The notes under the pieces are model-generated. The model saw only the letters and a list, made by a program, of their open reading frames with translations, did not search any database and was not told the DNA's origin. From Pedobacter ginsengisoli (GTDB taxonomy: Bacteria > Bacteroidota > Bacteroidia > Sphingobacteriales > Sphingobacteriaceae), in contig NZ_JASSYX010000003.1 of assembly GCF_030244015.1 (NCBI RefSeq), positions 558,001 through 622,000 on the forward strand: a DNA stretch of 64,000 nt, written 5' to 3'. The first letter of the stretch is position 1. Each line of letters begins with the position of its first letter. Made by a program: the position numbers and the translations under genes. Of this stretch, positions 1 through 64,000 are shown in pieces.

Positions 1-959
1 AGCAAACCCTGCTCTTCGCCCATAAACAATACAAACTCAATATTGCGTTTAACAGGCAGATTAAGCACTTTAAGGGTTCGTGCCATATCGATCACCGCAA
101 AAGCACCTATCCCATTATCTATCGCTCCTGTGGCCAGATCCCAGCTGTCAAGGTGACCACCGACTACAATTTTTTCCTGCGGAATAGCGCTTCCTCTCAG
201 TGTAGCAATTACATTCCGGGCTTTGATCAACCCTGAGAAATTGGTCATATTCAGGCGTGCGAACTGTTTCTGTTCTTTCAGTTTCTCTTTTATCCGCATC
301 CCATTTTCCAAACCTATACATACCGCAGGGATCTGGATCAGCTTTCCGGTTACAGAAGCTGTCCCTGTAAGCAGCACCCCGCTTTTTACAGTATTGATGA
401 TGATGATACCGACAGCACCATATTTTGTAGCTATTGCGGCCTTTTCAGAGCGGTGGAGCAACTGCGTTCCTTCCGGCGAACCAGGGAGTATCCCCAGGTA
501 TACCAGCGCTATTTTCCCTTTTACCTTTCCGGAATCGCTCACATAATCTGCTTCGAGCCCGTTGCCAAGATCAGCCAGTTCAGCAGTGATGTCGGCCTTA
601 ACCGGTGAATGCGCGAGCGTTACAGAAGTTATTTTATTCAGTGCATTCTCTGCGTCACCCACATACGTCTCGTTAGTCAGCCGGCTCCAGCTTTCCACTT
701 CGAAAGGCTGGTATCTTACCTCATAACCATAGGACTTCAATAGTTTAAAAGCGTATTCTTCGGCCTTCGCCCCATGATCAGAACCAGTCAGCCGGTGACC
801 GATATTTTCTGTTGCAAACTTTAAATTGGCATAAGCTTTTGAACTTTCCAGCACCTCCGTACTGATTTTACGAAAGGCTTCATTAAAGTCATCCTGCGCA
901 GAGGCATTAATGCCGGCAAACAGCAACAATAAGATGCCGGCTGAAAAGAGAGATTTCAT
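1..959 (-). CDS. M28-family metallopeptidase, partial (3' end outside window)
   Basis: Secreted zinc aminopeptidase of the M28 family; the C-terminal end lies beyond the left edge. The start is the ATG at 959-957, followed by a signal peptide (MKSLFSAGILLLLFAGINASA). A protease-associated insert covers roughly residues 130-225. The metal-binding core begins at GGHLDSWD (His about 269), continues with AIDNGIG (bridging Asp) and the catalytic pair in FMGEEQG close to the edge. The family removes N-terminal residues from peptides in the periplasm or outside the cell. It starts 6 bases after the polyprenyl synthetase stop, so it is probably the last gene of that minus-strand operon. The family call is firm; the substrate is unknown. 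Confidence 0.88.
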   Translation of the reverse strand, partial: MKSLFSAGILLLLFAGINASAQDDFNEAFRKISTEVLESSKAYANLKFATENIGHRLTGSDHGAKAEEYAFKLLKSYGYEVRYQPFEVESWSRLTNETYVGDAENALNKITSVTLAHSPVKADITAELADLGNGLEADYVSDSGKVKGKIALVYLGILPGSPEGTQLLHRSEKAAIATKYGAVGIIIINTVKSGVLLTGTASVTGKLIQIPAVCIGLENGMRIKEKLKEQKQFARLNMTNFSGLIKARNVIATLRGSAIPQEKIVVGGHLDSWDLATGAIDNGIGAFAVIDMARTLKVLNLPVKRNIEFVLFMGEEQGL

Positions 960-965
960 AGCTGC

Positions 966-1937
966 TTATTTTTTTCGTTCTGTAGTATAGCGGACCAGCT
1001 GTTCCAAACCGGTTCTTGCATCACTAGCTTCAAAGCTGTAAAGGATATCAAAGGCTTCCTGCTGATATTGCTGCATTTTTTGATTGGCGTAATGTACTCC
1101 CTCTCTGGCATTCACAAAATCTATGATCTCCTGAATTTTTGCCGGCTCGTCCTGATGGTTCTTCACCAGGCTGATGATGCGCTTTTTCTCAGCTTTATCA
1201 GCGTTGTTCAATGCGTAGATCAGCGGCAGCGTAACTTTCTTTTCCTTGATATCAATACCCAAAGGCTTCCCTACATCATCAGTACCAAAATCAAACGTAT
1301 CGTCCTTGATCTGAAAAGCAATACCAACTTTTTCACCGAACATCCGCATTTTCTCAATTGTTTCATCATCGGCACCAGCCGAGGCTGCTCCGCAGGCACA
1401 GCATGACGCTATCAATGAAGCAGTTTTCTGACGGATCACATCGAAGTACAGCTCCTCACTAATGTCCATTCGCCTGACTTTTTCAATTTGCAGCAATTCG
1501 CCCTCACTCATCTGTTTTACAGCCTCAGACACGATCTGCAGCAACCTGAATTCGCCGTTATTAACGGACAACAAAAGACCTTTTGCCAGCAAATAATCAC
1601 CTACAAGAACCGCAATCTTGTTTTTCCACAACGCATTTATAGAAAAGAAACCCCTTCTTTCATAAGCATTGTCGACTACATCATCATGTACCAGAGTAGC
1701 GGTATGCAACAGTTCGACCAGGGCCGCACCTCTGTGCGTGGATTCAATTATTCCACCGCATAACTTCGCAGCAAAAAAAACAAACATAGGTCTGATCTGC
1801 TTACCCTTCCTCTTTACGATATAATGGGTGATCCTGTTCAGCAATGGGGCATCACTATGCATAGAGTCTTTGAATTTCGCTTCAAAGGCATCAATATCTG
1901 CGGCTATTGGTAATTTTATCTGATTTATTCCCGGCAT
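966..1937 (-). CDS. Polyprenyl synthetase family protein (trans-isoprenyl diphosphate synthase)
   Basis: Condenses isopentenyl diphosphate onto an allylic diphosphate to make a long polyprenyl chain, most likely the octaprenyl-type side chain of menaquinone. The 323-residue length fits the family. GKQIRP (45-50) is the substrate-binding block, DDVVD (85-89) followed by ERRG is the first Asp-rich motif, and KDDTFDF near residue 215 followed by GKPLGID is the second. Both Mg-binding motifs are complete, so it should be active. It lies 39 bases after the MBL-rhodanese gene and 6 bases before the M28 peptidase gene on the same strand. Chain length cannot be read from sequence with certainty. Confidence 0.92.
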   Translation of the reverse strand: MPGINQIKLPIAADIDAFEAKFKDSMHSDAPLLNRITHYIVKRKGKQIRPMFVFFAAKLCGGIIESTHRGAALVELLHTATLVHDDVVDNAYERRGFFSINALWKNKIAVLVGDYLLAKGLLLSVNNGEFRLLQIVSEAVKQMSEGELLQIEKVRRMDISEELYFDVIRQKTASLIASCCACGAASAGADDETIEKMRMFGEKVGIAFQIKDDTFDFGTDDVGKPLGIDIKEKKVTLPLIYALNNADKAEKKRIISLVKNHQDEPAKIQEIIDFVNAREGVHYANQKMQQYQQEAFDILYSFEASDARTGLEQLVRYTTERKK

Positions 1938-1976
1938 TCAGGTTAAAAATATGTGTGCAAACATAAATTAAATTTC

Positions 1977-3392
1977 TCAGATTTTCATCGCTTTAGAAGG
2001 GCATGAAAAGTCTGTGCGCTTTAAATTCGTTGCTTTCAACGCCCCATAGCCCCCTGCAATATCAACCACCTGATCTACCCCCCTGGCTTTTAAAATGGAG
2101 GCAGCGATCATTGACCGGTATCCGCCGGCGCAATGAATATAGTAGGTCTCTTTCGGGTTGATATCATGAGTCCAGTCATTGATGTAATCCAGCGGCCGCG
2201 CGAGTGTCATTTCCAGGTGTTCCGACTCATATTCACCCGGCTTTCTCACATCAAGCACATGAACATCCGGATCTTTCCTGTAAATGTCTTCAAATGCTTC
2301 AGCAGAAATAGATGATATCGTATCTGTGTCCTTACCCGCAGCCTGCCAGGCAGCAATCCCTCCTTCGAGGTAGCCTATTGTATTGTCATAACCAACCCTG
2401 GACAACCTGGTGATGGTCTCCTCTTCGTTCCCTTCATCACCTACCAGTAACAGCGGCTGTTTCAGATCTGTGATCAAGGCCCCTACCCAGGGCGCAAACT
2501 GTCCGTCCAGCCCAATATTTACCGAAGAGGGAATAAAACTTTTGGCGAACACCCGGGCAGGTCTGGTATCGAGTATCACAGCTCCGGTCTGATTCGCAAG
2601 CAACTCAAATTCCTCAGGTGTCAGCGGATTCAATCCCTTCTCATGAACCTCCTCAAACCGCTCATATCCATTCTTGTTCATATCTGCGTTCTTTGCAAAA
2701 TATTGAGGGGGTGGCAATATCCCGTCAGTTACTTCTTTTATGAACTGCTCTTTTGTCTGCGCTTTTAATGCATAATTAACTGCTTTCTGATGACCCAGTG
2801 TATCAAAAGTCTCCCTGCTCATGTTCATTCCGCAGGCTGATCCCGCACCATGCGCAGGATACACCAAAACATCATCCGGAAGAATCAGAATCTTATCCTG
2901 TAAAGAATCATACAAAGTCGACGCCATATCCTCCGCAGTCAGGTCACCCTGCTGGGCAAGATCCGGACGTCCAACATCACCTATAAACAGCGTATCGCCT
3001 GTAAATATGCAATAAGGCCTTCCGTCTCCGTCTTTTAGTAAATAAGTTGTAGATTCAGGAGTATGTCCTGGAGTATGCAGAGCAATAACCGTCAATTCCC
3101 CGATTTTAAATTCTTCACCGTCAGCCGCAATGTATGACTCAAAGGACGTTTTAGCTGTCGGTCCATAGATAATTTTTGCGCCGGATTTTTCTGACAGATC
3201 GATGTGGCCCGAAACAAAATCTGCGTGAAAATGGGTTTCAAAAATATACTTGATGCGCGCGCCGGCCCTCTCAGCCCTTCTCAGATAAGGAGATACCTCA
3301 CGCAAAGGATCGATAATCGCTGCTTCACCATTGCTTTCAATGTAATAAGCTGCTTCTGCCAGACAACCCGTATAAATTTGTTCTATAATCAT
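1977..3392 (-). CDS. MBL-fold hydrolase with two rhodanese domains
   Basis: A 471-residue fusion of an N-terminal metallo-beta-lactamase domain (persulfide dioxygenase type) and two C-terminal rhodanese domains. The metal motif THFHADFVSGH is near residue 52 and GHTPEST and FTGDTLF follow as expected. The first rhodanese domain (about 260-365) has no cysteine in its active loop (VGDEGNEEE), so it is probably structural. The second (about 375-465) has the catalytic Cys in IHCAGGYRS. The likely role is oxidation of glutathione- or bacillithiol-type persulfide and sulfur transfer. It follows ansA by 10 bases on the same strand. The physiological thiol is inferred only, although a bacilliredoxin-type gene (ytxJ) occurs elsewhere in the window. 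Confidence 0.88.
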   Translation of the reverse strand: MIIEQIYTGCLAEAAYYIESNGEAAIIDPLREVSPYLRRAERAGARIKYIFETHFHADFVSGHIDLSEKSGAKIIYGPTAKTSFESYIAADGEEFKIGELTVIALHTPGHTPESTTYLLKDGDGRPYCIFTGDTLFIGDVGRPDLAQQGDLTAEDMASTLYDSLQDKILILPDDVLVYPAHGAGSACGMNMSRETFDTLGHQKAVNYALKAQTKEQFIKEVTDGILPPPQYFAKNADMNKNGYERFEEVHEKGLNPLTPEEFELLANQTGAVILDTRPARVFAKSFIPSSVNIGLDGQFAPWVGALITDLKQPLLLVGDEGNEEETITRLSRVGYDNTIGYLEGGIAAWQAAGKDTDTISSISAEAFEDIYRKDPDVHVLDVRKPGEYESEHLEMTLARPLDYINDWTHDINPKETYYIHCAGGYRSMIAASILKARGVDQVVDIAGGYGALKATNLKRTDFSCPSKAMKI

Positions 3393-3402
3393 ATGTTTTA
3401 CA

Positions 3403-4419
3403 TTAAACGGTCAATTCTCCTCTCAAACTCTGTCCCATCAGTTTTATTACCTCTTCACGTTCCAGTCCCTGTCCCATCAAATACATCAGTTTGGTTGTTG
3501 CCGACTCAAAGGTCATGTCATATCCACTCACCACACCCATTTGCTGCAATTTTTTGCTGGTTTGGTACATGCCCAGTTCCACAGAGCCACGCAGACACTG
3601 CGTAATGTCAAGTATGATCTTGCCTCCGTCAATGGCTTCCTGCAGGCAATTGATGAACCAGTCATCAGTCGTGGTATTACCAGATCCGAAAGTTTCCATG
3701 ACGATTGCATCGACTGATGAATGTGTGATCGCTTTCACTGCAAGAGGAGATATTCCAGGGTAAAGTTTCAGCACGCCTATATTCGGATTGTAGTCCAAAT
3801 GAACTTTTAAAGCCTTGTCGGGCTGAGGCAGTATATAATTGTTAAAAAATGACAAAGTCACGCCAGCTTCTGCCAATATGGGATAATTCGGTGAACGAAA
3901 AGCCTCAAATTTTTCCGAGTTATACTTCACTGATCTGTTTCCCCTGAACAGCTGATAGTCAAAATAAATACACACCTCCGGCACCATCGCCTTGCCATTC
4001 TGCTTTGTCGCCGCGATCTCGAGTGCTGTGATCAAATTCTCCTTCGCGTCAGTCCTGATCTCGCCAATGGGCAGCTGGGAACCTGTCAATACCACTGGTT
4101 TATTCAAATTTTCCAGCATAAAGCTTAGCGCAGAAGCCGTAAAAGCCATCGTATCAGATCCATGGAGGATCACAAAGCCATCAAACTCATCATACCTGTT
4201 CTGGATCAGCAAGGCAATTTCAGCCCAAATCTCCGGAGTCATGTTGGAGGAGTCCAGAATGGGATCAAATGAATGCACATCGAGGTTATAATCCAGGCGG
4301 TCAAGCTCAGGCACATTCTGCCGGATCTGTTTAAAATCAAAAGGCACAAGCGAACCGCTCTTAGGATCGTTGACCATGCCAATCGTTCCCCCGGTATAGA
4401 TAATAAGTATGCTCGTCAT
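3403..4419 (-). CDS. ansA: Type I (cytoplasmic) L-asparaginase
   Basis: Hydrolyses L-asparagine to aspartate and ammonia. The 338-residue protein has no signal peptide, as expected for the cytoplasmic type I enzyme. The first catalytic Thr is in YTGGTIG (Thr12), and the second motif is HGSDT (86-90), the usual HGTDT with one conservative change. The C-terminal allosteric region is present. The start ATG is at 4419, 2 bases after the tatD stop, so the two are translationally close and probably one operon. Confidence 0.93.
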   Translation of the reverse strand: MTSILIIYTGGTIGMVNDPKSGSLVPFDFKQIRQNVPELDRLDYNLDVHSFDPILDSSNMTPEIWAEIALLIQNRYDEFDGFVILHGSDTMAFTASALSFMLENLNKPVVLTGSQLPIGEIRTDAKENLITALEIAATKQNGKAMVPEVCIYFDYQLFRGNRSVKYNSEKFEAFRSPNYPILAEAGVTLSFFNNYILPQPDKALKVHLDYNPNIGVLKLYPGISPLAVKAITHSSVDAIVMETFGSGNTTTDDWFINCLQEAIDGGKIILDITQCLRGSVELGMYQTSKKLQQMGVVSGYDMTFESATTKLMYLMGQGLEREEVIKLMGQSLRGELTV

Positions 4420-4421
4420 GA

Positions 4422-5186
4422 CTAAATATTAAAAATACTTACAGAATTGGCAGTGGTCACTTTTGCGATTTCCTCTACACTGACCTGATAAATTTCCGAA
4501 AGCTTTTCAGCGATATAAACAAGGTAGCTGCTTTCATTGGGCTTCCCTCTAAAAGGCACCGGCGCCAGATATGGTGAATCTGTTTCCAGCACGATCCTCG
4601 ACAAAGGCACATCCTTCAGCACTTCATCCAACCCGGATTTCTTATACGTGACCACTCCGCCGATACCCAAATAAAATCCCAGTGCCATAGCCTTGTTTGC
4701 CTGTTCCAGATTACCGGTAAAGCAGTGAAAAATACCGCGCAGCTTCTCATCCTTTTCAGCCTCCAGTACCTCAAATATTTCGTCAAAAGCTTCCCTGCAA
4801 TGAATGACAATTGGCAGATCAAGGTCTTTGGCCCAATTGATCTGTTCCTTGAAAGCTATTTTTTGTATCTCCAGGGTTGTTTTATCCCAGTGCAGGTCAA
4901 TGCCTATTTCACCAATAGCATAAATCTGCCGGTCAACGATACTTTCGCAGATCTGATCCAGAACCTCTTCATAATTTTCTTTGACCTCACAGGGGTGAAG
5001 CCCTGCCATAGCAAAGCAATGATCAGGATATTTATTGACCAGATCATCTATTTGACCAATAGACGCGATGTCTACATTCGGCAAAAACAGTCTTTTTACC
5101 TGGTTATCGAAACAGCGCTGCATGAGCAAAGTCAGTTTTTCCGCATCCGTCTCGTAATACAGATGGGTATGGGTATCAGTTAGCAT
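4422..5186 (-). CDS. tatD: TatD-family metal-dependent DNase
   Basis: TIM-barrel metal-dependent hydrolase of the TatD family (3'-5' exonuclease in characterised members). From the chosen start the protein opens MLTDTHTHLY with the first His pair (His6, His8). The remaining ligands appear in GLHPCE, IGEIGIDLHWD, VIHCREAF, FHCFTGN and LETDSPYLAP, so the metal site is complete. A longer reading from a TTG at 5201 adds five residues, but the ATG at 5186 gives the canonical N-terminus and is preferred. It is the first gene of the run tatD-ansA-MBL-polyprenyl synthetase-M28. Confidence 0.92.
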   Translation of the reverse strand: MLTDTHTHLYYETDAEKLTLLMQRCFDNQVKRLFLPNVDIASIGQIDDLVNKYPDHCFAMAGLHPCEVKENYEEVLDQICESIVDRQIYAIGEIGIDLHWDKTTLEIQKIAFKEQINWAKDLDLPIVIHCREAFDEIFEVLEAEKDEKLRGIFHCFTGNLEQANKAMALGFYLGIGGVVTYKKSGLDEVLKDVPLSRIVLETDSPYLAPVPFRGKPNESSYLVYIAEKLSEIYQVSVEEIAKVTTANSVSIFNI

Positions 5187-5195
5187 GACCAAAGT

Positions 5196-5235
5196 TAACA
5201 AAAAAACCCTGTATGGTCATATGCCATACAGGGTT
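5196..5235 (-). terminator. Rho-independent terminator of the DHH-FKBP operon
   Basis: Read on the minus strand this is a perfect 12-bp stem (AACCCTGTATGG with its complement) around a 7-base loop, followed directly by seven T residues. It sits just after the stop of the FKBP lipoprotein gene and just before tatD, so it separates the two minus-strand operons. Confidence 0.9.
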
Positions 5236-5266
5236 CGGTCAATAAGATTATAATGTCTACGGAAAA

Positions 5267-6265
5267 TTATTTAGTCGCAGGGGCAGCAGGTGTTATTGTT
5301 GCCGAAGGAGCAGTGCTTGCCGAAGGTTTTTTATAGTCAACGACTTCAACCTCAAATGCCAATGGCGAGTAAGGTGTAATTTTTGCATTAGGCTGTCCGC
5401 CTTCACCATAACCCAATTTTGAAGGAATGATCAGCAGGATCTTTCCGCCTTTACCAACCAGCTGAATACCCTCATTAAATCCTGGAATTGCAGCACCGAG
5501 TGTAAATGCACGTGGTCCATACTGCGCCATTGGATTATGAATACCAGCATCTTTAGCTGTCTTTTCGATAGACGAATCAAATATACTTTCCTTTCCGTCA
5601 GCTTTTTTGGTCAAAAGCTTCCCGGTATAGTTCAGCATAATGGTATCAGTAGGAAGCGGTCTTTCAGCGCTTCCAGGGTTTGTGATCACATATTGCAGTC
5701 CTGAAGCAGTAACTTTTGGTTTCAGATCATTGTCAGCAATGAACTTTTTAATTTTTCCGGCTTCCGCATCTTTCAGTTTAGCTACGCTGGCCAGATAATC
5801 CTTTTGGAAAAATTCCTGAGCCCTTCTCTGAAAAGTCGAATCGGCTTCATTAGGATTTTTCTTAAATACTTTTTCTACTTTAACAGTAAATACCAGGTAA
5901 GTGTCTTTAGCACTTGTTGGAGGTTTTGGCTGTGTAGTACGCTTAGCCATCGTATCCAGGTTCAGTTTGAAAGTCGCACTGTCTCCTTCACCAAAAAGGA
6001 ACAGCACATCATTCATATCACCGTCATATTGTTTTTTTCCTACCGGAAATACTTGCGCCTGCTCAATATCATAAGTACTGAACATCACAGAATCCCTTTC
6101 ATTTTTTTGAACGAAATTCAATTTAACAATGTCTCCTGTCGCGATCTTCGCATTTCCTCCATCTTTGTGGATCTGATACATCAAGCCTCCGGGACCTTTT
6201 TTGTAGTTGTTACAAGCAGCTAATCCAAGTGTAGCTGCGAAAAGAATTACTATACCTTTCTTCAT
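5267..6265 (-). CDS. FKBP-type peptidyl-prolyl isomerase lipoprotein
   Basis: Envelope folding factor that isomerises Xaa-Pro bonds. The N-terminus MKKGIVILFAATLGLAAC ends in a lipobox with Cys18, so it is a lipoprotein. The C-terminal FKBP domain (about 185-315) has the ligand-pocket segments GLQYVIT, IPGFNEGIQLVGKGG and IPSKLGYGEGG. The middle region (about 30-150) looks like a second, degenerate FKBP-like half without the pocket. The tail after residue 315 is Ala/Pro/Thr-rich. It begins 12 bases after the DHH phosphoesterase gene and is followed by a strong terminator. Confidence 0.9.
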   Translation of the reverse strand: MKKGIVILFAATLGLAACNNYKKGPGGLMYQIHKDGGNAKIATGDIVKLNFVQKNERDSVMFSTYDIEQAQVFPVGKKQYDGDMNDVLFLFGEGDSATFKLNLDTMAKRTTQPKPPTSAKDTYLVFTVKVEKVFKKNPNEADSTFQRRAQEFFQKDYLASVAKLKDAEAGKIKKFIADNDLKPKVTASGLQYVITNPGSAERPLPTDTIMLNYTGKLLTKKADGKESIFDSSIEKTAKDAGIHNPMAQYGPRAFTLGAAIPGFNEGIQLVGKGGKILLIIPSKLGYGEGGQPNAKITPYSPLAFEVEVVDYKKPSASTAPSATITPAAPATK

Positions 6266-6276
6266 GTGGTTTTTTT

Positions 6277-7287
6277 CTATTGTAATAATTGTGTTTTATA
6301 TTCGGTTAATATCGTTTTAAATTCTTCTATAGTGTCTGCCAGGCTTTTCTCGGAAACCCCTCCGGCAGCGTTCCTGTGCCCTCCGCCGCTAAAGTATTTT
6401 TTGCAGATCTCATTTGCAGGAAAATCCCCGGTGGAGCGCAAAGATAATTTAACTTTATCAGTTCTTTCAATAATAAATGCAGCAAGCCGGATCCCATTGA
6501 CAGAAAGGGCATAATTCACAATCCCCTCGGTATCACCCGTTTCGATATCATATTCATTGAGCTCTTCTTTGCTGACGGATATTATCGCTGTGTTAAACTC
6601 CCTGAGTACCTCCAGTTTCTCGCTGATGCAATGCCCCAGGAAGCGTAAACGGTTTTCCGTTGCATTATCGTATACCAACTGGTGAATTCTCCAATGTTCT
6701 GCCCCCAGGTCTATTAGTTCGGCCGCGATCCTGTAGACATCTGATGTAGCCGAGGCAAATCTGAAAGACCCCGAATCGGTCATGATGCCCGTATATAAAC
6801 AGGTTGCAATGTCTTTATTCATCCGCGCGCCGTCTTCCAGTTCATTGACAATAAAATCATAAACCAGCTGTGCGGCAGCGCAGGCATTGATGTTCCAGTG
6901 ACGGTAATCATCGAAATCTTCCGGATCCAGGTGATGGTCTATCATGAGCTTATATGCTTCAGATGATCTGACCAGTTCTCCGAGTTCGTTTATTCTGCCG
7001 AGACTGTTAAAATCAAGACAAAATATCATAGCCGCATCTGCAACAAGTGCAGCCACCTGTTCCTTCTGTTCCGTATAAATGATCACATCCGAATTATTGG
7101 GCATCCAGTGCAAAAAATAAGGATAATCCGTTGGTGTAATTACCTTAACATGGTGCCCTAACTGGATCAGATAAGCATAAAGACCCAATGAAGAACCCAT
7201 AGCATCTCCATCTGGCTTGTGGTGCGTAGTGATCACTATCTTCTGCGGCGTAGCCAGCAATGATTTTATTTCTGAAATGGACAACAT
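6277..7287 (-). CDS. DHH-family phosphoesterase (NrnA-like oligoribonuclease/pAp phosphatase)
   Basis: DHH/DHHA1 phosphoesterase that in NrnA relatives degrades nano-RNA and dephosphorylates 3'-phosphoadenosine 5'-phosphate. Motifs in order are ITTHHKPDGDAMGSS (about 19-33), a single Asp in FCLDFNS, the signature MIDHHLD, and the C-terminal DHHA1 glycine motif GGGHRNAAGG. The ATG at 7287 (MLSISEIK) is preferred over an in-frame TTG at 7302, which adds only five unconserved residues. It is probably cotranscribed with the FKBP lipoprotein gene downstream. Confidence 0.9.
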   Translation of the reverse strand: MLSISEIKSLLATPQKIVITTHHKPDGDAMGSSLGLYAYLIQLGHHVKVITPTDYPYFLHWMPNNSDVIIYTEQKEQVAALVADAAMIFCLDFNSLGRINELGELVRSSEAYKLMIDHHLDPEDFDDYRHWNINACAAAQLVYDFIVNELEDGARMNKDIATCLYTGIMTDSGSFRFASATSDVYRIAAELIDLGAEHWRIHQLVYDNATENRLRFLGHCISEKLEVLREFNTAIISVSKEELNEYDIETGDTEGIVNYALSVNGIRLAAFIIERTDKVKLSLRSTGDFPANEICKKYFSGGGHRNAAGGVSEKSLADTIEEFKTILTEYKTQLLQ

Positions 7288-7402
7288 AATATTCGGGCGC
7301 AAAGCTAATGATTTAATGATTAATTGAAGCCTATTATATTGTGATATAAACGCGTAACAATCTTATGTAAGTTTCAAACTTTAATATTAACAGTATAAAA
7401 TG

Positions 7403-7410
7403 TATTTTTG
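7403..7410 (+). promoter_or_regulatory. Bacteroidota -7 promoter box for ndk
   Basis: TATTTTTG matches the Bacteroidota -7 consensus TAnnTTTG exactly and lies 21 bases before the ndk ATG. No clear -33 TTTG was seen upstream. The same octamer occurs before the TPR gene at 10402. Confidence 0.65.
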
Positions 7411-7431
7411 CAAAAAAATTGAATAAAAAAG

Positions 7432-7851
7432 ATGACTACAAACAGAACTTTTACCATGATCAAGCCAGATGCAGTTGCAAATGGGCATATTGGCGCTATT
7501 ATTAATGACATCACAGCCGCCGGTTTCAAGATCATCGCACTAAAATATACTAAGCTTACTCCTGAGACAGCAGGCAAATTCTATGAAGTACACAAAGGAC
7601 GTCCCTTTTATACAGACCTGGTAAACTTCATGTCTTCAGGCCCTATTGTGGCGGCAATCCTTGAAAAGGACAATGCAATTGAAGATTTCAGAAAACTGAT
7701 CGGCGCAACCAACCCTGCAGAAGCTGCAGAAGGCACTATCCGTCAGAAATACGCAAAATCAATTGATGCGAATGCAGTTCATGGATCTGATTCTGATGAA
7801 AATGCCGCAATCGAAGGGGATTTTTTCTTTACAGCAGCTGAACGCTTCTAG
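7432..7851 (+). CDS. ndk: Nucleoside-diphosphate kinase
   Basis: Transfers the gamma phosphate of ATP to nucleoside diphosphates through a phosphohistidine. The protein is 139 residues, the normal size. The N-terminal [10 protein letters not shown] and the active-site block [12 protein letters not shown] with the phospho-accepting His117 are both intact. It is monocistronic: its own -7 box lies upstream and a strong terminator lies 35 bases after the stop. Confidence 0.97.
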
Positions 7852-7885
7852 ATTTCAACAGCGACCGAAAAATCGATATCATAGA

Positions 7886-7918
7886 TAAGCACCCCAAAAA
7901 GGTGCTTATTTTTTATTT
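7886..7918 (+). terminator. Rho-independent terminator of ndk
   Basis: The 8-bp stem TAAGCACC / GGTGCTTA has a 7-base loop and is followed by a T-rich tract. It lies between ndk and the next FKBP gene on the same strand. Confidence 0.88.
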
Positions 7919-7948
7919 AGTTTGTACCTTTCAAAACAACTTAAACAA

Positions 7949-8686
7949 ATGAAGAAGATCATCATTACCGCTTTACTACCCTTATGTGCATTCGCGGTCT
8001 CTGCACAAACCACAAAAAAAACAACACCGGCAAAGAAAACTGTAGCCAGTAACACAGCAAAGAAAACAACCACTCCGGTTATTTTTAAAAATAACCTGGA
8101 TTCAGCAAGCTATTCATTCGGAACAGCTATGGCAGGCAGCTTAAAAAGCAATGGCTTAACCTCACTCAACTACCAGCTCGTCTTAAAAGGTCTCCAGGAT
8201 GCATTTGACGGCAAACCATTGCTAATCAGCAATGAACTGTCACAAACCACGATCAACAATGCATTTAAAAGTGCGTCTCAAAAGAAATTTGCCCCGGTTC
8301 TGGCAGAAGGGAAAGCCTTTCTGGAAAACAATAAAAAGCAGGCTGGTGTCCAGGTAACAGCCAGCGGCCTACAGTACCAGGTCCTGACCAAGGGCACAGG
8401 CATTGCTCCAAAAGCTACTGATACCGTAACCGTACACTACAAGGGAACCTTATTAAACGGGACTGAGTTTGACAGTTCGTACAAAAGAAATGAGCCGCTT
8501 TCATTGCCATTAAACGGCGTAATCGCAGGATGGACAGAAGGTGTCCAGCTGATGCAGACCGGTGCAAAATACAAATTCTTTATTCCGTACAACCTTGCCT
8601 ATGGCGAACGCGGTGCAGGACAGGACATCCCGCCCTACAGCACCCTTATATTTGAGATAGAACTGCTCAAGGTAAATGGAAAGTAA
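7949..8686 (+). CDS. Periplasmic FKBP-type peptidyl-prolyl isomerase
   Basis: Two-part FKBP (FkpA/Mip-like). The signal peptide is MKKIIITALLPLCAFAVSA, followed by a Lys/Thr-rich linker. An N-terminal dimerisation domain opens with DSASYSFGTAMAGSLKSNGL. The C-terminal isomerase domain has GLQYQVL, TVHYKGTLLNGTEFDSS, VIAGWTEGVQLM and IPYNLAYGERGAG. An in-frame TTG at 7922 lies inside what looks like a -7 box (TTAGTTTG), so the ATG at 7949 is chosen. The gene probably has its own promoter because a terminator precedes it. Confidence 0.92.
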   Translation: MKKIIITALLPLCAFAVSAQTTKKTTPAKKTVASNTAKKTTTPVIFKNNLDSASYSFGTAMAGSLKSNGLTSLNYQLVLKGLQDAFDGKPLLISNELSQTTINNAFKSASQKKFAPVLAEGKAFLENNKKQAGVQVTASGLQYQVLTKGTGIAPKATDTVTVHYKGTLLNGTEFDSSYKRNEPLSLPLNGVIAGWTEGVQLMQTGAKYKFFIPYNLAYGERGAGQDIPPYSTLIFEIELLKVNGK

Positions 8687-8734
8687 ATCCTAAAACCATT
8701 ATCATCCTATTTTGTTACCTATGAAAAACAAAAT

Positions 8735-8902
8735 ATGATGATCAGAAAATATTATCCACTCGCAATTCTTGGCCTCCTTTCTACAACCCTGACAAGTTGT
8801 GAATTGGTAGAGGGCATTTTCAAAGCCGGAGTATGGACCGGTGTAATCGTAGTTGTATTGGTGCTTGCTCTGATCATTTGGCTGATCAGAAAGGTTTTTT
8901 GA
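8735..8902 (+). CDS. Small membrane lipoprotein-like protein, 55 residues
   Basis: A 55-residue ORF starting MMIRKYYPLAILGLLSTTLT and continuing with a possible lipobox LTSC (Cys22). A long hydrophobic segment (about 34-53) precedes a basic IRKVF tail. Small proteins of this shape are common in Bacteroidota and are often mislabelled phosphatidate cytidylyltransferase because of the membrane segment; no enzyme function should be assumed. It lies 48 bases after the FKBP gene on the same strand and is convergent with the recF-DUF721 pair. Confidence 0.7.
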   Translation: MMIRKYYPLAILGLLSTTLTSCELVEGIFKAGVWTGVIVVVLVLALIIWLIRKVF

Positions 8903-8910
8903 GGAAGAGA

Positions 8911-9201
8911 TTAAAGAAATACGATATCAGTAATTACCTCAGTGCCGGCTCGTTCATTGATCTTTTGAATGATGCCGGCCCTAACCATCAGCAATTCATT
9001 CTTTACAACAGACGATTCTAACCGTATAAATAGCTTCTTTTGGGAAATATAGATCTGTGTGGTCCTGTTGGCCACAGCCTTGCCCATTAGCTCCGGCCAA
9101 AAAGCGATAACTGCAGTTTCGTCAAATTTTCCCTTCAGCCGGTACACATTCAGTAACTTGCCTATTCCTTCTTTTAAGGTAATGTCATTTGGTTTACGCA
9201 T
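8911..9201 (-). CDS. DUF721 domain-containing protein
   Basis: A 96-residue protein of the DUF721 (DciA-like) family. The family segment AVIAFWPELMGKAVANRTTQIYISQKKLFIRL is visible and the N-terminus is not extended. Larger relatives load the replicative helicase in bacteria without DnaC, but this short form has not been shown to. It overlaps the recF stop by 8 bases, so the two are translationally coupled, an arrangement common in Bacteroidota. Confidence 0.85.
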   Translation of the reverse strand: MRKPNDITLKEGIGKLLNVYRLKGKFDETAVIAFWPELMGKAVANRTTQIYISQKKLFIRLESSVVKNELLMVRAGIIQKINERAGTEVITDIVFL

Positions 9202-10297
9202 GATTTACTGATCCGTTATTTACTTCAAATAATGTTACCGGCACGTTGATCCTGTTAAACAGGGCCAGCACCCTTTCTCTCCCCGTATCCGTGATAAAGA
9301 TCTGTCCGAAATCCCGGTGCGACACCATTTCCATTAACTTATGCATTCGGTTGTCATCCAGTTTATCAAAAATATCATCCAGCAGCAGCAAGGGTTTAAA
9401 ACCCTTATGTTTCTGAAGATAAGCATATTGCGCGAGCTTTAATGCAATTAAAAAAGATTTCTGCTGCCCCTGTGATCCAAATTTCTTCAAAGGCATTCCC
9501 GCGATGGTAAAGATCAGCTCATCTTTATGGATCCCGGCAGTCGTTCTTTCCAAAATTTTATCTTTCTCAAAGGATTGGACCAGCAAATGCTCAAAAGCAG
9601 TATCCACAAGCTGACTCTGATATTGCAGCCCCACCACCTCATTCCCATCGGTCAGGTAGTGGTAGTACTTATCAAACAGAGGAATAAAATCCAGCATGAA
9701 CTGCTGCCGTTTCGCAAAGATCCTGATCCCCGAATTCACCAGCTGATCATTATAGATCCCGAGCAATGCCGGATCATAGCTGCGGGTTATCGCCATTTGT
9801 TTCAGCAGGGCGTTCCGGTTTAACAAATGCCTGTTGTACAGAATCAGCTCATCCAGGTAATGCGTATCTGTCTGCGAGATCACATTGTCCATAAAACGCC
9901 GCCGCTCCTCACTGCCTTCCATCACAATATTGGTATCATAAGGAGAGATCATCACCAATGGAAACAACCCAATATGGTTTGCCAGCTTATCATACTCTTT
10001 TTTATTGCGCTTAAACTGCTTCTTCTGGTTCCGCTTTACTCCGCAGGTGATCTTTTCGTTCTTTTCTTTCCGGTCAAAATCACCCTGTATCAAAAAAAGG
10101 TCCTCATCAGTTTTGATCTGCTGGGTATCTATCGGATTGAAATAACCTTTGCAAAGGCACAGATAATGGATGGCATCCAGCAAATTGGTTTTACCGGCGC
10201 CGTTATTGCCTACAAATGCATTTACCGTTTTAGAAAAACTAATACTTGCATCCGCATAATTCTTGAAATTCAGAAGTGTAATATTCTTTAACCACAT
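9194..10297 (-). CDS. recF: DNA replication and repair protein RecF
   Basis: SMC-like ATPase that loads RecA at single-strand gaps. Walker A is GNNGAGKT (30-37 from the chosen start), the ABC-type signature is FGSQGQQKS, and Walker B with D-loop is LLLLDDIFDKLDDNR. The start MWLKNITLLNF at 10297 matches RecF N-termini; an upstream in-frame GTG at 10327 adds ten unconserved residues and is rejected. The gene is divergent from the TPR gene and coupled to DUF721 downstream. Confidence 0.96.
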   Translation of the reverse strand: MWLKNITLLNFKNYADASISFSKTVNAFVGNNGAGKTNLLDAIHYLCLCKGYFNPIDTQQIKTDEDLFLIQGDFDRKEKNEKITCGVKRNQKKQFKRNKKEYDKLANHIGLFPLVMISPYDTNIVMEGSEERRRFMDNVISQTDTHYLDELILYNRHLLNRNALLKQMAITRSYDPALLGIYNDQLVNSGIRIFAKRQQFMLDFIPLFDKYYHYLTDGNEVVGLQYQSQLVDTAFEHLLVQSFEKDKILERTTAGIHKDELIFTIAGMPLKKFGSQGQQKSFLIALKLAQYAYLQKHKGFKPLLLLDDIFDKLDDNRMHKLMEMVSHRDFGQIFITDTGRERVLALFNRINVPVTLFEVNNGSVNHA

Positions 10298-10401
10298 AAG
10301 ATCCGGACTCAAAGTTACTCCAATCACTTCTATTTAACGCTCAGATTGTTAAACTTTATTTAAATACTAAAAAAAGCAGTTGATACTTTAATGTAAAAAC
10401 G

Positions 10402-10409
10402 TATTTTTG
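10402..10409 (+). promoter_or_regulatory. Bacteroidota -7 box before the TPR gene
   Basis: TATTTTTG fits TAnnTTTG exactly and lies 24 bases before the chosen ATG. An in-frame TTG at 10407 overlaps this box, which argues against it as the translation start. Confidence 0.65.
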
Positions 10410-10433
10410 CAATCCTTAATTTTTTTAAATAAG

Positions 10434-11102
10434 ATGTCCATAACAGAAAAAGAAATAAATCAACAGGTAAGAAAGGGTTCTTTTTTACAAGAAAACTCGA
10501 AAAGCCTATTGTTCATTGCAGGCGCTATTGTTGTGTTAATCGGAGTGTACCTTTGGTACCAGGGTGTTTACCTTAAAGGCAGAGCAGAAGAAGCAGCAGC
10601 TAAAATGTACAAAGCAGAGCAGTTTCTTGGCATAGACTCACTGGCAAACAAAGCCATCAACGGAGAAGGCGGCTACCCTGGTTTTGAAAAAATTGCAGAG
10701 GAATATGCCAATACCAAATCTGCTAATCTTGCCAACCTCTATTTAGGCGGCATTTATTTACGCAAGGGTGACTACAAAAAAGCCATAGAATCTTTAGGAA
10801 ATTATTCCGATACCGGCAGTCCGGTTGCTGACCCGCTGGCTTTAGGCCTCCTCGGCGATGCATACAGCGAATTGAAAGACTATAAGCAAGCAGCTACCTA
10901 TTACAAAAAGGCAGCCGACAAAGCAAGCAACAAATTTACTTCGCCGATGTTCCTTAAAAAACTAGGCCTGGTTTATGAAAACCAGAAAGACTTTAAAAAT
11001 GCACAGGAAGCATATACCAAGATCAAGACCCAATATCCTGAAAGCCAGGAAGCAGCAATGATCGACGCATATATCGCACGTGCCGAAGCACAGATCAAGT
11101 AA
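10434..11102 (+). CDS. Membrane-anchored tetratricopeptide repeat protein
   Basis: A short cytoplasmic N-terminus is followed by one membrane segment (about residues 24-42, LLFIAGAIVVLIGVYLWY). The rest is a helical TPR region with repeats such as LANLYLGGIYLRKGDYKKAI, LGLLGDAYSELKDYKQAA and KLGLVYENQKDFKNAQ. The layout resembles YfgM, an ancillary SecYEG-associated protein, but that link is an inference from architecture. The ATG at 10434 is chosen because the alternative TTG lies within the promoter box. A terminator follows 18 bases after the stop. Confidence 0.85.
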   Translation: MSITEKEINQQVRKGSFLQENSKSLLFIAGAIVVLIGVYLWYQGVYLKGRAEEAAAKMYKAEQFLGIDSLANKAINGEGGYPGFEKIAEEYANTKSANLANLYLGGIYLRKGDYKKAIESLGNYSDTGSPVADPLALGLLGDAYSELKDYKQAATYYKKAADKASNKFTSPMFLKKLGLVYENQKDFKNAQEAYTKIKTQYPESQEAAMIDAYIARAEAQIK

Positions 11103-11120
11103 TCAATACTAAAAACATTC

Positions 11121-11152
11121 AAAGGCCGTATCCTCATACGGCCTTTTTTATT
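11121..11152 (+). terminator. Rho-independent terminator of the TPR gene
   Basis: An 8-bp stem AGGCCGTA / TACGGCCT with a 6-base loop is followed by a run of T. It abuts the stop codon of the convergent DUF6266 gene and could serve both directions, since A residues precede the stem. Confidence 0.85.
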
Positions 11153-11794
11153 TTAAGCCATCCGGACTTTACCAATATAAATTGTAGTACTTACCCTATT
11201 TCCGGTCTCACTGGCGTAGCTCATCCAGCAATGCAGGTCATCACCTGAAAAATCAGGAGGCATTTGGAGCATCACTTCCCCGTCCCCTCTTATCGCAGCA
11301 TCTTTAAACTTTATAAACTTAGTCTTAGCCGGGTTATAGGCCACAAAAGAGGCCTTATCCGATTTCCCGCAAAACAAGGTCTCCTCTTGCTCTTTCCATC
11401 GCAAACTCAGCAACCCCTCCGCAAGTGTCAATACCTCCAGTATCCAGGAGGCCAACAGTTCTCCCCTGCTGAATATCGCCTTTTTGTAATCGATGGTCAT
11501 CTCCCCGCCAGTTCTGGTTACCGCTTCCTTTAAATGATAAGAAACCGCATTGTTCATCGGCGTAGATTTGCCGGTTAGCAAACCAAAGCCGGTTGTGATC
11601 ACATCAAGCAGCGGCTTGAGCCAGTTAAAAACCAATGCAAACCTATTCCGCTGTTCCTGCTGTGCCAGTGTCGGACCTTTAGTATTGGGTTTTCCAATAC
11701 TCCTTCCATACTGCACCCCTCTGCATTCAGCACCAATTACAGTGCCTATCTTACCAGAAAAAGCACCATTTATTCCATTATTAAATCTTGCCAT
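11153..11794 (-). CDS. DUF6266 family protein
   Basis: A 213-residue protein with the family N-terminus MARFNNGINGAFSGKIGTVI, the G-rich segment RGVQYGRSIGKPNTKGPT and QQEQRNRFALVFNWLKPL. No signal peptide or membrane segment is present. The family is frequent in Pedobacter and Sphingobacterium, often in multiple copies, and has no known function. It marks the left edge of the accessory region. Confidence 0.75.
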   Translation of the reverse strand: MARFNNGINGAFSGKIGTVIGAECRGVQYGRSIGKPNTKGPTLAQQEQRNRFALVFNWLKPLLDVITTGFGLLTGKSTPMNNAVSYHLKEAVTRTGGEMTIDYKKAIFSRGELLASWILEVLTLAEGLLSLRWKEQEETLFCGKSDKASFVAYNPAKTKFIKFKDAAIRGDGEVMLQMPPDFSGDDLHCWMSYASETGNRVSTTIYIGKVRMA

Positions 11795-11946
11795 AATTTT
11801 TCCTTAATTAATAAAACTGTTAACTCTTACGCTTTTCCGACCTGTGCACCGGCCCCGATCACATAAAACATCGCCACTCAACAGCAGCGACAGCACAAAC
11901 ATAAACAGCTTTAAAACAAGCACAAAGCCATCAAATCATTATGGAA

Positions 11947-11965
11947 GGGATTGGGAGGGATTGGG
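11947..11965 (+). other. Canonical G-quadruplex motif
   Basis: GGGATTGGGAGGGATTGGG has four G3 tracts with loops of 3, 1 and 3 bases, which is a textbook intramolecular quadruplex. It lies in the gene-poor stretch 11795-12037. A partial direct repeat (ATTGGGAATCTCA and ATTTGGGAATCTCA) follows it. Nothing else was recognised in that stretch. Confidence 0.6.
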
Positions 11966-12037
11966 AATCTCAGCCCTGATTTTGGAAGGATTTGGGAATC
12001 TCAACAAATCCTTACTTATATCAAACGCTTCAAAATT

Positions 12038-12310
12038 TCAGAAGCTGAAAGCGCCATCTTCGAAAATGCAAACCACTTCATACCCAAATCCTTCAATGAT
12101 TGCTACACCGGATTCCGTAAATGCATATGGTAGAGATGATGAGTGTTTTAAAGAAGCGAACCGGTCGCATTTTGCGACCAGTTCAGTCTTTTCCTCGAGA
12201 CTTAACTGGAAACAGTATCTTTCTGGAAACCTTTGTATATTCCGTTTAACCTGTTCATTTATTCGCTTAGTCTCTACCTCGTAAAGTTCCGCCAAGTCCC
12301 GATCAATCAT
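12038..12310 (-). pseudogene. ORF6N-domain protein, truncated at the N-terminus
   Basis: The 90 residues open MIDRDLAELYEVETKRINEQ and continue with RNIQRFPERYCFQL and SSLPYAFTESGVA, the DNA-binding ORF6N domain of phage and mobile-element proteins. Normal members have a beta-strand segment ending in VMIDRDLAELY, which is missing here. The end after ESGVAIIEGFGYE is also non-canonical, so it is truncated at both ends. Directly upstream lies a fragment copied from the HTH gene at 16926, joined at the shared bases AATG. The gene carries an internal palindrome (12158-12184). Confidence 0.7.
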
Positions 12311-12395
12311 TCCCTGCCGTTCCTTTTCCTTACCCAGTTACACTCCGCCAGCCGGCGGTAAAAAGTACTTTCCGTAATACACAGCAGATCCATTA
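12309..12395 (-). repeat. Fragment duplicated from the HTH gene at 16.96-17.04 kb
   Basis: About 87 bases match 16952-17038 with only about four differences. In the intact gene this stretch encodes the end of the HTH domain (ITESTFYRRLAECN...NGREW). Here it is cut off on both sides and fused to the ORF6N relic on one side and to an unrelated relic on the other, so it is a rearrangement scar rather than a gene. Confidence 0.75.
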
Positions 12396-12578
12396 CTGGA
12401 TTACTTAATTGATGATGAAAGACATTCGATTTTCGACATCAGTACATACATGACCGACACCATAGATTTCAAATTGTACGAATCAAATCCCCATTTAACA
12501 GATAAAGAAATTGATGAACATCCCGATATGATTAATGAGCGAAAGCATCAACTTGAATTACTGCAAATTCCCTTATAA
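12396..12578 (+). pseudogene. C-terminal relic of an unidentified gene
   Basis: An open plus-strand frame reads LLDYLIDDERHSIFDIS and ends DEHPDMINERKHQ then LELLQIPL before TAA. The first ATG is at 12450, leaving 42 residues. The composition looks like real coding sequence, but no start or family is recognisable. It is followed (12576-12616) by about 40 bases resembling the first codons of the hepT gene at 15.7 kb. Confidence 0.4.
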
Positions 12579-12632
12579 AAGAAACTTCATCCAGGATATG
12601 TTTAATCAACTAAACTGAAGTTTATATCAGCC

Positions 12633-12827
12633 TTAGGGCTGCATATAATAAACGTCAAGTGTACGAGTAAAATCTCCATCATTTAAAATATCTTCAAATG
12701 CTCGATATTCCTTATAAAATATAGAAATCGGTGTCGAAGGGCTAAAATAGTCGGATAATATAGGCACTCGATAAAGTTCTATTAACTCCCCCACTGTGGT
12801 CATGGCATTTCTGAAGGGAAATGCCAT
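12633..12827 (-). CDS. Short unknown ORF, possible relic
   Basis: A 56-64 residue ORF (MTTVGELIELYRVPILSDYF at its core) with no recognised domain. Its two candidate ATGs sit at the two ends of an 11-bp inverted repeat (12801-12828), so the initiation region would be folded in mRNA. It may be the tail of a larger lost gene; expression is doubtful. Confidence 0.3.
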   Translation of the reverse strand: MAFPFRNAMTTVGELIELYRVPILSDYFSPSTPISIFYKEYRAFEDILNDGDFTRTLDVYYMQP

Positions 12828-12828
12828 G
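12801..12828. repeat. Perfect 11-bp inverted repeat
   Basis: CATGGCATTTC and its exact complement flank a 6-base loop. No T tract follows on either strand, so it is not a standard terminator. It lies between the unknown short ORF and the hipBA regulatory region. Confidence 0.7.
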
Positions 12829-12857
12829 ACTAGTAATACTTCACAAATCAGTCAAGT

Positions 12858-13010
12858 AAGTATGAAAATTCATACATTAAAACAATTAACATGACATAAT
12901 GTATGAAATTTCATTCATTACTATATAAAATAATTTTTCTATATATTTGAATGATATTTCATACATAAACTATAGAAAGGATTAATTATGAATGATATTT
13001 CATACATAAA
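12858..13010 (+). promoter_or_regulatory. hipBA promoter and repeated operator sites
   Basis: Four related sites share the half-site TATGAA or its complement TTCATA: around 12860-12875 (GTATGAAAATTCATAC, a perfect palindrome), 12901-12916, 12949-12969 and 12990-13010. The last two are exact 21-base direct repeats 41 bases apart. The final copy covers the hipB start codon and its first codons. A -7 box TATATTTG (12942-12949) ends at the first base of the third site. The layout implies autorepression by the HTH antitoxin. Confidence 0.7.
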
Positions 13011-13332
13011 TGCCAATAGTGATGTTTCAATATTGAAACAGATTGGTGAGTTCATTAAAGAAAAAAGAATTGAACAAAACATCAAGCAGGATGAACTGGC
13101 CAGCGGAGCAGTTATCAGCCGATCTACATTGAGTCTTATAGAACGAGGTGAAAGCATTTCTTTGATCAATTTAATCAAAATTTTACGGATGCTGGACGCA
13201 TTATATGTACTGGAAAGATTTAAAATAGAGCCACAAATCAGTCCAATGTTGCTAGCAAAAGAAGAACAAAAAAAACGTAAACGGGCATTCAGAACGAAAG
13301 GACACCCGGAAGAAGACGAGTTAGGATGGTAA
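12988..13332 (+). CDS. XRE-family antitoxin (HipB-like)
   Basis: A 114-residue DNA-binding antitoxin. The helix-turn-helix spans about residues 18-72 (IGEFIKEKRIEQNIKQDELA, then ISRSTLSLIERGESISLINL). The C-terminal tail is strongly basic (EEQKKRKRAFRTKG). It overlaps the hipA start by 7 bases. It likely represses its own promoter by binding the repeated TATGAA/TTCATA sites, one of which overlaps its start codon, and neutralises the HipA kinase. Confidence 0.87.
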   Translation: MNDISYINANSDVSILKQIGEFIKEKRIEQNIKQDELASGAVISRSTLSLIERGESISLINLIKILRMLDALYVLERFKIEPQISPMLLAKEEQKKRKRAFRTKGHPEEDELGW

Positions 13333-14606
13333 GAACTGCATATATAAAATTATGGGGAGAACTGGTAGGTGCGGTTGCTTGGGACGAACAGCAACAAATA
13401 GCGTCCTTTGAATACGATACAAAGTTTCTGCAATCTCAATTACCAATTGCCCCAGTTAAAATGCCTTTGATGAAAAGGATCTTTTCTTTTCCGGATCTAA
13501 GGGGCAATCAAACTTTCAAAGGCTTACCAGGGCTATTGGCCGATGTACTCCCTGACAGGTATGGAACTGACCTGATCAATATTTGGTTAGCACAAAACGG
13601 AAGACCTGAAGGATCATTGAATCCGGTAGAATTGTTATGTTTCATTGGAGCAAGAGGTATGGGTGCCTTAGAATTTGAACCCTCTATTGCTCCTAATACA
13701 AAGTCTCATACATTGGAAATCTCCAGTTTAATAGAAACTACACAAAGACTACTAAACAACAAAGAAGCTTTCCAAATCCATACAAATGATGAAATGCGGG
13801 ACGTTTTGCTGGAAGTACTAAAAATGGGAACTTCGGCGGGCGGTGCCCGCCCAAAAGCAATTATTGCTTACAATGAAAAAACCGGAGAAATAAGATCGGG
13901 GCAAACACTGGCTAAAGGCTTTGAACACTGGCTTCTGAAATTTGACGGAGTAAGTGACACGCAGTTTGGCGCAAGTCATGGCTATGGAAGAGTAGAAATG
14001 GCATATTACCAAATGGCAACTTCAGCCGGACTGGAGATGATGGAGTCGAGGCTTATAGAAGAAGAAGGTCGTGCCCATTTTATGACCAAACGCTTCGACA
14101 GAATTGGTGGCAACCAAAAATTGCATGCACAGACTTTATGCGCTATAGCCCACTACGACTTTAATCAGATACTGAGCTACAGCTATGAACAACTATTTCA
14201 GACTATGCGTCAGTTAAAACTAACCTATGCAGAAGCAGAACAGATGTTCCGGAGAATGGTATTCAACGTACTGGCAAAAAACTGCGACGATCATACCAAA
14301 AATTTTGCTTTCCTTATGCACCCAGACGGCAAATGGGCTTTAGCCCCCGCATATGACATTTGTTATGCATACAGACCTGACAGTGACTGGGTAAGCCAAC
14401 ACAACCTGAGTATAAATGGCAAACGATCAAATATCACTAAAGAAGATCTCCTAACTATTGCCAAACAAAACTCAATAAGTAAGCCTGAACAAATAATTGA
14501 CGAAGTTCAATTTGCCGTTAACAATTGGCTTCAGTATGCAGGTCAAAATAATGTAGGGCAAAAGTTAGCAACAGCAATTGACAAGACATTGATCAAAAGC
14601 CTGTAA
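13326..14606 (+). CDS. HipA-like serine/threonine kinase toxin
   Basis: A 426-residue HipA family kinase. The N-terminal subdomain begins MVRTAYIKLWGELVGAVAW, and the linker GARGMGALEFEP follows. The regulatory glycine-rich loop is GTSAGGARPKAI. The kinase core has FDRIGG, the catalytic NCDDHTKNFAFL and the metal-binding APAYDICYAY (DFG-equivalent). All catalytic residues are present. Characterised HipA phosphorylates glutamyl-tRNA synthetase and causes growth arrest; the target here is unknown. It is coupled to the upstream antitoxin by a 7-base overlap. Confidence 0.9.
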   Translation: MVRTAYIKLWGELVGAVAWDEQQQIASFEYDTKFLQSQLPIAPVKMPLMKRIFSFPDLRGNQTFKGLPGLLADVLPDRYGTDLINIWLAQNGRPEGSLNPVELLCFIGARGMGALEFEPSIAPNTKSHTLEISSLIETTQRLLNNKEAFQIHTNDEMRDVLLEVLKMGTSAGGARPKAIIAYNEKTGEIRSGQTLAKGFEHWLLKFDGVSDTQFGASHGYGRVEMAYYQMATSAGLEMMESRLIEEEGRAHFMTKRFDRIGGNQKLHAQTLCAIAHYDFNQILSYSYEQLFQTMRQLKLTYAEAEQMFRRMVFNVLAKNCDDHTKNFAFLMHPDGKWALAPAYDICYAYRPDSDWVSQHNLSINGKRSNITKEDLLTIAKQNSISKPEQIIDEVQFAVNNWLQYAGQNNVGQKLATAIDKTLIKSL

Positions 14607-14827
14607 GACAGAAATATCAGAGAGAAAACAGCCAAAAAAAATTTCTTAACTGACACAGTTCAATTTACACTCCCTGTCTATCTACTAATCTTTCAACTTC
14701 CAAAAGGGATGTTGGCTTACCTAAAACACATTGCTTTCTGAGATCAGATCTATACTTAAAAAAACATTTATACCCTCCATTCACCATCAAATATATCATT
14801 TGTATATTTAGATCACCGGAGATACCC

Positions 14828-15163
14828 ATGAACATAGAAGATTTACGTGATTACTGCCTGAGCAAGCCAGGAACAACCGAAGGCCTGCCATTCGGAGAAC
14901 AAACCCTTGTATTTAAAGTAGGCGGTAAAATATTTCTGCTGATCGGGTTGGAACAAGCCAATCGTTTTAATGCCAAATGCAATCCGGAACGGGCTATTGA
15001 ATTACGAGAGAAGCATCCTGAAATTATTCCCGGCTTTCACATGAATAAAAAACACTGGAATACCATATACATGGATGGCCGATTAAAGCCCGCACTCATT
15101 CGCGAATTGATTGACCATTCTTATCAACTCGTATTAGAAGGCCTGCCTAAAAAACTACGGTGA
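14828..15163 (+). CDS. MmcQ/YjbR family DNA-binding protein
   Basis: A 111-residue single-domain protein of the MmcQ/YjbR family (CyaY-like fold). It has MNIEDLRDYCLSKPGTTE, LPFGEQTLVFKVGGKIFLL, then PGFHMNKKHWNTIYMDG and a C-terminal HSYQLVLEGLPKKLR. Family members bind DNA non-specifically, and their biological role is unclear. It is isolated between the hipBA and mntA-hepT modules; no operon partner is apparent. Confidence 0.88.
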   Translation: MNIEDLRDYCLSKPGTTEGLPFGEQTLVFKVGGKIFLLIGLEQANRFNAKCNPERAIELREKHPEIIPGFHMNKKHWNTIYMDGRLKPALIRELIDHSYQLVLEGLPKKLR

Positions 15164-15227
15164 AATTGCTTGCTTTCAAACAACTTAATATCCATATTAT
15201 AAATGTTAGAGCTAAATTAACGAACCT

Positions 15228-15404
15228 TTAACTAGCAACTATAATAGTATTGCTCATAGTACCTTTCAATAACTGATTTTTTGGAGCGTGCAAAACTGTA
15301 CCGTCTACTTCTTTTACAAATTTTGTCAATGCACCAAGCTTGCGCTCGGAAAATTCCAATATAGAGTAGTCCCAACTTGCATAAGCAAATATTTTAGCTG
15401 TCAT
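15228..15404 (-). CDS. Unknown 58-residue protein downstream of hepT
   Basis: A complete ORF beginning MTAKIFAYASWDYSILEFSE and ending MSNTIIVAS, with no recognised family, signal peptide or membrane segment. It starts 7 bases after the original hepT stop on the same strand, so it would be the third gene of the mntA-hepT transcript. Mixed helix/strand composition looks like a small folded protein. Its coding nature is plausible but unproven. Confidence 0.5.
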   Translation of the reverse strand: MTAKIFAYASWDYSILEFSERKLGALTKFVKEVDGTVLHAPKNQLLKGTMSNTIIVAS

Positions 15405-15411
15405 GCCTTAT

Positions 15412-15747
15412 TTAATTTTCTGAAATAATAGATTGAATATCCGTTTCCAGATCTGGTAATTTTGTAGTTATGATATCCCAGACAATGTCATAATCCACTC
15501 GAAGTAATCATGTATTAAGCGATGTCGGGTATTTGCCATTTTTCGCCATTCAATGTGTGGGTATGCCGCCTTAAATTCTGGGTCTAGCTTCGTACTTGCC
15601 TCTCCAACAATTTCAAGGCTTCTGATAATGGCACGTGATAATACAGGATCGCCAATTACGAATTCTTTATCTTCCCCCTTAACAGTAGTTAGTAAAAGAA
15701 ACCTCATCCAGAATATGTTTAACCAATTCAATACTAGATGGCAACAT
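15412..15747 (-). pseudogene. HepT-like HEPN RNase toxin (DUF86), two frameshifts
   Basis: The original frame starts at ATG 15747 (MLPSSIELVKHILDEVSF). It shifts after the TTTT run near 15705 into LLTTVKGEDKEF and continues to the HEPN active motif RHRLIHDYFE (RX4HXY intact). It then shifts again near 15500 to DYDIVWDIITTKLPDLETDI and ends SIISEN at 15412. Restoring one T in the first site and one G in the second rebuilds a normal 111-residue HepT. Thus the toxin appears disrupted, unless these are sequencing errors. It overlaps the mntA stop by 14 bases. Confidence 0.8.
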
Positions 15748-16045
15748 GCTCAGCCTCTTTTAAGATATGTGGCCCAATGTATTTACTTAAAGATTGAGGT
15801 GTAATCACTTCAACTTTTCTACCGAGCAAATCTTCCAAAAAGAATGACAGATCCATAAAGTTGTCGTAGCTTTTTTGATTTGGGTCGAAATCTACCAACA
15901 GATCAACATCACTATCGGCAGTAGGCTGACCTGTGGTAAAAGAACCAAAAATACTCAGTTTAGCAACACCATATGACTTCAGTTTCTGGCTATTAGCCTT
16001 AAGCAGGGATATTAATGTGCGTTTATTCTGAACTGCTGTTTGCAT
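15734..16045 (-). CDS. mntA: MntA-like minimal nucleotidyltransferase antitoxin
   Basis: A 103-residue MNT-domain protein. The nucleotidyltransferase motif GSFTTGQPTADSDVDLLVDF (34-53) has the paired metal-binding Asp46 and Asp48 and a downstream third acidic residue in KVEVITP. MntA proteins add AMP to a tyrosine near the HepT active site and so silence the toxin. The 14-base overlap with hepT is typical of the module. With hepT frameshifted, this antitoxin may be an orphan. Confidence 0.88.
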   Translation of the reverse strand: MQTAVQNKRTLISLLKANSQKLKSYGVAKLSIFGSFTTGQPTADSDVDLLVDFDPNQKSYDNFMDLSFFLEDLLGRKVEVITPQSLSKYIGPHILKEAEHVAI

Positions 16046-16179
16046 AACTCAAAGATACTTAATTATTACAAATATCACATTTGTCATAACGACCCTTATT
16101 ATTTTGCCAATTTCTATTCTCTAATCCACTGTCTCAACCAAGGTACAAATAGTACCCCAGTTGTTTTTAAGCTGTTCAT

Positions 16180-16384
16180 CCCGCTAACATAAGGTAATTT
16201 CCTCCTTCCTCCTCTGCCCTTGTTTGATATCGCAATTTGCGATATCAAAGATTCCCACTTGTGATCGTAAGGTCTTTAGGATCCACGTTTTCTTTATTTA
16301 GATATTGAGTAATCTCATGAAGATTATTTTCAATCATCGATTGCCAAGCCCTGGTTATACTTTCATAGAAGTTGGACAGCTATT
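16180..16384 (-). pseudogene. Relics of an ORF6N gene and an unknown gene
   Basis: The minus strand reads KWESLISQIAISNKGRGGRR then KLPYV, matching the middle of the ORF6N domain (compare FLRSQFATSKTGRGGRTYLPYA in the next gene), then loses homology. Upstream in another frame it reads FYESITRAWQSMIENNLHEI and TQYLNKENVDPKDL, an unrelated open relic. Neither has a usable start and full domain. A perfect 27-base palindrome (16223-16249) sits in the ORF6N part. Confidence 0.6.
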
Positions 16385-16389
16385 GATGA

Positions 16390-16803
16390 TTATTTTTCCT
16401 TTCCTACCTTAAACCCAATCTGCTCCTTAGGCCCATCTACTTTATCCATAAACTTATTTAGATACGTAAACAGCACCTCAATTTTTTGATCCTGTTTAAT
16501 CATTTGTTTTTCAAACTGTTCAATCCTGACAAACACATCTTTATGTGCTAATAATAATTCTCTGAGTCTTACGTAAACCCTCATAATATGAATGTTAATC
16601 TGTATTGCCTGTTTACTATTTAAAACGCTTGACAGCATCAGCACACCATGCTCAGTAAAAGCGTAAGGTAAATAAGTTCTCCCTCCTCTCCCAGTCTTTG
16701 AGGTCGCAAATTGCGACCTCAAAAAATCTGACTCTTCATGATTCAGCTGAAACATGAAGTCCTTTGGAAACCTATCTAAATTTCGACGAACTTGTTCATT
16801 CAT
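16390..16803 (-). CDS. ORF6N-domain protein with replaced N-terminus
   Basis: From ATG 16803 the protein reads MNEQVRRNLDRFPKDFMFQL, then GRGGRTYLPYAFTEHGVLML, a C-terminal helical segment and a basic tail (137 residues). The frame stays open upstream through VDSDLAELYGIETKR, which is authentic ORF6N sequence, but the N-terminal strand segment before it is replaced by KILQDVTFGN and a stop, with no ATG. It is therefore probably 5'-truncated. ORF6N proteins are DNA-binding proteins of phage and mobile elements. An internal palindrome lies at 16697-16723. Confidence 0.65.
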   Translation of the reverse strand: MNEQVRRNLDRFPKDFMFQLNHEESDFLRSQFATSKTGRGGRTYLPYAFTEHGVLMLSSVLNSKQAIQINIHIMRVYVRLRELLLAHKDVFVRIEQFEKQMIKQDQKIEVLFTYLNKFMDKVDGPKEQIGFKVGKEK

Positions 16804-16925
16804 CCTTTTCGTTTCAATACCATAAAGTTCAGCAAGATCACTATCAACATTGCCGAAGGTAACGTCTTGAAGAATTTTTTGTTATATCGACTCGCTCCCA
16901 TTTACATTTATATTTGCAAACATTT

Positions 16926-17177
16926 TCAAATAACTGACCTCTTCAAATAATACCATTCCCTGCCGTTCCTTTTCCTGACCCAGTTACACTCCGCCAACCG
17001 GCGATAAAAAGTACTTTCCGTAATACACAGCAGATCCATCACCGCATCCTTATTCAGCCATACATCAGGCACTGCCGGGGCCAATTTCTGTCGCGTACCG
17101 GCACTACTGTGCATACTGCCCATTTCTTCCAATACCGCAACAAGCAGCTTTTCAATCCTTAACAAGATTGCTTTCAT
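16926..17177 (-). CDS. Helix-turn-helix (excisionase-like) protein
   Basis: An 83-residue protein with an N-terminal helix (ILLRIEKLLVAVLEEMG) and a C-terminal MerR/excisionase-type HTH: WLNKDAVMDLLCITESTFYR, then a wing NGREWYYLKRSVI. Such proteins accompany integrative elements in Bacteroidota and regulate excision or transfer genes. Part of it (16952-17038) has been copied to 12309-12395. It is followed upstream on the minus strand by the unknown 120-residue gene. Confidence 0.7.
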   Translation of the reverse strand: MKAILLRIEKLLVAVLEEMGSMHSSAGTRQKLAPAVPDVWLNKDAVMDLLCITESTFYRRLAECNWVRKRNGREWYYLKRSVI

Positions 17178-17284
17178 AAAAATAAAAATTTAAATGTGAA
17201 TACCGCTGAGAGGCGGACATCAGGCCCGATAAGAACAGGCAAGCAAAACATCCCTCAGAGAGGAGGAAGATGTTTAGATAAAAA

Positions 17285-17647
17285 TCAGCGGACCATTTTA
17301 AGCAGGTTCGCCACCGCTTTTTGAAAAGTTGTTACTGTGCCGCTCCAGGAAAATACTGGCTTCTTAGCGTCAGGATCAATCGCTTTGTTCCAAAGCCGGA
17401 CAGTGCCCTCCATATCGGTAAAACTACAGACCATCGCCCAGTCACCCGACCGTTTGTCACAAAGATCCAGGCAGTGGACATAATATAAACCTTTGCCGAT
17501 CTTTGTACAGACCAGTTCCAGCTGATCGACAAACTCAGGGAAATTCCACATGTGGTTGATCCGGTAAAGCTGCCTGTCATTTTTCATCACCAGGCACGCC
17601 GTCCTGTTGTGCTTTGGGTAGAGCAAGAGAATTAATTTTTCATTCAT
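17285..17647 (-). CDS. Unknown protein, 120 residues
   Basis: Not recognised. The sequence MNEKLILLLYPKHNRTACLV continues with a WNFPEFVDQLELVCTKIGKG helix and alternating strands. No signal peptide, membrane segment or known catalytic motif is visible. It lies 107 bases upstream of the HTH gene on the same strand, so both may be parts of a mobile-element remnant. Confidence 0.55.
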   Translation of the reverse strand: MNEKLILLLYPKHNRTACLVMKNDRQLYRINHMWNFPEFVDQLELVCTKIGKGLYYVHCLDLCDKRSGDWAMVCSFTDMEGTVRLWNKAIDPDAKKPVFSWSGTVTTFQKAVANLLKMVR

Positions 17648-17905
17648 CTAATAAGTTTTTAATTAATTGTAATTCATATTTATGTTGCAGGGAAAACTGA
17701 TTTACTTAAGGCGCTCTTACTTTCATATCTGGTTTAATTTACAGGACAAAATTATGTAAAAAATAGCCTAAAACACTAAATAATTTCCAATATTTTAAAA
17801 TATAATTTATTCATTATCAAATAGTTAACCATAAAAAAGACCATAGCAAATCCGCTACAGTCCTAAGGATGTATCCAGTAAATTTAAACCGGTTTTAAAG
17901 CCTTT

Positions 17906-18265
17906 TTACAGTTCCTTCATCGTCAGGTCACCATAGTCCTTAAAAAACACGAACAGGTCTTCCAGCACATGGGTCATCGTCATGATCACCATATTTTTCA
18001 TTACCCTTTTGCCATATTCCTTACTGTCCTGTGTTTTTATCCGCAACGAAGTACCGTACAACCGCAGCAGCAGCTCAAGGCAGCTCTTCTTCAGGTCATT
18101 CTGTTCATTCAGTACCGTGTCAGGATCGACGATCAAACGCATCTTGATGCTGCTTTTGATCGCCTCCATGTCGGCCCGCATGTGCTCACATTCCAGTCCC
18201 GGATCATAAAACTGGTCCTGCTCCACTATGTTGAGCAACATATTATAATATTCTAGTTCCTGCAT
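17906..18265 (-). CDS. Unknown helical protein, 119 residues
   Basis: Not recognised. It is predicted almost fully helical (MQELEYYNMLLNIVEQDQFY, then NDLKKSCLELLLRLYGTSLR and MVIMTMTHVLEDLFVFFKDY). No signal peptide is seen. A short relic of a paralogue lies at 19588-19631, encoding ECGHTRADLEAIK versus ECEHMRADMEAIK here, so the family is locally duplicated. Confidence 0.55.
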   Translation of the reverse strand: MQELEYYNMLLNIVEQDQFYDPGLECEHMRADMEAIKSSIKMRLIVDPDTVLNEQNDLKKSCLELLLRLYGTSLRIKTQDSKEYGKRVMKNMVIMTMTHVLEDLFVFFKDYGDLTMKEL

Positions 18266-18430
18266 TTTATATTGTTTTATTTCTATTATTCGTTATTGAG
18301 AGTTCCTCTTGTCATCCACAGCGAATGACGAGGATGCAAATGAAGCCAGGGGAGAAAAAGTACAAACTCCCCCGGTCTTCGACATTTGCAATTCATCACC
18401 GGATTACAGCGCTAATATTTTTTAATCTCT

Positions 18431-19579
18431 TTATTCAATCAACTTCCTTAGTTCGCTAACCGGTATCCCCATTTTCATTCCATTACCATCATTCCTTCTG
18501 CTTACAGTTCCTACCACATTGCCATACCCATCTACAATAGGCCCACCGCTGCTCCCCACATTAAACTCCGCGGTAATGTTCATCAGCTTACAGGGCCTGC
18601 CAAAAAGGGTACTACTGTAGTTTTCTGTAACCTGCCCCGTGGTAAACTGGTAAAAGTCCTGCTTCGGGTGTCCCAGTACATATACCGGCCTCATTTTCTC
18701 AGCTTCTTCGCCCAATGGCAAAGCGATAAACCGCTCACCACGGGTATCCACTTTAAACACAGCAAGGTCATCACTTTCTGAGCAGCTCAGCAGTTCAGTA
18801 ACAGGGTAAACCTTGCCCTTAGGGTCGGTTACCGATAAGGAAGTATAGATCCCCTTCCTGCTATACTCGCGCATCACATGGTAGTTGGTCACGCAAATAC
18901 CCGAAGCAGCAATTACATAAGCCGTAGCTGTATTTACTTTCAGCGTATTGTCTTTCTGGTAGGCCATGTTTACGATCAATACCGAAGGCTTTATCTTGTT
19001 CATCAATGCACTGTCGGTATCAAAGAACGTAGAGGCAGGGCCAAGCGGGTTGACCGCTATGCGTTTCCCTATTTTTTCTTTCAGTTGTTCCGCTACCGCA
19101 TTACCCGAAATTCCCTTTAAAACACTGGCATCGTTAAGCTGTTTTTTAATCCTGTTCAGCCAGTTTAGTGAAGCGAGTTTGGCGGCATAAGCCCTGCCCT
19201 CCGCATTGTTTCTCAGTTCAGGGGCCAGTGAATTAAACAACCGTTCCAGGTCAACCAGTTGAACGGGGGAGCTGTCCCCACCTTCACCCAGCATGGTCAA
19301 TGCAGCGATACAAAATGGAGAAGCCGGGTTTTTGACAACAAAATCTTGTGGCACCTGGAAACAAGCGTATACGGTTTCCTTTCTCTTGCCTTGCAAGGCA
19401 ATGGTGTCTGCACTGTTACTGGCTTTGGCCAGTTTCAATGCTTCGCCTAGTTTTCCGATCTCCGCGTTATAATCCATAACCACTTTGATTACGTGCTGTT
19501 CAAAATAGCTTTGATCAGACTGTTGTGCCCTTGCATAAAGGACGTTAAAAAGCACGATAAGTACCAATATTTTTTTCAT
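18431..19579 (-). CDS. Secreted trypsin-like serine protease
   Basis: Signal peptide MKKILVLIVLFNVLYARA is followed by a helical N-terminal region (about 20-190) of unknown role and a C-terminal chymotrypsin-fold (S1C/trypsin_2) domain. The catalytic triad is visible: His in CVTNYHVM, Asp in SDDLAVFKVD, and Ser in NVGSSGGPIVDGYGNVVGTV. No PDZ domain follows, unlike DegP/HtrA (382 residues in total). The protein is likely periplasmic. Its neighbours give no clue to substrate. Confidence 0.82.
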   Translation of the reverse strand: MKKILVLIVLFNVLYARAQQSDQSYFEQHVIKVVMDYNAEIGKLGEALKLAKASNSADTIALQGKRKETVYACFQVPQDFVVKNPASPFCIAALTMLGEGGDSSPVQLVDLERLFNSLAPELRNNAEGRAYAAKLASLNWLNRIKKQLNDASVLKGISGNAVAEQLKEKIGKRIAVNPLGPASTFFDTDSALMNKIKPSVLIVNMAYQKDNTLKVNTATAYVIAASGICVTNYHVMREYSRKGIYTSLSVTDPKGKVYPVTELLSCSESDDLAVFKVDTRGERFIALPLGEEAEKMRPVYVLGHPKQDFYQFTTGQVTENYSSTLFGRPCKLMNITAEFNVGSSGGPIVDGYGNVVGTVSRRNDGNGMKMGIPVSELRKLIE

Positions 19580-19921
19580 GATGCTTAATATTTGATCGCC
19601 TCCAAGTCAGCCCGCGTATGCCCGCATTCCGTATTGTCACGAGTTTTACTATATACATAATGTCTAGTTTAGGTAGGTTAGGGATTGGTTTTAATTATCA
19701 GTTTTTTCTCAACCATGAACTCCTCCAAAAGTTCCTGAGGTACTCTTCTGAAACCGGTTGGTACAGGCGGATTACTGTTTCGTTGCGACTTTCTATAACC
19801 ATTGTTGGATGTTCTGTTTCGTGGTCATAGCTTGTTTTTTAATTAGCGAAGGGTATTGGCTCCCTTCGCTCGTTTTATGGATGATGAGAGTGTTAATTCT
19901 TTAACCCAATCTATTTTAATT
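19580..19921. other. Gene-poor stretch with short relics
   Basis: 19588-19631 is a partial copy of the 17906-18265 gene. On the minus strand between about 19680 and 19830 an open frame without ATG reads NPPVPTGFRRVPQELLEEFM then VEKKLIIKTNP, which could be the tail of a lost gene. No intact gene was seen. Confidence 0.4.
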
Positions 19922-20329
19922 TTATAACCCTTTTAAAATAACCGTATTAGTAGCTGGAATACCGCTAATAAAAAAATTATATAGGCCCCAGTACGCACTT
20001 CCATAACCAGAATTATATTGAAAATCTGGTTTCCACTCAAATCCATTCCAAAATCGTTCGACCAATACCATGCAAACTTCATCCAATCCAGATTCACACT
20101 GTTCATAGGGACTTTGACCACCGGGTAATAATACATAGTTGTCGGCGTCAGTATACTCACTAAAGTCACTCACAGGAGATGGGCCTATATAAATAAAATA
20201 GTAAGAAAATACAGGGTCAACTACTTTTGTGTTTTTTACTGTATTAAACTCATCGGGCAATGTAAATGCCATTGCAGTAAATATGACTGCAAAAAGAAAA
20301 ATGGGCAATAGGAATCTTTTAAACTTCAT
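19922..20329 (-). CDS. Small secreted protein, possibly DUF6520-like
   Basis: A 135-residue protein with a clear signal peptide (MKFKRFLLPIFLFAVIFTAMA). The mature part is rich in Tyr, Gly and Asn and contains two Cys (CESGLDEVC) that could form a disulfide. The overall form resembles short Bacteroidota exported proteins of the DUF6520 type, but I am not certain of the family. It lies next to the TlpA-type thioredoxin genes, which would suit a disulfide-bearing protein. Confidence 0.5.
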   Translation of the reverse strand: MKFKRFLLPIFLFAVIFTAMAFTLPDEFNTVKNTKVVDPVFSYYFIYIGPSPVSDFSEYTDADNYVLLPGGQSPYEQCESGLDEVCMVLVERFWNGFEWKPDFQYNSGYGSAYWGLYNFFISGIPATNTVILKGL

Positions 20330-20443
20330 AGTTTTAGCCTCCTTTTTCAGAAAAAGGAGAAAATTTAAATGAATAATATAGATTAGTTAGATTGGGTTCT
20401 ATTTCAATGCGATATTAAATTCAACTTCCTCTGGCGGCAGACA

Positions 20444-20581
20444 TTATGTTACATAGCAGACCATGAAACTTACTTTGCCTTTTAATTTTCTCGCCCCTTT
20501 CCATTTTACGGATTTTACGATCTGGGCTTGCACCACCATGCCAAGCAGCACAAAACCCATTAGAGTTAATAATCTTTTCAT
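20444..20581 (-). CDS. Small exported peptide, 45 residues
   Basis: The ORF MKRLLTLMGFVLLGMVVQAQ has a signal peptide and a short basic mature part (IVKSVKWKGARKLKGKVSFM). It begins 7 bases after the TlpA gene stop on the same strand. It may be an N-terminal relic of a larger secreted protein, since the mature part is very short. Confidence 0.4.
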   Translation of the reverse strand: MKRLLTLMGFVLLGMVVQAQIVKSVKWKGARKLKGKVSFMVCYVT

Positions 20582-20588
20582 TATTTAC

Positions 20589-21824
20589 CTATTTTCCTCT
20601 TCCCAAAATTTCTTCAACTTTCCTATACAAATCATTGCCATGTAGTTTTCCCCCTGCTGATAAATTACTAGACGCAGGTAAGTCTATTGCGACGATCTTT
20701 CCCTTTTCATCGATTAACAAATAAGCCGGTACAGCATTCAGGTCATAAATCACATAAGCATCTTCATTTCTCCCTTTTAATTGTGAAACTTGATACCATG
20801 GCATTTGCTCTTCTTCGAGGGCCTTTTTCCATGCCCCGGCAGAATATTCTGCTGCAACACCAAGAATGTTAAATCCTTTGTCATGAAATTCGTTATAAAC
20901 CTTTTTGATGTTAGGTATTGCTGCACGACACGGCTTACACCAGCTTCCCCAAAAATCTACCAATGTCAGTTTACTTTCTGCAATAACTTCTTTTAAAGAC
21001 AGAGATTTGCCTTCAGGAGTTATAGAAACAAAATCGGGTGCAGACATGCCAACCGATATATTTTTAGCTCTTTTTTTATTTTCAAAAGATTTCTTCAGCT
21101 TTACTCCATAAAAGCTAGCTTTGACCCTTTCAGTTAATTTATCATACGACTCCTGCCGTTCTTTTAAGGTTGTTAAGAAGTCTCCTCCCTTTAAAATGGA
21201 GTAGGCTGTATATAATGAATTTGGATTTGCGTTAATAAAATCAATCCATTTATTTTTGTAATGCTGAACCACTAATTTCATTTCCATATCTAAATTATTA
21301 AGTTTAGATATGTCGTTTGCAGTATCGCTATTCCTATTTAATGTTTTGCTGTGTAGGTCTGTTTTTAGCCTATTATACATTTTTTCTAATGAATCTATTT
21401 TTTTCGATATAGGGCGTAGTGTTTGCGTCAGTTGGTTATATTGCTGGGTTGCATCTGAGCCCTTTATCGTAACATCATTTGGCCATTTTTTCTCAGAAGC
21501 TAATAAAGACATTTTGGAGTTATCCATAAAAATGGGGCCGGATGATTTCTTTGATCCAATTGAATCAATGGTAATAAAGTAATAATCACCCACTAATTTT
21601 AGATTACCTTTAAATTGGAATCTTTCATTTTTTGCTTCTGTAATTGCTAATGTATCGATTCCTCCTCCCGTCTCTGCATTTCGTTTTAGAAATACTTTAG
21701 TCCCATCCTTTATACCGATAACTTTGCCGTTGATTTCATACCCCTTTTCATTTTGGGCCTTCGCCAGTGGATGGCAAAGTAAAATGCATAGAGAACTAAA
21801 TATTATATAATTTAAATTTTTCAT
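20589..21824 (-). CDS. TlpA-like thioredoxin-fold protein with DUF4369
   Basis: Secreted (signal peptide MKNLNYIIFSSLCILLCHPLAKA). The N-terminal DUF4369 beta-domain (about 25-130) is followed by a helical linker and a C-terminal redoxin domain with the active site FWGSWCKPCRAAIPN (CxxC = CKPC). It ends near VPAYLLIDEKGKIVAIDLPA, including the cis-Pro. It is probably a periplasmic reductant or oxidant linked to the adjacent SusCD system. It follows the other TlpA gene by 5 bases. Confidence 0.85.
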   Translation of the reverse strand: MKNLNYIIFSSLCILLCHPLAKAQNEKGYEINGKVIGIKDGTKVFLKRNAETGGGIDTLAITEAKNERFQFKGNLKLVGDYYFITIDSIGSKKSSGPIFMDNSKMSLLASEKKWPNDVTIKGSDATQQYNQLTQTLRPISKKIDSLEKMYNRLKTDLHSKTLNRNSDTANDISKLNNLDMEMKLVVQHYKNKWIDFINANPNSLYTAYSILKGGDFLTTLKERQESYDKLTERVKASFYGVKLKKSFENKKRAKNISVGMSAPDFVSITPEGKSLSLKEVIAESKLTLVDFWGSWCKPCRAAIPNIKKVYNEFHDKGFNILGVAAEYSAGAWKKALEEEQMPWYQVSQLKGRNEDAYVIYDLNAVPAYLLIDEKGKIVAIDLPASSNLSAGGKLHGNDLYRKVEEILGRGK

Positions 21825-21829
21825 AAGAT

Positions 21830-23086
21830 TTATTTTAATAACTTTTTGACTATTTGTTCTAAATCAGAGTGTAACGTACCGTTATATGCCACCAGCTTTC
21901 CTTCTTTATCTAATAGAAATAATTGTGGCACAGACTGAAAATTATAGGTATTCCAAATTTTATAACCTAGGCTTTCCTTATCCTTCCAGGATTCCCCTCC
22001 TATTAAGAACGTAGGCCATTTTGCACCAATTTTATTATGTATTTTTTCAACATCTTTTTTGTCTCCTTTTGGATTAATAGAAATAGAAAAAACCTCAAAT
22101 CCGTCATCCTTGTATTTTTCATAAACTTCCTTCAATCGTGGCATTGCTTTTATGCAAGCTCCACAGGATGTAGACCAAAAATCCAATAAAATGACCTTGC
22201 CTTTTCCTTCACTTAAACTATATGATTCTCCATTCATGGATACTGCTTGAAAGTCAAAAAACTTATTTTTCAAACTTAATAGTTTGGTTTTTTCACTTGC
22301 CCAATTTTGGATATGAGGATTAGATGAGTCAAGAAAAGGTTTGAGAAAGTATATGATCTCCTTCGTAGTCAAGCCATAAATTTCATATTTTGAAATTAAT
22401 GTACCATCGATGATTCTAAAGGGGTCACTGATGCCACCGGCATTTTCAAAGTTTATATTCCTTGATCTTCCAGTCACAATTTCAAAACCATCTCCATAAA
22501 ACATTTCAGCAACCGATTTAAATATTCGTTGTACATGTTTTAAATCGAGTTTAGCAGAGGCTTGATAAGAGGGATTAATTCTATGATATAGATAAGAATA
22601 CAGTTGTATTGATTTAATGGTGTTTTTTTTCTTAATAGAAATATCGGAAACCATAAATTCCTTTAAAAGCTTAGGATATATTAATTCCCACCTTCTTATT
22701 GCATTGTGATTTACAGGAATTATCTGTCCATAATACCATGCTTTTTCACTTGACAATGTTGCACCTGTTTCTATATTGCTCCAGTACTTTGGGCCTGCAG
22801 AATCTGATGGAAAACCCGACGTAAAGTAAAACCAATCATACCTCCTGGGGTCATTAGGATATTTGTACCAAAATTCTAATCCTTTATTTCTATATTCCAA
22901 TCCAAGACTTTCATCTAGGTAGAGTTTCTGCTTCCCTGATTTGTTTGCGGGCTTTAATAATTCTTCCAAGACTTTCCAATCGCGGTCAGCATTTGAGTAT
23001 TGCATTTGATAATTGACTGTGTCATTAGCGTTCGAATAATGTCCAAATATTATTAGGGAAATTATTAATAAGCATTTCATTTTCAT
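21830..23086 (-). CDS. TlpA-like redoxin protein with CGAC active site
   Basis: From the ATG at 23086 (MKMKCLLIISLIIFGHYSNA) there is a signal peptide. An upstream ATG at 23143 adds 19 residues that would spoil it, so 23086 is preferred. The large N-terminal region (about 20-280) is unassigned. The C-terminal redoxin domain has LLDFWSTSCGACIKAMPRLK (CxxC = CGAC) and the cis-Pro segment SVPQLFLLDKEGKLVAYNG. It sits between SusD and the second TlpA protein in one minus-strand operon. Confidence 0.8.
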   Translation of the reverse strand: MKMKCLLIISLIIFGHYSNANDTVNYQMQYSNADRDWKVLEELLKPANKSGKQKLYLDESLGLEYRNKGLEFWYKYPNDPRRYDWFYFTSGFPSDSAGPKYWSNIETGATLSSEKAWYYGQIIPVNHNAIRRWELIYPKLLKEFMVSDISIKKKNTIKSIQLYSYLYHRINPSYQASAKLDLKHVQRIFKSVAEMFYGDGFEIVTGRSRNINFENAGGISDPFRIIDGTLISKYEIYGLTTKEIIYFLKPFLDSSNPHIQNWASEKTKLLSLKNKFFDFQAVSMNGESYSLSEGKGKVILLDFWSTSCGACIKAMPRLKEVYEKYKDDGFEVFSISINPKGDKKDVEKIHNKIGAKWPTFLIGGESWKDKESLGYKIWNTYNFQSVPQLFLLDKEGKLVAYNGTLHSDLEQIVKKLLK

Positions 23087-23166
23087 ATGTGCGTTTTTGT
23101 TCAATAGAATGATAATAGGTAGCAGAGTAGCTCTTTTCTCCATGTTACTCTAGTTGATTTAGTTGG

Positions 23167-24582
23167 TTAATTATTCCACCCGGGATTTTGAGACATATTG
23201 CTCATTTCTATGACATCAATTGGAAGTGGGAATACATATCTGAAGCTATTTGGTTCAAGTGTATATATTTTCCCTTGAACCGTTCGGGATAAACTTACAG
23301 CAAATCGCGGATCTTTATTCAATCTACGCATATCACTCCACCTTAGTCCTCTTAGCAACAATTCTTTCTTCCGCTCTTGTAAAACGATCTCCAATGCTTG
23401 ACTTTGATTTGTTGCACTTTGATCCACGTATGTACTTATTCCTCCTACTTTCTTCCAACGATTTTTCAACAATGTGTTTACATCTGCCATGGCTTCATTG
23501 AAACTTCCTGCACGTGCCCTACTCTCAGCTCTAATCAAATACATTTCATCATTTGCCAATCCATTAAAGCACTGTCTTGAGCCTGTATAACTACCTTTAA
23601 AGGAGTATTGCCCAGCAGAAAGCGAGAAAAAGACAGGAATTCTCAAATCGTTGGATTGATAAAGACTAATTAATTGAGGGTCAATACGCAACCCAGTTCC
23701 ATTTTCGCCATAATTGACCAGGGAAGAATGGAATATAACTTCAGTGTTTAACTGCTTTACAGGAAAAGGATCAGATATTATAAGTGTATTATAATCTAAA
23801 AGAACACTATTAATTTCCAATGCCCCATTAGCACAAATACCCGCATTTGTATAATCTTCCATACTTAAATAAACTCTTGCTAATAAAGCAAATGCCCCTG
23901 GCTTAGAGGCTCGAGTTTTATAACTAGGTGTAATAGGTAAGAGCTCTTGGGCCAATTTTAAGTCATTTATGACCAATTCATAAGTTTCTTTTACTGTTGA
24001 TCTAACAGATAAAATATTTATATCACTTGTTAAACGTAATGGAATGCAAAGGCTATTATTTTCGCTGTTTAATTGATAAGGTGGAGCATATAATTGGGCT
24101 AATTCATAAAACGAACGGGCCCTTTGAAATAAAGCTTGGCCTTTGATATTATTCCACAAGGATTGATTTAAATTATTTAATGTTATTTTTTCTAATGTTT
24201 CTAAGATAAGATTACAAGTAAAAATTCTTGTATAGGATCCCAGATTCGGTTGACTAATCCAATCAGAAACATTTCTGTAAGGCAACTCGTTCGACCAAGT
24301 ATATGCATTTCGTGAGTTATCGGCCATCGTTAAAATTCTGGATTCAATTACAAAATGGCCGTCTGAAGCAATCTCCCCAAGACCAGGACTATCTCCATTA
24401 AAGAGAGTATTGTAATCTAATAGTGCCTGACAATCCTGTAAGGAAGCAGGTATTGTTGTCTTAATATCTGGCTTTTTATCAAGCCATTCCTTTGTACATG
24501 AAGTCAGATTCAAGATCACAATACAGCAGAACAAAAAACAGAATTGAAAAATATTCTTATAATATTTATATCTAGTTTTCAT
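23167..24582 (-). CDS. SusD/RagB-family nutrient-binding lipoprotein
   Basis: Outer-membrane lipoprotein partner of SusC. The N-terminus ends in the lipobox LTSC (Cys29), followed by KEWLDKKPD. TPR-like helices (FQRARSFYELAQLYAPPY) and the C-terminal region (LRGLRWSDMRRLNKDPRF, then YVFPLPIDVIEMSNMSQNPG) are typical RagB/SusD. It begins 10 bases after the SusC stop. The substrate cannot be deduced; TlpA neighbours hint at a peptide or metal rather than a glycan. Confidence 0.9.
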   Translation of the reverse strand: MKTRYKYYKNIFQFCFLFCCIVILNLTSCTKEWLDKKPDIKTTIPASLQDCQALLDYNTLFNGDSPGLGEIASDGHFVIESRILTMADNSRNAYTWSNELPYRNVSDWISQPNLGSYTRIFTCNLILETLEKITLNNLNQSLWNNIKGQALFQRARSFYELAQLYAPPYQLNSENNSLCIPLRLTSDINILSVRSTVKETYELVINDLKLAQELLPITPSYKTRASKPGAFALLARVYLSMEDYTNAGICANGALEINSVLLDYNTLIISDPFPVKQLNTEVIFHSSLVNYGENGTGLRIDPQLISLYQSNDLRIPVFFSLSAGQYSFKGSYTGSRQCFNGLANDEMYLIRAESRARAGSFNEAMADVNTLLKNRWKKVGGISTYVDQSATNQSQALEIVLQERKKELLLRGLRWSDMRRLNKDPRFAVSLSRTVQGKIYTLEPNSFRYVFPLPIDVIEMSNMSQNPGWNN

Positions 24583-24592
24583 CAGAATTCAA

Positions 24593-27500
24593 TTAAAAGT
24601 TAACATTTAAACCAATTGATAGTGAACGTGAGGAGGGGATTACTGAATCTCCGTACTCTGGATCTATACCTAGGTCATTCGCACTCCACAAAATTCCAAG
24701 GTTATTTGCATAAATAAATAATGAGACATTTTGAATAGGTAGCCTTCCGAGCTTCTTCTTTGAAAAGGTATAATCCAATCGTATATCTTGTAAGCGAATG
24801 TGATCTCCCTTTTCGACTAAAATATTTGATTGGGAGTATATAAAATCTCTACCTCCCGCGACAGAAGCGGACATAGAAGGAACATTAGTTACTAATTCGT
24901 CTCCTGGTTTCTTCCAACGTTTAGAAAAATCACTATGTCCTGAAAGCCCTTCTATTCCTCCATATTGAATTGAGTTCCTTTTAAAGAAATAATCAAATTT
25001 GTAAAGTATGTTAAATGACAAAGATAAATTCCGATAGGTAAGTGTATTTCTTAAAGAGCCAAAATATCTGGGAACTGCAGTACCATTATAAACCAAATCT
25101 TCTGGTTTAGCGTTAGTATTTACAAGATTAAATGAAGCTATAGTATCACTCAAATAAGCTCTTGGATTTCCATTCTTAGGATCTAATCCAGCCCACCTAT
25201 AACTCCATATCGAATATAAAGGCTTTCCTATATAAGGTTGGCCTGTAACGAAACTACTAGCCGTTTGCGATTTGGATTCATAGGAGACTACCCGGTCAGT
25301 ATTAAAACTCAGCAAAAAGTTGCTTCTCCATGAAACCGTTCCGGTTGTATTGAGTGTGTTAAGTACCACATCGATCCCATAACCTTTTATTGAGGCCCTA
25401 TTTCCTGTTAATTCTGAAAATCCTGTCGTTGGGTCTAATTGGATAGGACCAATTAAATCAAATCCTTTTTTATTATAATACTCTATTGACCCGCCAATTC
25501 TGCTGTTTGACGTTGCAAAATCAACTGCTATGTTAATCATTCTTACACGTTCCCAACGTAATTCAGGATTTCCAGAGCTTGTAACCCTTGCATAAGTATT
25601 TTGCGAAATAAAATTAGTACTACCGCTACTATAAAGTATCGTAGGATAGGCCGTTACAGAATTAAATAAGTTGGCGTTATATCCATAGGTAGCTCGAATT
25701 TTCAAGACAGATAACAAATTTGTTTTGTAGAAATTCTCTTTCGTTACGTCCCATAAACCCCCAACAGACCATAAAGGTGTTATTCTTTGATTTGCTTTAA
25801 TGCCAAAGAAATTTGAACCATCCATTCGCCCGCTGACTGAAAGAGTGTAGCGGTTTTTATACGTATAAGCAGCATTTCCAAAATAGCTGATATACCTGTT
25901 TATTGTTCCTCCAATACTACTAGCACTAGGAATGGCACTCATGTTTCCTTCAGGACGTACAGGATACCGGTTCAAAAAATCAATATTACTAGAAAAAACT
26001 CCATTTATAGGATCATATCCGTATTTTCTGTCACTAAAGCTAGTTGAAGTGACTTCACGTCCATCAACGCCTAAGATTGCATCTAGTGCATGATTAACAC
26101 CTAAAACTTTATTGTAATTTAGCTGTCCCCTTACATTATTTGATACTAATTCGACGATGCTTTGTTGCAAAATATCTCCATTTGGAATTAGGTAATTAAT
26201 AGTCCCGTTGGATAAACGCTGCATATATTGGTTAACCAAGTTCCGCACAAAGTAGCTTTCTTTTGAATAATTATTTATTGTACTAGAAGTGCTTTTCTGA
26301 TATTGATATTTTAACTCAGCATGCAATCCGGGGAAAAACTGATACTTTCCACCAAAGCCGAAGCGATTATCTACTTGTTTAGTTTGGTTGTCGTTGAATG
26401 TCAGTTCATCCAAAGGGCGGTATCTCCATTCTAATAAAGCTGGATAACTAGCTGTATCGATATAAGCTTTTCTTAATGGTCCGAATGGTATTGATAGAGA
26501 ATTACCATTTTCATCTGTCAGCTTCGAGTACGGTTCGCCAAAGACAGCCCCAATGCCATTATTAATATTCTTGTTTTGAACATAGTTGATGTATCCGTTT
26601 AATTCTAGGTCTTTCGTCAATTTGTAACTGTTTTCATACCTAATAGTTAATCGACTAAGCTTATCACCTACATTTGTGCTTCTGTTTCTATCGTATCCAA
26701 TAGATCCATAATAATTAAAATTATTACTCCCCCCAGATAAATTTAAGGCGTACTGTTGGTTGACACTTTCCTGTCGAAGATATTTGTCTATATCGTCTCT
26801 TACATCAATTTTCTCGAGTTCGGCTAATTTCAATTCAAGTTGATCTTTGCTTATTTTTCCTTTCCTCGCTGCAAGTAATAACTCAATACCGGAACTAACA
26901 CTTGGAAAATATTTAATTGATGGATAAGAATCATCGTAAATATTATATATACTATCGGCAAATTTTATCCTGTTTATTTCGACAGCTTCAGCAGACGAAA
27001 TCCTTTTAACATAAAATAGGTTAGGTTTATTTCCAATTGTAAAATTACTATTAAATGAAGCTCTAGATTTCTGTCCATACTTACCCTTTTTTGTTGTAAT
27101 AACAATAACACCATTACCTGATCGTGCTCCCCATATAGAAGCTGCAGCCGCATCCTTCAAAATTGTAACTGACTCGATGTCATTAGGATTGATATTATTA
27201 ATTACATTACTCAATACAATTGATTCGTCATAAGGAAATCCGTCTATGACAACTAACGGATTTGAGTTGGCTTGGATCGTGCTATTACCACGAATAGATA
27301 TATTACTCCTATTATTTTGTCCAGCACCACTTTTTGGATTCGGCTCAAAATTTAAACCACTTGAAACACCAATAATTCTGTCTAATATATTTGTTGAAAC
27401 TGAACGGTTGATTAGGTTATTATCTATTTGAACAAATGACCCAGTCGCTCGTTCCTTATTCAGGGTTTGATATCCTGTAGAATAGGTTACCTTCACCTCC

Positions 27501-28153
27501 TCCAATTCACCAGTTGCCACATTTAGCTTAATTTCCAAAGGCATGACCGCATCTTTCAAAGGCAGTTCCAGTGTCCTAAATCCAACATAACTCACCAACA
27601 ACACCGCATCATCTGCTACATTCTTAATCTCAAATTCGCCCTCAGCATTAGTATTCGTAACAACACTTTTCCCTTTTACCCGGATACTTGCGTTTGGGAG
27701 TGGTTTCCCATCCTGGTCTACCACACGGCCTTTAACATTAAGATCTCTCACCATGTTCGAGATGACGGTGGAGAGTTTGTCCAGTAGAGAAGGGGCTTTT
27801 TTAGAGATAACAATGGTATTGTCGCTCAGTTCATAGGATAAAGACTGGTTCTCCAGCAGCTTATCCAGAACCTCTTTTAAGGGAGCATTAGATAGTTTAA
27901 TATTTACCTTTTTCGCCTGATCAAAAATATCATCCGAAAAAAGGATGTTCATTTTGCTCTGGGCTTTGATCTTATTTAAAACTTGTTCAAGGGGCGCGTT
28001 ATTTTCAGACAAAGTAATCCTTTGTGCTAGCGTACTAGCACTAACCTGCATTAAACAGGTAAATAATATGACTACGATTAATTTCATAATCAGCAGTATT
28101 TTTGGCGGCAGCCACATGCGCGGCATACCCAGGTTAGAAATGTATATTTTCAT
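24593..28153 (-). CDS. SusC/RagA TonB-dependent transporter with STN domain
   Basis: A 1186-residue outer-membrane transporter. After the signal sequence it has an STN signalling domain (about 45-125, ITLSENNAPLEQVLNKIKAQ and NAPLKEVLDKLLENQSLSYE). A carboxypeptidase-regulatory-like domain follows (VKGRVVDQDGKPLPNASIRV), then the plug (GYQTLNKERATGSF, VVIDGFPYDES, ILKDAAAASIWGARSGNGVI) and a 22-strand barrel ending in a terminal Phe. The STN domain fits control by the FecR anti-sigma and ECF sigma genes upstream. Confidence 0.93.
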   Translation of the reverse strand: MKIYISNLGMPRMWLPPKILLIMKLIVVILFTCLMQVSASTLAQRITLSENNAPLEQVLNKIKAQSKMNILFSDDIFDQAKKVNIKLSNAPLKEVLDKLLENQSLSYELSDNTIVISKKAPSLLDKLSTVISNMVRDLNVKGRVVDQDGKPLPNASIRVKGKSVVTNTNAEGEFEIKNVADDAVLLVSYVGFRTLELPLKDAVMPLEIKLNVATGELEEVKVTYSTGYQTLNKERATGSFVQIDNNLINRSVSTNILDRIIGVSSGLNFEPNPKSGAGQNNRSNISIRGNSTIQANSNPLVVIDGFPYDESIVLSNVINNINPNDIESVTILKDAAAASIWGARSGNGVIVITTKKGKYGQKSRASFNSNFTIGNKPNLFYVKRISSAEAVEINRIKFADSIYNIYDDSYPSIKYFPSVSSGIELLLAARKGKISKDQLELKLAELEKIDVRDDIDKYLRQESVNQQYALNLSGGSNNFNYYGSIGYDRNRSTNVGDKLSRLTIRYENSYKLTKDLELNGYINYVQNKNINNGIGAVFGEPYSKLTDENGNSLSIPFGPLRKAYIDTASYPALLEWRYRPLDELTFNDNQTKQVDNRFGFGGKYQFFPGLHAELKYQYQKSTSSTINNYSKESYFVRNLVNQYMQRLSNGTINYLIPNGDILQQSIVELVSNNVRGQLNYNKVLGVNHALDAILGVDGREVTSTSFSDRKYGYDPINGVFSSNIDFLNRYPVRPEGNMSAIPSASSIGGTINRYISYFGNAAYTYKNRYTLSVSGRMDGSNFFGIKANQRITPLWSVGGLWDVTKENFYKTNLLSVLKIRATYGYNANLFNSVTAYPTILYSSGSTNFISQNTYARVTSSGNPELRWERVRMINIAVDFATSNSRIGGSIEYYNKKGFDLIGPIQLDPTTGFSELTGNRASIKGYGIDVVLNTLNTTGTVSWRSNFLLSFNTDRVVSYESKSQTASSFVTGQPYIGKPLYSIWSYRWAGLDPKNGNPRAYLSDTIASFNLVNTNAKPEDLVYNGTAVPRYFGSLRNTLTYRNLSLSFNILYKFDYFFKRNSIQYGGIEGLSGHSDFSKRWKKPGDELVTNVPSMSASVAGGRDFIYSQSNILVEKGDHIRLQDIRLDYTFSKKKLGRLPIQNVSLFIYANNLGILWSANDLGIDPEYGDSVIPSSRSLSIGLNVNF

Positions 28154-28368
28154 TACCTTTGCTTTGGTTTGAGTTGATACTAAATGGTTCTAACAAATTG
28201 TTTATTCCGATCTTGCATCGGAAAAGGTTAACTCAAGCTTTGCCGGATAGTGGTTCCAACACTATTCGGCTTTCTTTCAAAGCTCACCTAAGCAGCTTAA
28301 TTATTCCGTTCGTAAATATCTGTTCATGGTTTTTCTGGTTTGGTTTAATTGGTTAGTTGATGATATGG

Positions 28369-29625
28369 TTAATTAACGGAACGATTCGGGTTAGTTATAA
28401 TAATGCTGTTGCCTACGATATCGAAGTGTATTTTCTTGGTTTTTTCAAGCAAACGGAGTAGTGTGGATGCCTTATCAAATCTGGAAACCGTTCCCGAGAA
28501 AGTAACAGGCTTCATATCGCCCTTATAAATTACTTTTACGTTATACCAACGTTCTACTCTTTTCATGATCTGTTGCAATGGTTCCTTCCGGAACACAAAT
28601 TCTCCGTTTTTCCAGTCGATGGCATCAGCGGCGTTTATTTCTTTTACGGTTATAGGTTGGTTTACGGTAACAAGGGCTTGCTGGTTGGGTTTGAGGGTCA
28701 CGGCATTGCCGTCATCTCGAACCACAGGGAGAGATCCCTTGTTTGTGCTATTCAAGAGATCTCTCGTCGATGCGCTTCCCTCGAGATGACGAACACGCAC
28801 AGATCCCTCTACCAAAGTTGTTTTAATCCCTGTATCATCGCTATACGCATTAATATTAAAATGTGTACCCAATACCGTCACCTCTTGTTTATCCGTTTGT
28901 ACGATAAAAGGCTTTGCTTTGTTTTTAGACACTTCAAAATACCCTTCTCCTTCTAACAATACTTTGCGTTGTTTTCCAGAAAACTGAGAGGGAAAACTAA
29001 TTTTTGAGTCGGCGTTCAACCAGACCTTCGTTCCGTCAGGAAGAGTAAACTGGTACGTCTGGCCTTTAGCCGTGCTAGCGGTGATCTGTTGTTTACCCTC
29101 CCCGTCATTGCGAGGTATCGAAGCAATCTCATCATGCAGTGGAGATTGCTTCGTCGTTCCTCCTCGCAATGACGGGTAATAGGCTAATTTGCCACCTCCT
29201 ACTACCACCCCGCTCTTCGCATCGCTCAACGCTATCACCTTACCATTTGCCAGTGTTATCGTCGCACCATTCTTGCCTGGAGCTATATCTTGAGGTCCTG
29301 AAACAAGTTCAGGATGACGAGGTGTGTTAGCATGACGGTTAGCATTAAAGAAATAAACGCCGAAAACAACCGCTGCTACCGCAGCGGCAGCGACCGCGAT
29401 CCTCGGCCATAATTTTATTACAGGTTTTTCTATTGACTGTATGTTACCATATATTTGATTCCAGGATTTTTGCTCCAGAACCACAGGGTCCAGTTGGATC
29501 TGCGCCCAGGTTTCTTCATCTTTTTGAAAAGTGTTAAAGGATTCGTTATACAAAGCTATCTCTGCATCTGTTGCTGATCCATCAACAATCTTTCCAACTA
29601 ATAGGATATATTCTTCTCTGGTCAT
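28369..29625 (-). CDS. FecR-type anti-sigma factor carrying three translated repeats
   Basis: Inner-membrane anti-sigma factor. It has an N-terminal cytoplasmic sigma-binding region (MTREEYILLVGKIVDGSATD), one membrane segment (about 74-93) and a periplasmic FecR domain (DGTKVWLNADSKISFPSQFS ... EGEGYFEVSKNKAKPF ... GTHFNINAYSDD). The C-terminal DUF4974 secretin-like part is EPLQQIMKRVERWYNVKVIY. Three dispersed palindromic repeats are read in frame: residues 103-110, 151-176 and 278-306. All three fall in variable loops, so the domain folds should survive. The signal would pass from SusC-STN through FecR to the ECF sigma. Confidence 0.92.
   Translation of the reverse strand: MTREEYILLVGKIVDGSATDAEIALYNESFNTFQKDEETWAQIQLDPVVLEQKSWNQIYGNIQSIEKPVIKLWPRIAVAAAAVAAVVFGVYFFNANRHANTPRHPELVSGPQDIAPGKNGATITLANGKVIALSDAKSGVVVGGGKLAYYPSLRGGTTKQSPLHDEIASIPRNDGEGKQQITASTAKGQTYQFTLPDGTKVWLNADSKISFPSQFSGKQRKVLLEGEGYFEVSKNKAKPFIVQTDKQEVTVLGTHFNINAYSDDTGIKTTLVEGSVRVRHLEGSASTRDLLNSTNKGSLPVVRDDGNAVTLKPNQQALVTVNQPITVKEINAADAIDWKNGEFVFRKEPLQQIMKRVERWYNVKVIYKGDMKPVTFSGTVSRFDKASTLLRLLEKTKKIHFDIVGNSIIITNPNRSVN
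28710..28791. repeat. Imperfect palindromic repeat inside fecR (R3)
   Basis: Outer arms CGTCATCTCGA / TCGAGATGACG and inner arms related to GAGAGATC / GATCTCTC give a long imperfect hairpin. On the minus strand it is translated as STRDLLNSTNKGSLPVVRDD within FecR. The form resembles dispersed GTCATCTCGA repeats common in Sphingobacteriaceae genomes. Confidence 0.7.
29101..29176. repeat. Palindromic repeat inside fecR (R2)
   Basis: Left arm CCCGTCATTGCGAGG plus CGAAGCAATCTC, right arm GAGATTGCTTCG plus CCTCGCAATGACGGG, 11-base loop. Translated in frame as SLRGGTTKQSPLHDEIASIP then RNDG. A second, intergenic copy of the same family lies at about 45029-45110. Confidence 0.8.
29291..29320. repeat. 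Short palindromic repeat inside fecR (R1)
   Basis: TCCTGAA / TTCAGGA stem with a 5-base loop followed by GATGACG. On the minus strand it reads RHPELVSG, the familiar translation of the CATCCTGAACTTG repeat found in many bacterial genomes. Confidence 0.7.
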
Positions 29626-29784
29626 TTATTGGGTCGTATATAGGTAAGTAACGCAAGCCCCTACCCATCCCCTAGTTCAGATCAAAATATTTTTATTTTA
29701 TTTGTGATTTACATCTTTTGATGGCGGGGTTTCACATCGTTTAATGGCGGGCTTCTATCTTATTGTCTTTTCAGAAAAACGAAA

Positions 29785-29860
29785 TATAGATCAAATAGAA
29801 TGAAAATATAGCTCAACTTTTAAACTTATTGAGCTATATTTTCATTCTATTTGATCTATA
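29785..29860. repeat. Perfect 32-bp inverted repeat
   Basis: Two 32-base arms (29785-29816 and 29829-29860; arms begin TATAGATCAAATAG and end CTATTTGATCTATA) are exact complements around a 12-base loop. The A+T-rich hairpin lies between fecR and the sigma gene, beside a Fic-like relic. It has no T tract and is far longer than a normal terminator. Confidence 0.85.
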
Positions 29861-29869
29861 ACCAATATT

Positions 29870-30131
29870 ATGAAAGAAGATATTTCGACATTAATCATAG
29901 ATTACCTTAAAAGTTATCCGGCAGCATCTTCCTCCACTATATAAACGGACAGCCAGAATTATCAGTAATTCAATACTTATTGCACATCAATATTGCCCTA
30001 TATCATTTCGTACGGTAGATTCCGTCTACTATAAAAAAGCGATGCTGATTTTTTACGAGCAAAATAACATAGACGCCTTTAAACAGATTTTTATCAACCA
30101 ATTTGAATTTGCTGTTAAAACATACTTTTAA
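29870..30131 (+). pseudogene. Degenerate plus-strand gene with a Fic-like C-terminus
   Basis: An opening frame MKEDISTLIIDYLKSYPAAS is followed by frame breaks, and the 3' part reads YKKAMLIFYEQNNIDAFKQI then FINQFEFAVKTYF before TAA. The ending resembles the C-terminus of Fic/DOC proteins. The middle shifts frame at least twice, so this is a relic. It occupies the space between fecR and its sigma gene, on the opposite strand. Confidence 0.45.
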
Positions 30132-30198
30132 TGCCAAGTGGGCGACCGCCATTAAACAATGTAAATTCCCGCCATCAAAAGATGTTACTTACATTATT

Positions 30199-30768
30199 TT
30201 ACATCAGAAAGAAAAACCAACTGCTGGCATTACCTAAATGTGCCCGCAATCTCTTTAAAGCGGTGGTAATCTGTACTTCTACTGTTTTTTCTGAAATCCC
30301 CATCCTCGATGCAATTTCTTTATTGGTCAGGTGTTCCTGTCTGCTCAACCGGAAAACTTCAGCACAGCGATCAGGTAATTGCCCCGTAAATTTTTCTATA
30401 ATGGCTTTCAATTCTTTGACTTCAAGGGTATCATCCTCAAAAGACTCACTCAGTTTCAAAGCAGCCATCCGTTCAAAGAAAGACGCCCTTACTTTTCCGC
30501 TCCGGATATAATTGGCCACCTGATATTTTATGGCCATCAGGAGGTATCCTTTAATACTGTTCATACTATGCCGGTCACGATGCTCCCAAAACCAGACAAA
30601 AACCTCCTGCACAATATCCATACAGGCATCTTCATCTTTAAGTACATTATGAGCCGCCTTAAATAAAACTTTAAATAACCGCTTATGAACTTCATTGAAC
30701 GCGACATGATCACCCGCCCTTATTAAAGACAGCAATTCCTGATCGGTATATGCGGCGTAATCAGCCAT
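30199..30768 (-). CDS. ECF RNA polymerase sigma-70 factor
   Basis: A 189-residue ECF sigma factor of the Bacteroidetes type. Region 2 has LIRAGDHVAFNEVHKRLF, DEDACMDIVQEVFVWFWEHR and IKGYLLMAIKYQVANYIRSG. Region 4 has LPDRCAEVFRLSRQEHLTNK followed by EIASRMGISEKTVEVQITTA. It should direct transcription of the SusC/SusD locus when the FecR protein releases it. A three-unit tandem repeat lies just upstream of its start. Confidence 0.92.
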   Translation of the reverse strand: MADYAAYTDQELLSLIRAGDHVAFNEVHKRLFKVLFKAAHNVLKDEDACMDIVQEVFVWFWEHRDRHSMNSIKGYLLMAIKYQVANYIRSGKVRASFFERMAALKLSESFEDDTLEVKELKAIIEKFTGQLPDRCAEVFRLSRQEHLTNKEIASRMGISEKTVEVQITTALKRLRAHLGNASSWFFFLM

Positions 30769-30816
30769 TTTTATGAATTTTATCCCTCAGATTAAAGTTA
30801 ACTATAAGTTGTGGTA

Positions 30817-30888
30817 AGTTTATATAAATTTTTCTTACCAAGTTTATATAAATTTTCTTACCAACTTTATATAATTTTTTTCTTACCC
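30817..30888. repeat. Three tandem 23-25 bp repeats upstream of the sigma gene
   Basis: Three copies of (A)GTTTATATAAATTTTTC plus TTACCA occur at 30817-30840, 30841-30863 and 30864-30888. Each carries the palindrome TTTATATAAA, and GGTAAG/CTTACC half-sites frame the units. They lie 49 bases upstream of the sigma start and look like a cluster of regulator sites. Confidence 0.65.
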
Positions 30889-30900
30889 AACGTGAATCAC

Positions 30901-30934
30901 CAAATAAAAAGGGGTTGAACTAGCACAACCCCTT
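30901..30934 (-). terminator. Minus-strand hairpin with T tail
   Basis: On the minus strand a 9-bp stem AAGGGGTTG / CAACCCCTT with an 8-base loop is followed by TTTTTATTTG. It would end a minus-strand transcript coming from 30935-31427, where only coding relics were seen. Confidence 0.6.
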
Positions 30935-31427
30935 CCGCATTTTAAAAAACCAAAGAGGTTGAACTACCTCCAGGCAAAGCTATAGAACTTTTGCCCTTCA
31001 ACTAAACCTGTAAGGGAAATAAGTGTTTTCAACGTTAATCAGCAGAAAAAAACACTACCGGATTATATACGAATCCATCCAGTTATCAATTAAATAAGCA
31101 CCATGCTCCTCTCTCCCTACGGGAGAGATGTCGGAACGACAGAGAGGGGAGGAAAATTATCAAAGTAAATTTTTCAAGCGGTCTCTTCCCGCAAGGGCGA
31201 TTCTCCCTTTGGGATATCCCTTGCTTTTACGGAACGTCAGCGGCTATTTGGATAACGCCGACTTTCATTTTCCATAACTATACGATAGCAATCGGCGCCA
31301 GTATAAAATAAGTACCCTTAAGTTAAGGCAAACTTTATATCTCAAGATTATTGAAATATAGTTTAGGCAGATTAATAAAAAGGCTATATCATAATAAATA
31401 TATAAATTCGTCACCTAGCCAAATCTA
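30935..31427. other. Gene-free stretch with relics and a repeat
   Basis: Minus-strand frames read LTLKTLISLTGLVEGQKFYS then FAWR and stop near 30966, preceded in another frame by NPVVFFSAD; they look like the tail of a decayed gene. At 31107-31152 lies a nested-hairpin repeat (CTCTCCCTACGGGAGAG followed by ACAGAGAGGGGAGG) of a type dispersed in this group. No intact gene was found. Confidence 0.5.
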
Positions 31428-33461
31428 ATGAAAATTAAATCTCTTCAAATCTCCAACGTCCTTAGCTTCAAGCACTATCCGAACATCGATGACGCCCCCG
31501 TCATAAAGTTTGATCCTAACCTTAATATCCTTATCGGTCAGAACGGCTCCGGAAAGTCCACTGCCTTGGAAGTAATCAACTTTATTTTCAAGAAAGTGTT
31601 ATTCATACGATTTCTAACCAATCAAGACCTATATCCCAGAAGGGCTACTTTAAACGAAACGGACAAACGAAGTATTATTACTGTAAATAATCAAAATGTT
31701 TATTCTGAATTCAGGTTAGACCCCAATTGGACATTTGAGAATGACGCTCAAAAAATAAAAATTAACATTGAACTGGACGACATAGACAAAAAAAATATCA
31801 GGCTTCTTAAAAAGGAGGAGGTTAAAATTCAGGCGATAGCGACTGCTTATTCAAATAGCATCACGGTTCTTGATTTCAACGTGACGAACTATTCCTTTAG
31901 CATTGAGGTGACCCTCGATAAAAATGGCAAAGTCTTTACCACCACTTCGACTCCAGGAGACACTGACCCTGGAATGCTTTATTTGATAAACTATAACTAC
32001 TATAAAGCACTGATAAATTTCCATAACGCGGAACAACCAGGCGATTTATTACCAAATCTCTACGAGTCTTTTTCCCTGATTAGCAGTTTCCGCAACTACA
32101 ATACCTTTATCCAAAATGTCTCGCTTCAGGATTCACTCGCATCTTCCCAAATTGATAACCTCAAAATCCAGGAATATACTAAAAGCTTAAACACAGCAGA
32201 CCAGTCCGAGCCTGCTATCTTCAACTTGGTCAGGCTGCGTATCGCGGAAAAGCACTTTGAACTATTCGGCTCTTTAAGTAATGTTGATGCCGAAACACAA
32301 GCAAACGACCAGAAATTTCTTCTATCGATTAATAAAAAGCTGAAATTGCTTGACTTGAAAGTAGAAATCAAGTTAACGGAGCAACGAACCTGGTTCTATT
32401 CCTTTGAATTTTGGGATATCAAAAGAAAAAGGCCAATTGCCAATATCAACAGCCTTAGCGCCGGGCAAAAATCAATTGTGCATTTGGTATTTGAGGCGTT
32501 CGGCAGGGGTGATTTGCACGGTGGGCTTGTCATCATCGACGAGCCTGAAATCCACCTGCATCATCAGTATCAGGACGAATATATGCGAATAATTACGGAG
32601 ATAAACAAGGAACAGAAATGCCAGTATATTCTAGTAACGCATTCCGAGTCATTGATAAATTCCGATACCATAGACAAGGTTCAACGATTCTCGCTTGACC
32701 CTGACAACTTCACTCTTACTAAGTCCCCTACCATTAGGGCGCCTTATAAAACTCTCATAAAAATACTGGACAATACAAGGGCTGTCTACGCCTTTTTTGC
32801 TTCAAAAATCATATTCGTCGAGGGTGACACAGATAGGTATTTTTTTAAAGCAGCGCTCCAAGAGCTGAAGCCTGAGTTAAATCAATCGGTTGCGGTCTTG
32901 TACATGGGCGGAAAAGGCAACTACAAAAACTGGAAAAGGTTTTTCGAGGACTTTGGTCTTCAAGTGTATTTCATCGGAGACTTTGACAATGTTTTTTCAA
33001 ATACATTTTCCGGTGCGACATTAGTAAGCAAGGCAGACAGGGTGAAATTTGAAGACGAATTAAAGCAGGCAAAATTATCAAGCCTAAGTACTGTCCAGAA
33101 AGGAACACTTGCAAAGCTTCATAAAGCAATGACTTCCAAACCGGACTTTCTGAAAAAACCTGATCGGAAGGCCTGGAAGCCTCTATTAGATTATTTTATC
33201 CAGCTTGTTCAAACTGATAATCAGGAGTTTGTACTGAAGACCAAGTCCGCATATCCAACCATTGATGCCCAAATAGAAAGCAAATATCCAGAAAAGACAT
33301 ATTTCTTAAAACGTGGAGCTGTTGAAGCCTATACTGGCACACCCCATGGCAACATCGACGCGATGGTTAAATTTTGTAATACGGACTTAAGCACATGGCT
33401 AAAAGGCGGCACTGTTGAAGCCACAGAAATAATCAATATCGTCGAAGAGATTGCTAGATAA
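31428..33461 (+). CDS. OLD-type AAA ATPase with C-terminal TOPRIM domain
   Basis: A 677-residue protein. The ABC-like ATPase head has Walker A GQNGSGKS (37-44), signature LSAGQKS, Walker B VIIDEPEIHLHH and switch His in LVTHSES. The C-terminal TOPRIM nuclease domain has its glutamate in IIFVEGDTDRYFF and the acidic pair in VYFIGDFDN. This is the architecture of OLD-family nucleases used in several anti-phage systems. Unlike the GajA gene at 38965, no helicase follows it; the next gene converges from the other strand. It is likely a stand-alone DNA nuclease of the defence island, specificity unknown. Confidence 0.85.
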   Translation: MKIKSLQISNVLSFKHYPNIDDAPVIKFDPNLNILIGQNGSGKSTALEVINFIFKKVLFIRFLTNQDLYPRRATLNETDKRSIITVNNQNVYSEFRLDPNWTFENDAQKIKINIELDDIDKKNIRLLKKEEVKIQAIATAYSNSITVLDFNVTNYSFSIEVTLDKNGKVFTTTSTPGDTDPGMLYLINYNYYKALINFHNAEQPGDLLPNLYESFSLISSFRNYNTFIQNVSLQDSLASSQIDNLKIQEYTKSLNTADQSEPAIFNLVRLRIAEKHFELFGSLSNVDAETQANDQKFLLSINKKLKLLDLKVEIKLTEQRTWFYSFEFWDIKRKRPIANINSLSAGQKSIVHLVFEAFGRGDLHGGLVIIDEPEIHLHHQYQDEYMRIITEINKEQKCQYILVTHSESLINSDTIDKVQRFSLDPDNFTLTKSPTIRAPYKTLIKILDNTRAVYAFFASKIIFVEGDTDRYFFKAALQELKPELNQSVAVLYMGGKGNYKNWKRFFEDFGLQVYFIGDFDNVFSNTFSGATLVSKADRVKFEDELKQAKLSSLSTVQKGTLAKLHKAMTSKPDFLKKPDRKAWKPLLDYFIQLVQTDNQEFVLKTKSAYPTIDAQIESKYPEKTYFLKRGAVEAYTGTPHGNIDAMVKFCNTDLSTWLKGGTVEATEIINIVEEIAR

Positions 33462-33470
33462 AAGCAGTCA

Positions 33471-34454
33471 TTAACTCGCGAAAAGGCTTAAGATTTCATC
33501 GAGCTCTAACGTTCTTTCTCTTACTTTACCCATAAAACTAGACGCTATGGCAAGGAGCCCGCCTGTGCCAACCTTCATACGCAGGTCGTCAAAAGATTGA
33601 ATGAATTCCCTTTCAAGTCGAAGTTGTTCAGTCCAGTGCTCTTGGCTTTCAATCAACTTTTCCAAATGAGGGGACTTTAGTTTCTTAAGCAACGCCAAAT
33701 AAATATTTGCAAGTTCAATCTCCCATAATGCGGTGTGCTCATTAATATTGCCTATCATTTCCTTCGTTGTACTGCCGCCACGGTTAGCATACGAAATGTC
33801 TATCCAATGTTGCCTTTCGTCTGACTTACCCACAGAAAAACGCCCTCCTCTGTCCTCTAACTTATTGTCCAAACTCTCCAAAATGGCCGGTCCAGTTTTT
33901 ATTATCCAATCGACATTTCTTATATCAAATTCAATTCCGTGTGCCGCCTGATTGAGAGCACCCACCATGTCCCGCAAGGCTGAATCTTCCTCAGCATTTA
34001 TAATCCCGTTTACGGATAAATTTTGCATTAGACTCGAGATTGAATACCCTTTTATTTCCAAACCGAATTTTTCAGCAAGCCTTCTTAATCGCTTTTCAAT
34101 CTCTATTCTCAATCCAGTCAAAGCAAGTGCTGGATTGTCAATTGCGAGGTCAATGAATGAATAGGCTTTTGTTAAAGCTTCAAGATTGGGTTGTTCTATC
34201 TCATCTTCGATAATAAGGCCTGCCTTAATGGCCTTGTCAGTGGCTTTTTCCAAATCCTGAAATTCCATCTTTACGCCGCCAGGCAATTCGATAGATTTAA
34301 AAAGGGTTTCTAGCCAGGGAACAATAGCTATAGCTATCAAAGTAATAGTTATCGCATCTATGCTCAATTTTGGGAACAAAATATGAGTTAACCCGACGAG
34401 AACGCTTCCTACAGATACTAGAATCTTGACAACTACTTTATTGGACATTTTCAT
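33471..34454 (-). CDS. Membrane protein with LprI-like C-terminal segment
   Basis: A 327-residue protein. Two N-terminal hydrophobic segments (about 8-27 and 33-48) are followed by a cytoplasmic or periplasmic helical region. A segment ALTGLRIEIEKRLRRLAEKF and LNQAAHGIEFD recalls HEPN/DUF4145-like folds. The last 70 residues (LIESQEHWTEQLRLEREFIQ ... GGLLAIASSFMGKVRERTLE) match the pattern of DUF1311/LprI (W near a conserved Glu, RERTxEL end) but lack its cysteines. It converges on the OLD ATPase gene with only 9 bases between. Both domain readings are tentative. Confidence 0.5.
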   Translation of the reverse strand: MKMSNKVVVKILVSVGSVLVGLTHILFPKLSIDAITITLIAIAIVPWLETLFKSIELPGGVKMEFQDLEKATDKAIKAGLIIEDEIEQPNLEALTKAYSFIDLAIDNPALALTGLRIEIEKRLRRLAEKFGLEIKGYSISSLMQNLSVNGIINAEEDSALRDMVGALNQAAHGIEFDIRNVDWIIKTGPAILESLDNKLEDRGGRFSVGKSDERQHWIDISYANRGGSTTKEMIGNINEHTALWEIELANIYLALLKKLKSPHLEKLIESQEHWTEQLRLEREFIQSFDDLRMKVGTGGLLAIASSFMGKVRERTLELDEILSLFAS

Positions 34455-34622
34455 TGCAGTAAATATAGCTCAAATCATTTGTTAAGCAAGCTATGAGACT
34501 TAAGGATCGTGCTTATGAGAATACTGTTCCTTACTGTTGTCTTTCTTTACGAATCTCAATTTATAGATTCATGATAAACTAACTTCCAGAATGTATTTCT
34601 GATTTTTTTGTTAATTTAAAGA

Positions 34623-35252
34623 ATGGAAGATTTACAACCTATATTCAATTTGCCACCCTCGTCAACCAGAGCGAAAGTCATCGATGATGCCGTAAAAATC
34701 GAGTATATTATAGATGGAATTGTTGCATCTATACTGGGTATTGGATTTGGCACCCCTCTCTCTGTAGGAAACAAGAGCTCAGCACTCTCTTTCTTGCAGA
34801 AGATAAATTTGCTTTTCGACCTGAATATAGTAAAGGAAGAACATAAACCGAAATTTGTTTGTCTCGCAGAAATACGGAATCAATTCGCCCATGATCTTTA
34901 TACGCGCAATATGAGTGAATGCAAGATTGACTATATTAAAAAGCTAAATAAATTTTATCCTACTCTTGCAAAACTATCTACACCTCAATATGACCAACTG
35001 TATGAAAGCCTGATAACTGACGTGACAAATTATTCGATAACTCTTTTTGAACTGCTCAAAAATAAAGCAGAGGATAAAGGGGCCATGCTCGGGAAAGTCA
35101 AATTCTATGAGATATTTATGGGTATCGCATCGGAGCAGGCCAAGGTAAATCCAGCGTTCGAAATTCAATTCGAGCAAATTTGGCAGAAAACTCAACATAT
35201 CTTTGAAAGTCAGGACTTAGAGGAAGGCGAGGCCAATATTCCTATTTTATAG
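34623..35252 (+). CDS. HEPN/MltR-like protein
   Basis: A 209-residue helical protein, cytoplasmic. It contains EIRNQFAHD with an RX4H motif (Arg85, His90), the core of HEPN ribonucleases, after a helix SALSFLQKINLLFDLN. The arrangement also fits MltR (mannitol repressor) proteins, which share the same fold and motif. It is divergent from the membrane protein gene. No antitoxin-like partner is adjacent. A role in the defence island is inferred from location only. Confidence 0.6.
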   Translation: MEDLQPIFNLPPSSTRAKVIDDAVKIEYIIDGIVASILGIGFGTPLSVGNKSSALSFLQKINLLFDLNIVKEEHKPKFVCLAEIRNQFAHDLYTRNMSECKIDYIKKLNKFYPTLAKLSTPQYDQLYESLITDVTNYSITLFELLKNKAEDKGAMLGKVKFYEIFMGIASEQAKVNPAFEIQFEQIWQKTQHIFESQDLEEGEANIPIL

Positions 35253-35352
35253 ATCAGAATTAAGCTTTACATTTTTTCAAGAATTGATTCAACCTGTGAT
35301 TTTTAGGATTAGATGATTCAGATTTCAGTTACTTCTGCAGTCAAACAAGCAG

Positions 35353-35490
35353 TTCTATGCAGCAGGGTCCTATTGGTCATCTGGCATTGAAAGAGACGGC
35401 GAGCCATTTTTGAAGTATTTCACGGAGAGTGGTGAGAATAAAATGTTCTACCAGGAACTAGTGAAAGACAATTTTGGTGTATCACAATGA
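35353..35490 (+). pseudogene. C-terminal relic of an unknown gene
   Basis: A clean 45-codon frame (FYAAGSYWSSGIERDGEPFL, then KYFTESGENKMFYQELVKDN and FGVSQ) ends in TGA, but there is no start and upstream sequence is broken. The family was not recognised. It lies tail to tail with abiH. Confidence 0.4.
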
Positions 35491-35496
35491 TGAGTA

Positions 35497-36651
35497 TCAC
35501 TGATCAAGAAGTACTTGCGGCATCGGTGAGGATTTGTCAAAAGGAACAATCTTTCTCCGCATATCCTGCTTATCTTTAAAATGCCTGGCAATTTCCTGAG
35601 TGAGTGGAGTATAGTTGTTAAAGTGCTCATTCTGGTGGTAAAAGATTTTGATGGATTTGCAGTTATTGTTTTCAAAGACCATGTTCAGCATCGTACGATC
35701 TGACAGTCCGCACGAATGTCCCAAAATGTAAATCTGATAGGGAGCTGAATCAATGAACCGGATCAGATTATGGTAATTAGACGTCTTGAAATACCAAAAA
35801 GATTTTATGTATTCAAAAATACCTTTAGTTTTAGCCAACTCAAAACTTGCGTAATCCTGATCCAGTTCATCTCCGAAGCCAAAAATCGGCCTGTTTTTCT
35901 CATCTCCAAGTTTGCCATGAATGTAGTTTAAAGTGATGCGAGATTGATCATTCGTTTGGTCATCAACATAATTCCTAATAGTAGAAGTGTAATTGAAATT
36001 TAGGATCATCGTCTGGTCGATAGTTCCATTCACATCCTCATTTGTCAATCCAACAAATTCATCGGGTTCGAAGCAGCTATTGATGATTGTCTCATATCCG
36101 GCAACATTAGTTGAACCATCCAAGGTGGAAAGATATGCTTCTAGCATATAGATGATTATTTGGAAAGATTGATTTAAATCAGCGATTTCTTTTTCCTTTT
36201 GCTGCGGATTCTCATGCTTTAATACATCTTTAAGCTTATCGTAGAATGTATTTTCTATATCAACCCAGTTTGCGTTACTGCAACTTGTCAACAAGGTGCT
36301 GAGCAAATCAGAGCGCAGGTTGAATTTGAAGGGATTTTGATAGATATTCTGCCAGCCTTGAAATTTTAGTCCGGCTTCACTTATCATATGAGAAAAACCA
36401 TGATGATAAAAATAATTTACAAAATCGGGGACTTTGTCAAGCCCTTGATTATACAGGCTATTGATCGCATAGAAATGCGGACAGTTGATGGTCATCAGCC
36501 CATCCTTGTATTCAAGATGCATACTCGCTTTTTCCATTGCTTGCACCAGGTACCAGATGATGAAATCATTGTATGTGGTTTTGAGCCCATGGGCAAGGTC
36601 AAATCCGTTTCCAAGCAGGATTAGTCGGTTGATAGGTATTTTTTGATTCAT
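35497..36651 (-). CDS. abiH: AbiH-family abortive infection protein
   Basis: A 384-residue AbiH protein. The signature LILLGNGFDLAHGLKTTYND lies at the N-terminus (GNGFDLAHG, 14-22), and the conserved later blocks LNFNYTSTIRNY, LNYIHGKLGD and YILGHSCGLSDRTML are present. AbiH proteins abort phage infection by an unknown mechanism; the glycine-rich start suggests a nucleotide-binding, SIR2-like fold. It starts 12 bases after the 643-residue HEPN-tailed gene, so both form a two-gene minus-strand operon. Confidence 0.85.
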   Translation of the reverse strand: MNQKIPINRLILLGNGFDLAHGLKTTYNDFIIWYLVQAMEKASMHLEYKDGLMTINCPHFYAINSLYNQGLDKVPDFVNYFYHHGFSHMISEAGLKFQGWQNIYQNPFKFNLRSDLLSTLLTSCSNANWVDIENTFYDKLKDVLKHENPQQKEKEIADLNQSFQIIIYMLEAYLSTLDGSTNVAGYETIINSCFEPDEFVGLTNEDVNGTIDQTMILNFNYTSTIRNYVDDQTNDQSRITLNYIHGKLGDEKNRPIFGFGDELDQDYASFELAKTKGIFEYIKSFWYFKTSNYHNLIRFIDSAPYQIYILGHSCGLSDRTMLNMVFENNNCKSIKIFYHQNEHFNNYTPLTQEIARHFKDKQDMRRKIVPFDKSSPMPQVLLDQ

Positions 36652-36663
36652 TTTGTTTGCCCA

Positions 36664-38595
36664 TTATGCTATGGCGTCATTTATTGATTTAAGTTCCAGG
36701 TCGTCTTGCAGCTTTAATAAGATGATGATAAGCACTCTCAGAAAATAACTGTAATCCTGTTGTTGAAGGTCGATTGACCTGTTGTTTGATCCGTGCATAT
36801 ATTTATTTCTTAGATCCAGGCTGTTGCTAAATTCTTTCTTATTAAGATAGTAGTTGATATAACTGATCTCCTTGGGAGTAAAGAGTTTGTTGGAAGTTTG
36901 CAGAATGCCGTCTGCTTTTGACTTGTCGATCTCTTCCTGAACGGATGCCGAATAGTGCCAGTAACTCATACATCCATATTCATGGATTTCACCAGCAATG
37001 AAAATGAGAACCGGATTGGCCATTTGCAATTCACCCGTTTCAGAGATAATCAGAAAACCATCCCTTACAATCTCATCAATATAGGCTTGCTGATAATCCT
37101 CGAGTTCAGATTTTAATACCCGTTCGGTCATTAATATTTCAAAAAGATTCCTTTCGCCTTTTTCATTTTTCCACCCGGATAATATGCCATGCGGGTCAAA
37201 AAAATAATTTTGGATTCGTGCAATCGAATGGTGACTTGAAGTAACGTATTTCTTTTCAATCGCACTTGGAATATCACTTAAATACATTTGTGTTGAATCG
37301 ATTTGAAGTAAATCGTGGTCGATTTCACCATCAGTCACGTAATTTTTATACTGTTTAAGCAGATATTCCATTTCAGGTGCAAAGAGCCGGAGCTTGTCTC
37401 CTGGATCTAGATCATTACCAGGTATTTTAAAAGCGAGGTTTTTTAGTTCATATTTCTCAATTAGACACTCTTTAATATATCCTTCAATAAGACCTTCTAT
37501 AGTTCGATGTCGATTTTTCAGGTACAAACGCAGGATTTGCAGTTGAATGTGCGATTCTAGCGCCTTATGTCGAAAAGTAAAGCCTATACGGTACTCACTT
37601 TTGGAATGCACCAAAACCGACTCAAAGCCAACGATGTCTGTCTCTTTACTAATCAGTGTGGCTAGTCCCTGCTGATTGGTATAACCAAACAAAAAGTTGA
37701 ATGCACTGAAAAGTTTAGTGTTTGTATTGAGTGAATCAAGATAAAGCGCTCCGTAAACAGTTGTAAGTTCAGTGCCGTTTTTCTCCAATTTAAGCGGCTC
37801 CAATTGTATAGTCCCAAGTGCGGCGCTGACGCCGAAGCTTTTCGAATTTTCTTTATTGAAGTAGTGGCGGCTTAAAGCCTCTGCTTTTTGTTTTGCTTTT
37901 AATAGTATTTTAGCAGGAAGTCTTAAATGTCTGGAATTTTTAATCAGTTCTATGTAATTCAAATTTGGCAATTCTGTATTTAAGTATTCTGTTATGATAT
38001 TGTGCTTGTCTGTCTCTGATAAGCTTTTAGGAAAAATGTAGTTACTTGCGCGGCCTGTACTTTCTTCAAAATGTGAAAGCAATAATTCAGCACTCTTTTC
38101 GTAATTCAACAGAAATGCCCGAATTTCCATATTGAAATGTTCAACTATCTGTTTGAACTCAAGAATATATGTAATGTGATTCGGATAGACATTCAATAAC
38201 TCAGTAAATGTATTTGAATCTGTTTTTTTATACACTTCATACAATCTGAACAGTTCCCAGAAATTCTTGCGGTTATCAAACTCAAGTTTACTGATTTGAT
38301 TTATTAAGTCTTCCTGTTTTAAGATCAGAAAGAATGTTTTGAGTTGGTTCATGGCTAACTTTACTTTTTCTGTGTAGCCAGCTTTCTGTTGGTCAGTCCA
38401 CCTACGAAGGTAAAGCTTGTTCTCAAAATACTGATGTACATGATGGAATTCAAATAGATCGCTCATATTCATCACAGAGTAATCATTAGACTTTTCCAAT
38501 AATGTTTCAATCTTTTCAAGCATGTTGCCTACTATGCCATCATATACAGAAAAAAATATCACCTTGTTAAGTCTTCTCATAAAAATGCAACTCAT
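36664..38595 (-). CDS. Large unknown protein with C-terminal HEPN motif, AbiH partner
   Basis: A 643-residue cytoplasmic protein without recognised N-terminal domains. It is helical throughout. The last 60 residues contain LDLRNKYMHGSN with an RX4H motif (Arg596, His601) followed by a hydrophobic helix FLRVLIIILLKLQDDL, the usual end of HEPN ribonuclease domains. It lies 12 bases upstream of abiH. The start is uncertain: ATGs at 38595 and 38523 (MLEKIETLLEKSN) are both possible. In this setting it could be an RNase effector or sensor acting with AbiH. Confidence 0.6.
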   Translation of the reverse strand: MSCIFMRRLNKVIFFSVYDGIVGNMLEKIETLLEKSNDYSVMNMSDLFEFHHVHQYFENKLYLRRWTDQQKAGYTEKVKLAMNQLKTFFLILKQEDLINQISKLEFDNRKNFWELFRLYEVYKKTDSNTFTELLNVYPNHITYILEFKQIVEHFNMEIRAFLLNYEKSAELLLSHFEESTGRASNYIFPKSLSETDKHNIITEYLNTELPNLNYIELIKNSRHLRLPAKILLKAKQKAEALSRHYFNKENSKSFGVSAALGTIQLEPLKLEKNGTELTTVYGALYLDSLNTNTKLFSAFNFLFGYTNQQGLATLISKETDIVGFESVLVHSKSEYRIGFTFRHKALESHIQLQILRLYLKNRHRTIEGLIEGYIKECLIEKYELKNLAFKIPGNDLDPGDKLRLFAPEMEYLLKQYKNYVTDGEIDHDLLQIDSTQMYLSDIPSAIEKKYVTSSHHSIARIQNYFFDPHGILSGWKNEKGERNLFEILMTERVLKSELEDYQQAYIDEIVRDGFLIISETGELQMANPVLIFIAGEIHEYGCMSYWHYSASVQEEIDKSKADGILQTSNKLFTPKEISYINYYLNKKEFSNSLDLRNKYMHGSNNRSIDLQQQDYSYFLRVLIIILLKLQDDLELKSINDAIA

Positions 38596-38659
38596 GTTTT
38601 TTATTTGTTAGCACAAGCAGGCTAAAGTTAGAAAAATGCTTTTGGGTTGAGAGTAATAA

Positions 38660-38810
38660 TAGGTGGTTTTCCCTTGACTGTTGCTCGGCATCAAATCAGC
38701 ATTTCGCCTCCAAAGGAATAAAACCTGTCTCTGGTAACGCTCAAATGATCTATAAGAAATTTACGGGCTTCAATCAGCAACTCGGATATTATGAGACGTT
38801 TAAGCAATAA
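38660..38810 (+). pseudogene. Short coding relic upstream of gajA
   Basis: The frame CSASNQHFASKGIKPVSGNA then QMIYKKFTGFNQQLGYYETF ends in TAA; there is no start. The remainder of 38596-38964 is A+T-rich and must hold the gajAB promoter, but no confident box was seen. Confidence 0.35.
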
Positions 38811-38964
38811 ACACCATTAATCTGTACTTTTAATTTTTTGTCAGCCAGTTACAGTCGGCCTTAATAAACTATTTATCAATTATTTAACTTCAATCGACTT
38901 TTTTATCTAGATTGGTCATAAGGTTATTATTTAAACCGCTTTAAATAATTTATAATTCTTTTAC

Positions 38965-40881
38965 ATGCGCATCTCAAAACTACACATAGAAAACTTCAGA
39001 TCTATCAATGCGATAGATCTAGAACTCGATGAGACCACGGTGTTCATCGGCGCAAACAATTCTGGAAAGTCGGCGATAATTGAAGCTGTCAGAATTGCTC
39101 TCTCTAGGCGATGGGGCCAGCGAGGAACAGGCTTTACAGAAAATGATGTACATCTTGTTGATGAGAATACTGATCCCCGAACGGCTCCTCCGGTTAAAAT
39201 TTCATTCGAATTTATTGAACCAGTAGTGAATTCGTGGCCCGCAGACATGGTTGCTGATTTAGAGGAAATTATGATCATAAATGAGGTAGGACTTAATAAG
39301 GTTGCTTTTTCTATAACTTACACCTGGAATATAGACAAGGAAACTTTTGAGCCCGCTTGGGAGTTCTTAAATCAAAATGGCGTACCTCTTCCCCCAAAAA
39401 GGCGATCCATAAATCTATCCGGTTTTTATGATTATATACTTTTCTTGTGGTTAGGAGCGCTTCGAGATGTGGATAGTGAATTTAACTCTCGTTCCAGAAA
39501 TTGGGGTGGCTTGCTCAAATCAGTAAAAGTTCCTCAAGACCTTGAAGCATCAATAAAGGAAACCTTAGATTTGCTTGATGCGCAGCTTTTAGAAGTTGAC
39601 CCCAAATTAACGGATATTGCAAAAACTATTGGCTTAGCTACAGAGATTGCAATGGAAGACACTCCAGGTGCAGCGAAACTTAGAATGTTGCCGCTTGATG
39701 TGTGGGATATGCTTTCAAGAGCAGGCGTGATACTTAGAAACGAAGAAATCCGTCCTTGGTTACCATTGGGTCATCACGGACAAGGTTTACAGAGCCTATC
39801 TGTAATGTTTTTATTTCAAGCTGCGGCGGCCCAACAATTGGCAGAAGAACTACACGAAGGTACCGAGCCAATTTTTGCAATTGAAGAACCCGAAGCCCAT
39901 CTACATCCCCAAGCCGCGAGAACACTCTGGTCAAGAATATCGGCCCTGCCGGGTCAAAAACTTGTTACAACTCATTCACCCTACTTTGTTCAAAACGTTC
40001 CATTGCATAATCTGAGGATTGTCAGATTTAAGAATGGAGAGACTCGAGTTTCTGCAATCCCACGATTAATTCCTTCTAGGCTACCGTGGACAGAGAAGGT
40101 AAATAATCTCGTTGCCGGAAGAGGCATCAAGGAGTTCGTTAAGAATCAAACAACGGAGACAATCGATATTTTGTGCCACTTTAATAAAGCACTTTCAGAC
40201 GACCTGGCAGCATGCTGGTCGACTGAAGCCGATGCCGATGCAGTAAAAGGAGAAATCGAAACACTTCGTCGTATTGGAAGAGTATTAATTTCCAAAGACG
40301 ACGAAAATGATCTCTCATTTTTAGGTCGGAGAATCCGTGGGGAAATCTTTTTTGCCCGAAGATGGATATTAGTGGAAGGCATTTCAGAATACTTACTTCT
40401 GAATGCATTAGGACAAGTCTTGGGCTACGATCTAGACCAGCACGGCATCGCTATAATTGATTTCCAAAATAACGGCAATGCGGGAATTTACGCTGCTCTA
40501 GCTGAATCGTTCGAAATTCCATGGCACATGATTACAGATGGGGATGCAGAGAGCGAGCAGTTCAAAAAGCAACTTCTAAATCGCGGCTTTAATGATCAAG
40601 ATCTAGCTGATCATTTCTCAACCTTAACACTGCCAAACAGTTTAGAAGATCAACTTTTAGCCGATGGACACGAAATGTTGTTGCGAGAAATCCTACGAGA
40701 TATTGGAGTAAACCAGGCTATGACCTGTACAATTGAAGAGTTCTCAAAAAAGCTCAAGGGTAAAAAGACCGCATATATGAGCCGATTGGCTCATATAATC
40801 GCGAAGGACACAGGTCTTGCTGCTCAGATGCCAGTGCAGTTTGTTTCATTAATCGAAGATTTAAAGGCTAAAAGAATATGA
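38965..40881 (+). CDS. gajA: GajA-like OLD nuclease (Gabija system)
   Basis: A 638-residue ATP-sensing DNA nuclease. The ATPase head has Walker A GANNSGKS (29-36), signature LQSLS, Walker B FAIEEPEAHLHPQA and the switch His in VTTHSPYF. The C-terminal TOPRIM has WILVEGISEYLLL (Glu), then GIAIIDFQNNGNAG and MITDGDAE (DxD). In Gabija, GajA nicks DNA when ATP and nucleotides are depleted by phage. It overlaps the UvrD-type helicase gene by 4 bases. It is longer than the studied Bacillus GajA (about 580 residues), so another OLD-UvrD subtype remains possible. Confidence 0.82.
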   Translation: MRISKLHIENFRSINAIDLELDETTVFIGANNSGKSAIIEAVRIALSRRWGQRGTGFTENDVHLVDENTDPRTAPPVKISFEFIEPVVNSWPADMVADLEEIMIINEVGLNKVAFSITYTWNIDKETFEPAWEFLNQNGVPLPPKRRSINLSGFYDYILFLWLGALRDVDSEFNSRSRNWGGLLKSVKVPQDLEASIKETLDLLDAQLLEVDPKLTDIAKTIGLATEIAMEDTPGAAKLRMLPLDVWDMLSRAGVILRNEEIRPWLPLGHHGQGLQSLSVMFLFQAAAAQQLAEELHEGTEPIFAIEEPEAHLHPQAARTLWSRISALPGQKLVTTHSPYFVQNVPLHNLRIVRFKNGETRVSAIPRLIPSRLPWTEKVNNLVAGRGIKEFVKNQTTETIDILCHFNKALSDDLAACWSTEADADAVKGEIETLRRIGRVLISKDDENDLSFLGRRIRGEIFFARRWILVEGISEYLLLNALGQVLGYDLDQHGIAIIDFQNNGNAGIYAALAESFEIPWHMITDGDAESEQFKKQLLNRGFNDQDLADHFSTLTLPNSLEDQLLADGHEMLLREILRDIGVNQAMTCTIEEFSKKLKGKKTAYMSRLAHIIAKDTGLAAQMPVQFVSLIEDLKAKRI

Positions 40882-42779
40882 CTGAGCCTATTGAAAGCGC
40901 CTTAAATAGTTTAAGCCCCATTCAAAGAACAACAGCCGAATGGGGCGATGGCGCTGCTTTAGTGTTGGCCGGTCCTGGGGCGGGCAAAACCCGTGTGCTT
41001 ACGACAAGGATCGCCAAGCTGTTGGACGATACGCCTGATAAAAAGTTCAGAGTATTGGCATTGACTTTTACCACGAAAGCGGCTAACGAGATGAGAGAAC
41101 GAGTCGAATTTCTAATTCCAGGGGTTAGCGAAAGAAGAACGTTCATAGGAACATTTCATGCTTTCTGCACCCAAATTTTACGACAACATGGTTCCCACAT
41201 CGGTATAAGTCCCGACTTCGGAATTTTTGGACAGAAAGAAGATCAAGAGGCCCTTCTTAGAGACGCTTTGCAAAGCGAAATTGAGGATGGAAAAGACTTT
41301 TCACTAACTGATATTTGCTTGTTGCCTTCCATAAGAGAGCTTCGGTCAAGGCTTGTGACACCCGAGAAAGCATATTTAAAAAATGGTAACCAGCACCAAA
41401 AGGCTGTTTATGAACTATATGAACAAACCTTAAAAACACAGAATGCATTAGATTTCGAAGGTCTTATTTTGGAAAGTTGCAGATTATTACATCAGGTTCC
41501 TGCAGTTGCAGCTAGACTTCGGCAAACATACCCCTTCTGGATGATCGATGAATTTCAGGATACAACTCCAGCCCAGTACTTTTTACTACACTATTTGTCT
41601 GGAGGTACTTTTAAGAACGTCTTTGTGGTCGCGGATGACGATCAAATAATATACCAATGGGCAGGTGCTAGTTACCAACAAATCTTAAAATTCAAGAAAG
41701 ATTATGATCCAGAATTTATTCAGCTAGTAGAAAATCATCGTTGTCCGCCTGAGATTGTCACAATGGCAAATCAATTGGTTGGTAACAATAAACAAAGATC
41801 GCCGGAACGGAAACCCACTTTGGCTAGCCGTACAACTCCCCTAAATGCTGCGATATTTACCCAGTTTGAAACGGATGATTTGGAGAAGGCATCTATTGCT
41901 CAATCTATTGCTGACCTGGGTGAAGAAAATTGGGGTAAGGTTGCTATACTTGGAAGGACGAGGCATCTCTTGGAGCCATATCTCGAGGCTTTAAAAGCCT
42001 GCTCTGTCAAGGCATCGATGTCTCAACGGCGAGATAACTTTGTCTCCCCACATTTCGTGTGGCTGCATGCACTTTTGGATCAAGCAATACGACCTACTAA
42101 TCGGCGTCTCTTTGAAATACTTACCAATGCAGCAAATAGAATTTGTAAGCTAGAGCTAGATCCAGCGCTGTTGGCCGTTGAAGCAGACGCTTTAGGAATG
42201 AACCACTACGAACATTGGGCTAATATTGCAATTACTAGTTCTAGTGTCTTAGCTCAAAAATTGGGAGAAATGGCTAATAAGCTTGCTAGATCCAGGATTA
42301 CTTGGAAGAAGATAGTTGATGAAGCTATACCGCTATTAATTGAGAACGCTAATGGAGATGAAGGGCTTAGTGATGCTGATGAGGATTTGATTGCATGGAA
42401 CATGATTTTGAAAGAAATAAGATCAGAAACTGGCGGACTACCCGATTTGCCTGACGTTGTTCAGGGTATTGCTCTACGATCAAAAGAACCTCCACGCGAA
42501 CCTAATACGGTTGTCTTGATGACTATACATACTGCCAAAGGACTTGAATTCGAGTATGTATACTTTATCGGCCTTGTCGAGGGAGAAATGCCTTCTTGGC
42601 AAAGTTGTCGGACGGGAGACGACTCCAGGGAAATGGAGGAAGAAAGAAGAAATTGTTTTGTCGCAATAACTCGGACACAAGAAAAGCTTCATCTCTCTGC
42701 AGCTAAAAGCTACAAAAATAGAAACAAAGAATTGTCTAGATTTTTGAAAGAAATGAGCATTGGAGACGGGGATTGCTGA
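40878..42779 (+). CDS. gajB: GajB-like UvrD/Rep helicase (Gabija system)
   Basis: A 633-residue superfamily 1A helicase. Motifs in order: Q-motif LSPIQRTTA, Walker A GPGAGKT (32-38), Ia TFTTKAANEMRERV, Walker B IDEFQDTTPAQ, III VADDDQIIYQWAGA, IV ENHRCP, V MTIHTAKGLEFEYVY and VI RNCFVAITRTQEKL. GajB senses DNA ends made by GajA and hydrolyses nucleotides. The ATGA overlap with gajA means translational coupling. It is longer than the studied GajB (about 490 residues) but keeps all the motor motifs. Confidence 0.85.
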   Translation: MTEPIESALNSLSPIQRTTAEWGDGAALVLAGPGAGKTRVLTTRIAKLLDDTPDKKFRVLALTFTTKAANEMRERVEFLIPGVSERRTFIGTFHAFCTQILRQHGSHIGISPDFGIFGQKEDQEALLRDALQSEIEDGKDFSLTDICLLPSIRELRSRLVTPEKAYLKNGNQHQKAVYELYEQTLKTQNALDFEGLILESCRLLHQVPAVAARLRQTYPFWMIDEFQDTTPAQYFLLHYLSGGTFKNVFVVADDDQIIYQWAGASYQQILKFKKDYDPEFIQLVENHRCPPEIVTMANQLVGNNKQRSPERKPTLASRTTPLNAAIFTQFETDDLEKASIAQSIADLGEENWGKVAILGRTRHLLEPYLEALKACSVKASMSQRRDNFVSPHFVWLHALLDQAIRPTNRRLFEILTNAANRICKLELDPALLAVEADALGMNHYEHWANIAITSSSVLAQKLGEMANKLARSRITWKKIVDEAIPLLIENANGDEGLSDADEDLIAWNMILKEIRSETGGLPDLPDVVQGIALRSKEPPREPNTVVLMTIHTAKGLEFEYVYFIGLVEGEMPSWQSCRTGDDSREMEEERRNCFVAITRTQEKLHLSAAKSYKNRNKELSRFLKEMSIGDGDC

Positions 42780-43075
42780 ATTACCCTGAAACGTTCGAAC
42801 GCACGAAGGCATTTCTTGAAAGTTATATTCAAAGGAGGCAGTTATCACCAATGTTTATAAAGTGGGCAAAGACACATTTGAAGTATAATTACGCATTACA
42901 ACTCTTTCATGTGCAGACCAACTAGCACCAACTGATTTCAGATCCTGCCTTTTTCAAGCAGTTTCCAATGGATGCATCTGAATGTCTGATAGCGTCCAGC
43001 TATCTTAACAATCTGTGCGTTGTCCGTTCCAGTGCCGCATTGGAGTCCGGAAGTCAACACTTTTATAGTTTATGA
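42778..43075 (+). pseudogene. Relic of a TlpA-like secreted thioredoxin gene
   Basis: Immediately after gajB a frame reads LNYPETFERTKAFLESYIQR then RQLSPMFIKWAKTHLKYNYA and stops at 42924. After a shift it continues LISDPAFFKQFPMDASECLI then ASSYLNNL until 43075. The sequence resembles the helical mid-region of TlpA-family proteins. It has no start, the signal peptide and CxxC domain are missing, and the first codons overlap the gajB stop. The defence genes may have inserted into this gene. Confidence 0.55.
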
Positions 43076-43669
43076 TGATAGCCCTGTAGGGACGCGGTTT
43101 AACCTGCTGAACATAATTCCTTCAGGTTTCTTAAAAGACCTAATAAGCTACAGGGGTAAAGGTCCATAGCTACCAAGAAAGTATAGGAGGCAGGAATATA
43201 TGGTTGAAGAAATTTACTTCGAGGACGATAAAGCAGATGAAACATTAAGTTTGTGAAGGACAAAGTTATACCCAATAAGTTCTTATATACGTATCCTCAT
43301 CATCATACTGCTATTCTCTTTACTAATAAGTGATTCGCTGCACACCATAGATGCACATAAGCTTGTTTATGCGTTAGTCTATTAAAGGGTTGGCGCGGGA
43401 ATTATTTAGATATAATATCCTTCAATCGACCCTTCTAACACTATATCATTTCGTTATTTAAACGGGCATAGAGTTTTTGGTTCATTTCAATTAGTCCCAT
43501 TCAATATCAATTTTTGTCATTTAAAGATTACTCGGAGTTCTGAATTAATTACCAAAGTTAAAAAATAGATCAGAGCATCTATGGCATCCCCAAGTGATTA
43601 CTTATGGAATCAATCTGTCTGGAGTATCCTAACAAATGGTAACTTTAAGTAACCTGAACCAAACCAGAT
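43076..43669. other. Gene-free stretch
   Basis: Short frames such as MVEEIYFEDDKADETLSL (about 43200-43254) and FVKDKVIPNKFLYTYPHHHT (about 43252-43330) look like scraps of decayed genes. The last 300 bases are A+T-rich, with no repeat or RNA gene recognised; they probably include the promoter of the oxidoreductase gene. Confidence 0.4.
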
Positions 43670-44863
43670 ATGAATTACACCTTAACGCTGCTCAGTTTAA
43701 TATTTTTGCTGAATACCACAGCGGCTCGCCAGATTACACCGGCCGGTAAAGCTATAAAAACGCAATTTCTGGTGATCGGTACAACCGCAGCGGGGATAGG
43801 TGCCGGACTTCAAGCTGCTAAATCCGGAGTAAAGACATTAATCATAGATTCCACGACGGTGTTGGGGACGGATGTTGAAGAAGTCGACAGCACATTTACT
43901 TTGGGATTGGATGGCCGGTATTTACATGAACGGAAATCAGGCAAAACAAGCCAGGAAATTTTAAAACAATGGCTGAAAGCGCGTAAAGAATTGAATCTAT
44001 TAACCGGGCTGCGGGTTAGTTCTGCGGTTAAAAGACACGATGGCTGGGATTTAAAATTGTCCAATGGACAACATATCCTGGCAGACTGGATTTTTGAAGA
44101 TATAGGCCCCCAACGAGTAGAGTTTGCACCTGGTAAATTCATCATGAATTATGATGTGTCCAATACAACCGACAACTGGCCTGGTGCCCTGTACCGGACT
44201 CAGGTAGGTACTTCCCGGGGAAATAATATGATGAATGCCTATCCCCTGGCGCGCTTTATAAGAACAAAAAAAGAAAATTGGATGGTCATCCCGGCTGTAG
44301 GCAAAAGTTTTTCGATTGGACAAGTCGTAGGCGCTATGGTGGCAAATACGGTGACAAACAGCGCGAAAGACTTTGATGTAAGGGCTGTACAAAAAATCCT
44401 TTTAATGGAAGGCCTGTATTTCGACAGTTTCAATGACCTAAAACTGGACGACCCGGATTTTATGATGTTTCAACGTATTTTCGCTACAGGATTACTAAGG
44501 CCTGGTCATTATTCCCCGGGTGGAACGAAAGCTGATCCTGAAAAAACTGTAAACATCAAGAATATCGTGAATGCTTTTACTGACTATTATAAAAGCAGCG
44601 TACTCTGGTTTGAAAAACATCCTATGGGGACTATGAACGTAGCCGAGGCTTTGGAACTGCTGTTTATAATCAGTCACAAAAGTTTCGATGCCCAGATTCA
44701 ATCGGAATGGAACCACGAACTGAAATTTACATCAACATTCAATTCTGAAAGCGCCATTACCAGACGGGAATTTGCTATGCTGCTGGATACTTATCTGCAC
44801 CCATTTGACATGAAAGTCGATATCACGGGCAAACTGAATATTCCTGGAAGAACAAGAAGGTAA
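43670..44863 (+). CDS. Secreted FAD-dependent oxidoreductase
   Basis: A 397-residue protein with a signal peptide (MNYTLTLLSLIFLLNTTAA) and a dinucleotide-binding fold: FLVIGTTAAGIGAGLQAAKS then KTLIIDSTTVLG. A second half (YPLARFIRTKKENWMVIPAV, VGAMVANTVT) fits the FAD-dependent family found near polysaccharide or rhamnose genes. Its 3' end runs straight into a YhcG relic in another frame (from about 44845), so the last residues (NIPGRTRR) may be foreign and the gene slightly truncated. Its substrate is unknown. Confidence 0.65.
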   Translation: MNYTLTLLSLIFLLNTTAARQITPAGKAIKTQFLVIGTTAAGIGAGLQAAKSGVKTLIIDSTTVLGTDVEEVDSTFTLGLDGRYLHERKSGKTSQEILKQWLKARKELNLLTGLRVSSAVKRHDGWDLKLSNGQHILADWIFEDIGPQRVEFAPGKFIMNYDVSNTTDNWPGALYRTQVGTSRGNNMMNAYPLARFIRTKKENWMVIPAVGKSFSIGQVVGAMVANTVTNSAKDFDVRAVQKILLMEGLYFDSFNDLKLDDPDFMMFQRIFATGLLRPGHYSPGGTKADPEKTVNIKNIVNAFTDYYKSSVLWFEKHPMGTMNVAEALELLFIISHKSFDAQIQSEWNHELKFTSTFNSESAITRREFAMLLDTYLHPFDMKVDITGKLNIPGRTRR

Positions 44864-45028
44864 AGACAGAGCTGACTACGGGAAGTTTCTTGTAAAGCAC
44901 ATTGCGGATTCTTTAGAACCAGAATTTGGTGCGGGATATTCAAGAAGGCAAATAGAACTATTCAGACAATTCTATCGAATGTTTCCAATTGCGAACGCAC
45001 TGCGTTCGCAATTGAGTTGGAGCCCATT
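44846..45028 (+). pseudogene. YhcG (DUF1016) N-terminal relic
   Basis: The frame EQEGKDRADYGKFLVKHIAD, SLEPEFGAGYSRRQIELFRQ, FYRMFPIANALRSQLSWSPF is the N-terminal domain of DUF1016 nucleases. It starts without ATG at the oxidoreductase junction and is broken after SPFRH by a palindromic repeat (about 45029). The internal palindrome 44986-45014 is intact. Confidence 0.8.
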
Positions 45029-45110
45029 TCGTCATTGCGAGGAACTCTTCAGTGACGAAGCAATCTCATTTGGTTGGACACATTGAGATTGCTTCTTAAC
45101 CTCATAACGA
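45029..45110. repeat. Intergenic copy of the CATTGCGAGG palindromic repeat
   Basis: CGTCATTGCGAGGAA plus GACGAAGCAATCTCA on the left faces TGAGATTGCTTC and a decayed CGACG end on the right. It belongs to the same family as the repeat translated within fecR (29101-29176) and interrupts a YhcG relic. Confidence 0.7.
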
Positions 45111-45165
45111 CGACCGATCCAACATCTCTTCAAATAACAATACTGTTAGCTGCAATAATTAACTT

Positions 45166-45261
45166 ATGGACAAAGGCGGATGGGTTTATATACTAACAAA
45201 TAGATATCACACGGTACTTTATACCGGGGTTACCAATTTAAAAGATGAAACCAAATTTTAA
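45166..45261 (+). pseudogene. GIY-YIG endonuclease N-terminal fragment
   Basis: A 31-codon ORF, MDKGGWVYILTNRYHTVLYT then GVTNLKDETKF and stop, is the first third of a GIY-YIG (UPF0213-like) nuclease. The catalytic VYI and YTG motifs are present, and the remainder (Arg, His, Glu motifs) is missing. It is tail to tail with yhcG. Confidence 0.7.
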
Positions 45262-45270
45262 TCAAAGATT

Positions 45271-46314
45271 TCAGCTACACCTAACTTCATTTTCCATTTT
45301 ACTTCTCGCTACTTCAACTGCCTTATGCAATTTCTGTTGCAGCAATTCTTGTGAAGGCAACGCAGTTAAATACTCAGCTATTTTTATTCCGGACTTATCA
45401 AGTTGCAGCAATTCAACCTGCTCTCTATTCCCTTCTGCACACAGAATAAGCCCAATAGGCATTTCCTCCCCTTCCTGCATTTCATATTTTTCAAGCCACC
45501 TTAAATATAGCTCCATTTGACCCTTATAAGCTGCTTTAAACTTTCCCAACTTTAATTCTATTGCGACCAGCCGTCTCAATTTTCGATGGTAGAAAAGCAT
45601 GTCAAGTTTAAAATCTTCCCCATCAATAACCATGCTTTTCTGCCGCTCTATAAAACTAAAGCCCTGGCCGAGTTCGAGAATAAAGTATTCAAGCTCACTC
45701 AGTACAGCATCCTCCAGATTTTTCTCATTATACTTATCTTTTAATCCTAAAAAATCTAAAAACAATGGACTTCTAAAAACCAAATCAGGTGTAACTTTAT
45801 TCTCATCCCTCAGTTCTCTTAGCTCCTTCTCGATAAGTTCATCCGGCTTCTTGCTTATCGCAGTGCGTTCAAACAGCATTCCGTCAATTTTCTCTCTTAG
45901 TGTTTTTACATTCCACCGTTCAACTTTACACATTTCAATATAGAACTCCCGTTGCAGTGCATCTTTTAACGGAATTAATGCAATGAAATGAGTCCAGCTC
46001 AATTGTCGTATCGCTGATACGACAATTTGAAAATCTGTAAAGACGGAAGCAAACTGCATCATTCTACGTAAGTTTTTGTCTGAAAATGAAGTCCCGTACT
46101 CAATTTCTAATTGTTGTGCCAGCACCACTACCACCTGCTTCCCATACTCTGCCCGTTCATTCCCAAGAACCTCTTCATTAATACGTTTCCCGATCTTCCA
46201 GTACAACAGCGTGATCTCACTGTTTACAGCAATGGCAACATTTTGCCTGCTGGTGTCAATCATTTGCTTGATATCTGAGGCAATTGGATTGAGGGCATTT
46301 AGTGTTTTACTCAT
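45271..46314 (-). CDS. yhcG: YhcG-type PD-(D/E)XK nuclease (DUF1016)
   Basis: A 347-residue protein. The N-terminal DUF1016_N domain (about 1-170) has IALLYWKIGKRINEEVLG-like sequence and SAIRQLSWTHFIALIPLKDA. The C-terminal nuclease domain (about 195-340) has PDLVFRSPLFLDFLGLKDKY, then FKLDMLFYHRKLRRLVAIEL with the D-ExK pattern. All motifs are intact, making it the only full copy among at least three relics in this region. YhcG proteins are linked to defence islands and Holliday-junction-like cleavage, but function is not settled. A palindrome lies at 46001-46027. Confidence 0.85.
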   Translation of the reverse strand: MSKTLNALNPIASDIKQMIDTSRQNVAIAVNSEITLLYWKIGKRINEEVLGNERAEYGKQVVVVLAQQLEIEYGTSFSDKNLRRMMQFASVFTDFQIVVSAIRQLSWTHFIALIPLKDALQREFYIEMCKVERWNVKTLREKIDGMLFERTAISKKPDELIEKELRELRDENKVTPDLVFRSPLFLDFLGLKDKYNEKNLEDAVLSELEYFILELGQGFSFIERQKSMVIDGEDFKLDMLFYHRKLRRLVAIELKLGKFKAAYKGQMELYLRWLEKYEMQEGEEMPIGLILCAEGNREQVELLQLDKSGIKIAEYLTALPSQELLQQKLHKAVEVARSKMENEVRCS

Positions 46315-46666
46315 AGCTTATTCAAGCATCATTTGAGATGCGGGATAAACTATACATTTTCAAGCGTAAAGACCAAACAGGAATCAAACATATCTCACTC
46401 TGGTTTCCACCTTGAGGTCATTTTTAAATCCGGCATTATCAAAAACGACGTGGTGATGGATGAATATAATGTACGCTGGTGGAAGGAATATATCCAGGTT
46501 CAAACAAAACCCAATGAATATCATTAATGAGGTTTTTAAGCAAGGATACGGCAATTGGCCGAGTATATACTTCACGTCCAGTATTCTTCCGGCAAAGTAG
46601 CGGGATTTGGTTTTCTATGCTGGGAGAAACAACACAGCTGCCATCCGCATATTTTGTTAAATTGGG
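46315..46666. other. Stretch with an unknown relic
   Basis: On the plus strand the frame EVIFKSGIIKNDVVMDEYNV then RWWKEYIQVQTKPNEYH ends at 46527. A diverged copy of its core (VKSGIIKNDVVMNEY) lies at 50606-50650. Both look like scraps of one unidentified gene family. No intact gene is seen. Confidence 0.4.
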
Positions 46667-47593
46667 TTATAAAGCCTCAATTTGTTCCTTTGAAAGCAAG
46701 GTGTATTTTATAATCCTATCGACATTAATCCCATCTTGCTTCATTTCGAGGGCAATCGCCTTTTTCTCAGCCAAAGCCCCCTGCTCAATCCCCTCTTCTC
46801 TGGCAAAATCAAAAGCGTTTTGATTGTCCCATCTTACTTGTTGTTTAGTTCTGTACATATTTCTTTCCTCCGGTGTTAGATTAGAAAATTTAGCCAATTC
46901 AAAAAAGTAGTCAAGCCCAGGCGTTTTAAGAAAATCAGGCACCTCATTCATTTCAGGTGCATACTTAAGGGCATACAACCACTCATCCAAAGTCGACTCC
47001 AATTCCCCTTTACTTTTATTAAACTTTTTGATCTCCAAATAGATAAACTCCAGCTTATCATAAAACTGTACTCCAGTCGCCAAGTCACAAAACCCTACAT
47101 TATGGCAATACTTTTCAGAAGTGTTATCAGGCAGATCAAATTTGACCAGCAAACAAACCACATAAACAGCCGGCAAATCGTATTTCCAGTTTGGATCTCC
47201 CTTGGGCGCCTGATCGCTGATTAACCGGCCCGCATAAAAAACCGATCTCTCCTTAAAATACTTTTGCTTCTCCTGCTGGACCTCAACAAGAAATTTGACC
47301 CCATTAGTGTCGGTACAAATCACATCAAACGCAGCACTGCCCTCAGCATCAATTTCACCAGGATATTCATTCTTACCATAAGTAAGCGTTTGAATATGCC
47401 TCTTCCCCTCCAATACTCCATTTAAAAAAAACCTAAGTAATTCCTTACTGGTCTCAGAAGCGAAGATCTTTTTAAAAAATTTATCCCGAAAAGGATTAAT
47501 ATAGGTCACAAGACCATCCCTGCTTCCCAGCGCATACTCCGCCCCAGGTTCACTGATCATATTGTTCAACAGAACATCATCGTTTTCAGTCAT
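46667..47593 (-). CDS. Rpn family / PD-(D/E)XK nuclease transposase-like protein
   Basis: A 308-residue protein of the Rpn (recombination-promoting nuclease, TIGR01784) family. It has TYINPFRDKFFKKIFASETS, the nuclease core GSAAFDVICTDTNGVKFLVE followed by VQQ, and the characteristic C-terminal helices EEGIEQGALAEKKAIALEMK. The ATG at 47593 (MTENDDVLLNN) is preferred over a TTG at 47632. Rpn proteins nick DNA and promote RecA-independent recombination; many copies exist in Bacteroidota. Here it lies among relics, consistent with a recombination-prone region. Confidence 0.82.
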   Translation of the reverse strand: MTENDDVLLNNMISEPGAEYALGSRDGLVTYINPFRDKFFKKIFASETSKELLRFFLNGVLEGKRHIQTLTYGKNEYPGEIDAEGSAAFDVICTDTNGVKFLVEVQQEKQKYFKERSVFYAGRLISDQAPKGDPNWKYDLPAVYVVCLLVKFDLPDNTSEKYCHNVGFCDLATGVQFYDKLEFIYLEIKKFNKSKGELESTLDEWLYALKYAPEMNEVPDFLKTPGLDYFFELAKFSNLTPEERNMYRTKQQVRWDNQNAFDFAREEGIEQGALAEKKAIALEMKQDGINVDRIIKYTLLSKEQIEAL

Positions 47594-47746
47594 TTTTAAA
47601 ATAATAAGCTGAGTCAAAGATACCAACACCAATCAAAACAAACAATAATTTCTCAAAAATTAATATTTTGTAATAATAACCAGAATTTTTAAAATTAATA
47701 CAAAATTATATTTGAGCAGATAATTAAAAATCACGGGAGCACGTTA

Positions 47747-48090
47747 TGGGCGGAAAGCTAACTGTGTCCCATTCCGTGGTTCCATTGCTCATGGTACTGA
47801 ATGCTGTCCCCCTCCACGAAAAGTATTCAAGCTCACTCAGTACGGCATCCTCCAGATTTTTCTCATTATACTTATCTTTTAATCCTAAAAAATCTAAAAA
47901 CAATGGACTTCTAAAAACCAAATCAGGTGTAACTTTATTTTCTTCCTCAGTTCTCTTAGCTCCTTCTCGATAAGTTCGTCTGGTTTCTTGCTTATCGCAG
48001 TGCGTTCAAACAGCATGGATCAAGCTTACACATCTCAGTATAGAAATGTGTCCAACTCAATTGTCGCCGCAGTGCGGCGACAATTTGCTC
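47747..48090 (-). pseudogene. Mosaic of YhcG relic and a piece of the 48.4-kb gene
   Basis: 47820-48015 closely matches 45687-45880 of yhcG (PDLVFRSPLFLDFLGLKDKY region). 48018-48045 and 48045-48090 match further upstream parts, with internal deletions between. 47747-47820 instead matches two pieces of the 48364-48609 gene joined together. The product would be nonsense. The YhcG palindrome 48059-48085 is perfect although the gene is dead. Confidence 0.8.
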
Positions 48091-48091
48091 A

Positions 48092-48340
48092 CTATTTGTT
48101 GCCCCTGGACTTATCTGCCTTCTGGCCTACGCCATCACTGGAGTTTACCCCGCTGTTGTTACTGCCATTCATGCTGCCAGTGGCTTTAAGAGTACCGGCC
48201 GCTGTACTGTCCGTTTTTATAGTGTCATTGACTGCCGTATTTTGCGTGGTATCGGTTACAGTTTCGGCCCGTTTTTCAGGTGAGGAACAGGATGCCATCA
48301 CTACTGTTGCTACTGTTATCATAAATATTCTGCTTTTCAT
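48092..48340 (-). CDS. Small Ser/Thr/Asn-rich lipoprotein
   Basis: An 82-residue protein with a lipobox (MKSRIFMITVATVVMASC, Cys18) followed by a low-complexity, disordered-looking tail (TQNTAVNDTIKTDSTAAG and similar). No domain is visible. Similar short lipoproteins are frequent in Bacteroidota. Start and lipobox support real coding. Confidence 0.6.
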   Translation of the reverse strand: MKSRIFMITVATVVMASCSSPEKRAETVTDTTQNTAVNDTIKTDSTAAGTLKATGSMNGSNNSGVNSSDGVGQKADKSRGNK

Positions 48341-48363
48341 ACCTTTATATCTAATTCGTTAAG

Positions 48364-48609
48364 CTAACTGTGCCCCATTCCGTGGTTCCATTGCTCATGG
48401 TACTGAATGCTCTCCCTGATAGATTGCAAAACGGGCATATCCAGCTCACATCCCTGGCTTTCGCAGTGCGCGTGATCTTTTTCATCCAGTTGAATGGTTC
48501 CGATGGTTTCCCCCTCCACGAAAATCTCGTAACGTACATTCCCAAGTGGTTTGATGTCAAAAAATTTGCCCTGATTGCCGTCCGCAACTTCTATTCTGAA
48601 TTGTTCCAT
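48364..48609 (-). CDS. Unknown small acidic protein
   Basis: From ATG 48609 the protein (MEQFRIEVADGNQGKFFDIK, then YEIFVEGETIGTIQLDEKDH) is 81 residues and ends QYHEQWNHGMGHS. A longer reading from 48693 adds 28 residues that look non-coding. No known domain; it has two Cys and several His. Two fragments of it are fused at 47747-47820, showing local duplication. Confidence 0.55.
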   Translation of the reverse strand: MEQFRIEVADGNQGKFFDIKPLGNVRYEIFVEGETIGTIQLDEKDHAHCESQGCELDMPVLQSIRESIQYHEQWNHGMGHS

Positions 48610-48720
48610 ATTCCATAATCTCTTGCTGATATAACAACTGAATTTGCAATTGGTTCGATAATGTAGTTTGAATATTTCTTTACAGAACTCCATCCTTCAT
48701 TACTAAATTATGGATAGGTT

Positions 48721-48969
48721 TCAATGCCAATCATAACCACAATGTCGACATTGTTTTGCCAACGGTGTTCTAGCTAATGAGAGGCATTTTTCACAAAGAT
48801 TTAAGTATATCACATCACCATGCTCATTTAACAATCTTTCCGCGACTTTAAAGTTAAAATCATCAACACTTAAGCCAACTAATTCAAGCATATCCTCATC
48901 ATCCGATAACCCATTAGGGAAAAGCTTCTTATAATTCTCAACATCCTCCGGGGTAGCCAACGACATCAT
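48721..48969 (-). CDS. Zinc-ribbon-tailed unknown protein
   Basis: An 82-residue protein ending in a four-cysteine ribbon: LCEKC then CRHCGYDWH. The preceding part is acidic (LSDDEDMLELVGLSVDDFNF). It resembles the C-terminal part of a Bacteroidota family whose N-terminus (MSMNQETVNYIVKYYSFLYN) is found just upstream at 48982-49065 as a separate 27-codon ORF. So this may be a broken version of a longer protein. Confidence 0.5.
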   Translation of the reverse strand: MMSLATPEDVENYKKLFPNGLSDDEDMLELVGLSVDDFNFKVAERLLNEHGDVIYLNLCEKCLSLARTPLAKQCRHCGYDWH

Positions 48970-48981
48970 AATTATTTCCTG

Positions 48982-49065
48982 CTATATGGCCTGCTTCTCT
49001 ATCGCGTTGTAAAGAAAGGAGTAATACTTGACTATATAATTTACCGTTTCTTGATTCATACTCAT
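48982..49065 (-). pseudogene. N-terminal fragment of the zinc-ribbon protein family
   Basis: A 27-codon ORF, MSMNQETVNYIVKYYSFLYN then AIEKQAI and stop, 12 bases before the zinc-ribbon ORF. It looks like the first exon-sized piece of the same family, separated by a deletion. Nothing else was recognised up to 49163. Confidence 0.4.
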
Positions 49066-49163
49066 ATTAATTTACAGTAAGCGCTTTATCTCTGAATGTA
49101 GGACTTCTCCTAGTCTCTTTCCACTAAGATAGCTGTTTGCTTCAATGATTAGATATCCAATTT

Positions 49164-50126
49164 TTATACTTCATTATCAACTGGCTTGTCCCAAGCCGGA
49201 TTCTTTTCCCAATCAGCAGGAAACCCCATATAAGAAATATTAATTTGGGGATATTCTGCCATCAAATTCTGAAATTTCTTTAATAAGTTATTATGAGGAT
49301 TGAAAGCACCTAACAATCGGATCATTATCGACAATATACCATACATAGATGTATTGAAGTCATCAGGTAATGTCCCATTAAATTGAAGTGCTTTTCTGTT
49401 TGGTATTACAAAACGATCAGCGGTAATTTTCCTGTTCCATAACCTCGAATGATGTGCACATACATTTCTAACATTTGTGAGATAAGTAAACCATGATGAA
49501 AATACGTGTATAGGAAGATGGAATGCCAGAGCTACATTTTGTGTTTCAGGTTCTTTTTTTAGTTGTGCATACAACCTGGAAAGCTTGCCCATTGTCAAAA
49601 TTTCCATCGCCATATTTGATGGAGGGAAAGCTTCTGCAGTATAAGTATTCTTGAATTTTTTCAAAAACAACTCAGAAGGAGCAGAAAAGTAGTGTTTAAC
49701 ATAATCGCAAATGTATTGATGAATATCCATAGACATCCTGTCTGCTCCGTCTGGATACGCTCCAATCTTAATCGGTTTGATATACCGGTCCGGATCGGCA
49801 TACCAATAAAAACCATGCGTTATGGAAAATTCATTTGTCAATAACGTCCTGGTTGCGACTTCAATACGCTCTAGATATTCAGAAATGAGATAACGCAATT
49901 TCTTATCAAACTGATAAGTGGCTATTACATCGTCAAAGCTGACATCAGTCTTAAATCTATGAGATCCATCAGCAAGTTGCAAGTGATACATGTAACCAGA
50001 CAGTCTATAATATCCTATTGACCTCAAGTATTTTTCTACTCTTAAGTGATCATCAATTATTAACCCTCTTGATTTTAGTAATTCTATCTGCTCAGGTATA
50101 CTGAGCGCCGGCTTAGTATACCTCAT
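49164..50126 (-). CDS. Abi family protein (Abi_2, AbiD/AbiF type)
   Basis: A 320-residue abortive-infection protein. The N-terminus has the family blocks PALSIPEQIELLKSRGLIID and RSIGYYRLSGYMYHLQ. The C-terminal half holds FSSWFTYLTNVRNVCAHHSR then LWNRKI, with the HEPN-type RX4H motif (RNVCAH). Abi_2 proteins act as RNases that block phage growth and also resemble Cas13-like HEPN units. It is monocistronic, next to further YhcG scraps. Confidence 0.85.
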   Translation of the reverse strand: MRYTKPALSIPEQIELLKSRGLIIDDHLRVEKYLRSIGYYRLSGYMYHLQLADGSHRFKTDVSFDDVIATYQFDKKLRYLISEYLERIEVATRTLLTNEFSITHGFYWYADPDRYIKPIKIGAYPDGADRMSMDIHQYICDYVKHYFSAPSELFLKKFKNTYTAEAFPPSNMAMEILTMGKLSRLYAQLKKEPETQNVALAFHLPIHVFSSWFTYLTNVRNVCAHHSRLWNRKITADRFVIPNRKALQFNGTLPDDFNTSMYGILSIMIRLLGAFNPHNNLLKKFQNLMAEYPQINISYMGFPADWEKNPAWDKPVDNEV

Positions 50127-50304
50127 GAAAAATAAAGCGCAAAAAAAAGCCCTGCAAGTTGCGCATGTTTCCAGAGGCGTGCAGGGAATTGTTGATACAA
50201 ATATACATCTATTTAATTTATTTAAAAAAATATAAGCTAGCTATTTTCTTCAATCAACAGGGCGACGATACAAAAGTCCAGAAAAATCAGCATTAATATA
50301 TATG

Positions 50305-50490
50305 ACGGAGTATATTATTTTCTCTAACCGAATAATTCTTTCCTAATTTAGACTCTATGTAATTATGGGGTTCTGGTATCTTCAAAAAATCCAGTATATA
50401 TGGATCACGAATGATATTAGTCGGATGAACTATCGTCTTACCTTGTTTGGCAAGCTCAAGAACCTGGTGTTTGTTTTTTGGAGGTTGCGA
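50305..50490 (-). pseudogene. DUF1016-like relic
   Basis: The minus-strand frame NKHQVLELAKQGKTIVHPTN then IIRDPYILDFLKIPEPHNYI fits the linker and start of the nuclease domain in another DUF1016 subfamily. No start and no catalytic part remain. The rest of 50127-50844 holds a scrap of the 46.4-kb relic family (50606-50755) and a hairpin at 50698. Confidence 0.55.
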
Positions 50491-50697
50491 GCCTCAGGAA
50501 CAGTGAGGCGCTAATTTGCCTTTTTAATTCTCTGACTCTCCAATTCTCACGTATACTTTGCTTTTCATAAAATGATCTTTCAAGCAAAATAAAACTGCCT
50601 CATCATTGTCAAATCCGGCATTATCAAAAATGATGTAGTCATGAATGAGTACTTGTATAGTATACTGTCAGACACACCTCCTCCACACCTTTTCAAT

Positions 50698-50736
50698 ACC
50701 TGGTTCGGAAAAAGGTACCCGGTTTCCGAACCAGGT
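50698..50736. repeat. Perfect 14-bp inverted repeat
   Basis: ACCTGGTTCGGAAA and its exact complement flank an 11-base loop. No T tract follows. It lies 109 bases upstream of ribH, within the end of a relic frame. Confidence 0.75.
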
Positions 50737-50828
50737 GCGCCGGAGATGCGCTTATGCTATTGATTTGCGAAGAACATGCCCCCCACAAAATATCATCTGC
50801 TGCTGACATTACGTTTATACTTTTTCGC

Positions 50829-50836
50829 TAGATTTG
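50829..50836 (+). promoter_or_regulatory. Bacteroidota -7 box before ribH
   Basis: TAGATTTG matches TAnnTTTG and ends 8 bases before the ribH ATG at 50845. This spacing supports 50845 as the translation start with a very short leader. Confidence 0.6.
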
Positions 50837-50844
50837 CATCCGAC

Positions 50845-51336
50845 ATGGCAACACAATTAAAAAACCTATCCGATTTCTCTCATACCACTGTACCAAACGG
50901 CAATCCTTACAAAATAGCGATAGCCGTTGCGGAATGGAATGCAGAAATCACAGGAAGCCTTTACAATGGCGCATTCCAAACATTGATCAAACACGGAGTA
51001 GCAGAAAGCAACATTCTTTCTGTAGCCGTGGCCGGCAGTTTTGAACTGACTTCCGCAGCAGATATCCTGCTTAGGAAACATCCGGACCTGGATGCCGTGA
51101 TCTGCCTGGGCTGCGTGATCCAGGGAGACACCAAACACTTTGATTTCATTTGCGATGCGGTCGCTCAGGGCATTACCAACGTAAGCATCAAGCACAGCAA
51201 ACCGGTGATATTCGGTGTGCTGACTACAAACGATCAACAGCAGGCGATAGACCGCGCCGGAGGCAAACATGGCAACAAAGGTGATGAAGCCGCCATAACC
51301 GCGTTAAAAATGGCAGAGCTGGCAGCAACCATTTAA
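50845..51336 (+). CDS. ribH: 6,7-dimethyl-8-ribityllumazine synthase
   Basis: Penultimate enzyme of riboflavin synthesis. From ATG 50845 the protein is 163 residues. The motifs are IAVAEWNAEITGSLYNGA (substrate Trp), VAGSFELTSAADILL, and VICLGCVIQGDTKHFDFICD with the catalytic His. A longer reading from 50776 (22 extra residues) crosses the -7 box and is rejected. No known riboflavin gene is adjacent, and no FMN riboswitch was seen upstream. Confidence 0.95.
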   Translation: MATQLKNLSDFSHTTVPNGNPYKIAIAVAEWNAEITGSLYNGAFQTLIKHGVAESNILSVAVAGSFELTSAADILLRKHPDLDAVICLGCVIQGDTKHFDFICDAVAQGITNVSIKHSKPVIFGVLTTNDQQQAIDRAGGKHGNKGDEAAITALKMAELAATI

Positions 51337-51398
51337 AATACTTTGATACTTTCTTCAAAAAACTGTAGCTTAGTAATATATATCAAAACTCCAGACAA

Positions 51399-51521
51399 AT
51401 GAAGAAAGTAGCTATCTTGTTAATTGGCGTATTTTTTGCCATAACTATTTTAGAAGCATGCTCCAGTCGTCTTTGCCCGGCATACAGTTCGTATCCAGAG
51501 GGTAAAAGAAGAAGGGGTTAA
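51399..51521 (+). CDS. Very small lipoprotein, 40 residues
   Basis: MKKVAILLIGVFFAITILEA is followed by Cys (lipobox LEAC, Cys21) and a short basic tail (SSRLCPAYSSYPEGKRRRG). It lies between ribH and ytxJ on the same strand. It is too short to assign a function, but the signal is convincing. Confidence 0.6.
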   Translation: MKKVAILLIGVFFAITILEACSSRLCPAYSSYPEGKRRRG

Positions 51522-51550
51522 TTCAAAAATAACCTTTAGAAAGATATCAG

Positions 51551-51889
51551 ATGCAGTGGAAAGACATTACCGATCCAACCCAGATCGGTGAAATAAAACA
51601 ACAACCAGGTTACAGTTTAATCTTTAAGCACAGTACCCGCTGTTCAGTAAGCGCCATGGCCAAAAGACGGTTTGAAATGGACTGGGAGGCCATCCCCGCC
51701 GATACCTCACTATACTTTTTGGATCTGATCAGCTACCGCAACATTTCTTCGCAAATCGCAGAAACCTTCCAGGTACACCACGAATCCCCTCAGATCCTGC
51801 TGATCAAGGATGGGGATTGTATCCTTGACGCCTCGCACAGTGACATATCGGCAGATGAAGTTGCCGAAGTTGTTAAAACAAATTCCTGA
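51551..51889 (+). CDS. ytxJ: Bacillithiol-system monothiol bacilliredoxin YtxJ
   Basis: A 112-residue thioredoxin-fold protein. The single active cysteine is in FKHSTRCSVSAMAK, as in YtxJ, and the cis-Pro loop is HESPQILLIKDG. YtxJ removes bacillithiol from S-bacillithiolated proteins, so it implies that the organism makes bacillithiol. It is 31 bases upstream of the YtxH-like gene. Confidence 0.9.
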   Translation: MQWKDITDPTQIGEIKQQPGYSLIFKHSTRCSVSAMAKRRFEMDWEAIPADTSLYFLDLISYRNISSQIAETFQVHHESPQILLIKDGDCILDASHSDISADEVAEVVKTNS

Positions 51890-51919
51890 TTACGGGGTTT
51901 TATTAAAAAAACACGAACC

Positions 51920-52105
51920 ATGGGATTATTTAAAACTTCTTTGATCGGTGCCGCAGTATATGGCGCAATCAAATACATTACCAAGAAAGACGAAACTGGA
52001 AGGTCTATAATGGACAATATCAAAGATAAAGCTCCTGAATGGATGGAAAAAGCAAAGGATGTCAAAGATAAATTCAGGACAGAGCTGGAACGTCAGCGTT
52101 ACTGA
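51920..52105 (+). CDS. YtxH-like small protein
   Basis: A 61-residue protein with a short hydrophobic N-terminus (MGLFKTSLIGAAVYGAIKYI) followed by a charged helix (DNIKDKAPEWMEKAKDVKDK). The pattern fits YtxH-type stress proteins that sit at the membrane. It directly follows ytxJ on the same strand. Confidence 0.65.
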   Translation: MGLFKTSLIGAAVYGAIKYITKKDETGRSIMDNIKDKAPEWMEKAKDVKDKFRTELERQRY

Positions 52106-52144
52106 TAGCTTTGTTACAATAAAATTCTCCAAATAAAAGTATCT

Positions 52145-52182
52145 TAACAGGGCTTATTGTTAATCAGATAAGCCCCTGTTAT
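52145..52182. repeat. Hairpin abutting the GH39 start codon
   Basis: Arms TAACAGGGCTTAT and ATAAGCCCCTGTTA pair with one bulge around a 10-base loop; the second arm ends in the first bases of the GH39 ATG. It lacks a T tract. It may be a weak terminator of the ytxJ-ytxH transcript or an element hiding the GH39 start. Confidence 0.5.
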
Positions 52183-53878
52183 GTTAAAAACTTCAAAATT
52201 TCTGATCTTAAGCTGGCTGTCTGTTACAGCATTGTATACGTACGCCCAAAACCCGGCGGCAGACCCCGCAGAGATCAGCATTGATCTGGCGAAAGAAAAA
52301 GCTCCAATGAAACCTGTGTGGGCGTGGTTTGGATATGACGAACCCAACTACACCTACATGAAGGACGGCAAAAAACTGCTGTCCGAAATCGCAGCCCTGA
52401 GCCCTGTTCCTGTGTATGTGCGGGCGCACAGTTTATTGGTAACAGGCGACGGAGAGGCCGCGTTAAAGTGGGGATCTACCAATGCCTATACAGAAGATGC
52501 CAATGGCAACCCCATTTACAGCTGGAAGATCATCGACAGTATTTTTGACACCTATGTAAAACGTGGCATGAAGCCGTTTGCCCAGATCGGCTTTATGCCA
52601 CAGGCACTATCAACTCACCCTGAGCCCTACAGACACCACTGGAAACCCGGCGACAATTACTCCGATATATTTACAGGATGGGCCTACCCACCCAAAGATT
52701 ATAAAAAATGGGGTGACCTGGTCTACAACTGGGTCAAACACAGTGTAGAGCGTTATGGCAAAAAGGAAGTAGAAAGCTGGTACTGGGAAGTCTGGAATGA
52801 ACCAAACGGTTATTGGAAAGGCACACAACAGGAATTCTTCAAGCTGTATGACTATGCCGCTGACGGCGTAAAAAGAGCCTTGCCAACTGCAAAGATCGGC
52901 GGACTAAATATTGCGGGGACAGGAAGCAAAGGCGCACAGCAATGGCTCAACGCCTTTATCAAACATTGTACTGTAGATACCAATTATGCGACAGGAAAAA
53001 TCGGCTCACCGCTGGATCTCCTGAGCTTTCATGCCAAGGGCTCGCCGAAACTGCTCAAAGGAATGGTACAAATGAACATGGCACCGCAGTTAAACGACAT
53101 TGCCACCGGGTTCCGCATCGCGGCTTCCTATCCCCGGACAAAAAATATCCCGCTGATCATCGGAGAATCTGACCCCGAAGGCTGTGCGGCATGCGGCATG
53201 GCAACCAACCCATCCAACGCCTACCGCAACGGCACGATGTATTCTAGTTATACCGCAGCGACATTTGCCCGCAAGTATGAACTGGAAGACGAATACGGTA
53301 TCAACTTCAAAGGCGCCGTATCCTGGTCGTTTGAGTTTGAAAACCAGCCCTGGTTCTTTGGTTTCCGCGACCTGGCTACCAATGGTGTAGATAAGCCTGT
53401 ACTCAACGTTTTCCGGATGTTTGGTAAAATGAGCGGCAGCCGTGTCCTGGCCCTCAGCAACCGGATGTACCCGCTCAAAAAGGTACTGGATTCCAGCATC
53501 CGGGGAGCCCGGACCGACATCGGAGTACTGGCATCAAAAGACAAGAAGGCAGCCGCTGTGATGGTCTGGAGTTATCATGACAATGACCTCCAGGGGCCTG
53601 CAGAACCAGTCAATATAAAGATCAATAACCTTGCGGTAAAGACGGTCATAGTCACACACTACCGGATTGACGATAAACACAGCAACTCCTATGAAGTATG
53701 GAAGAAAATGGGCTCCCCGCAAAACCCGACCGCAGCCCAGATCAGTGAACTGGAGCAGGCAGGGCAGTTGCAGACCCTGGGCAAACCCCGGCAAATGCAG
53801 GTAAAATCAGGCAGTATCCTGCTGAACATTGAACTGCCCAGACAAGCGGTCTCCTTACTGAAACTGGACTGGAAATAA
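52181..53878 (+). CDS. GH39-type glycoside hydrolase (beta-xylosidase-like)
   Basis: A 565-residue secreted retaining glycosidase (signal peptide MLKTSKFLILSWLSVTALYT, cleaved after YAQ). The (beta/alpha)8 domain has the acid/base Glu207 in WYWEVWNEPNGYW and the nucleophile Glu329 in LIIGESDPEG. A C-terminal beta-domain (about 430-565) ends LPRQAVSLLKLDWK, typical for GH39. It converges on the IPT/SusD/SusC genes and probably cleaves side sugars of the glycan they bind. GH39 includes beta-xylosidases and alpha-L-iduronidases; the exact sugar is unknown. Confidence 0.85.
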   Translation: MLKTSKFLILSWLSVTALYTYAQNPAADPAEISIDLAKEKAPMKPVWAWFGYDEPNYTYMKDGKKLLSEIAALSPVPVYVRAHSLLVTGDGEAALKWGSTNAYTEDANGNPIYSWKIIDSIFDTYVKRGMKPFAQIGFMPQALSTHPEPYRHHWKPGDNYSDIFTGWAYPPKDYKKWGDLVYNWVKHSVERYGKKEVESWYWEVWNEPNGYWKGTQQEFFKLYDYAADGVKRALPTAKIGGLNIAGTGSKGAQQWLNAFIKHCTVDTNYATGKIGSPLDLLSFHAKGSPKLLKGMVQMNMAPQLNDIATGFRIAASYPRTKNIPLIIGESDPEGCAACGMATNPSNAYRNGTMYSSYTAATFARKYELEDEYGINFKGAVSWSFEFENQPWFFGFRDLATNGVDKPVLNVFRMFGKMSGSRVLALSNRMYPLKKVLDSSIRGARTDIGVLASKDKKAAAVMVWSYHDNDLQGPAEPVNIKINNLAVKTVIVTHYRIDDKHSNSYEVWKKMGSPQNPTAAQISELEQAGQLQTLGKPRQMQVKSGSILLNIELPRQAVSLLKLDWK

Positions 53879-53900
53879 AAAAAGGGGCCTGAGCCCCTTA
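53878..53900 (-). terminator. Terminator of the SusC-SusD-IPT operon
   Basis: AAGGGGC CTGA GCCCCTT hairpin. On the minus strand it is followed by seven T residues, which suits the glycan-uptake operon; on the plus strand the tail is weaker. It sits between the convergent GH39 and IPT genes. Confidence 0.85.
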
Positions 53901-53915
53901 AATCTATCTTTAAAT

Positions 53916-54977
53916 CTATTTCACCAGGATCACGTCATCAAAATAAAACGCTTCATCCTGTTTCTCAGGCCCTTCAATCCAAAACCCAAGCTGCTTCATC
54001 GGTCCCTTTTTCCAAAGCTCCAGTGTTGTCATCGGGATCTTGAAGTAAGTCCAAACTTTTGCAGGAACAGTGATCGGAACACTTCTGTCCGAATTCCCAT
54101 AACCCCCGGCCCGGGCATCGCCGGTCACGTACAGGGTATAGTCCTGGGAGGCCCCCTTCACCCAAAATGAAAGGAAATTATACGCAGGCATAGCGGCGAT
54201 CCCGTTCCAGTTGGCAAACCCATCAGCACTCCAGTTGCCTTTATTATATCCTGCTTTGAAAGATTTAGTGCCTGACTTTGCGAACTCTGTGGAAACAGAG
54301 GCCGGTCCCCAGGATCCATTCTCAAAGCCATTGCCGTATTCGTCCGTAAAGATCTTATATGCATTGTCCAGGTTCACAAACACCTGTGAAGTCGTTACCG
54401 GACCCGTAGAGTTCGTGATCACCAGTTTGGCGCTATTGACGGTGGTTGCCGGCATTTTAATCACCATTTGCTTTTTGGTCTGCGATACAATAGTAGCCGA
54501 AACAGTAGTTCCATCAAGGGTTACACTGGTCACGTCCGCCAGGTTATTTCCATCGAGCGTGATCTCCGTATCCGCCGTAAAATTATAGTTGGAGGCCGTA
54601 TTGACCAATGGAAGGGCAACCACATTAAACGGCACTTTGACCTGTGCCCCAAGCCTGTTGGTGAGTATAATGTTCTGCAGACCGCCATTTGCGGTATCAG
54701 GTACCCTGAATATAATGGCATTATCGGTGTTCAGTACCGGATTGAAAGAAGCAGGCACATCACCCTTCTCAAAAACAATACTCGTCATGTCACCCAAACC
54801 GCTTCCGGTAATGGTCAGTACGGTATTGCCGCTTGCCTTTTCAGGGTCAAGCTTATTCGCCACAGGGTTATTTGAGGCCTTGCTTTGCGACTGTTCTTCC
54901 TTGGTACAGCCAGCCAGCATGACTATTCCCGCCAGGCATGCCAGCAGAAATACATTTAAACTTTTAATCGTTTTCAT
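53916..54977 (-). CDS. IPT/TIG-domain surface glycan-binding lipoprotein
   Basis: A 353-residue lipoprotein (lipobox LAGC, Cys24). Two IPT/TIG repeats follow: NKLDPEKASGNTVLTITGSG and NTASNYNFTADTEITLDGNN. The C-terminal beta-sandwich (about 220-353) looks like a carbohydrate-binding domain (FENGSWGPASVSTEFAKSGT; FYFDDVILVK). In PULs such proteins sit outside the cell and capture glycan for the SusCD complex. It begins 2 bases after the SusD stop. Confidence 0.85.
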   Translation of the reverse strand: MKTIKSLNVFLLACLAGIVMLAGCTKEEQSQSKASNNPVANKLDPEKASGNTVLTITGSGLGDMTSIVFEKGDVPASFNPVLNTDNAIIFRVPDTANGGLQNIILTNRLGAQVKVPFNVVALPLVNTASNYNFTADTEITLDGNNLADVTSVTLDGTTVSATIVSQTKKQMVIKMPATTVNSAKLVITNSTGPVTTSQVFVNLDNAYKIFTDEYGNGFENGSWGPASVSTEFAKSGTKSFKAGYNKGNWSADGFANWNGIAAMPAYNFLSFWVKGASQDYTLYVTGDARAGGYGNSDRSVPITVPAKVWTYFKIPMTTLELWKKGPMKQLGFWIEGPEKQDEAFYFDDVILVK

Positions 54978-54979
54978 AA

Positions 54980-56581
54980 CTATTTATAATAAGCTACTGC
55001 TGGTTCCAGCAATAAAGGATTAATCACTGTTTCAGGTTGCGGTACCGGCAGGTACAATTGCTTTGCCGACGTGAGCGTGGCCTTAAAGCTGGTCAGCTGA
55101 CCATTTCCGCCTAATGTCCCACGCTCCTGTGCGGCTATCATCTGTTGTGCTTTAGCAAATCCTTGTCTCTGGATGTCAAACCAGTAATCTCCCTCAAAGG
55201 CAAATTCCACCTTACGCTCATGAAGAATGCCATCCAGCGTAAGGTTGGTCACCGCCACCAGGCCTGCACGCTGATGCACTTCGTTAAAGGCCGCAAGCGC
55301 AGTCGCGTCACTGGTCGAACCGCCACCCGCCAGCACTGCTTCCGCATAGATCAGCAATACATCCGCATAGCGGAGAATATATGTGGAAATGCTGTTATGA
55401 CTATCTGAAGTAACCACCTCCGTTGCCCTGTTTGGTCCCACTACATATTTCTGAATGCTGGACCGTGTACCGGTCTGGATTTTAAAATCGCTCGTCGCAC
55501 CTGTAGTGTCGTAAGTAAATCCATTGGGAAAATTGTCATTGATCCAGTCGTCCCTGTGAAAGCCCTGCTGCATTACAGACCAGTTCCTTCTTAAATCCCC
55601 CGTGGCATATCCTGTTGCAGCGTTGAGCATATCAAACGATGGTACTACAGCAGAGTATCCGTTTCCGCCCGTTGGTTTTGGTTTCAGCAATGGCTGAGGC
55701 CCAACATACAACATGTACCTGTTTCCCCCGTTCCAGCCCATAGAGGCCAGCCACCTCAAAGAAAACAACATTTCTTTGTTGTTCTTATTGGCTATGTCCG
55801 AGGAAGTGAACATTCCCTGGTAATCAGGATGGAGGCCAATTCTCTTGGTGGTATTGGCATAATCGATCACCTCTTTTGCTTTCAATTTTGCGTTTTCATA
55901 GTCTTTCAGGTACAAGTAAACCTTTGCCATCATTCCTTTTGCGGCATATTTGTTCACCCGTCCGTCCTGAGTAGCGATCTCCGGAAGGTGTTCTTCCGCA
56001 AACTTCAAATCCTCCAGGGCAAATCGCAGGACATCCTTCTGAATGTAGCGCGGTGTTTTGGGCGCTCCGGCCTTTGTCAATTCTACAGGATTCTCTACGA
56101 TCGGTGCGTCTCCGAATACACGACCGATGTAGAAGTAGGCAAATCCGCGGATAAACCTGGCTTCGGCAATGCCGACATCAAGAAATGCCGGGTTTGATAC
56201 CTGTGATTTTTTGGCCTCGAAGGTATGGATCAATACAGAGGCCTGCCCTGCTGCCTTATAGCAGGATTTCCAGGTATCCATGATCAATCCATCTGTACTT
56301 TGAATGTTAAAATTATAGAACGAATTGTATTGTGCATTTCCCTGTACACCAGTCACGGTACCGCCCAGCACGTCCCCAACAGAAATAAAGGCTTTATCAG
56401 ACCAGTCGTTCCATACAGAATTGTATAAAAGCCCGGTGGCACCGTTGACTTCGGCTGCCGTTGTATAATAATTTTCGGTGGTAGGCCCTGTTTCAGAAGG
56501 GTTGTCCAAAAAGCTCTTTTTACAGGCAACTCCGGTTAAAGCTGCGGCAAAAAATATGATGATGAGATTATTTCTTTTCAT
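54980..56581 (-). CDS. SusD-family glycan-binding lipoprotein
   Basis: A 533-residue SusD/RagB protein with lipobox GVAC (Cys20). Typical regions are NYYTTAAEVNGATGLLYNSV, EARFIRGFAYFYIGRVFGDA, YAAKGMMAKVYLYLKDYENA and ILRYADVLLIYAEAVLAGGG, ending YLPVPQPETVINP. It lies between SusC (18 bases upstream) and the IPT protein, completing a three-gene glycan-capture operon. Confidence 0.93.
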   Translation of the reverse strand: MKRNNLIIIFFAAALTGVACKKSFLDNPSETGPTTENYYTTAAEVNGATGLLYNSVWNDWSDKAFISVGDVLGGTVTGVQGNAQYNSFYNFNIQSTDGLIMDTWKSCYKAAGQASVLIHTFEAKKSQVSNPAFLDVGIAEARFIRGFAYFYIGRVFGDAPIVENPVELTKAGAPKTPRYIQKDVLRFALEDLKFAEEHLPEIATQDGRVNKYAAKGMMAKVYLYLKDYENAKLKAKEVIDYANTTKRIGLHPDYQGMFTSSDIANKNNKEMLFSLRWLASMGWNGGNRYMLYVGPQPLLKPKPTGGNGYSAVVPSFDMLNAATGYATGDLRRNWSVMQQGFHRDDWINDNFPNGFTYDTTGATSDFKIQTGTRSSIQKYVVGPNRATEVVTSDSHNSISTYILRYADVLLIYAEAVLAGGGSTSDATALAAFNEVHQRAGLVAVTNLTLDGILHERKVEFAFEGDYWFDIQRQGFAKAQQMIAAQERGTLGGNGQLTSFKATLTSAKQLYLPVPQPETVINPLLLEPAVAYYK

Positions 56582-56599
56582 TATTTTAATTTTTAGGCG

Positions 56600-59500
56600 T
56601 TAAAACTCAATGTTAGTCCCAATAGTAAAGGTTCTTGGTACCGGATAATGGCCATTGTCAATATTCATCAGCCTGATGTTGTTGTTGATCGCACCCAGTT
56701 CCGGATCGTAACCTGAGTAATCGGTAAACGTGTAAAGGTTCTGTACAGAAAGATAGAATCTCGCATTATTGAGTTTAATCTTGCTGATCAGCGATTTCGG
56801 CAGATTATAGCCCAGCGCTACATTCTGAATCCTCAAATAGGATGCGTCTTCAATGTACCGGTCAGAGATCCTCGTATTATTGGAATGCCATTGATTGTAT
56901 CTTGGCAGGTTACCGTTTGGATTAGTTGCGCTGTACCGGTTGAGCACCGTGGTCAGCTGGTTGGCATACGCAGAATTCATGGCCTCCGTCTGGCGGCGGG
57001 AATAATTAAAAATATCCCCTCCCTGGCTGCCATACAGGAATATCAACAAGTCGATCCCTTTCCAGCTGAAGGTATTGGTGAAGCCAAAAGTAAAATCCGG
57101 ATTGGGATTGCCGATTACAGTGACATCCTGATCATTAACGATGTTGTCGCCATTCAGGTCCTTAAACCTGATGTCGCCCAGCCACAAGCTTCCCGGTGCC
57201 CTTGACAACCCATAATCCACCCCGTTGTTAAGTTCTGCTTCTGACCGGAACAAACCATCCGTCACATAGCCATAGAAAGCACCCAATGCACGGCCTTGCT
57301 GTGACAAAGTAACCAATGATTTGGTTCCATACTCATCAAACGTACCCTGCAGTGTCGCATCGGGCTCGTTCATCCGGTTCAGGATATTTTTGTACCTGCT
57401 GAACACAATATTGGTCTTCCAGGTAAATTTGTCACTTTGAATGTTGTAAGAAGTCAACCCGATATCAAAACCCGTATTGGTCATCCGGCCGTCATTGGTG
57501 GTCGGGGTTTTAATGTCATTCCAGGCAGTACCCAGACCAGAGAAAGCACCAAGCTGAGTCGGTAAAAGCATATCTGATGTGACCTTTTTGTACACATCCA
57601 GACTAAATTCCAGTTTTTTCTTCCAGGTAGTCAGGTCTATTCCGGCATTATAAGTATTTACAGACTGCCAGGTGATCAGCGCATTGGCTACATTAGCAGG
57701 TAATCCCCCGGCGCCGAAAGGTGCAGTAGGGAAAAGTGTAATGTTTGCGGAATATAAATTCCCTGCACCCGCGTCCTGACCACCCACCTCTCCATATCCA
57801 AATCTGAATTTCAGGTAATCGATGTATTTGTTTTCTTTCAGGAAAGCCTCATTACTTGCCGTCCACGAAGCAGATACCGCAGGAAAAGTTCCCCATTTAT
57901 GGCCTTCACCAAAATTTGAAGAGCCGTCCCGTCTCAGCGTTCCGCTGATGGCATATCGGTTGTCAAACGTATAGTTTAACCTGGCAAATACAGACTCCAT
58001 GCTCCATGTTGATGCATTGGCGGTAATGTCCTGCGTATCACCGGCATCGCCGGCATTCAGGTTTGGAATATTAAGTTTCAGGTTATCCCTCTTGCCCGCT
58101 ATCGCATCATATTTAGATTGCTGAGCTTCATGTCCCACAGTAGCGGCAAGATTGTGCCGGCCAAAGTTCTTATTATAATTTGCGTAATTCTTGAGCGCCC
58201 AGTACAAGCTGTTCGCACGCTGGTCCCTTAACCTGGCGGGACTCAGGATCACATTCTTACTGACTTCATTATATACATATGGCTGGAAGGCCCGGTCTTT
58301 ACTCAGGTTGAAATCAAAGTTCCCTTCAGATCTGATGGTCAGCCCATCGATGATCTGCAGATCTGCATAGACAGTTCCAAAAGCTTTGGAAGACTGGTTG
58401 GTCACATCTCTTAAACTGGCGAGTGCAACAGGATTGTTCGGATTCCCGAAAGTGCCGCCGCCAATCACATTTTGTGAAATGAAATTGCCATTGACATCCT
58501 TAACAGGCGTTGCAGGGCTATTGTACAACACTGTACTTGTGACGGCATCAAATCCATCAGACAAACCAATCTGTTGATTTGTACGTGATAAATTTGCAGT
58601 GATACCGGTTTTCAGCCACTTGGTCGCCTGGTGATCTATATTTGCACGCAATGTGACCCTTTTAAAGCCGGTCTTGATCAAGGTTCCATTCTGGTCCAGG
58701 TAGCCTCCTGAAAAATAAAACTGAGTTTTTTCTGTTCCGCCCGAAAAGGCCAGCTGGTGACTTTGGGTAAAGCCCCGGCGGTAGATCTCATCCTGCCAGT
58801 CAGTACCATTTCCAAGCACTGAAGGATTTCTAAATTCAGCGATGCTGTCCAGCCCGCTTCCCGGTACCGAACGGATCTCCTGAACCAGTGAATTCATGTA
58901 TTCCGCATTCTGGCGCAGGTTCATTACGGAAAGTTTTTTTGGAATTTCGGCAAGGCCGACATAAGAATCATAAGTGATCTTGCCCTGATTGGCCTTGCCC
59001 CGCTTGGTATTGATCAATACCACCCCATTGGCACCACGCGCACCATAAATGGCTTGCGCCGATGCATCTTTCAGGATGTCTATGGTCTCAATGTCGGCCG
59101 GGTTTAAAGTAGCCAGCACACTCTGGCCTATCTGCCCTGATCCGCCGCCCAGCACATTTTGTTCAAGTGTGGTACTCCTGGCGTTCATGGGTACCCCGTC
59201 TATTACATACAAAGGTTCATTGTTCTCACCTGTTGAAGTCAGGCCCCTGATCCGCACAGAAACACCGCCACCAGGCTGGCCGCCGTTGTTATTGATGGTC
59301 ACCCCGGCTACCTTACCCTGCAGGGCCTGGTCTATACCCGCAACCGGTAAATTCTTAATGTCCTTTTGTGAAACAGAAGATATGGACGAAGTGACTTCTG
59401 ATTTGCGCAATGTACCGTAGCCGATCACCACTACATCCGCCAGAGTAGAGGTAGAAGTCTGAAGGTTTACATTTATTACGCTGCTGGTCCCAACCGCAAC

Positions 59501-59782
59501 TTCCTTTGGTTCCATTCCTACATAGGAAACCACCAGCACACTTGCATTAGAAGGAACCAGGATAGAATATTTTCCTTCAGCATTGGTTAAAGCCGTGGTT
59601 TTGGTTCCTTTCACCAATATCGCTGCTCCGGGCAGTGTTGTTCCGCTTTCGTCAGATACTACACCGGAAACTATTCGGCTGGCATTGGTCTGGGCATGCA
59701 CGGAATTTGCAATGCCACTTAGCGTAAAGATGATGAACAGGAGATAAATCCATTCACTACAACTCGTTCTTGTCGTTTTCAT
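56600..59782 (-). CDS. SusC-family TonB-dependent glycan transporter
   Basis: A 1060-residue outer-membrane transporter without an STN domain. It has a signal peptide (ends NSVHA) and a carboxypeptidase-regulatory-like domain (VSGVVSDESGTTLPGAAILV). A TonB box-like VVVIGYGTLRKSEVTSSISS is followed by the plug (LPVAGIDQALQGKVAGVTIN; LYVIDGVPMNARS; ILKDASAQAIYGARGANGVV) and the barrel ending NIEF. Lack of STN means control by something other than the ECF/FecR route, for example a hybrid two-component regulator. First gene of the operon. Confidence 0.94.
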   Translation of the reverse strand: MKTTRTSCSEWIYLLFIIFTLSGIANSVHAQTNASRIVSGVVSDESGTTLPGAAILVKGTKTTALTNAEGKYSILVPSNASVLVVSYVGMEPKEVAVGTSSVINVNLQTSTSTLADVVVIGYGTLRKSEVTSSISSVSQKDIKNLPVAGIDQALQGKVAGVTINNNGGQPGGGVSVRIRGLTSTGENNEPLYVIDGVPMNARSTTLEQNVLGGGSGQIGQSVLATLNPADIETIDILKDASAQAIYGARGANGVVLINTKRGKANQGKITYDSYVGLAEIPKKLSVMNLRQNAEYMNSLVQEIRSVPGSGLDSIAEFRNPSVLGNGTDWQDEIYRRGFTQSHQLAFSGGTEKTQFYFSGGYLDQNGTLIKTGFKRVTLRANIDHQATKWLKTGITANLSRTNQQIGLSDGFDAVTSTVLYNSPATPVKDVNGNFISQNVIGGGTFGNPNNPVALASLRDVTNQSSKAFGTVYADLQIIDGLTIRSEGNFDFNLSKDRAFQPYVYNEVSKNVILSPARLRDQRANSLYWALKNYANYNKNFGRHNLAATVGHEAQQSKYDAIAGKRDNLKLNIPNLNAGDAGDTQDITANASTWSMESVFARLNYTFDNRYAISGTLRRDGSSNFGEGHKWGTFPAVSASWTASNEAFLKENKYIDYLKFRFGYGEVGGQDAGAGNLYSANITLFPTAPFGAGGLPANVANALITWQSVNTYNAGIDLTTWKKKLEFSLDVYKKVTSDMLLPTQLGAFSGLGTAWNDIKTPTTNDGRMTNTGFDIGLTSYNIQSDKFTWKTNIVFSRYKNILNRMNEPDATLQGTFDEYGTKSLVTLSQQGRALGAFYGYVTDGLFRSEAELNNGVDYGLSRAPGSLWLGDIRFKDLNGDNIVNDQDVTVIGNPNPDFTFGFTNTFSWKGIDLLIFLYGSQGGDIFNYSRRQTEAMNSAYANQLTTVLNRYSATNPNGNLPRYNQWHSNNTRISDRYIEDASYLRIQNVALGYNLPKSLISKIKLNNARFYLSVQNLYTFTDYSGYDPELGAINNNIRLMNIDNGHYPVPRTFTIGTNIEF

Positions 59783-59990
59783 TTTTGGTTGTCATATTTG
59801 GTTTAGTAAAAGCGATCCCTGGGAAGGATTTCTGAATGCTAAACTAGAGACAACCAAATGCCGTATTGCTAAAAAAGGGGGACTCAAATGTTAATATCCG
59901 TCTGCCGGGCAATCCAGTGAACTTATTCCACAGGAAGGCAAGGTGTCCCCATCCGTTCTTTTTATTACATTTAGCTTCCGTACGTTTGAT

Positions 59991-59998
59991 TAAATTTG
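59991..59998 (+). promoter_or_regulatory. Bacteroidota -7 box before modA
   Basis: TAAATTTG matches TAnnTTTG and lies 12 bases before the modA ATG. It overlaps an in-frame TTG (59996), which is therefore not the translation start. Confidence 0.65.
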
Positions 59999-60010
59999 CC
60001 AGGCAATAAG

Positions 60011-60757
60011 ATGAAAAAGATATTTCCCTTCCTGTTTCTGATGTGGTCCCTGGCTACGCAGGCACAACCTTTACGGGTTGCGGTTGCAGCAAATGCGCAG
60101 TTTGTCATGAAGGCACTGCAGGCAGATTTTAAAAAGAAAACAGGAATTGAAACCGAGGTGATTGTGGGTTCCTCAGGAAAACTGACCGCTCAGATAAAAA
60201 ACGGGGCTCCATACGACGTCTTTCTTTCCGCTGATATGGAATTTCCCAAAACCCTTTATAACGAAGGTTTCGGAATTAACCGGCCGAAAGTCTATGCCCT
60301 GGGAAGTTTAATTGTATGCAGTACTTCCGGCCTTGATATAAAAAACTGGAGAAGCTTATCAGTTACCGGCAAAGTAAACAAGATCGCTATAGCTAACCCG
60401 GCGCTCGCGCCGTATGGAAAAGCGGCCCGACAGGTCCTGCGTAATTATGGACTATGGGACAAGATCAATACCAAAATGGTATTTGGAGAGAGCATCTCCC
60501 AGGTGAATACTTATATAGCTGCCGGAGCAGTTAGTTTAGGCTTTACTACTGAAGCACTGATCTGCGAAAGCCCTGACGCGGCAAAACTCAAATGGCTGAA
60601 GGTCGACCATAAAGCTTACGATGAAATAAAACAAGGGATGCTCATACTGGCTCACGCTAAAAGAGGCAATTACAACAAAGCAATAAAATTTTTCAACTAC
60701 CTTCAATCTCCGGCAGCCAGGCAACTATTTGTAAAAAATGGCTATAGAATTCCGTAG
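60011..60757 (+). CDS. modA: Molybdate ABC transporter substrate-binding protein
   Basis: Periplasmic binding protein for molybdate or tungstate. The signal peptide is MKKIFPFLFLMWSLATQA. The ligand-binding segments are VAVAANAQFVMKALQADFKK, VIVGSSGKLTAQIKNGAPYD, VFLSADMEFP and FGESISQVNTYIAAGAVSLG. ATG 60011 is chosen since the upstream TTG lies in the promoter box. It is followed 11 bases later by modB. Confidence 0.92.
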   Translation: MKKIFPFLFLMWSLATQAQPLRVAVAANAQFVMKALQADFKKKTGIETEVIVGSSGKLTAQIKNGAPYDVFLSADMEFPKTLYNEGFGINRPKVYALGSLIVCSTSGLDIKNWRSLSVTGKVNKIAIANPALAPYGKAARQVLRNYGLWDKINTKMVFGESISQVNTYIAAGAVSLGFTTEALICESPDAAKLKWLKVDHKAYDEIKQGMLILAHAKRGNYNKAIKFFNYLQSPAARQLFVKNGYRIP

Positions 60758-60768
60758 TTTTATCGAGA

Positions 60769-61440
60769 ATGGATTTAACACCTATATTCCTGAGCCTGAA
60801 ACTTGCCTGTATCACCACACTGATACTTTTTGTGATCGGCCTGCCCATAGCCTGGTGGTTGTCAGGCCGGGATTCCATTCCCAAACTATTCATTGAGGCG
60901 ATCATCACCATGCCTTTGGTATTGCCGCCTTCTGTACTCGGATTTTATCTGTTACTGGCATTCAGTCCCCAAAATGCTTTGGGAAAATGGTTGCAGGAAC
61001 ACTGTGACATTCGGCTGGTATTTTCTTTTGAAGGCCTGATCCTGGCTTCGGTAATTTACAGTCTGCCATTTATGGTGAGTCCCGTCAAATCTGCTTTTAT
61101 ACATCTGCCGGGTTCGATCAAAGAGGCGTCTTATACCATGGGGAAATCAAAATTTGAAACCTTGTGGTATATACTGCTGCCCAATATCAAATCTTCGTTG
61201 CTAACAGCCGCCGTCCTTACATTTGCGCATACTTTAGGCGAATTTGGTGTCGTTCTGATGATTGGCGGAAATATTCCCGGCGTAACCAAAGTGGCCTCGA
61301 TCGCCATTTATGACTCAGTAGAGAGCATGCAATATGCCAATGCCAATTATTACTCGCTGATTTTGTTCTCGATCACATTTATCATTGTGCTGGCTGTTTT
61401 TGTTTTTAACAGAAAGTCCGCAAAAAGCCCGCTCGAATGA
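60769..61440 (+). CDS. modB: Molybdate ABC transporter permease
   Basis: A 223-residue inner-membrane permease with about five membrane segments (first LKLACITTLILFVIGLPIAW). The EAA loop is SIKEASYTMGKSKFETLWYI, and FAHTLGEFGVVLMIGGNIPG is the ModB-specific motif. It overlaps modC by 4 bases. Confidence 0.94.
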   Translation: MDLTPIFLSLKLACITTLILFVIGLPIAWWLSGRDSIPKLFIEAIITMPLVLPPSVLGFYLLLAFSPQNALGKWLQEHCDIRLVFSFEGLILASVIYSLPFMVSPVKSAFIHLPGSIKEASYTMGKSKFETLWYILLPNIKSSLLTAAVLTFAHTLGEFGVVLMIGGNIPGVTKVASIAIYDSVESMQYANANYYSLILFSITFIIVLAVFVFNRKSAKSPLE

Positions 61441-62054
61441 TAGAGATCAATATAAAAAAAAGCGTTAAGACCTACGCAGGAACAGACCTTATTGAGGTCA
61501 GTGCTTCATTTCATGACCTGCGTATTACTCAAATTACCGGCCCTTCCGGCGCAGGGAAAACGACACTTTTGAAAATTATTGCCGGTCTGATCAAGCCGGA
61601 GTATGGAAAGATAACGGTAAACAAAAACGTATGGCTGGACACCAGTACCAGTATCAATCTGGAACCTCAGAAACGGAGTGTGGGTTTTGTATTTCAGGAT
61701 TATGCCTTGTTTCCAAATATGACGGTCACCGAGCACCTTCATTACGGTTCCGGCGATACGCAATATATTGACCGTTTGATCAGAATGGGCAGGCTCGACG
61801 CATTCAGGACACACAAGCCCAAACACCTGTCAGGGGGTCAGCAGCAGCGTCTGGCTATTTTGAGGGCCTTGGCCACAAAACCTAAACTTTTGCTGATGGA
61901 CGAACCTTTTTCGGCCCTGGATCATGTGCTTAAAAATAACATCATGAGCGAACTGAAAGTATTATTTGAGGAGTTAAAAATTACCTGTCTGGTTGTCACT
62001 CATCATCCGCTCGAAGCAGCTGGTTTTGCTGAACATTCCTTTGAGTTGATTTAA
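61437..62054 (+). CDS. modC: Molybdate ABC transporter ATP-binding protein, short form
   Basis: ATPase of the modABC importer. Walker A is GPSGAGKTT (35-43), the Q-loop lies in VGFVFQDYALFPNMTV, signature LSGGQQQRLAILRAL, Walker B LLLMDEPFSALD, and switch His in VTHHPLEA. At 205 residues it lacks the C-terminal MOP (molybdate-sensing) domain of classical ModC (about 350 residues), so uptake is not gated by that domain here. It is coupled to modB by ATGA overlap. Confidence 0.92.
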   Translation: MIEINIKKSVKTYAGTDLIEVSASFHDLRITQITGPSGAGKTTLLKIIAGLIKPEYGKITVNKNVWLDTSTSINLEPQKRSVGFVFQDYALFPNMTVTEHLHYGSGDTQYIDRLIRMGRLDAFRTHKPKHLSGGQQQRLAILRALATKPKLLLMDEPFSALDHVLKNNIMSELKVLFEELKITCLVVTHHPLEAAGFAEHSFELI

Positions 62055-62066
62055 CGACCAGCTATC

Positions 62067-63281
62067 CTAATAATCTGTTACCAGGTAATCTCTCGGTACC
62101 ATATCCGCAATCCGCTCATAGGCCATATGACCTTCGATGATCACAGAAGCAGGATCAAAAATTCTTCCGTCTGCATAAAAGCTCAATTCCCCGTTAGTAT
62201 GATTGATTACCGATACCTGGTAGTCTGCATACTCCTCGGGCCGCTCAATGCGAAATCCGGAGTCACGGTAAGCACTCCTTTCCCGTTCAGGAGTGTAAAC
62301 AACATACAGCGCCCCGTCAAAACGGATGGTTTTCAGGTTTTCGGATTTTTGCCGGACTAATCCGCTGATGTAGAACTCTCCGGCTCTAAGTACCTCAACG
62401 GAATCCATTTCCCGTCTTTTATTCTTCAAAATCACCAGCACATCATTTAGAATATAGCCCTTCGGGCCTTCCATTTTTTCAGACAGCCGAACCAGGGTTT
62501 CGTCTAACTTCTTCTCCGGAATGAATCTCGGGTTTTTCTTTTTGACCAGGTTCCTCACCATAAACCCCTCAGGTTCCAGGGTGTCTTTATATAGCGCGCT
62601 GAAAAAATGCTCAGGTGATCCCATATAAGCTTCTGCTCTTTTTTTCGCATATTGCTGCATTTGTTTGGGTGTGCCTTTCAGCTCTTCAAAGGTGGGAAAC
62701 CCATAAAAGAAGACCAGACCGGTCCCCTCATCCTTTTGAAAGTATTTAAGCAAATATTTGATGCGGTACCCAAGTGCTTTATTTTCGACGACCAGCAAAT
62801 CATTCGTGCTGGCAGTCAAAATTTTCTTTTCTGCATTGTATTCAAACCTCAGCACTTCGGGGTTAAGTATCTTGCATGCTTTCGCGTTTGGCGTAATTCC
62901 TATAAAGCTTTCCCTGAAACTTTTCTCCCATTTTTTATTACGCCGCTCCGGTCTGATGACCACTTCACTGAGCCGGGTTATACTTTCCTTCAGCTTTATA
63001 TTGAATATTACCGGCTTATTGTCCATTATCAGATTGGCTGTTGCCGTCATATAGCCCAGCATTTGAAAAATGAGATTATAATTTCCGGGGCCGACTTTTA
63101 ACTGATAATGTCCGGTGCTGTCGGCTACTGTTCCCAGCCGGAAACCGCCAATGGAAACACCGGCACCGGGAAGAGGTTGTCCGGTTTCATCTGTAATTTG
63201 TCCGGAGATCAGCAATTTGTTCTGAGCGGACGCTGTCGTTAAGCCCTGGATGACCAGGATAAAGAGCAGGATTTTTTTCAT
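62067..63281 (-). CDS. Secreted protein with carboxypeptidase-regulatory-like domain
   Basis: A 404-residue exported protein (signal peptide MKKILLFILVIQGLTTASA). The N-terminal beta-domain (about 22-105) is ISGQITDETGQPLPGAGVSI, typical of CarboxypepD_reg-like folds. The rest (about 110-404) is a region found with it in Bacteroidota proteins, with FNAEKKILTASTNDLLVVEN-like and YQVSVINHTNGELSFYADGR segments; function unknown. It lies 47 bases after the hybrid regulator stop on the same strand. Confidence 0.75.
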   Translation of the reverse strand: MKKILLFILVIQGLTTASAQNKLLISGQITDETGQPLPGAGVSIGGFRLGTVADSTGHYQLKVGPGNYNLIFQMLGYMTATANLIMDNKPVIFNIKLKESITRLSEVVIRPERRNKKWEKSFRESFIGITPNAKACKILNPEVLRFEYNAEKKILTASTNDLLVVENKALGYRIKYLLKYFQKDEGTGLVFFYGFPTFEELKGTPKQMQQYAKKRAEAYMGSPEHFFSALYKDTLEPEGFMVRNLVKKKNPRFIPEKKLDETLVRLSEKMEGPKGYILNDVLVILKNKRREMDSVEVLRAGEFYISGLVRQKSENLKTIRFDGALYVVYTPERERSAYRDSGFRIERPEEYADYQVSVINHTNGELSFYADGRIFDPASVIIEGHMAYERIADMVPRDYLVTDY

Positions 63282-63328
63282 AATTGAGCGTTAATGCTTA
63301 CTAATATAAGCAGAATGTTCCTGAAAAT

Positions 63329-64000
63329 CTACTGATTGGAATGTTCCGCATATTTTGAAGGCAAAACACCAAACTCCTCTTTAAACGATTTGACAAAGTT
63401 CTTCGTGGTCTTAAACCCAACCTTGTAGCAAATCTGGGATACCGTCAGCTTGCCCTGCTCCAAAAGCTGCGCTGCCCTTTTCAGCCGGTATGATTTGATA
63501 AATTCCAGTGGTGTTTTACCAGTAAGTGCAACTATTCTCTTATACAGTGTTACCCTGCTCACCAGCAGGAGATTACTGAGCATGTCTACTGAAAAATTAC
63601 TGTTGTCGATGTTCCTTTCTATCTCCTGCAGTACCTGCTGGAGAAATTGCTCATCGGGACTTTCGATCTCCACAGTCAGGGGCTGCACTTCCACCTGTTT
63701 TTGATAAAGCTTTCTAAAAGAATCCTGCTGAACCAGGATGTTCCTGATCTTGGAATTGAGGATCTCAAAGCTGAAAGGCTTGGTCATGTAGTCTGTGGCG
63801 CCGGTCTCCAGTCCGGTAAGCTCTTGCTCCTCCCCGGTTAACGCCGTCAGCAATATGACCGGGATCTGCATGGTCCTGGAGTCTGACCTGATCTTTTTAC
63901 AGAGCTCAATACCGGTCATTTCCGGCATCGATATGTCGCTGACGATAATGCTTGGGTGATAGAACAGCGCCTTCTGCCAGCCTTCCTTTCCATTTCCCGC
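63329..64000 (-). CDS. Hybrid two-component regulator, C-terminal part (receiver + AraC HTH)
   Basis: The frame is open to the window edge. The last residues before the internal Met read HPSIIVSDISMPEMTG, where the Asp is the phospho-acceptor of a receiver domain, continued by IPVILLTALTGEEQELTGLE and TGATDYMTKPFS. An AraC-type HTH follows (about LLVSRVTLYKRIVALTGKTP then VSQICYKVGFKTTKNFVKSF). This layout is the C-terminus of HTCS proteins that sense glycan fragments in the periplasm and switch on PULs. The sensor and kinase parts lie outside the window. It may control the GH39 PUL or genes beyond the edge. Confidence 0.88.
   Translation of the reverse strand, partial: AGNGKEGWQKALFYHPSIIVSDISMPEMTGIELCKKIRSDSRTMQIPVILLTALTGEEQELTGLETGATDYMTKPFSFEILNSKIRNILVQQDSFRKLYQKQVEVQPLTVEIESPDEQFLQQVLQEIERNIDNSNFSVDMLSNLLLVSRVTLYKRIVALTGKTPLEFIKSYRLKRAAQLLEQGKLTVSQICYKVGFKTTKNFVKSFKEEFGVLPSKYAEHSNQ

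Follow-up and report, generated by a model that had tools for sequence, protein, structure and literature searches.

The closest described counterparts of the repeats reported here are the CGTC-tagged REPs of Di Nocera, De Gregorio and Rocco (2013; PMC3733652). These are palindromic units with a tag at one end, CGTC or in its place TGTC or CCTC, which occur mostly between genes and as head-to-head dimers, have no dedicated transposase, and are in some copies translated within genes. The intragenic copies described in that paper lie in many unrelated proteins, genes for repair and DNA synthesis being remarked on, and the same paper places the Rickettsia elements RPE-4 and RPE-6 among the CGTC-tagged repeats. 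RPE-4, RPE-6 and RPE-7 are translated in frame, frequently contain ATGAC and have copies in solvent-exposed regions (PMC3767692). According to the same paper on the R. japonica genome, different RPE groups occur at the same loci of orthologues, in scattered housekeeping genes and between species, and both a hotspot and a common origin were proposed for different RPEs at one locus. REPINs and the GTAG-tagged REPs mobilised by RAYTs likewise consist of inverted pairs of short palindromes located mostly between genes. As for the host protein of the repeats described below, FecR-type proteins transmit their signal through stepwise proteolysis, in the periplasm and within the membrane, and cleave themselves at a Gly-Thr site (PMC9249621).

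Three repeats read in frame in one fecR gene

The window, i.e. the whole 64,000-nucleotide stretch of Pedobacter ginsengisoli DNA analysed here, carries a fecR-type anti-sigma gene, which sits between the genes for an ECF-type sigma factor and a TonB-dependent receptor. Membership of the gene product in the FecR anti-sigma family is indicated by (i) matches to PF04773 and PF16344 above cut-off, (ii) a TM helix and (iii) the adjacent sigma factor and TonB receptor. The protein comprises a cytoplasmic N part, a TM helix predicted at about residues 73-98, and the periplasmic FecR and FecR_C domains. The features of the window are as follows.

23167..24582, minus strand: gene downstream of the receptor, which we take from the look of its sequence to encode a SusD-like lipoprotein
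24593..28153, minus strand: partner TonB-dependent receptor, 1186 aa, with STN, CarbopepD_reg_2 and Plug
27741..27767, minus strand: single C unit in the STN-to-CarbopepD linker of the receptor, read TVISNMVRDL
28369..29625, minus strand: fecR-type anti-sigma gene, 418 aa, intact, with FecR (PF04773) and FecR_C (PF16344)
28710..28791, minus strand: site S3, head-to-head dimer of family C, 82 nt, read RHLEGSASTRDLLNSTNKGSLPVVRDD, in a turn that follows the FecR domain
29103..29174, minus strand: site S2, head-to-head dimer of family B, 72 nt, read SLRGGTTKQSPLHDEIASIPRND, before the FecR domain
29294..29319, minus strand: site S1, single A unit, CGTCATCCTGAACTTGTTTCAGGACC, read RHPELVSGP, immediately following the TM helix
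30199..30768, minus strand: ECF-type sigma factor, in a common locus with fecR
45030..45112, no strand assigned: intergenic B dimer, a comparison copy

A first-pass annotation of this DNA had proposed that fecR contains three different palindromic repeats translated in frame and adding about 60 residues. The coordinates, the readings and the genome-wide repeat counts bear this out, as the A unit, the B dimer and the C dimer are all in frame and together supply about 60 residues. The word 'different' holds for the families, of which there are indeed three, but not for the tag (CGTCAT...ATGACG), which is common to all: CGTCAT opens each of the three elements, and ATGACG closes the B and C dimers. 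The A unit at S1 is built as CGTC followed by ATCCTGAA/CTTGT/TTCAGGAc.

The gap between the sigma factor gene and fecR contains a further element at 29703-30193. Its terminal inverted repeats are 48 nt long and imperfect (85%), a perfect inverted repeat of 32 bp lies inside at 29785-29860, and the reading frames within it are short and broken. Its appearance is that of a small mobile element that has decayed.

Two-sided patterns recur across the genome at 48 sites for B, 27 for C and 9 for A, and the reversed-pattern controls gave 0 matches for each; A, B and C are thus repeats and not chance resemblances. With sites clustered at 120 nt, the FecR genes hold 8 of the 32 B elements and 4 of the 20 C elements, where 0.1 or fewer would be expected by length (12 FecR genes make up 14.8 kb, or 0.31% of the genome); since paralogues share elements, these counts are not independent, and binomial values are only a guide. 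In this comparison of genic with intergenic copies, which the first-pass annotation had named as a check, the remainder of the elements lie mostly outside coding ORFs, genic and intergenic positions having been classed by hexamer-model scoring of the ORFs around the sites. Outside FecR genes, two receptors and one STN gene, no B or C element lies in an ORF above the coding-score cut-off, the borderline case being C3:46725 (ORF score 0.09, cut-off 0.12). Lone 10-nt tags in five unrelated ORFs look like chance. In most B and C elements the tags form plus/minus pairs within 120 nt, and the units at S1 and in the receptor are single.

The CGTC tag, the predominance of head-to-head dimers and the multi-copy, mainly intergenic occurrence agree with CGTC-tagged REPs. 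Family A also has their stem of 8-9 bp starting with AT around a loop of 4-5 nt (7 of 8 pairs, judged by eye from the sequence). Families B (ATTGC...GCAAT) and C (ATCTC...GAGAT) have a 5-bp outer stem and a longer, variable middle; because this outer stem is shorter than the 8-9 bp of CGTC-1 to -4 (PMC3733652), we describe B and C as CGTC-tagged, REP-like repeats and do not assign them to these families. The B units in the FecR genes of this genome measure 25, 30 or 34 nt, and the 24-nt unit, present in 30 of 38 cases elsewhere, is found in none of 10 there, which argues against recent copying from the present intergenic set.

A profile search of the genome for the Y1_Tnp family gave no match at E 1e-3, and with no transposase of this family found, how the repeats insert can only be guessed. 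In 19 additional Pedobacter genomes, Y1_Tnp was absent from all 9 with FecR inserts and present in all 10 of a REP-rich comparison set; this split (absence in 10 searched insert genomes, our own included) is probably phylogenetic. Three of the eight Y1 loci fetched carry a tag, each a lone one, and we do not read their product as a REP-mobilising enzyme. The RAYT route was rejected on these grounds, as was membership in REPIN/RAYT systems, for the tag is CGTC rather than GTAG and the genome lacks a Y1_Tnp gene. An Rfam search on a long palindrome returned only matches to microRNA families below the gathering score.

Two further observations concern the repeats themselves. A units in opposite orientation and about 400 nt apart occur with equal spacing at G000:C1:1487515-1487924 and G000:C3:65016-65425, upstream of two different fecR paralogues (L123 and L129), and possibly form a MITE-like element. 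A 30-nt stretch of B unit identical to that of fecR is present on the cyanobacterial plasmids NC_019728.1 and NZ_CP011383.1 (Calothrix) and AP018309.1 (Aulosira), and the whole B dimer is found at 85% on cyanobacterial plasmids as well; the B repeat therefore occurs across phyla.

Distribution and turnover of the inserts among FecR genes

The first-pass annotation had treated fecR as a one-gene case, a view that did not survive: inserts of like kind are present in most close paralogues and in other species, and a fourth unit lies in the neighbouring receptor gene. We counted 22 full FecR_C genes in the genome, besides weaker STN matches in receptors. Allowing 1 mismatch in its 11 nt, the tag was detected in 10 of the 22. 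Its carriers are 10 of the 11 that share the motif GATITL, and none of the other 11 is tagged; the eleventh GATITL gene, L125, has a different palindrome at S1. The GATITL group was set after the inserts had been seen, and the tag scan took in all 22 genes, the detailed alignment and the tree only 12. One of these paralogues, L129 (G000:C3:63470-64862), has a further repetitive insert, SLQEPVAKSLRAPVAKSLREPVANSFRERR, within its FecR domain.

We aligned the 12 FecRs with 33 near matches from 12 other genomes, chosen by similarity (L042 was counted as part of G032). In the 45 genes, 113 tags fall in S1-S3 (12,375 nt) versus 5 in the remainder (42,645 nt), and 20 first-order resamplings of whole genes gave 1-6 tags in total per replicate. 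S1 is tagged in 25 genes, S2 in 23 and S3 in 23, and 33 of the 45 are tagged at any site; these counts are not independent, as paralogues have inserts in common by descent or conversion. At least one tagged FecR was found in 10 of the 13 genomes, the three untagged ones being represented by one gene each. A wider scan of 141 genes found the exact motif in 32, two of them (L039, L040) with the motif away from S1-S3, and 8 of the 96 scanned FecRs outside the 45 have the tag within 1 mismatch.

The number of repeats in a genome does not by itself produce such genes. In ten REP-rich Pedobacter genomes, with 81-231 B sites each, only 1 of 30 FecRs is tagged, at S2. Plain REP load as the cause is accordingly not supported: REP abundance is insufficient, and the FecR group or the lineage matters, gene group and genome being confounded in this comparison, in which the 30 control FecRs are less similar to the present one.

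Besides FecR genes, the inserts affect TonB receptors. Of the 11 receptors of this genome that were read, 4 have a tagged STN linker (C, C, E, and A-like with a mismatch; the count leaves out one further STN match); of 17 receptors from other genomes, none has. The four tags are all read as VI(S/L)N, a hydrophobic frame, at a place where other receptors have, for example, ARFQAIDV. Apart from those in FecR genes, the two-sided copies found within genes are one C unit apiece in two TonB receptors and an N-terminal dimer in an STN gene.

For L189, a gene whose N part is STN-like, the C dimer at G000:C4:399780 either separates MKKLIYN from the signal peptide or sits immediately upstream of the true start. 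Exclusivity to FecR was rejected, given the STN-gene dimer in our own genome and the sites of genome G085, of which 30 of 54 were classified: 16 in FecR genes, 2 in paralogues of glycoside hydrolase family 2 and 12 in no coding ORF. The two glycoside hydrolase genes (L248 and L272), about 9 kb from FecR genes, have CGTC repeats in frame, read KQEIASSRTPRND and KREIASVPRND.

The families at a given site turn over. When the insert columns are kept out of the maximum-likelihood tree, the state of S1 changes at least 23 times over the 45 rows, the states having been set by eye and including types H, I and A2 outside the six tag families. Starred sister genes differ in their S1 family: A in the present gene (FEC0) and H in L119, A2 in L122 and C in L204, D in L012 and reversed B in L194. 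The swap between the present gene and L119 is clean, with CATCCTGAACTTGTTTCAGG replaced by CCCCGAAATGAATTCGGGG, two unrelated palindromes flanked by at least 33 identical nt on the left and 15 on the right.

Identity between paralogues is mosaic, and in 4 of the 6 pairs compared it peaks at an insert, which insert depending on the pair. FEC0 and L123 are 97-100% identical over S2, 87-93% beside S2 and 27-47% in the N part; L119 and L123 peak at S1 (97%), L119 and L122 at S2 (93-100%), and L122 and L129 at S2 (100%). As to the other two, S3 is exact in L121 and L126, yet identity is 87-97% over most of the S2-S3 stretch and S3 forms no separate peak, and the longest exact run of L012 and L194 lies outside the inserts. 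The pattern appears partly reticulate, as local gene conversion would give. Identity at 4-fold silent sites between paralogues is 0.31-0.51 and is mildly higher between S1 and S2 (0.51 versus 0.31-0.43), as it also is between species (0.58). The silent sites thus give only a weak signal of long conversion tracts.

All 6 FecR B dimers of the genome have a length that is a multiple of three. A general rule of this kind was discarded because only 1 of 5 C-type dimers, measured tag to tag, conforms, which implies that the element boundaries are not fixed at the tags. For 25 intergenic dimers, each read in three frames per orientation, 16 of the 150 combinations would be open and frame-keeping.

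These data bear on the question whether each site received one ancient insertion, inherited across the FecR group and diverged since. S1-S3 are common to several species, A units recurring at S1 in G002, G118, G032 and our own genome, and the R. japonica authors favour a common origin for RPE-4/-6/-7 (PMC3767692). Nevertheless, we consider a single ancient event per site unlikely: many tags are exact against a silent-site identity of 0.31-0.51, even if the scan itself favours well-kept tags; families, orientations (A+ versus B- at S1) and frames (C at S2) differ between close genes; and the A palindrome faces an unrelated one between identical flanks. As for the absence of the segments from relatives, proposed at first pass as a check, sites without them do exist in other FecRs, but we found no exactly empty site in a syntenic orthologue and judged absence on paralogues and more distant FecRs.

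Insert peptides and the origin of the inserts

The inserts had also been claimed to lie in loops of the periplasmic part, and the AlphaFold2 model of FecR (59 sequences, mean pLDDT 81.8) agrees, with three low-confidence stretches at the sites. The pLDDT is below 50 at residues 102-109 (S1) and at 284-298 and 300-303 (S3), and the block means of S2 (residues 151-180) are 54, 54 and 66; the FecR and FecR_C domains reach 92-97, and the one other stretch below 50 is 64-73, before the TM helix. The insert peptides are thus modelled as loops, and such repeat-derived surface loops may matter in FecR. The periplasmic fold resembles solved structures (TM-score by target length 0.90 to 4m0n and 0.87 to 6ovk), and S3 spans 29 residues in this FecR against 5 in the homologue 4m0n.

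The repeats are not read at random. B+ units in FecRs are read SLRG in 15 of 15 cases with all three frames open, and A+ units RHPE in 17 of 17 with two frames open, whereas all three frames of C+ are used (at S2, C occurs in frames 0, 1 and 2); shared ancestry of the inserts weakens these counts. The frame bias in FecR and receptor linkers suggests that selection screens the insert peptide. S1 and S2 lie between the TM helix and G253-T254, a pair invariant in the FecR alignment, and S3 lies after it; from this placement, an effect of the inserts on FecR processing is possible.

What is observed, then, is that the fecR segments are CGTC-tagged, REP-like repeats, read in frame at fixed sites in low-confidence loops, drawn from several families in several species, and associated in some paralogues with local mosaic identity. 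We lean, with moderate confidence, towards recurrent insertion of REPs in tolerant FecR loops combined with repeat-centred gene conversion, filtered for reading frame. REPs would insert by some route, and in-frame landings in tolerant loops would survive. A REP in one paralogue could then provide shared repeat sequence, and perhaps palindrome-induced breaks, as a centre for gene conversion or further insertion, and either process would swap and spread units among paralogues. Selection would keep the readings that suit the site, i.e. hydrophilic ones in the FecR loops and VI(S/L)N in the receptor linker. In themselves, the peptides are probably flexible spacers with little effect on signalling.

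It is attractive to speculate one step further, albeit tentatively, that REPs are exchangeable linker cassettes, palindrome insertion and repeat-centred conversion supplying linker variation which selection uses to tune or insulate the parallel sigma pathways of the FecR group and its TonB-receptor partners. An outright adaptive diversification, in which REP loops would tune or insulate parallel sigma/FecR/TonB-receptor pathways and shuffling would be favoured as it varies linker length and charge where proteolysis or contact matters, seems to us quite doubtful. The inserts do sit at signalling linkers of both partners, in frames suited to the site, and are found in one gene group only of a many-paralogue genome; stepwise proteolysis and Gly-Thr self-cleavage in FecR-type signalling (PMC9249621), together with the invariant G253-T254, fit as well. 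However, loops of low model confidence vary freely, as neutral spacers would, and the same genome has FecRs free of REPs.

Alternatively, hairpins could act as RNA or DNA elements (in mRNA stability, translation pausing or recombination), the peptide being a by-product. Head-to-head dimers could fold in this way, and a role in transcripts has been proposed for REPs elsewhere (PMC3733652), but this is highly improbable here, as the half-units of S1 and of the receptor linker stand alone, with no partner for the large hairpin, and the fixed reading frames point to selection seeing the peptide. Low-complexity or misassembled sequence resembling repeats has next to no chance of being the answer: a loose 11-mer does give 43 reversed-pattern control matches against 141 and lone 10-mers do occur in five unrelated ORFs, but the controls refute it, with 0 matches to the two-sided patterns in this genome and 1 against 54 in G085, and open frames with paired tags recur in many genes of several genomes.

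Comparison with known systems

Our searches of open-licence papers found none on REPs and FecR, RHPELVSG or CGTC-REPs (main texts); for FecR with gene conversion, only the FecR review PMC9249621; and, in the broader REP literature, no title on REPs in FecR. The main text of PMC3733652 mentions neither Pedobacter nor sigma, and the text of a 2025 REP survey (PMC12306157), as far as available to us, neither Pedobacter nor 'intragenic'. Intragenic CGTC REPs (PMC3733652) and different RPE groups at one Rickettsia locus (PMC3767692) are already known. As far as these searches go, what is new is that the repeats are concentrated in one signalling family and at three fixed sites, that families are swapped between paralogues, that identity at the repeats is mosaic, and that the partner receptor is involved.

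So far, reports of translated REPs have mostly concerned copies scattered over unrelated genes. One FecR family in a free-living genus, with the same three sites and turnover of families, amounts to many natural replicates, in which it becomes testable how CGTC-tagged repeats without a known transposase move and whether the peptides they encode are filler that is tolerated or variation that can be used. In several Pedobacter species, repeat DNA keeps rewriting identical parts of one protein family. There is also a warning for annotation: peptides like RHPELVSG or SLRGGTTKQS in FecR loops are repeat DNA and not conserved protein motifs.

The present protein shares family, fold and the conserved Gly-Thr with the cell-surface signalling proteins FecR, PupR and FoxR (PMC9249621; PDB 4m0n, 6ovk), for which, unlike here, the review text describes no repeat-derived loops. 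REPINs and RAYT-mobilised REPs resemble our repeats in their inverted pairs of short, mostly intergenic palindromes, but differ in the GTAG tag and in their enzyme, our genome having CGTC and no Y1_Tnp gene. The likeness to CGTC-tagged REPs (PMC3733652) extends from the tag, the palindromic unit, the dimers and the mostly intergenic location to the reading of some copies within genes, and the search for a transposase, made here for Y1_Tnp, found none; in contrast to the many unrelated proteins described there, most genic copies found here are held by one paralogous signalling family, at three sites and with turnover of families. The parallel with Rickettsia RPEs drawn at first pass is apt and perhaps closer than 'parallel', as RPE-4 and RPE-6 have been placed among the CGTC-tagged repeats, a likeness taken from Di Nocera et al. 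(PMC3733652). In-frame translated palindromes with frequent ATGAC are common to both; the Rickettsia copies lie in solvent-exposed regions of proteins (PMC3767692), those here in low-confidence stretches of a model. Unlike in Rickettsia, the exchange is seen among paralogues within one genome, with a swap between exact flanks, mosaic identity at the repeats and a partner receptor that is affected as well.
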